Source: a virus. From it: a stretch of 20,255 bases of DNA. The stretch is taken from the IMG/VR virus record IMGVR_UViG_3300021085_000281, positions 1 to 20,255 of that record; one strand, 5' to 3'. The notes under the pieces were generated by a model. The model searched no databases, was not told the origin of the DNA, and was given only the letters and a program-made list of their open reading frames with translations. This document shows positions 1 to 20,255 of the stretch, in pieces. A program made the translations under genes and the position numbers. Positions within the stretch are counted from its first letter, which is position 1, and each line of letters opens with the position of its first letter.

Positions 1-2340
1 TCCTAATTCATTCAACCAAAAAGCTTCATTACCTAAAGGTTCATCTAATTGTACAGAGTATTCATCACCTGTGCCTGTTGGGCCACCTGATGCAATCTTA
101 TATATTTTTGTTGAGAAATTGCTTGCAGATATTCTTAATGATGAATTTGAATTAAATCCGTCTCTAAAGTTAGGGTTACTATCTGTACTAGGTCCATCAA
201 ATTTAAAAAATATACTGTCAAGCTGAGGTTGAGAATTGTTTAAAATTTCACATTCTGATCTACCTATTGATTTATTATTAATTTTAATAAAACTAGGAGC
301 TTCGTTCTCTATTGCTAATACCTTATACTTGTATAATGCATCTACAGCTTTAGAAGAAGCGTGTTGCTTTTTTAGTATTAAGTAAGTTTCTTCATCTACT
401 TTGTTTCTTTCCGAAGACGGGAAAGATAGCCATACATTGCCATCGTCTGCGTTGTAATATCTATCTAAAGCTATATTGTAGTATTCTGTAGTTCCTTCTT
501 TTATAAATACTTTATAAGAGGAAGCCCATGTTGGAGCGTCACCAGTAGGTGTAATACTTAGTTTGTTTACTGAATTTGAATTCTGTATAGGAAAAGTAAC
601 AGCCGCTGTCTTATTAGTAAACACAGGTGTTTCTCTTCCGTAATTATCTTTGAATACAATACCAGCTTGATATGTTCTTAAAGATTTAACAGAGGCTATT
701 GGTAAATTTACAGTGGAGTCATCGTCAGAATTAGGATGAGGTTGACTAAAGGCTGCAGTATTTAAAGATACACCGCTTACATCATAATTCTGTAAGTAAT
801 TACCATACACTAATCTATTACCAGTTATTTCTTGAGATTTTGCTGCTCTAGGTACATTATCCCAAGGTCGTAATATTTGATTTGATTCTACAACTCCACC
901 AAGAATTTCGTTTTCAATTTCAAAAGAAGTAGTTAGTACTCCATTAACAGTGTAATCTGCTCTTTTTAATGTCTCAACAGTATATACTGCTTGACTATTA
1001 GATTCTTTATATAATAAATCAACTTCGCTAACCTCTTCAGATCCCCAAGTAATGTTTTCGATTATAAGTTTTCTAAGATTGTTTACCATACCGGTATTAT
1101 GACCGTCAGAAGAAAGATATTCAAATTCACTTCCTAAAAAAGCAACTTCTGTAAATGGTGAAAAGCAAGAGTATTCGTTATCTATGTACTTCCATCTATA
1201 TGCAAATCTTGGAAAAACATATTCAAATAACGGTTCTTTTTCTACAAGTAAGCAATCCCATACTATAGGACTTGCAAATACTTGTATTTCGTTTGTTATT
1301 GATAATATTTTTATAGTTACAGTAGTATTGTTTACTGACACTATTAAAGCTCTTAAATTATAATTAAATACTTCATTGTACTCATTAGTATATGATCCTG
1401 ATAGTATAATTATTGAATTAGGTTCTTGTGACCAAGCCGGAGCTAGCTGACTTATAACTATCTCGTTTGTGCCATCGTAATTTGCAGGTAAATTACTATC
1501 TGCATAATAATTAGGATCTAATGCAACATTATCAGACCATTGGCCAAATGTAGGTAATGATTCTGTATCACCAGGTGCAGCTGTAACATCAGGAACATAT
1601 GTAAAGTTTTCTAAAGTGCCAGTCGAACCACTTGCTGTATATGTTGTAGATACAGGTGTTGTTCCTGTACCAGGTTCGTTGGCTCCAAACAATGAAGGAG
1701 ACATGTTTAGCCCTAAAGATGTAACAGGGGATTTTTTAATTACAGTAACATCTGCTTCTGTAAAATCTGGTTGCCCAGTTAAATTGTTTGAATATGTATT
1801 TTGAGAGGGTATCCATAAAGGTATTTTTGTTTGAGTAACAAAATCTACAGATCCAGTTTTAAATTTGTCAACATTAATTTTCTTTGGTTCTGTTTGATCA
1901 TCAGTCCAAAATAGTAATCCATCGATTATATTAATACCAGTTATACGATAACCTGTTGAGAATTTTAATATGTCTTGCGTATCAACTAGTATAGGAGATA
2001 CTGTATTTGAAGTTTGATCATATTCAGCAATTGCACTTGTAGTATCACTTGCAATAAACCAGTATATTTTTTCATTAGCATCATCTCTATACGTACCTAT
2101 GCATTCAGCATTAGGTAAGTCGTCTATATAGTTTGTTGTCCATGCAGGATTTTTACCACTTGCTACTTGAAGACGAAGCTCTGTATTACCTTGTATGTTT
2201 TGCAAAGCCCCAACATCGCTAGCATCGGAATTAGCTAAATCTAAATTTAAAGCATCTCTATATTCTCCATTCGGAACTAAACGTTCGTCTAGGTCTTTGT
2301 TCATTTTCCCTGATTGGAAAACTCTAACAAACTCTGCCAT
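1..2340 (-). CDS. Large tail/structural protein, beta-propeller-like N-terminus (partial, C-terminus off window)
   Basis: This frame starts with ATG at 2340 and stays open to position 1, giving 780 residues with no stop, so the protein is longer than seen. The N-terminus contains FQSGKMNKDLDERLVPNGE, which I recall at the start of large structural proteins of marine and Bacteroidota phages. Residues about 80-160 carry short beta-strand repeats with aromatic/acidic motifs (KIYWF near 91, LLFWTDDQ near 142) like blades of a YWTD-type propeller. Around residues 590-650 the sequence looks like a fibronectin-III-type beta-sandwich (SSYKVFIKEG). It follows two candidate connector genes at the end of the head-to-tail gene order. 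By position and fold it could be a tail nozzle or hub, in the manner of the podoviral nozzle protein (T7 gp12), but that is inference. A fibre or other tail protein is the alternative. Confidence 0.8.
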   Translation of the reverse strand, partial: MAEFVRVFQSGKMNKDLDERLVPNGEYRDALNLDLANSDASDVGALQNIQGNTELRLQVASGKNPAWTTNYIDDLPNAECIGTYRDDANEKIYWFIASDTTSAIAEYDQTSNTVSPILVDTQDILKFSTGYRITGINIIDGLLFWTDDQTEPKKINVDKFKTGSVDFVTQTKIPLWIPSQNTYSNNLTGQPDFTEADVTVIKKSPVTSLGLNMSPSLFGANEPGTGTTPVSTTYTASGSTGTLENFTYVPDVTAAPGDTESLPTFGQWSDNVALDPNYYADSNLPANYDGTNEIVISQLAPAWSQEPNSIIILSGSYTNEYNEVFNYNLRALIVSVNNTTVTIKILSITNEIQVFASPIVWDCLLVEKEPLFEYVFPRFAYRWKYIDNEYSCFSPFTEVAFLGSEFEYLSSDGHNTGMVNNLRKLIIENITWGSEEVSEVDLLYKESNSQAVYTVETLKRADYTVNGVLTTSFEIENEILGGVVESNQILRPWDNVPRAAKSQEITGNRLVYGNYLQNYDVSGVSLNTAAFSQPHPNSDDDSTVNLPIASVKSLRTYQAGIVFKDNYGRETPVFTNKTAAVTFPIQNSNSVNKLSITPTGDAPTWASSYKVFIKEGTTEYYNIALDRYYNADDGNVWLSFPSSERNKVDEETYLILKKQHASSKAVDALYKYKVLAIENEAPSFIKINNKSIGRSECEILNNSQPQLDSIFFKFDGPSTDSNPNFRDGFNSNSSLRISASNFSTKIYKIASGGPTGTGDEYSVQLDEPLGNEAFWLNELG

Positions 2341-2343
2341 ATA

Positions 2344-3255
2344 CTAGTGTTTTATAATCTTAGATTTGTTACGCATAACTTGCGTGATTTCTTCGATCTT
2401 AATGTTAGATAATCTTAATTTTGCATTTCTTTTCGCAGCTGATCGTTCTCTTTTAAATCTAGATACTAAATACTCAGGAGTGTTGGCTCTCGTAGATAAT
2501 ATTGCGTAAGCTATATACTTATATAAAGCTTCTTCAGCAAATTTATGTACGGTCATATCTTCATCTGATCCCCCTATGCCATCTGAAATATATTTTAAAG
2601 TAACTATTCTATTAACAAATGAAGAATCAAAAAATATAATACCTTGTAATTGATCTATATAAAATACTCCATTAACCTGAGCTTGCTGTGGTGATAATCC
2701 ATATTTTCTACCGTAACCATTTAAGAATGTCACATCCGTAGGAATAACATCTCTAGCGGTTTCACCTGGTTGTATTGGGTTTTGAAATCTTTTTTGAGTA
2801 TCTGATGACTGAGCGGATATAATTTCTTCATCTTGCTCGTCAAATAAATACTCATAGTTATTATCTTGAAGTATTGGAAATGGATTGCTTGTATTAATAG
2901 CAGGATACACTACTCGTTCTATACCATTGGAATCTGTCCATGTAATTTTTACATAGTTAACATAATCTTTTGGTAATATAAAATTTAAGTTAGGTCCAAT
3001 TTCAATTTCTTGACTCTTAACTGAAGGAAGTATATCAAAGCTAAACTCTTGCACACCTCGTTGAGCATGAAAAGCAACGTCTGTTCTTTTAGCTTTAGGT
3101 ATAATTTTTTCTTCACCTACATAAGATATAATAAAGTTGTTTATAATATCTTTTATACTGGTGAATTGATAATTGCCGTAGTCCTCATCCCAGCTATTCC
3201 AAATACCATCGGGACCTAAATAATATTGTTCATCTGTTTGTAAAGGTAAGGCCAT
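2344..3255 (-). CDS. Candidate head-tail connector/adaptor protein (303 aa)
   Basis: A 303-residue protein starting with MALPLQTDEQYY. The centre (residues about 60-115) has a conserved-looking beta-rich stretch with TDVAFHAQRGVQEFSFD followed by a FILPKDYVNYVKI strand. The C-terminal 70 residues are helical and Arg/Lys-rich (RFKRERSAAKRNAKLRLSN). Helical ends of this kind occur in phage adaptor proteins that pack under the portal, and the gene sits between the head genes and the large tail protein. It starts 3 bases after the stop of its upstream neighbour (TAA CAT ATG), and its stop is 3 bases before the next start. I recognise the type from marine and crAss-like phage gene order but cannot assign a precise family. 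A tail-tube or stopper protein would fit as well. Confidence 0.75.
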   Translation of the reverse strand: MALPLQTDEQYYLGPDGIWNSWDEDYGNYQFTSIKDIINNFIISYVGEEKIIPKAKRTDVAFHAQRGVQEFSFDILPSVKSQEIEIGPNLNFILPKDYVNYVKITWTDSNGIERVVYPAINTSNPFPILQDNNYEYLFDEQDEEIISAQSSDTQKRFQNPIQPGETARDVIPTDVTFLNGYGRKYGLSPQQAQVNGVFYIDQLQGIIFFDSSFVNRIVTLKYISDGIGGSDEDMTVHKFAEEALYKYIAYAILSTRANTPEYLVSRFKRERSAAKRNAKLRLSNIKIEEITQVMRNKSKIIKH

Positions 3256-3258
3256 ATG

Positions 3259-3990
3259 TTATGCTTTTTCTTGTTGAATAGTTTCTTGTTCTTCTTGATT
3301 CATAACTTGATACAAGTTTAAATCTTTTATTAATATACCTGCTAATTCTAATATTTTTATAACCAAGTCAGCTTCATCCGCTGGGTGTAATTCGAAGTTT
3401 ACAGAATTGTTTGCATCGTATAATGGTTCATTAAATACAATTTGATATGCCCATTTTACTGTTGCAGGCTTTTTTATGTATTGGTAGTCCACTAAAGCAA
3501 CATCAGTAACCTCTGAATTTGCATATATTTTTATACCGCTTGCATTTGAAATAAATACAGGTCGAGTGTTTGTAGGTTTAGTTAAAGGAGAAGAATTAAT
3601 ATATAAAAACTCATTAGCATTAATTCGCTCTGCTTCTATTTGCTCCGTAGAAGATGTTCCAAATGAGTTTGTTGTAGTGTTTTTATAAACAATAGACCCT
3701 AGCCTATACATATCAGATGGTGCTATAAAATAATTAGCAGGTCTGGTAGGTGCAGAAATAGTTTCAAATATATTTATTTTTTCATTAAGCAATGTAAGCA
3801 TATCGGAATACTCAGTATTATTACCAGGTACTCTACCAAATTGGTTTATGTCGTAAAAGTATTGTTCAAATAAATCTTGTTGCGCTTGATTAGCGAATAA
3901 GTTAAATTCTTGAGCAGTTACATAACCTCTTTGTTCTTTATTAAGTACACCAAGTACTCTTTGATAAACAGTATTTACGCTTATTGCCAT
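3259..3990 (-). CDS. Candidate head-tail connector/structural protein (243 aa)
   Basis: A 243-residue protein beginning MAISVNTVYQRVLGVLNKEQ. Its N-terminal 45 residues are helical (EFNLFANQAQQDLFEQYFYD). A beta-rich middle follows, with FIAPSDMYRLGSIVYKN near residue 90, and then a C-terminal helical tail rich in Glu and Gln. The helix, beta core, helix arrangement and the place just after the capsid region suggest a connector or ring protein below the portal. The residues around HPADEADLVIKILELAGILI are typical of the conserved C-terminal helix in this type of gene. Start and stop are unambiguous. The leader upstream contains a 10-bp hairpin (4018-4044), so expression may be separated from the upstream gene. 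The function is inferred mainly from position. Confidence 0.72.
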   Translation of the reverse strand: MAISVNTVYQRVLGVLNKEQRGYVTAQEFNLFANQAQQDLFEQYFYDINQFGRVPGNNTEYSDMLTLLNEKINIFETISAPTRPANYFIAPSDMYRLGSIVYKNTTTNSFGTSSTEQIEAERINANEFLYINSSPLTKPTNTRPVFISNASGIKIYANSEVTDVALVDYQYIKKPATVKWAYQIVFNEPLYDANNSVNFELHPADEADLVIKILELAGILIKDLNLYQVMNQEEQETIQQEKA

Positions 3991-4017
3991 TGTTGTATTT
4001 TTTTTATTGTTATAATA

Positions 4018-4044
4018 GTTAGGCTACGATTACAGCAGCCTAAC
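4018..4044 (-). terminator. Hairpin between two structural genes (10-bp stem, 7-nt loop)
   Basis: On the minus strand GTTAGGCTGC pairs with GTAGCCTAAC around the loop TGTAATC, giving 10 pairs including one G-T wobble. It lies between the stop at 4059 and the start at 3990. No clear U-run follows on the transcript, only an A-rich stretch, so it could be a terminator without a strong U-tract, an mRNA-stabilising or processing hairpin, or an attenuator. The geometry matches the hairpin at 4909-4935. Confidence 0.55.
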
Positions 4045-4058
4045 CACTATAAGGTAAC

Positions 4059-4871
4059 TTATTTAAGTTTCTTTAATATTGCTTTGTAAACCTCCATACC
4101 GTCATCAGTCTTAAAGTAAGCCGCTAATGCAGAGTAAGGGTGTTCATCAAAAGGTATTGTCATTAACTTTCTACCACCTTGTCCATATGTAAATGTACGT
4201 TGATCAGAAGATAAACTTAAAATACCCGCTTCTACAGCTTTAGCTCCTACATTTCTTAATTGAATATGATCGTCAGCCGCTAGCTCTAAAAATAATATTG
4301 GATTTCTTTTAGCAAAAATCATTAAATCTCTTTTTAATTCGTTAGATGAAAGTTGTGTAACTTTTTCTCCGAATTCAGATCTTAATATAGCTTCTGCGTG
4401 CTCCACATCTAAGTTTTTAGCTTCTGTAAGGGCTTCTAATTCTAATTCAATCCAATCAATTTGATTTACAGAATCTTGCTCCTTATTAAGCTCTTTATAT
4501 ATTTTATCTTTTAATGGATGATATATTGATAATAATTGTTGCAGTGCAACTTGTTCTTTAGGAACAGTAAGTGTTCCGTTTTTCATTACAATTCTACCTA
4601 ATGTTGCTTCACCTTTTTGTTCGTCAGCAAATGGTGACTTTTGGTTTGTAGCATACCTAAGCTCTCTTTGATAACCAGACTTTTTATCAAAATATAATAA
4701 AGGTTTGTTTCTTGAATGCTTAGAAGGTATTGTAAAAATTAATGGAGACTTGCCCGTTGTTAAAAAGTACGTTCTGTCTTTAAATTCCCATTGTGGTTGT
4801 GCAGCTTTTTTTGGTTCTGCTTTTACTTGAGGAGCAACCTCAACTTGCTTTGCTTGTGCTTTTGTAGCCAT
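4059..4871 (-). CDS. Conserved phage protein downstream of major capsid (270 aa), function unknown
   Basis: A 270-residue protein. The first 28 residues are Ala/Lys/Gln-rich and probably disordered. A beta-rich region follows (DRTYFLTTGKSPLIFTIPSK, then LLYFDKKSGYQRELRYATN), and residues 105-200 are helical and acidic, including the near-perfect helix DVEHAEAILRSEF. The C-terminus has RKLMTIPFDEHPYSALAAYF. I recall closely similar proteins in marine phage genomes, also near the capsid gene, without a proven function. Its place directly after the major capsid gene and before the connector genes suggests a virion or head-assembly role. It stands apart as its own unit: a 80-base gap and a hairpin precede it, and a 68-base gap and a second hairpin follow. 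Confidence 0.8.
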   Translation of the reverse strand: MATKAQAKQVEVAPQVKAEPKKAAQPQWEFKDRTYFLTTGKSPLIFTIPSKHSRNKPLLYFDKKSGYQRELRYATNQKSPFADEQKGEATLGRIVMKNGTLTVPKEQVALQQLLSIYHPLKDKIYKELNKEQDSVNQIDWIELELEALTEAKNLDVEHAEAILRSEFGEKVTQLSSNELKRDLMIFAKRNPILFLELAADDHIQLRNVGAKAVEAGILSLSSDQRTFTYGQGGRKLMTIPFDEHPYSALAAYFKTDDGMEVYKAILKKLK

Positions 4872-4908
4872 GATATAATATGATTAAATAATTTTATAAG
4901 AGTAATAG

Positions 4909-4935
4909 TTACCCCCGTCAATACAACGAGGGTAA
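4909..4935 (-). terminator. Hairpin downstream of the major capsid gene (10-bp stem, 7-nt loop)
   Basis: Read on the minus strand, TTACCCTCGT pairs with ACGGGGGTAA around the loop TGTATTG, giving 10 pairs with one T-G wobble. It begins 17 bases after the capsid stop codon. The sequence after the stem is A/T-rich but not a clean T-run. It is a plausible terminator or partial read-through element that would keep capsid mRNA in excess of downstream tail mRNA, or a 3'-end stabiliser of the capsid transcript. Confidence 0.6.
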
Positions 4936-4951
4936 AGATTACATTAATTTA

Positions 4952-6376
4952 CTATGCTGCGATTTTCTTGAATAACACGAAGTTATTTGCCGCTTGTACA
5001 CATAAACATCTTTCTGATAAGAAGTGAACGTTCATTGCATCCTCGTCGCTTGTAAAGTTTCCACCAACAGATCCAGTGATCCAAGATTTCATCTTTCTAT
5101 CATCCGCTTCAGAAGCTCTGTAACGTACGTGTAAGAATGGTCTTGAAATGTTCTGTCCTAATTGCTGATCGTAAACTGTAGAAGTTCCTGCTGGTACCAA
5201 TACACCTTCAATATCTCCAACTAATCCACGAGTAGTAGCGTCGTTTAAGTATTTCCAGTCAGTCTTATAGAAATCGTAAGAACCTCTTCTGAATCCAGAG
5301 AAACCTAAGTTCAATGCCATTTCAGAGCTGTTATTAAATACTCCATAAGAAGATCCTGTTGCGTAAGCTGAATTAACAGATGCTAACATATTGTCAATTC
5401 CTAAAGAAGCTGATCTATTTAAGAACATCATGTTCTCTTCAATTGATCCTTGCTTGTCTAGTTCTTGTAAAATAACGTCAAAATCGTTAAGTCCATCTGC
5501 TCCACCAAAATCAACATCTGAATAAACTAATCCTCTATCTTCTAGAGCAGAGAATAATCCGTCAGAACCAGTAAGTTGAGTTCCTGCTGCAGTTCCAAAG
5601 TCAGCTGGCGTAATTGGTGCCGCTGCTTTTTCAGCTTCTAACATACTCATTTCTAATTGATCTTCAAAACGAATTCTAGCTTCGTGCTCAGATTTCAAGT
5701 ACCATAAGTACCCAGAAGTTCCAGCCTCAGTAGTAACTTCAACCCATCCAATTTGAGCAGTATCAGAACCGTTCACATTGTATTTATCTCTTAAGATAAT
5801 TGGTTTGTTGTTGAATTGCTCGAAAGATGCATCAACAGAAGTTCCTGCGTTAGAAGTCCCTTTTGCATATTCAGAACCGTATACAAATATCTTAGCTGCT
5901 GCGTGAGCAGTAATAGCTCCTTGATACCCAGCTACAGTTAATGTAACCTCACCTGCTACTGGTGCAGATACTCCAGATACATAAGCTTTCTCCACAACTA
6001 AACCGTTTGCTGAAGCAATAACGATAGTAGCACCTGGGCCAATAACGTTTTGAGAAGCTCCTGCTGCGTTAGCTGGGATAACAACTGTAGTAGCTGTAGT
6101 CACCACTGGATCGTAAGCTGCGTGTAATCTACCTTGCTCAGACCATACTACTACGTCTGAAGCCATAGGCATTTCTGCTCCTACCATACGTAAGAATCCA
6201 GAGATAGTACGGTTTCCGTATCTTTCTACTTCTTTCTCATATACTTCTGGTAAGAACTGTTGTGTAAAATCCATGTCTGATAAAGACAGGTAGTTGTCGT
6301 TAAACAACGTTTGTGTAGGTCGTGGTGTTAAATGCGCCAATGCGCCAGCACTTCCTGTAAATGATCCTAATGCCAT
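4952..6376 (-). CDS. Major capsid protein
   Basis: A 474-residue protein that I identify as the major head protein from gene order (terminase, portal, scaffold-like protein, then this gene) and from sequence type. It has an N-terminal arm, a helical stretch around EVYEKEVERYGNRT (near residues 44-57), and a long helix around residues 220-250 (SEHEARIRFEDQLEMSMLEAE). The C-terminal domain contains WITGSVGGNFTSDEDAMNVH and ends in a strand LCVQAANNFVLFKK. Residues about 90-165 are rich in Ala, Val, Thr and Gly and look like an inserted beta domain. The fold is presumably HK97-like. Base composition is visibly richer in G+C than most flanking genes (about 45% in sampled blocks against 25-30%), which fits codon selection in a very highly expressed gene. 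A hairpin follows the gene. Confidence 0.9.
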   Translation of the reverse strand: MALGSFTGSAGALAHLTPRPTQTLFNDNYLSLSDMDFTQQFLPEVYEKEVERYGNRTISGFLRMVGAEMPMASDVVVWSEQGRLHAAYDPVVTTATTVVIPANAAGASQNVIGPGATIVIASANGLVVEKAYVSGVSAPVAGEVTLTVAGYQGAITAHAAAKIFVYGSEYAKGTSNAGTSVDASFEQFNNKPIILRDKYNVNGSDTAQIGWVEVTTEAGTSGYLWYLKSEHEARIRFEDQLEMSMLEAEKAAAPITPADFGTAAGTQLTGSDGLFSALEDRGLVYSDVDFGGADGLNDFDVILQELDKQGSIEENMMFLNRSASLGIDNMLASVNSAYATGSSYGVFNNSSEMALNLGFSGFRRGSYDFYKTDWKYLNDATTRGLVGDIEGVLVPAGTSTVYDQQLGQNISRPFLHVRYRASEADDRKMKSWITGSVGGNFTSDEDAMNVHFLSERCLCVQAANNFVLFKKIAA

Positions 6377-6395
6377 AATTTTTAATTTTTAAATT
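6377..6395 (-). promoter_or_regulatory. Pure A/T leader before the major capsid gene
   Basis: The bases just upstream of the capsid ATG are almost all A and T on the coding strand (AAATTTAAAAATTAAAAATT, then ATG). No purine Shine-Dalgarno box is present. Efficient flavobacterial and Bacteroidota phage genes commonly use such unstructured A-rich leaders, so this probably serves as the strong ribosome-loading site. Promoter activity cannot be judged. Confidence 0.4.
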
Positions 6396-7562
6396 TTAAT
6401 TTCTTGTTTTTACTCCAAACTTAGAAGTTCCACCAGACTTAATTGACTTAAATGACATTCCCGAAGTCGGCTTGACGTTTTCATGAACACCCCTTGGGTC
6501 CATATCAATATTCTTCGATTTTTGTACACTTGCTTTCATGGCGTCGGTTTTGCCTTGCTCATAAAAGTGATTTGCAATTGCGTCTGCATTCATAGCTGTA
6601 AATAAAGACTTGTGATATCCCGCGGCGTCGTTCATTTCATTTTTATCGTTCAAGAACTTCTTGACAAAATTATTGATATCGCCTTGAGTGTCTTTAACCT
6701 GATCCGCATTTTTAACTCTGTAACGAAATTTCTTTTCACCAACATTGAAATCAAAACCTTTGAAATCATTGGAAAAAAGCTTTTCTGTTTTACTGTTAAA
6801 TACAGATACCTGGTTTTCAGCTACTTTACTCGCTTCTTCGTTTTCTTTTTTATAACGATTGAAAAAGTCAACCGCTTTTTTTGTTTCTGGGTTTAAGTTA
6901 GACCCAGCTTTTATTTCTTCGTAATACTTAGATTTTAATCCATCTAAGTGATTTTTAGCTTTTGCTAGCTCTTCTTTTCTAGCTAACTTTTTTCTTCGGA
7001 TGTCTCTATCCTCGTCAACCTCTTCGTCATAAGAAAAATTGTCTTCCATTATAAAGTCAATCTCTTCTCTATCTAAATGAGGTCTAGTAGTTTCATAAAA
7101 TTCTCTTAGTAGTTGTGTTTCATTTAATGAAGCATAATCGGTGTTGAGCTTTACGTAATCTTGTAAACTCCCTCCGGTCTCATTCATAAACTCAACCACT
7201 TTTTGAATATTATCCGGTAATGCAACACCAGCATCTGCTTCGACTATAGCTTGCTCAACTTGTTCGTTAAGCTCTTCAACTTGCTCAGCTACTTCTTCGT
7301 TTACTATTTCTTCAAGAACGGGTTGTTCATCTTGAACGGGCTCTTGTTGTTGTGGTATTTCTTCAACCACTTCTTCGCTAATTGCGGCCGGTTGATCATC
7401 ATCCACTGCATTTGTTTCTTGCTCTGGAACGGCATCAGTTTCTGGTTTGTTTAATAATCCTAAGTCAACCTTAATAACCCCGTCGTCAACCGACACAGGT
7501 TTAGGTTCTTCTACCTTGACTTCCTCAACGGTAGGTACTTCTTGTTCTAATTCTTCTGACAT
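6396..7562 (-). CDS. Candidate head scaffolding protein (388 aa, acidic)
   Basis: The N-terminal 120 residues are extremely rich in Glu, Gln, Val and Pro (for example EEVNEEVAEQVEELNEQVEQ) and probably disordered. A mostly helical section of high Lys/Glu content follows (residues 150-260, RRKKLARKEELAKAKNHLDG). The last 40 residues are basic and Ser/Gly-rich, with GTSKFGVKTRN at the end. An acidic, coiled-coil-forming protein with a basic C-terminal tail, located between portal and major capsid genes, is the usual profile of a scaffolding protein, whose basic tail binds the capsid shell. The assignment rests on composition and position, since such proteins diverge too fast for motif recognition. 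No protease domain is visible in it. The capsid gene begins 19 bases after its stop. Confidence 0.7.
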   Translation of the reverse strand: MSEELEQEVPTVEEVKVEEPKPVSVDDGVIKVDLGLLNKPETDAVPEQETNAVDDDQPAAISEEVVEEIPQQQEPVQDEQPVLEEIVNEEVAEQVEELNEQVEQAIVEADAGVALPDNIQKVVEFMNETGGSLQDYVKLNTDYASLNETQLLREFYETTRPHLDREEIDFIMEDNFSYDEEVDEDRDIRRKKLARKEELAKAKNHLDGLKSKYYEEIKAGSNLNPETKKAVDFFNRYKKENEEASKVAENQVSVFNSKTEKLFSNDFKGFDFNVGEKKFRYRVKNADQVKDTQGDINNFVKKFLNDKNEMNDAAGYHKSLFTAMNADAIANHFYEQGKTDAMKASVQKSKNIDMDPRGVHENVKPTSGMSFKSIKSGGTSKFGVKTRN

Positions 7563-7594
7563 GATAAAATATTATATAATTGTTACTATTATTA

Positions 7595-10027
7595 TTACCT
7601 AGGGTCTGACGAACCTAAGTTAAATCCACCGCCCATTGTATCGAACCCACTTGACTCGAAGTCTTGTGCTGGCAAATTGTTTTGTCTTTGTTGTATTAAT
7701 TCACTTTGTTGTGTAGCTTGTAATTTAGTTCTGTCGTCTTTTCTATCTTCCTTGTCTACTATCTCAGATTTACGACCTTGAACCTCTAAACCTTTAAGCT
7801 GTAAATTCATTTCAAATTCTAACTGCATTAGCTCTTTCTTTAAAGTAGCTTCTTGCATTAATTTTTGTGTATCAATTTGAGCTTGAGCGTTTGCTAACTC
7901 TATTTTTTGTTGTATTAAAGCCTGACTCTTTTGAACCTCTGCTTGAGCTGCTACTTGTTGCGCTTGTGCATTAGCTTGTGCTTGAGCTTGTATATTTTGT
8001 TGCTGTATTTCTTGGTCTTTTTTCTGTTTGTCTATTCTTCTTATTTTTAATAATTGATTAGCCAACTTAAGATTTTTAATCTCTCTAAGATCAATAGCAT
8101 CTGATAAATCAATCAAACCACTTTGTACAGCCGCTTGTATATTGTTTTCTAACACAGCTCTTTCTTCTTCGTCTGGTTGTAACTCAATAAATATACCAAA
8201 ATCATAAAGATATAAATCTTTCATTTCTTCTAATACAGCTACATTTTGATTACCTATTTTATGTATAAAAGCTTCTCTTGTTGGAGAATATTCTAATATA
8301 TCTGAAATTCTTAATGATAAACCCTCACATAAATCCGATGTTAAAAATAAACTACCGTCTAATATGTGTCTTGTTGCCACATTTGAATTTGCTGCTGCCA
8401 TTTTTTGTACGCCAACTAATGCTCTAGAATCTGGAGTACTTCCATCTCTAGCCTCATTCAATCCGGTTACGTCACGGATCATTTGCATGTAGTAATTGTA
8501 ATTGCCAATTAGTGATTGCATTTTACCACCACCAGCTCCTGTAGTTATTTCTTGAATAGGAACTTTACCAGGATTCATATCACCATCTTGGGTAAACGAT
8601 CTACCAATTACAGAACCTGTTTGAAAAAACATATTAAGCGCTTCTTGCGGATTGTAATTTGTACCGTTACCTAAATCAACTTCAGCTAATCCGTCTGCAT
8701 CAAGATAAACTCCGTCCGGAACCATTCTTGACATTACCTGCTGTAATTTTAAATGAGTTAATTGAATCATATCCGCAAATCCAGTTATACGACTTACTAT
8801 AGATTCTATTCTACCTCGATACATTCTAGGAGCAACCATGCTATAATTCATTTTGACTTTAGAGTAATCACTCTTTGGTCTAATCATATTCTTAGCCAGT
8901 TCCCATTTGAGCATTCTTCCGCCAACAATTTTTACTCCCTCGTATAATACTTCAAGAGACTTAGATAGCTTTTCAATACCATACTCTTCATATAATTCAG
9001 GCGGTGGATTGAATTGATCATCTTTAGGTATTATTTTTGCAGCCCCTGTCGCAGTTTCTTTTACTTTATAAACCTCATTAGTAAATGTTTTGTAATTAAA
9101 ATACATTACTTGTACTGTATTAGAATCATCTTGATTAACATTACTAATAGATCTATTATAAAAACCGTTGTTACTAACTGACTGCCCAGCAATATCTTTT
9201 AATTCCTCATTGGTAAGCCAAGGGAATTCTTTTTTAAGTTCATTTAAGTGTACTGATCTTACTTCACCTACATAATATATATCATCAAAGTAAGGTGAAT
9301 CTGTATATGACCAAACTAAATTAACAGGGTCCACATATTCTACTTTAGCACCTTCTGATTTTGTAAAAACATTTTTTACAGCACCAATACCTATAGTGGT
9401 TAAATCATAATTACAACGTCTTTTTATTAAGTCATAATTATTACCATCTAATAAGACTTTGATTGCTTGCTCTTCCGCAATCTCAACTTGCTGTTTATAA
9501 GTAAGTTGCATGTGAAGATCTAATTCTTCTTTATTTTTAGGTAATGTTTCAGGATCATTTTCAAATAAGTTAACGCCAAATTCAGCAGAAGCAAATTCAT
9601 TAAGCTCCTTAGTTTGCATGTCTCTTATTAAAGACTCCATATATCTTGTACGTTTATCCACTCCATAAGGATCCTGTGAATAAGCTCTTATATCAAATAG
9701 CCTATCAGAAATACCGTTAACTACTATATCTACAAACTTAGGTATAATAGGTACAGGTTTCCAATCCAAATTCAAATAAGATAAATCACCGTTTATAGAT
9801 AATTCATCTTTATATTTTTGTATAGGCTGTTCGCCTCTAGCGTATAATCTTAAATTGTGAAAAGTAACTTGGTTGCTTTGAAACCTACTGCTATTACCTC
9901 CATTAGTATTATTGAACCACTCACTTTCTATAGCTCTACCTACAGTAGTACCATAATCCATGGACATCTTCTCCGCATCGCTAGCTACTTGGCTTGGAAA
10001 ATAACTTGTTATAACTGACTCAGCCAT
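7595..10027 (-). CDS. Portal protein (810 aa)
   Basis: This follows terL and forms the dodecameric DNA gate at one head vertex. The first 600 residues have the mixed helical and beta pattern of portals. The order is an N-terminal helix, a wing region with FVDIVVNGISDRLFDI near residue 97, a stem region around RGRIESIVSRITGFADMI, and the conserved-looking RDVTGLNEARDGSTPDSRALV in the crown-proximal part. Residues about 650-765 form a long Gln/Ala-rich coiled coil (QQQNIQAQAQANAQAQQVAA), an extended C-terminal barrel like those of large podoviral portals. The last 40 residues are Gly/Ser-rich. The length is towards the upper end for portals. The start at 10027 lies 4 bases after the terminase stop, with an A-rich leader. 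Assignment comes from gene order and overall type, as portals share little sequence. Confidence 0.85.
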   Translation of the reverse strand: MAESVITSYFPSQVASDAEKMSMDYGTTVGRAIESEWFNNTNGGNSSRFQSNQVTFHNLRLYARGEQPIQKYKDELSINGDLSYLNLDWKPVPIIPKFVDIVVNGISDRLFDIRAYSQDPYGVDKRTRYMESLIRDMQTKELNEFASAEFGVNLFENDPETLPKNKEELDLHMQLTYKQQVEIAEEQAIKVLLDGNNYDLIKRRCNYDLTTIGIGAVKNVFTKSEGAKVEYVDPVNLVWSYTDSPYFDDIYYVGEVRSVHLNELKKEFPWLTNEELKDIAGQSVSNNGFYNRSISNVNQDDSNTVQVMYFNYKTFTNEVYKVKETATGAAKIIPKDDQFNPPPELYEEYGIEKLSKSLEVLYEGVKIVGGRMLKWELAKNMIRPKSDYSKVKMNYSMVAPRMYRGRIESIVSRITGFADMIQLTHLKLQQVMSRMVPDGVYLDADGLAEVDLGNGTNYNPQEALNMFFQTGSVIGRSFTQDGDMNPGKVPIQEITTGAGGGKMQSLIGNYNYYMQMIRDVTGLNEARDGSTPDSRALVGVQKMAAANSNVATRHILDGSLFLTSDLCEGLSLRISDILEYSPTREAFIHKIGNQNVAVLEEMKDLYLYDFGIFIELQPDEEERAVLENNIQAAVQSGLIDLSDAIDLREIKNLKLANQLLKIRRIDKQKKDQEIQQQNIQAQAQANAQAQQVAAQAEVQKSQALIQQKIELANAQAQIDTQKLMQEATLKKELMQLEFEMNLQLKGLEVQGRKSEIVDKEDRKDDRTKLQATQQSELIQQRQNNLPAQDFESSGFDTMGGGFNLGSSDPR

Positions 10028-10031
10028 ATTT

Positions 10032-12245
10032 TTATTTTTCTATTAATTTTGATAAACCACCTTGGTTGGTGTATTTAGCTATTTTTAAACTTATTGTTTC
10101 TTTTTGTACTTGAGGTCTAGGGTAATATAAATGTCTATTACAAGCCATTATAGCTAAGCCAGAACTTATGGCCGCATCAAACTTTGTTCTTTTATTTATA
10201 TCAAACCCAGCCCAATCATTTAAAGTAGTATTAAAATACATTGCACCGTACTGACCATCTTCACGCAAACCCACGTGTTTGTCTATATATGTTTCGATAG
10301 CTGCAGCGTGTGCTTGTTTTATATCTTCACTAGAGTTAGGCATTCCACCGATTTCTCTTTCAGTTACAGATAATTTGTTCCACACTTTGTCAGGTCTATT
10401 CATTGAATACCCTCTGTATCCTCTTCTTTTAAAATAATACAACAATCTAGGTTTATTGTTTTCACATAATAAAGGCATTCCATAAAATATACAAGCCATC
10501 AATACATCTTCAAAAAATATCTCTGCGGTTTGTGGTCTAGCTATATATTCTAAAAAGAACGTATTAGCTGGAGCATCTTCTAAACTGAATTTTGTTAAAC
10601 CGTGTAAAGCTCCTTTAGATCCGTGTCCGTCTGTTGTTCCTGATATATCATAACTATCACAACCAAAGGCTCCCATATGCTCGTTACCTGGAGCTTTTAA
10701 TCCTTTATTAATAACTTGCTTGTTTTGTAAATGTCCCCCAGGAACCCAAGATACTAAAAATCTTCCAGATGGATTAGGTGAAAATTTAACCGTAGAATCT
10801 TTTATTCCATTTACCCATTGGAAGCTGCCTCTTGTTAATACATTTGTGTTACCTAAATCCTCGTTGTAATCTATTTGTTCGTATATTTTAACTAAATTAA
10901 ATATACTATTTTTTGTTTCATCTCTAAAAGCGTGCTCTTCTGTTCTCGGAAACTGTCTATAGAATTCATTTAAAGCGTCTTGATCAGACTTTAAACCTTC
11001 AGCTTCATTATTCCAGTGCTCAATAACACCGACGTCTATAACGTCTCCGTATGGCCCTACAACATGTTCTTCAGGCGTATTAAATACAGGGTGTCCGTAT
11101 TCGTCAATAAATCCTTCATAATTCCATTCCATCGGAATGAATAAAGAATATAAACCAGAAGCTGTTTGTCCGTTTCTATTTCTTTTTGTAACATTAGAGT
11201 TACTATATAGTTTCTTAAAATTATCTCCTCCTTTATCTAAAGCGTTCGATGTACTACCCATCATACACTTACCTATAATTCTAGAACCTAGTCTTAAACA
11301 CGTTTTTGTAACTCGCCAGTTATTTAATATATTGTTTGGTCTTTCCCATTTACCACTTTCATCATGTACTAGTAATCTTAGTTTTTCCCCGTCATAAGCG
11401 TTATCACCGGTGTTTTTCCAGTCGACGGTGGTGTCGAGCCCATCCAACGTTTCGGTTTTAGAGGCTTTGGTAATGGACTTTCTGGTAAGTTTGGACGCGG
11501 GGACACGATAGGCAAGTTCCGTTTTCGGCCTGTCCATACCGTCTTGGATCGGTTTAAAGAAGAAGGGATAGTTAACAGAAATGGGTACAACCTTATCTGT
11601 GAACATTTTCTTAGCATCGGCTCCAGATTTGGACAAAATTCCAAACCGTGAATCCGACGATATGGTCGCCATATTAACAGTCTCTCCTGACGCCATGAAT
11701 GAAAAGCCAGAACGTCTGTTCTTGAGATATGACATTCCATAACACCTGGTGTCAGCTTTGCAAGCTTCCCAGAATATGTAGAATAATCTGTTTGATTCCC
11801 TAAAGTCTGGTTGCCCAACATCAATCTTGGACCACTGCAAGTACATAAAGTGAGTACCAGTAATGTAAGTAGCCAAACCTTTATTATTGAACCAATGACC
11901 GTTTTCCCTTTTATTAAATTGTTCATCTATATAGCTTTCCCATTTTAGTTTAAATGACTCTGGATAATCCCTCCAATCAAATATGCTTTCAATTGATTTT
12001 AATTCTTTAGGGTATTCTTCAGGAGTCCATTTTTTATTTGTTTTATCTATACTAGGCGGAACTTTTGGCAAAGCTATCTTTAAATTCTGTATATCGTATA
12101 TTTCACCAATTTGCCCAGTCTTACTTATAACAACGATGTCGTGTTCTTTGTTATATCCATACTCCCACTTTTTAGCTTTATTAAGCCTTGATATTGTGGT
12201 AAGCTTTACTGGCGTTATAATCTTATATAATGTTTGTTCGTACAT
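10032..12245 (-). CDS. terL: Terminase large subunit
   Basis: The 737-residue packaging motor is recognisable from its ATPase and nuclease landmarks. A deviant Walker A lies at about residues 175-182 (KNRRSGFS), Walker B is LLVHDE with D295 and E296, and the coupling motif is MGSTSN near residues 329-334. The C-terminal RNase H-like nuclease has acidic candidates D530 (FGCDSYD), E595 (LLCENNKPR) and D690 (KFDAAISSGLA). Residues 1-110 form an N-terminal extension before the ATPase core. Its ATG overlaps the stop of the upstream gene by one base (TAATG), which implies translational coupling to the candidate small subunit. Codons for residues about 112-283 are markedly richer in G+C than the rest of the gene, with a fairly sharp edge near 11390, suggesting recombination inside the gene. 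Confidence 0.93.
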   Translation of the reverse strand: MYEQTLYKIITPVKLTTISRLNKAKKWEYGYNKEHDIVVISKTGQIGEIYDIQNLKIALPKVPPSIDKTNKKWTPEEYPKELKSIESIFDWRDYPESFKLKWESYIDEQFNKRENGHWFNNKGLATYITGTHFMYLQWSKIDVGQPDFRESNRLFYIFWEACKADTRCYGMSYLKNRRSGFSFMASGETVNMATISSDSRFGILSKSGADAKKMFTDKVVPISVNYPFFFKPIQDGMDRPKTELAYRVPASKLTRKSITKASKTETLDGLDTTVDWKNTGDNAYDGEKLRLLVHDESGKWERPNNILNNWRVTKTCLRLGSRIIGKCMMGSTSNALDKGGDNFKKLYSNSNVTKRNRNGQTASGLYSLFIPMEWNYEGFIDEYGHPVFNTPEEHVVGPYGDVIDVGVIEHWNNEAEGLKSDQDALNEFYRQFPRTEEHAFRDETKNSIFNLVKIYEQIDYNEDLGNTNVLTRGSFQWVNGIKDSTVKFSPNPSGRFLVSWVPGGHLQNKQVINKGLKAPGNEHMGAFGCDSYDISGTTDGHGSKGALHGLTKFSLEDAPANTFFLEYIARPQTAEIFFEDVLMACIFYGMPLLCENNKPRLLYYFKRRGYRGYSMNRPDKVWNKLSVTEREIGGMPNSSEDIKQAHAAAIETYIDKHVGLREDGQYGAMYFNTTLNDWAGFDINKRTKFDAAISSGLAIMACNRHLYYPRPQVQKETISLKIAKYTNQGGLSKLIEK
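11390..11910. other. G+C-rich island inside terL
   Basis: Counted by eye in 60-base blocks, G+C is about 50% at 11401-11520, about 43% at 11521-11580 and 40% at 11761-11880. It is about 23% at 10081-10140 and 28% at 11881-11940. The protein frame continues unbroken through the island. It encodes the segment before and including the deviant Walker A. A long out-of-frame reading frame on the same strand appears only here, as expected from the changed composition. Confidence 0.7.
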
Positions 12246-12520
12246 TACTTAGATCTTTTTTCAGCAAATCCTTTAAAAGATTTTTCTTCTTTTACTTCCG
12301 CTGGTTTTTCGTCAATAATATCTTGTTCAAGTTGTATTCTTGTAAGGATTTCAAAAGCATCAAATATTGCTAGCTTTTTAGTAGCTGCTGCATTTTTTAA
12401 TCTATCAGCAGTTATATCATCTCCGGAATCAACAATAGCTTCTTTGGCTACTTTAATTAATTCCTCAACCGCTTTATGCCCAGCTTGGATTATACTCTTC
12501 TTCGTTTCCTTGATATTCAT
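12245..12520 (-). CDS. Candidate terminase small subunit (91 aa)
   Basis: A 91-residue, mostly helical protein: IIQAGHKAVEELIKVAKEAI, then ADRLKNAAATKKLAIFDAFEI, then an acidic and basic tail. It lies directly upstream of terL with a one-base TAATG overlap, the classic place of the small terminase subunit that recognises packaging sites. Size and helicity fit, but no helix-turn-helix motif is convincing, so the role is inferred from context. The only ATG that preserves the full helix is at 12520, which overlaps the upstream gene by 47 bases in a different frame. No later in-frame Met exists, so the long overlap is probably real. I recall similar proteins in the same position in marine phages. 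Confidence 0.7.
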   Translation of the reverse strand: MNIKETKKSIIQAGHKAVEELIKVAKEAIVDSGDDITADRLKNAAATKKLAIFDAFEILTRIQLEQDIIDEKPAEVKEEKSFKGFAEKRSK

Positions 12521-13064
12521 ATTTAATTGTGATTGAATTTGTGGGTACTCTATAAATTCTATCGTTACCGATTACAAATTCATATTCTGCCCCAGGCCTA
12601 AACCCGACTAGATCTCCGTCTTTTAATCCTTTTAGTTCAGGATCTTTGAAGTATAAAACACCAACACCTTCTTTCTCTTTATCTAATGAAAATGATTTTG
12701 TTTCTTTTATAGGTTTTACGAAATTAAATCCTTTACAGCTTTGCCAGTTGCTTTTTCTTTTGTAAGCATAAACCTGATCTTCAGTCGCAAAGTATATATT
12801 ATCTTTATAGTAAGATCTACTGTTTTTTTCGTCACCTCTAATGTCTCTGAAACGTCTAAATACATTGTGATGCACTATTACTTGATCACCTTCTTTTATA
12901 TCAGTATCTGATAATTTAGGTACGGATATAACTTTAGCTATTCTATTTGAATAATTATGATTTTGTAATTCTGTATTTAACAATAATTCATTGCCTTCAA
13001 TATTCTTTACATTGTTATATCTTTCGCCTATAGGCTCTATGATAAAATTAATTAATGACTTCAT
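12474..13064 (-). CDS. Protein with GroES-like N-terminal half (196 aa)
   Basis: The N-terminal 100 residues follow the pattern of a GroES-fold chain: an opening strand (INFIIEPIGERY), a variable loop with NELLLNTEL, the strand AKVISVP, the turn-strand IKEGDQVIVHHN, and a closing strand (IYFATEDQVYAY). The six residues AKVISV are identical to those in the phage GroES at 17920-18177 and fall at the same place. The second half (residues 115-196) holds another set of strands (GVLYFKDPELKGLKDGDLVGF, then EYEFVIGNDRIYRV) and may be a related second barrel. The end YQGNEEEYNPSW is encoded in the overlap with the next gene. The start forms TAATG with the upstream stop. Whether it binds GroEL is unknown, as a canonical GGIxL mobile loop is not obvious. 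An unrelated small barrel is possible. Confidence 0.75.
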   Translation of the reverse strand: MKSLINFIIEPIGERYNNVKNIEGNELLLNTELQNHNYSNRIAKVISVPKLSDTDIKEGDQVIVHHNVFRRFRDIRGDEKNSRSYYKDNIYFATEDQVYAYKRKSNWQSCKGFNFVKPIKETKSFSLDKEKEGVGVLYFKDPELKGLKDGDLVGFRPGAEYEFVIGNDRIYRVPTNSITIKYEYQGNEEEYNPSWA

Positions 13065-13285
13065 TAATATTGCAAATCATATTCTACTGCAATTGCCATA
13101 TTTTTATTAAAATCTTTCCATGGCATTATTTCGTTATTCTTTTCTATATATATTGAGTACTTAGTATCTTCTTCAATTATATTTTTTATGGTATGACCAC
13201 CATACACTTCCTGTCCAACAGAGTAGTGCATGGCATCATTTTTGTAGTCTTTACCAATACTTATCTTTCTAACTATCTGATTCAT
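13064..13285 (-). CDS. Small conserved phage protein (73 aa), function unknown
   Basis: I choose the ATG at 13285 (MNQIVRKISIGKDYKNDAMH) although the frame is open upstream to an ATG at 13330. From this start the protein begins like relatives I recall from marine phages, and the overlap with the upstream gene drops from 62 to 17 bases. The sequence is predominantly beta: HYSVGQEVYGGHTIKNI, YSIYIEKNNEIMPWKDFN, AIAVEYDLQY. No catalytic motif is visible. Its stop overlaps the start of the 196-residue protein by one base (TAATG), so it belongs to the same translational unit. Function unknown. Confidence 0.72.
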   Translation of the reverse strand: MNQIVRKISIGKDYKNDAMHYSVGQEVYGGHTIKNIIEEDTKYSIYIEKNNEIMPWKDFNKNMAIAVEYDLQY

Positions 13286-13505
13286 TTTCTTTGATTTCTC
13301 CATTTTGGATATCAATAGAAACTTGACCATAAGTCTCTTCTAACTTCTTTTGTGTTTCACCTAAAGCTAATTTTGCTTGTCCGCCCAATAAAATAAGTTC
13401 TTGCTTTTGCAATTCTAAACCACCAATTTGCAGTTGCACTTCGTTGATTTTATTAATTACTTCTTGTAATTCTTTTAATTCTACTTCTGATAACTTTTTT
13501 GACAT
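13269..13505 (-). CDS. Coiled-coil small protein (78 aa)
   Basis: The first 60 residues form an almost uninterrupted amphipathic helix pair (EVELKELQEVINKINEVQLQ, a Gly-Gly break, then LELQKQELILLGGQAKLALG), and a short strand (YGQVSIDIQNGEI) ends the protein. The pattern, helix-turn-helix coiled coil with a beta tail, resembles small prefoldin-like or tail-assembly helper proteins, but I cannot name a family with known function. I recall near relatives in marine phages, always unannotated. The leader of 58 bases upstream is A/T-rich, and AATAAAAATG serves as the start context. It overlaps the next gene by 17 bases. Confidence 0.75.
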   Translation of the reverse strand: MSKKLSEVELKELQEVINKINEVQLQIGGLELQKQELILLGGQAKLALGETQKKLEETYGQVSIDIQNGEIKENESDS

Positions 13506-13563
13506 TTTTATTAAATTTAATTGTTTATATTATAAGTATATAGTTACTTGTTTTAGCTAATTC

Positions 13564-14088
13564 TTAATGACATGCAATCATCAGAGTTGCCGGGTTAGTA
13601 CTTTCTACTAACACATAATCAACGATTACTGGCAAGTATGTTCCTGCTTGTACTCCTTGGAAAGATACTGCTTGAGAAGCTAAAGGTGTGTTATCAACTC
13701 CTGTAACTGTAATCACAGCTATAGAAGTACCTCCTGCTATTCTAAGTGTCTGACCAACAACATAACCACTACCTGTGTTATTTAATACAGCGGTAACAAT
13801 TGCGCCATTGCCATCTACTGTAATATCTACAGTTAAACCCGTTGCGTCGGTGCCATCATCATTTAATGTTGCTACTGCTGCTCCTGTAGTATAACCTGCT
13901 CCAGGCGATGTTATTGTAAAACTTTCTACAACACCACCAAGTGTGCTTGATAATATTGCTTTTACCGTTCCAGTACCACCAACCCATAAAGAAGCTTTGT
14001 TAAGATTTGTCGATGCGTCTATTGTATTGCTCGGTACTACTACCTTGCCAAACTCTATAAAGTCTGGTTGATTTAAAAATTGTCCCAT
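13564..14088 (-). CDS. Virion structural protein with Gly-Tyr beta repeats (174 aa)
   Basis: A glycine-, valine- and threonine-rich beta protein. Two tandem repeats are visible: VVESFTITSPGAGYTTG and IVTAVLNNTGSGYVVGQ, each with a [PT]G[AS]GY turn. This motif is common in repeats of phage fibres, decoration proteins and spikes. The C-terminus, FQGVQAGTYLPVIVDYVLV, resembles the terminal domain of small phage and viral structural proteins that I recall with the pattern G-T-[YF]-L-P-[VI]-x-V. The N-terminus MGQFLNQPDFIEFG probably forms an attachment arm. I read it as a small surface protein such as a head decoration or short fibre. It sits between holin and coiled-coil genes, so position gives no further help. 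Sampled G+C is higher than its neighbours', consistent with high expression. Confidence 0.75.
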   Translation of the reverse strand: MGQFLNQPDFIEFGKVVVPSNTIDASTNLNKASLWVGGTGTVKAILSSTLGGVVESFTITSPGAGYTTGAAVATLNDDGTDATGLTVDITVDGNGAIVTAVLNNTGSGYVVGQTLRIAGGTSIAVITVTGVDNTPLASQAVSFQGVQAGTYLPVIVDYVLVESTNPATLMIACH

Positions 14089-14097
14089 TATTTTTGT

Positions 14098-14493
14098 TTA
14101 TTTTTTATTTATTTTTGTTGCTTTTTCCCAAGTTCTTCCTACAAAATAAGCTCCGTAAACGGTAACTAATAGTGTTTGAAATATAGGTATATACTCTTTT
14201 GCTATTTGAAATTCCCCAATGTTTCCATCTGTGAATGCTAAAGCTGTAAATATAACCGTTATATATATAAGTATTAAAGGCCGAATATTTTTTGATAAGT
14301 AACTATCACTCGCCATGTCTGACTTCCAACGATCAGTAACTTGTATTTGAGCATTGTTATCCGCCTGCTCTAATATTTCTTGAACTTGCTTTTTAATAAT
14401 AAGCTTTTCTTCTTCGGTAGTAGTTAGCTTGTCAATAGCGTTGCCTATCTCTTTAACAACGCTACCTGTAAGCCATTGAAATAACTTTTTCAT
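14098..14493 (-). CDS. Holin of the three-TM / gene-transfer-agent holin type (131 aa)
   Basis: Residues 1-60 are a charged helical domain (TTTEEEKLIIKKQVQEILEQ). The family-like sequence WKSDMASDSYLSKNIRP (residues 56-72) follows, then a hydrophobic segment at about 71-88 (LILIYITVIFTALAF) and another at about 100-119 (YIPIFQTLLVTVYGAYFVG), and a basic tail. This order matches the 'Holin of 3TMs' family of phages and gene transfer agents, although only two strong membrane segments are evident here. The protein would form membrane lesions in the inner membrane that allow lysis. No endolysin is identifiable next to it. Its start directly abuts the upstream stop (TAA ATG), so it is likely co-translated with the basic-protein block. 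Confidence 0.82.
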   Translation of the reverse strand: MKKLFQWLTGSVVKEIGNAIDKLTTTEEEKLIIKKQVQEILEQADNNAQIQVTDRWKSDMASDSYLSKNIRPLILIYITVIFTALAFTDGNIGEFQIAKEYIPIFQTLLVTVYGAYFVGRTWEKATKINKK

Positions 14494-15549
14494 TTAGTCC
14501 TTTATCTTAATAGCATCTGCTGCTTGCCCTCTTTTTTTAGTAGCTTTTGCATTTAATCGTGTTTCTTTTCTTTTATACCTTAAAGCTTTTTGCTTGTTGC
14601 CGTTTTCTAAAGCTTGTTGTCCTCTTAACCTTGCTCTTGCTGCTCTATCACTTGCTCTACCTGCTGAACTTGCTTTCCTGTTAGCTTTACGTACTGCTTT
14701 CTTTGAAGGCTTTTCTGTTTTAGTATTACGTTTTACAACTTCTGCTTTAAGCTGTTTTGGATCGAGCTTTGTAGATATTTCTACTTTCTTAATTCCTTCA
14801 GGCTTTATTGTAGTTGCTGCTTTAACTTTTGGTCTTGGTGGAGTGTCTTTTCCTTTGTTTTTAACATCCCATCCTTTACCGGCTTTTTTAGATGCGTTTT
14901 GACGCTTAGCTTCTTTTATATAAGTAGCTTTATCCATTTTGCCGTAAGTCTTTTTATCTCTATTTTTATAAGCAGTATCGTATGAAACTTTTTTAGTTTT
15001 AGTGGTTTGAGTTTTAGTAGTGTCTACTTTAACGTCTTCTTTTTTCTTAGCTCTAGATTTATAAGTACCACTGGCTTTAGCCATTGCATACTCCTTAGCT
15101 GTATACCCCTCGGTACTACCTGCTTTGTTTTTTGTATCGTAGTCGTATAGGTTTTTCTCAAATGATTTAATTCTACCCGCTTGTCTTACACTTCTATTCA
15201 TTGCTGAATCCATTTGTCTAGGATTAACATTTTTAGAAGCAGATTTTGTATTCGCATTTAAAGTAGATACATCTTTTCTATATTGATCTATGTTCTTTTG
15301 ATAATTAGATTTATCTTTTGCTGCTTTTTTTGCTTTGCTTGCAGCTAAGTTGTCGGCTTTTACTTTGTCTTGTCTAGACATTTCGTTTTTAAAATCCGAT
15401 TGCTTTTTAATATTAGGATTCGGGTCTATTTTAGCAGGTGAAGACATTTTCATTTTAATAGGAGCTCCTACGTTAAGTAATGGTTGTGTAATACCTCCTT
15501 TAGTAGTTCTCTTAATTTTCGCCGTTATTGGTGTGTTTTTGAAACTCAT
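14494..15549 (-). CDS. Very basic Lys/Arg-rich protein (351 aa), possible DNA-associated virion protein
   Basis: The protein is dominated by Lys, Ala, Arg and Thr, with long low-complexity stretches (NLAASKAKKAAKDKSNYQKN; KKAVRKANRKASSAGRASDR) and little hydrophobic core. It opens with MSFKNTPITAKIKR, sharing the P-I-T-[AS]-[KR] element with three neighbouring proteins, and has an S-S-P-A-K motif at residues 36-40. A somewhat ordered centre (SYDTAYKNRDKKTYGKMDKA) resembles short Tyr/Lys repeats in marine phage proteins. Such composition suits nucleic-acid binding, for example an internal head protein, but no domain proves this. A 5-base spacer separates its start from the stop of the upstream 51-residue gene, and the holin follows without a gap. 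Confidence 0.72.
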   Translation of the reverse strand: MSFKNTPITAKIKRTTKGGITQPLLNVGAPIKMKMSSPAKIDPNPNIKKQSDFKNEMSRQDKVKADNLAASKAKKAAKDKSNYQKNIDQYRKDVSTLNANTKSASKNVNPRQMDSAMNRSVRQAGRIKSFEKNLYDYDTKNKAGSTEGYTAKEYAMAKASGTYKSRAKKKEDVKVDTTKTQTTKTKKVSYDTAYKNRDKKTYGKMDKATYIKEAKRQNASKKAGKGWDVKNKGKDTPPRPKVKAATTIKPEGIKKVEISTKLDPKQLKAEVVKRNTKTEKPSKKAVRKANRKASSAGRASDRAARARLRGQQALENGNKQKALRYKRKETRLNAKATKKRGQAADAIKIKD

Positions 15550-15554
15550 TTTTT

Positions 15555-15710
15555 TTATTTTTTGTATGGTAACATTTTATTTAGTTTTTCTTTTCTGTGC
15601 TGGCACCCGCACGGGATGTTTAAACCCTCTGAAACTTTTTCTACTAAAGTCTTGATTCCTGTTGCTTTAGTTATTTTTTCTACCGTATCGCCTAGTCCTT
15701 TTGATTTCAT
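15555..15710 (-). CDS. Small Cys-containing phage protein (51 aa), easily missed gene
   Basis: A short frame that fills what otherwise looks like a 160-base gap. From the ATG at 15710 the product is MKSKGLGDTVEKITKATGIK, a short helical linker, then NIPCGCQHRKEKLNKMLPYK. I recall a family of small marine phage proteins with the same order, G-L-G-D-T-[VI]-E-K-I-T-K-A-T-G-I, then a C-G-C pair and a K-E-x-L-N-K-x-x-P-Y end, none with known function. The CGC pair could bind metal with partner residues or form a disulfide. The start overlaps the upstream stop by one base (TAATG), as in other junctions here. An ATG four codons upstream (15722) is possible but less likely. Confidence 0.8.
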   Translation of the reverse strand: MKSKGLGDTVEKITKATGIKTLVEKVSEGLNIPCGCQHRKEKLNKMLPYKK

Positions 15711-16024
15711 TAGCAATTCCATTTTCTTAATGCTAAAGCCTTTCTGGTAGGTTTACCATTTGGTTTTTTCATTGGCCCTTTTACTCCACTCATTCTTGCA
15801 CAAAAAGATTTTCTACGATTAGCAGCTTTACTTCCAGGTTTTAATTTAGAAGGCTTTGTTGTTACAGCGGTTTTTAATTTTGACCCAGGATTTTTTCTTT
15901 TATAATCATCAACACCTTTTTGGTTTAAACCTCCAGATTCCGATTGCCCTTCTTTCCTTGTCCATGCCCCTGTTTTCTTCGCAGGTGAGCAGTTCTTTAT
16001 TTTACTTGTAATTGGTATAGCCAT
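15710..16024 (-). CDS. Small basic protein of a widespread marine-phage type (104 aa; DUF6321-like by recall)
   Basis: Begins MAIPITSKIKNCSPAKKTGA, containing both the shared PITSK element and an SPAK motif. It continues with AWTRKEGQSESGGLNQKGVD, a Lys-rich centre, and a conserved-looking tail RRKSFCARMSGVKGPMKK with TRKALALRKWNC at the end. I recognise this W-T-R-K-E-G ... G-G-L-N-x-K-G ... S-F-C-A-R-M ... A-L-x-K-W pattern from many marine phage genomes, and think it corresponds to DUF6321, unverified. Three Cys residues (near 12, in SFCARM, and the last residue) could bind metal. Function is unknown; the strong positive charge suggests nucleic-acid contact. Both its start (with the upstream stop) and its stop (with the downstream start) form TAATG overlaps. 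Confidence 0.8.
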   Translation of the reverse strand: MAIPITSKIKNCSPAKKTGAWTRKEGQSESGGLNQKGVDDYKRKNPGSKLKTAVTTKPSKLKPGSKAANRRKSFCARMSGVKGPMKKPNGKPTRKALALRKWNC

Positions 16025-16893
16025 TAGTATTTCTTTTTAAACATTGAACCTTTCATTTTGTAAGGAGAACCTTTCATTTTACCTGGAGCTGCTTTAATAG
16101 CTGCTTGTAAATGCTGAGGTAATTGATTTTGGCTACCTTTTAATGCTTTTTTTGCTGGGCTTGTTGATCTCATTTCGTTTGGTGATTTTTTCTTTTCTTC
16201 TTTTTTATTTTTGTTAGCGGCTAGTTCAGCTGCTTTTTGAGCTTTAGCCACTTGCACTTTTTCACTATCTTCTCCAACAGTTTTAGCTCTATCAAAACCG
16301 GCTACATCTCTTGATCCTCCTCTTCTACCAGAAGCCCTTGCTTTAGCATTTCTATCTGCTAATGCTTTAAACTCTTTTTGCTCAGCCGCATTTTCTTCTG
16401 CTTTAACTTGTTTTTTCCAATCTCTTCTACTAACGCCTTCGGGTCTTTGTTTTAATTTAGATTTTCTTATTTGCTTTTGGTCCTTTTTAATAGATCTTTG
16501 CATTCTAGATATTTGCCAAGGTTCCATTACATCAAATTTTTGAGCTACTTTTATTGGAACTTCACCCATTTCTTTTTCTCCTTTAACAACCGTCTCCTCT
16601 ACTACAGTTCCAGTTCCTTCGAATTTATGAAAACCAGAACAACCAGGTGTACCCACAGGTTTACCTTTACAGTATTCATTTTGTTTTGCCCATTTTTTTT
16701 CTGCTTCGCCTGTTGCTTTTGTCCCTGTGAAAGTTTCAGTAGGTCCTTGGGTTACTGTTTTAGTAGATTTTACATCTTCTCCTTGACTTTCATAAAAGCC
16801 TTTAGCTTGATCGTCATTCTCAGGATCTATAGCTTGAGACGCTTGACTTAACAAGGGAGATCTTTTTACTCTACTTGTGATTGGTAAGTTCAT
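16024..16893 (-). CDS. Basic low-complexity protein with PITS N-terminus and SPAK motif (289 aa)
   Basis: Opens with MNLPITSRVKRSPLLSQ. Residues 25-120 are polar with a possible Cys pair (EYCKGKPVGTPGCSGFHKF). Residues 120-235 form long Lys/Arg/Ala-rich helices (QISRMQRSIKKDQKQIRKSK). The C-terminus has SPAKKALKGSQNQLPQHLQ followed by AAIKAAPGKMKGSPYKMKGS, a short repeat of K-M-K-G-S. I recall the A-L-x-G-x-Q-x-x-L-P-x-x-L-x-x-x-I-x-A-A-P pattern from proteins of uncultured marine phages, of unknown role. Low complexity and charge argue for a nucleic-acid-associated or structural protein. The start follows the upstream stop after one base (TAATATG), and the stop overlaps the next start (TAATG). 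Confidence 0.74.
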   Translation of the reverse strand: MNLPITSRVKRSPLLSQASQAIDPENDDQAKGFYESQGEDVKSTKTVTQGPTETFTGTKATGEAEKKWAKQNEYCKGKPVGTPGCSGFHKFEGTGTVVEETVVKGEKEMGEVPIKVAQKFDVMEPWQISRMQRSIKKDQKQIRKSKLKQRPEGVSRRDWKKQVKAEENAAEQKEFKALADRNAKARASGRRGGSRDVAGFDRAKTVGEDSEKVQVAKAQKAAELAANKNKKEEKKKSPNEMRSTSPAKKALKGSQNQLPQHLQAAIKAAPGKMKGSPYKMKGSMFKKKY

Positions 16894-16894
16894 A

Positions 16895-17101
16895 TTATTC
16901 TTCTGTTATGTTAGTTTCTTTTTCTTGTTCTTTAGGTGTAACGGGTTTTGCTTTTCCGCTTTGTATTCTTTTTTCAATTAAAGCCCCGTGATCAACAAAG
17001 GATTTAGAATTATGCATATCGCTTGCACCCATAACTAATCCCATATTCATTTTACAAGCACTTGACGCTTTAGCTGTAATTGATTTTGATTTATATCCCA
17101 T
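16895..17101 (-). CDS. Small protein with the SITAK N-terminal element (68 aa)
   Basis: I choose the ATG at 17101, giving MGYKSKSITAKASSACKMNM, because it lies one base after the upstream stop (TAATATG) and places the S-I-T-A-K element near the N-terminus, as in the neighbouring proteins. An upstream ATG at 17137 would add 12 residues and overlap the metallopeptidase-like gene. The middle contains MGLVMGASDMHNSKSFVDHG, Met-rich with two His. The C-terminal half is Lys/Glu-rich and probably disordered. I do not recognise a domain. It is part of the basic-protein block and probably shares its role. Confidence 0.68.
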   Translation of the reverse strand: MGYKSKSITAKASSACKMNMGLVMGASDMHNSKSFVDHGALIEKRIQSGKAKPVTPKEQEKETNITEE

Positions 17102-17102
17102 A

Positions 17103-17483
17103 TTACTGTTTTTTATATGCTTCTCTTTCCCATTCAAAATCCCCGCCTTCTTGCGCTGACTTACCGGTTTCTTCGTCTATTAATTGCCCACCTACTCTTT
17201 TATAAACTCTAGCTGGTGACTTTGTGTCCATTTTCCAAGTTACTTTATTGTCATCATAATGCAATCTTCCCTGAGCCATTTGATCTAAATGAACTTTTTC
17301 GTGATTTACAGCTTCCTCTTTTGCTTTGCCTTTTAATGACTTGTCTATAAATATAGTACCATCATTATTAGCTTCACCTAATATATCCCCTTCTAAATCT
17401 TTTTTAAAAACAGGTGTATTATATGTAGAAGTTTCTTTGTCTATTCCAACAAGATCTGCAAAATCTTTTAATTTAAAGTTCAT
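17103..17483 (-). CDS. HExxH metallopeptidase-like protein (126 aa)
   Basis: Residues 58-65 read AVNHEKVH, a zinc-binding HExxH motif (H61, E62, H65) preceded by a helix (KGKAKEEAVN). A candidate third ligand is E119 or E121 in WEREAY near the C-terminus, which resembles the E-x-x-A helix of ImmA/IrrE-type (M78) and related gluzincin peptidases. A beta segment (GTIFIDKSLKG) comes just before the motif, as in these folds. At 126 residues it is a minimal catalytic domain without signal peptide or membrane segment, so it should act in the cytoplasm or in the virion. A TKSPARVYKR segment (residues 87-96) echoes the S-P-x-[KR] motifs of the neighbouring basic proteins. Head-protein processing, repressor cleavage or host-protein degradation are all possible; the substrate is unknown. 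Its start forms TAATG with the upstream stop. Confidence 0.75.
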   Translation of the reverse strand: MNFKLKDFADLVGIDKETSTYNTPVFKKDLEGDILGEANNDGTIFIDKSLKGKAKEEAVNHEKVHLDQMAQGRLHYDDNKVTWKMDTKSPARVYKRVGGQLIDEETGKSAQEGGDFEWEREAYKKQ

Positions 17484-17923
17484 TATCTTTCTTTGTCTCG
17501 TATCATATCATCAATAGCTTTATTAAAAACTTTATCTGTATATGTTCTGTTATTATAAAATACACTTCTTGCCGATGTTGGTAGATCTTCTTCTGCTAGT
17601 AATATTCTATATATTCTACTTATTAAATGCTTGCCTTTAGTTGATACTTTATATACTGCGTACTTTGAACTTGTTCTGTTACGCTCTTTAAAAACATCTA
17701 TCCATCCTTTCCTGCGCATTCTTTCCCATCTGTTTTTATCCCATGTATATGTGTAAACACCATTAATAAAATCATTACGAGTAAAAAATTGTTTACAATC
17801 TAAATACACAAGTAATTCTAAGTCAGCGTCTTTCAAACCATAAGTCTTACAGGCCCATCTTCTAACAAGCCTGTAATACTTTAATAGGTTCATATCTCTG
17901 AGATCTGAAGGGGTTAGTCTCAT
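17483..17923 (-). CDS. Winged-helix DNA-binding-like protein (146 aa)
   Basis: Residues about 25-115 have the secondary structure order of a MarR-like winged helix: a helix (KDADLELLVYLDCKQFF), a helix-turn-helix region (TRNDFINGVYTYTWDKNRWE), the recognition-end element RMRRKGWIDVF, a beta wing rich in Arg and Ser (KERNRTSSKYAVYKVS), then a long helix (TKGKHLISRIYRILLAEEDL). The wing and helix content suggests sequence-specific DNA binding. It could be a late-gene regulator or a packaging or structural accessory. The start overlaps the GroES stop by four bases (ATGA), so it is translated with the chaperonin pair. I recall relatives in marine phages without a tested function. Confidence 0.74.
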   Translation of the reverse strand: MRLTPSDLRDMNLLKYYRLVRRWACKTYGLKDADLELLVYLDCKQFFTRNDFINGVYTYTWDKNRWERMRRKGWIDVFKERNRTSSKYAVYKVSTKGKHLISRIYRILLAEEDLPTSARSVFYNNRTYTDKVFNKAIDDMIRDKER

Positions 17924-18177
17924 TCTACTATAACTACATCTCCTACAGTAATCACATAATAAAACTTATCGTTCCATTCAATACCATGTCCAGCGTGTCG
18001 ATCATATCTTATAATATCATCTTTATTAATGCCTTCAATTTTATCTCCTACACTTATAACTTTAGCTTTTAAATATCTAATGTCAGTGTCTTGCTTTTCC
18101 GTTAATTCAATACCTCCTACTTTCTTCGGAGCCTCTTTGATTTTTTCTATAATTATATAATAATTGATTGCTTTCAT
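17920..18177 (-). CDS. groES: Phage GroES-like co-chaperonin (85 aa)
   Basis: This lid protein of the GroEL machine has the opening strand MKAINYYIIIEKI, a mobile loop APKKVGGIELTEKQ (residues 16-29) with the GroEL-binding I-x-L tripeptide at I23-L25, the strand KAKVISVG, and closing strands GIEWNDKFYYVIT and VVIVE. Compared with E. coli GroES (97 aa), the shortening falls between VISVG and the DDIIRYD strand, where the roof hairpin of bacterial GroES normally lies. A His-Ala-Gly-His element (residues 61-64) occupies the place of the usual FNDGYG turn. The ATG shares one base with the GroEL stop (TAATG), ensuring paired translation. The gene order, GroEL before GroES, is the reverse of the usual bacterial groES-groEL operon. 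Confidence is high for the family; partnership with the adjacent GroEL is inferred. Confidence 0.9.
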   Translation of the reverse strand: MKAINYYIIIEKIKEAPKKVGGIELTEKQDTDIRYLKAKVISVGDKIEGINKDDIIRYDRHAGHGIEWNDKFYYVITVGDVVIVE

Positions 18178-19730
18178 TAAACCAATCTTTTATTACTAAT
18201 AACACAATCTGCAGATACAATAGTTGTTACAACACTTACAGCATTTTTAAGAGCTGATTTTGTAACTAGTACAGGATCTATAATACCAGCTTTAATCATA
18301 TTAACTTCTTTGCCGGTCTTAACGTCTATACCTCTATTCTTTATAGTCTGCTTTTTAATTTCTATAATGCCAGCATTGTCTAGAATAGTATAGTAAGGTG
18401 ATTTAATTGCTTCAAACAATATCTCTTCCCCTTTATTTTTAGCTTTTAAACTAGTAGCTGCATTCAATAAAGCAACACCTCCACCAGCAACAATCCCTTC
18501 TTTGTAAGCTGCTTTAGTTGCGTGTATTGCATCCTCTACTCTATCCTTTTTTTCTTTAAGCTCTACTTCTGAGTCTGCTCCCACATATATAATACCAACT
18601 TTTCCAGTTAGCATTGATAATCTTTGTTCTAGCTTTTTCTTAAAAAAAGGATTAGTTTCGGTTTCAATGCTTTTTGTAACCTCTTCAACTCTAGCTTTTA
18701 CGTCTACTGAATTTTCTATTTGAAGTACAGTTGATTTTTCATCTGTAACTGATTTCTTAACGCTACCTAATACATCAGGGTTAATTAAATCTAAATCATC
18801 TCCAAGCTCTTCATTTATTATCATAGCCCCAGTAAGTAATGCTAAATCATCCATAGTATCTTGTTTTGTTAATCCAAAACCAGGTACATCTACAATATTA
18901 ACTTTTATATTACCTTTAACTTTATTTGATAATAATGTAGCATACGGCTGTTGATCCATGTCTGCTACAATCAATAAACTTCTTTTACTCTTTATAACGT
19001 GTTCTAAGACACTTTGTATTTTTCTTATATTAGGAATAGGGGAAGAAACAATAAGCACGTAAGGATCGTTTAAAACAGCTGTGTGCTTGTCTTTATCCGT
19101 TATTAAATGCGTTGATTTTAATCCACTATCAAATTGTACACCTTCAACAAAATCCACATAAGTTTCATTTGTATCAGATTCTTCCATTAATACAATTCCA
19201 TTTTTTCCAACTTTTTCATAAGCTTCTCCAATTTTGACCCCAAGCTCTTTGTCATTATTGCAGCTAATGATAGCAACGTTTTGTAGCATTTGGCCTTTAA
19301 CAGGAGTGCTGGTCTTATCAAGATATACTTTAACTTTGTCAGCACCGCTAATAACGCCTGCTTTAAGTTCTCTAACTTTTTCTTCATCTAAATGTTTGTT
19401 TGTGATCTTCAATAAAGAGTTAGCAAGAACGGTAGATGTTGTCGTACCGTCTCCTGCCTCTCTCACAGTGTTTCTAGCTGCTTGCTTTATAAGGGTTGCT
19501 CCTATGTTTTCGACCGGATGTAGTAAGACTACGCTCTCTGCAACGGTTACTCCGTCTTTTGTTATTACCGGCCTGCCTAAAGCGTCTTCGTAAATTACGC
19601 ATTTACCTGAAGCTCCTAATGTGGACTTCACTGCGTTAGCTAACTTTTCGACGCCTGCTATTATTTGATTATTTGCTTCGTTCCCGAACGTGAGTGTTTT
19701 AACTATCTCACTTGGATTATTGTATTCCAT
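18177..19730 (-). CDS. groEL: Phage-encoded chaperonin GroEL (517 aa)
   Basis: This ATP-driven folding chamber has an equatorial domain with STLGASGK (residues 36-43), ITKDGVTVAE holding D59, and EAGDGTTTSTV holding D94 of the ATP site. The apical domain covers roughly residues 195-380 (VEGVQFDSGL; VDVPGFG at 280-286). The return to the equatorial domain has RVEDAIHATKAA with D400, the residue equivalent to the hydrolytic D398 of E. coli, and IVAGGGVALL near 413-422. All three key aspartates are present, so ATPase activity is expected. The C-terminus stops at SNKRLV, without the Gly-Gly-Met tail of bacterial GroEL (about 548 aa). Bases 19441-19720, encoding residues 1-97, are richer in G+C than the rest of the gene. 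It is coupled to GroES by TAATG. Virion proteins are the likely clients. Confidence 0.96.
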   Translation of the reverse strand: MEYNNPSEIVKTLTFGNEANNQIIAGVEKLANAVKSTLGASGKCVIYEDALGRPVITKDGVTVAESVVLLHPVENIGATLIKQAARNTVREAGDGTTTSTVLANSLLKITNKHLDEEKVRELKAGVISGADKVKVYLDKTSTPVKGQMLQNVAIISCNNDKELGVKIGEAYEKVGKNGIVLMEESDTNETYVDFVEGVQFDSGLKSTHLITDKDKHTAVLNDPYVLIVSSPIPNIRKIQSVLEHVIKSKRSLLIVADMDQQPYATLLSNKVKGNIKVNIVDVPGFGLTKQDTMDDLALLTGAMIINEELGDDLDLINPDVLGSVKKSVTDEKSTVLQIENSVDVKARVEEVTKSIETETNPFFKKKLEQRLSMLTGKVGIIYVGADSEVELKEKKDRVEDAIHATKAAYKEGIVAGGGVALLNAATSLKAKNKGEEILFEAIKSPYYTILDNAGIIEIKKQTIKNRGIDVKTGKEVNMIKAGIIDPVLVTKSALKNAVSVVTTIVSADCVISNKRLV

Positions 19731-19751
19731 TAAATTTGATTTGATTATATT

Positions 19752-20042
19752 TTACTTAAATGTTTTTACTACTTTTGGTCCTTTAAGAAATTCAACTCTT
19801 TTTGAATAGTAAGCAACAGTTTCGTCTATTGCTTTTTCAGCTTCTTTTAAATCTTCTCTCCGGGTTACATCATTCCATACATCTGAATTTTTTAAATCCT
19901 GATATTCTGTTTGATAATATCCATTAATTAGTTCAACAATGCGCCAATTTTTTTTATTAGCTATGTGTTTCCAAAGATTTATTAAATCTTTAGTAGGTGT
20001 TGGGTGACTACTCCAAGAATTAGTCTGGTAAAATGTTGTCAT
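19752..20042 (-). CDS. Unknown protein upstream of groEL (96 aa)
   Basis: A 96-residue soluble protein with an aromatic N-terminus (TTFYQTNSWSSHPTPTKDLI), an amphipathic helix (NLWKHIANKKNWRIVELI), a Tyr-rich turn (NGYYQTEYQDLKNSD), and a second long helix (EDLKEAEKAIDETVAYYSKR). No metal-binding, catalytic or membrane motif is seen. It starts after a 66-base A/T-rich gap and ends 21 bases before groEL, so it is probably on the same transcript. I do not recognise its family. The reading frame is credible because it is packed between real genes with no competing frame. Confidence 0.65.
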   Translation of the reverse strand: MTTFYQTNSWSSHPTPTKDLINLWKHIANKKNWRIVELINGYYQTEYQDLKNSDVWNDVTRREDLKEAEKAIDETVAYYSKRVEFLKGPKVVKTFK

Positions 20043-20108
20043 TGGTTTTGGTTTTAATTTGACAATTGGTTTTCTGTAATAAACAGGTTATGGTTTTATT
20101 ATTACGTA

Positions 20109-20255
20109 TTATTCTTCTTCGTTAACTTCTTCTTCTGTGGGCGGCACCGGTGGTTGAGGATTTTGCCAAGTGAAATACAAATCTTCATTTACAGGTGTAA
20201 TTTGAGATTCTATATTTGCAGCTATACTAGCTTGCATCGCAGGCACATCTAATGA
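20109..20255 (-). CDS. C-terminus of an unidentified protein (partial, 48 aa visible)
   Basis: The frame is open from the right edge to a TAA at 20109-20111. The visible end reads SLDVPAMQASIAANIESQIT, then EDLYFTWQNPQPPVPP, then an acidic tail TEEEVNEEE. Pro-rich linkers with a Glu-rich end are common in phage structural or assembly proteins, but nothing identifies it. Its start lies beyond the window. The frame is supported by the absence of stops, the natural acidic tail, and the short gap to the next gene on the same strand. Confidence 0.6.
   Translation of the reverse strand, partial: SLDVPAMQASIAANIESQITPVNEDLYFTWQNPQPPVPPTEEEVNEEE

Follow-up and report, generated by a model that had tools for sequence, protein, structure and literature searches.

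Why would a virus encode both GroEL and GroES, and which proteins would such a machine fold? These questions are raised by a 20,255-base stretch of DNA (hereafter, the window), which is the whole of the virus record IMGVR_UViG_3300021085_000281 in IMG/VR. A sequence-only reading of this DNA had described a complete GroEL-GroES pair, had treated it as a two-part machine, and had considered so full a set to be unusual for a phage. Pfam, PHROG and fold searches bear out the first of these points: both genes are present and complete (Table 1). The machine, however, appears to have three parts rather than two, since a second GroES-like protein, encoded beside the terminase, had been missed. We hypothesize, with a probability of roughly 0.7, that GroEL, a roofless GroES lid and this tandem Cpn10 make up a chaperonin set with which the phage folds its virion proteins.

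Table 1. Positions of the chaperonin genes and of the packaging and head genes discussed in the text
Feature	Coordinates	Strand	Evidence
groEL: 517-aa group I chaperonin subunit	18177-19730	(-)	Pfam, PHROG, ATP-site alignment to E. coli GroEL, tree
groES: 85-aa Cpn10 co-chaperonin without roof hairpin	17920-18177	(-)	Pfam Cpn10, 24-relative alignment, AF2 model, fold search
TAATG stop/start overlap of groEL and groES	18175-18179	(-)	Sequence; overlap kept in kind among relatives
Putative tandem two-domain Cpn10-like protein, 196 aa	12474-13064	(-)	PHROG, AF2/Cpn20 fold match, relatives' Pfam Cpn10, half-by-half profile comparison
Terminase large subunit (TerL), constant neighbour of the tandem protein	10032-12245	(-)	PHROG (E = 2e-165); synteny
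Virion structural protein, 474 aa, probable major capsid protein	4952-6376	(-)	PHROG virion structural protein (E = 1e-101)

The window GroEL matches Pfam Cpn60_TCP1 (E = 3e-49) over positions 1-489 of 490, that is, across all three domains, and PHROG 'chaperonin groEL' (E = 3e-135); in full-length alignment, group I chaperonins are the solved structures nearest to it. The catalytic residues that had been described as intact are so: D59, D94 and D400 are the counterparts of E. coli D52, D87 and D398, and neither this trio nor the GDGTTT loop varies among 99 viral GroEL relatives. The match of the window GroES to Pfam Cpn10 is modest (31.3 bits, where the cut-off is 21.1); the top fold matches of its AF2 model (pLDDT 89) are GroES/Hsp10 structures, with T4 gp31 further down. 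The GGIEL mobile loop, which had also been recognized, occupies residues 21-25. Both genes are under purifying selection, with a median dN/dS of about 0.1 for groEL and values of 0.06-0.15 for groES.

The pair is viral, not bacterial. In 80 of the 80 IMG/VR contigs kept by a GroEL search, a single strand carries groEL, groES, a 146-aa ORF and a 126-aa ORF in this order; the tandem gene and TerL follow downstream, on that same strand, in most of these contigs. In a maximum-likelihood tree, the window GroEL falls with 100/100 support into a clade of 18 rows, from which the bacterial sequences stand apart; the nearest neighbours of this clade are elemoF, Panino and Manatee, through a deeper join that is weakly supported and has long branches. 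Furthermore, pairwise distances of GroEL, GroES, the tandem protein and TerL correlate with one another (r 0.85-0.93), which fits co-inheritance of all four. The window GroEL is matched by 263 records of the phage collection, a few of which are evidently bacterial sequence, and our scan of bacterial genomes with the same query returned a single match: one short MAG contig. This 4.6-kb contig of a Maricaulis MAG (L167) carries a GroEL of the phage clade (64% identity), and is probably a viral contig that was binned with the MAG. Bacterial contamination, or recent acquisition from a host, could draw on that contig, and we find either scarcely credible: numerous independent contigs show the genes in synteny with terminase and further genes of the virion, their GroEL clade is separate from bacterial GroELs, and cultured phages have related GroEL-GroES pairs. 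Phylogeny had been proposed as a check on contamination; the tree, taken with the conserved viral synteny, rules it out. The window phage is related to podovirus-like phages of flavobacteria, and its cultured relatives infect Bacteroidota.

The two genes are arranged on the minus strand with groEL first, and base 18177 is common to the end of groEL and the start of groES (TAATG). Across 103 loci, which include some overlapping stretches of one contig, this junction is a 1-base overlap in 60, a 4-base overlap in 26 and an overlap of 14-17 bases in 15. In the window, groES in turn overlaps the next ORF by 4 bases, and a 4-base overlap is found there in 81 loci. The reversed order and the TAATG overlap that had been reported are thus real, and conserved in kind; the translational coupling that had been asserted along with them is plausible, because the overlap is conserved across loci. 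The head and packaging genes are co-oriented with the pair, again as had been described, though roughly a dozen ORFs and 5.7 kb separate groES from TerL, which lies downstream of it. The order of the two genes was reportedly linked to GroEL phylogeny in the work of Marine and colleagues (2017) on virioplankton chaperonins.

The view that a full phage pair is unusual finds no support: pairs are annotated in Elemovirus, MW202828, phi38:1 and immuto, and both GroEL and GroES homologues occur in some phages (introduction of PMC7185714), which rules out a 'first full phage pair'. Indeed, cultured phages of marine flavobacteria already have annotated GroEL-GroES pairs, even reversed and overlapping ones. 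The window shows an Elemovirus-type locus: as in that group (Flavobacterium phage vB_FspP_elemo group, NC_055853), groEL is followed by groES with a one-base overlap, and a tandem co-chaperonin lies beside TerL, in Elemovirus directly before TerL and the portal and capsid genes. The Elemovirus GroEL is 36.5% identical to that of the window, and the pair is, unlike in the window, on the strand opposite to TerL and the head genes. The ATP loop of this GroEL (NC_055853 24484-26046) reads GDSTTC, against GDGTTT in the window, a difference that may affect ATP hydrolysis. MW202828, an uncultured podovirus from Manatee Spring, also has the EL-ES order, a tandem homologue, the small ORF and a TerL that is 62% identical; it departs from the window in its GroEL (35% identical), in the EL-ES overlap and in the annotation of the tandem protein as 'hypothetical'. 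Cellulophaga phage phi38:1 (Pervagoviridae) has a GroEL, a small Cpn10 and, ahead of TerL, a tandem 'co-chaperonin GroES', but its GroES is upstream of GroEL with one ORF between them. GroES also precedes GroEL, unlike in the window, in the annotated pair of immuto, and a GroES-like ORF lies upstream of the GroEL of DAC16. Maribacter phage Panino (PP540027) shares with the window a GroEL, a tandem protein adjoining TerL and a Cpn10 downstream of GroEL, and differs in having an ORF between the two genes and a GroES that is annotated as hypothetical; this GroES (PP540027 68128-68394), left without a name, scores above the Pfam Cpn10 cut-off. GroEL has been found in 36 environmental genomes of the Bacteroidetes phage group that includes phi38:1 (PMC5332604), and peptides of the phi38:1 GroEL were detected in infected cells by mass spectrometry (PMC13288928).

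The third component is the 196-aa protein, which is parted from TerL by one small overlapping ORF. It matches PHROG 'co-chaperonin GroES', and it lies below Pfam detection: sequence searches of Pfam and the PDB gave no meaningful match to it. Its AF2 model (pLDDT 81) has as its best PDB fold match the Chlamydomonas Cpn20 chain 7ekq_R, over the whole length (E = 3e-5, TM 0.53, 14% identity). The C-terminal halves of its relatives in phi18:3 and phi38:1 exceed the Pfam Cpn10 cut-off, and when the halves of the window protein were each set against the Cpn10 profile, in a single comparison, the C-half gave 96% probability (E = 5e-9) and the N-half 77% (E = 2e-5). Given the fold match, the relatives' Pfam hits and these profile comparisons, the protein is best read as a tandem, two-domain Cpn10, with the N-half as the weaker case. 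It would then resemble chloroplast Cpn20, which has two Cpn10-like domains per chain and occurs beside a one-domain Cpn10 (PMC5780408); unlike the phage protein, whose co-chaperonin activity is putative, Cpn20 is a protein of plant and algal organelles. The tandem gene itself is already known, since its relatives in cultured phages are annotated as GroES or cpn10, and since cpn10 is listed among the Pervagoviridae core proteins (PMC8776804). We found no description of a tandem Cpn10 architecture in phages in the literature searched, from which only a chloroplast review surfaced. Each of the 28 records searched, phi18:3 among them, carries the tandem protein, with a Cpn10 match in 26 and a GroEL in 25. 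The tandem gene ends in another gene: its last 47 bases (12474-12520) overlap the start of a 91-aa ORF in another frame. Within the clade, the C-terminal tail of the protein, YEYQGNEEEYNPSWA, hardly varies, and the double coding may be the reason.

Might the tandem protein be something other than a lid? Its gene has a constant place directly before TerL, its sequence similarity to Cpn10 is weak, and it evolves faster than true GroES, albeit under purifying selection (dN/dS 0.18-0.27). Moreover, the complete genome of phi18:3 encodes both co-chaperonins, the tandem one beside TerL, and no GroEL. All of this would suit a Cpn10 fold that DNA packaging or head assembly has taken over, where it might, for instance, stand in for a small terminase subunit. 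We judge such a role rather unlikely in view of the whole-length fold match to Cpn20, and of a low-confidence stretch of the model, near residues 11-40, that is situated where a mobile loop would be expected and contains a G-x-x-L-x-L motif. Most probably, the protein serves as an additional lid, or as a subunit of a lid in which it mixes with the small GroES as Cpn20 does with Cpn10.

The alignments also bear on how the phage GroEL might operate. In its apical groove (E. coli numbering), L237 is kept, and the replacements Y203H, L234Q and V264A/S are found in all or nearly all relatives; because of these replacements, binding of both client and lid could be weak or different. The inter-ring segment is some 5 residues shorter than in E. 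coli, such that E461, S463 and V464 have no counterpart (the placement of the gap is uncertain); R452 is not retained among the 99 relatives, and a second loop, the one around E434, is shorter as well. R452, E461, S463 and V464 are the positions that are altered in the E. coli single-ring GroEL mutant. Since these inter-ring contact residues are missing or replaced in the 99 relatives, the alignment suggests a single ring, or a weakly paired one, bearing in mind that loss of contacts is no proof of a single ring. The single-ring GroEL of E. coli can be functional once its affinity for the lid is lowered (PMC5575113), and the changes at L234, Y203 and V264 in the phage groove would fit a lowered lid affinity.

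As for the lid, an alignment of 24 relatives indicates that the outer hydrophobic positions of the mobile-loop tripeptide I23-E24-L25 are kept, and that the central Glu is nearly invariant in the clade. E24 stands in place of V26 of E. coli GroES, in which GroEL binding was abolished by I25D and L27D but not by V26D (PMC5575113). We considered that GroES E24 and GroEL Q239 (E. coli L234) might have changed together, and dropped the idea because one related locus, L140, combines the Gln with an Ile in the loop. The roof hairpin is absent from the window GroES in the alignment. T4 gp31 is likewise a phage Cpn10 fold without roof loops, and there the missing roof is considered helpful for gp23, the large capsid protein (PMC6318259). 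T4, unlike the window phage, lacks a GroEL of its own, and gp31 works with that of the host. A roofless GroES together with a GroEL without the E. coli inter-ring contact residues suggests altered mechanics. One could envisage a private single-ring chaperonin that is adapted to a single virion protein or a few of them, and whose lid mixes one- and two-domain Cpn10: three tandem chains plus one small chain, for example, would supply seven domains, a kind of mixing otherwise described for chloroplasts. We regard this combined picture as improbable.

In the chaperonin set that we prefer, the GroEL ring protein would bind ATP and unfolded phage proteins. The small roofless GroES, probably produced by overlapping translation of the shared message, would be its private lid: the lid would close the chamber, and the protein would fold inside. 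Abundant proteins of the virion, the probable 474-aa capsid protein for one, are the likely clients, in the way that gp31 serves gp23 in T4. The tandem protein may possibly be used with the host GroEL too. That the phage GroEL-GroES folds virion proteins is a reasonable inference; in most contigs of the window clade, the pair is co-oriented and syntenic with the head cluster. Elsewhere the setting differs: the Elemovirus pair is on the opposite strand to the head genes, in phi38:1 and immuto the pair sits among DNA replication genes, and phi18:3 has kept a tandem gene beside TerL, and a short GroES, without GroEL. These observations would favour a division of labour in which GroEL-GroES acts mainly on early or replication proteins, or sustains host proteins through the infection, leaving virion proteins to the tandem protein and the host GroEL; with the arrangement in the window clade against it, we consider this a contender, yet an unlikely one.

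The window pair represents one more phage family that brings its own folding machine. The more useful observation is that a group of phages has kept two kinds of lid, the tandem one beside the terminase even where there is no GroEL, along with a GroEL that lacks the inter-ring contact residues of E. coli. Two questions follow: whether a natural GroEL of this kind can act as a single ring and go on cycling with its lid, and whether phages, like chloroplasts, have evolved a tandem lid.

Several other ORFs in the window deserve mention. The 146-aa ORF (17483-17923), conserved beside groES, belongs to phrog_17028, which has no assigned function, and looks winged-helix-like by eye; in MW202828, its homologue seems to be the ORF that carries the annotation 'repressor protein'. 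The 126-aa ORF (17103-17483) has no Pfam match and contains a zinc-protease-like motif, HEKVH (HExxH). A holin (phrog_3427, E = 2e-26) is encoded at 14098-14493. Two lysine-rich proteins (14494-15549 and 16024-16893) have no PHROG matches and occur in only part of the relatives. Finally, the 104-aa protein at 15710-16024 has the C-terminus SFCARMSG...ALRKWNC, and several far larger phage proteins in PHROGs terminate in the same C-terminal domain.
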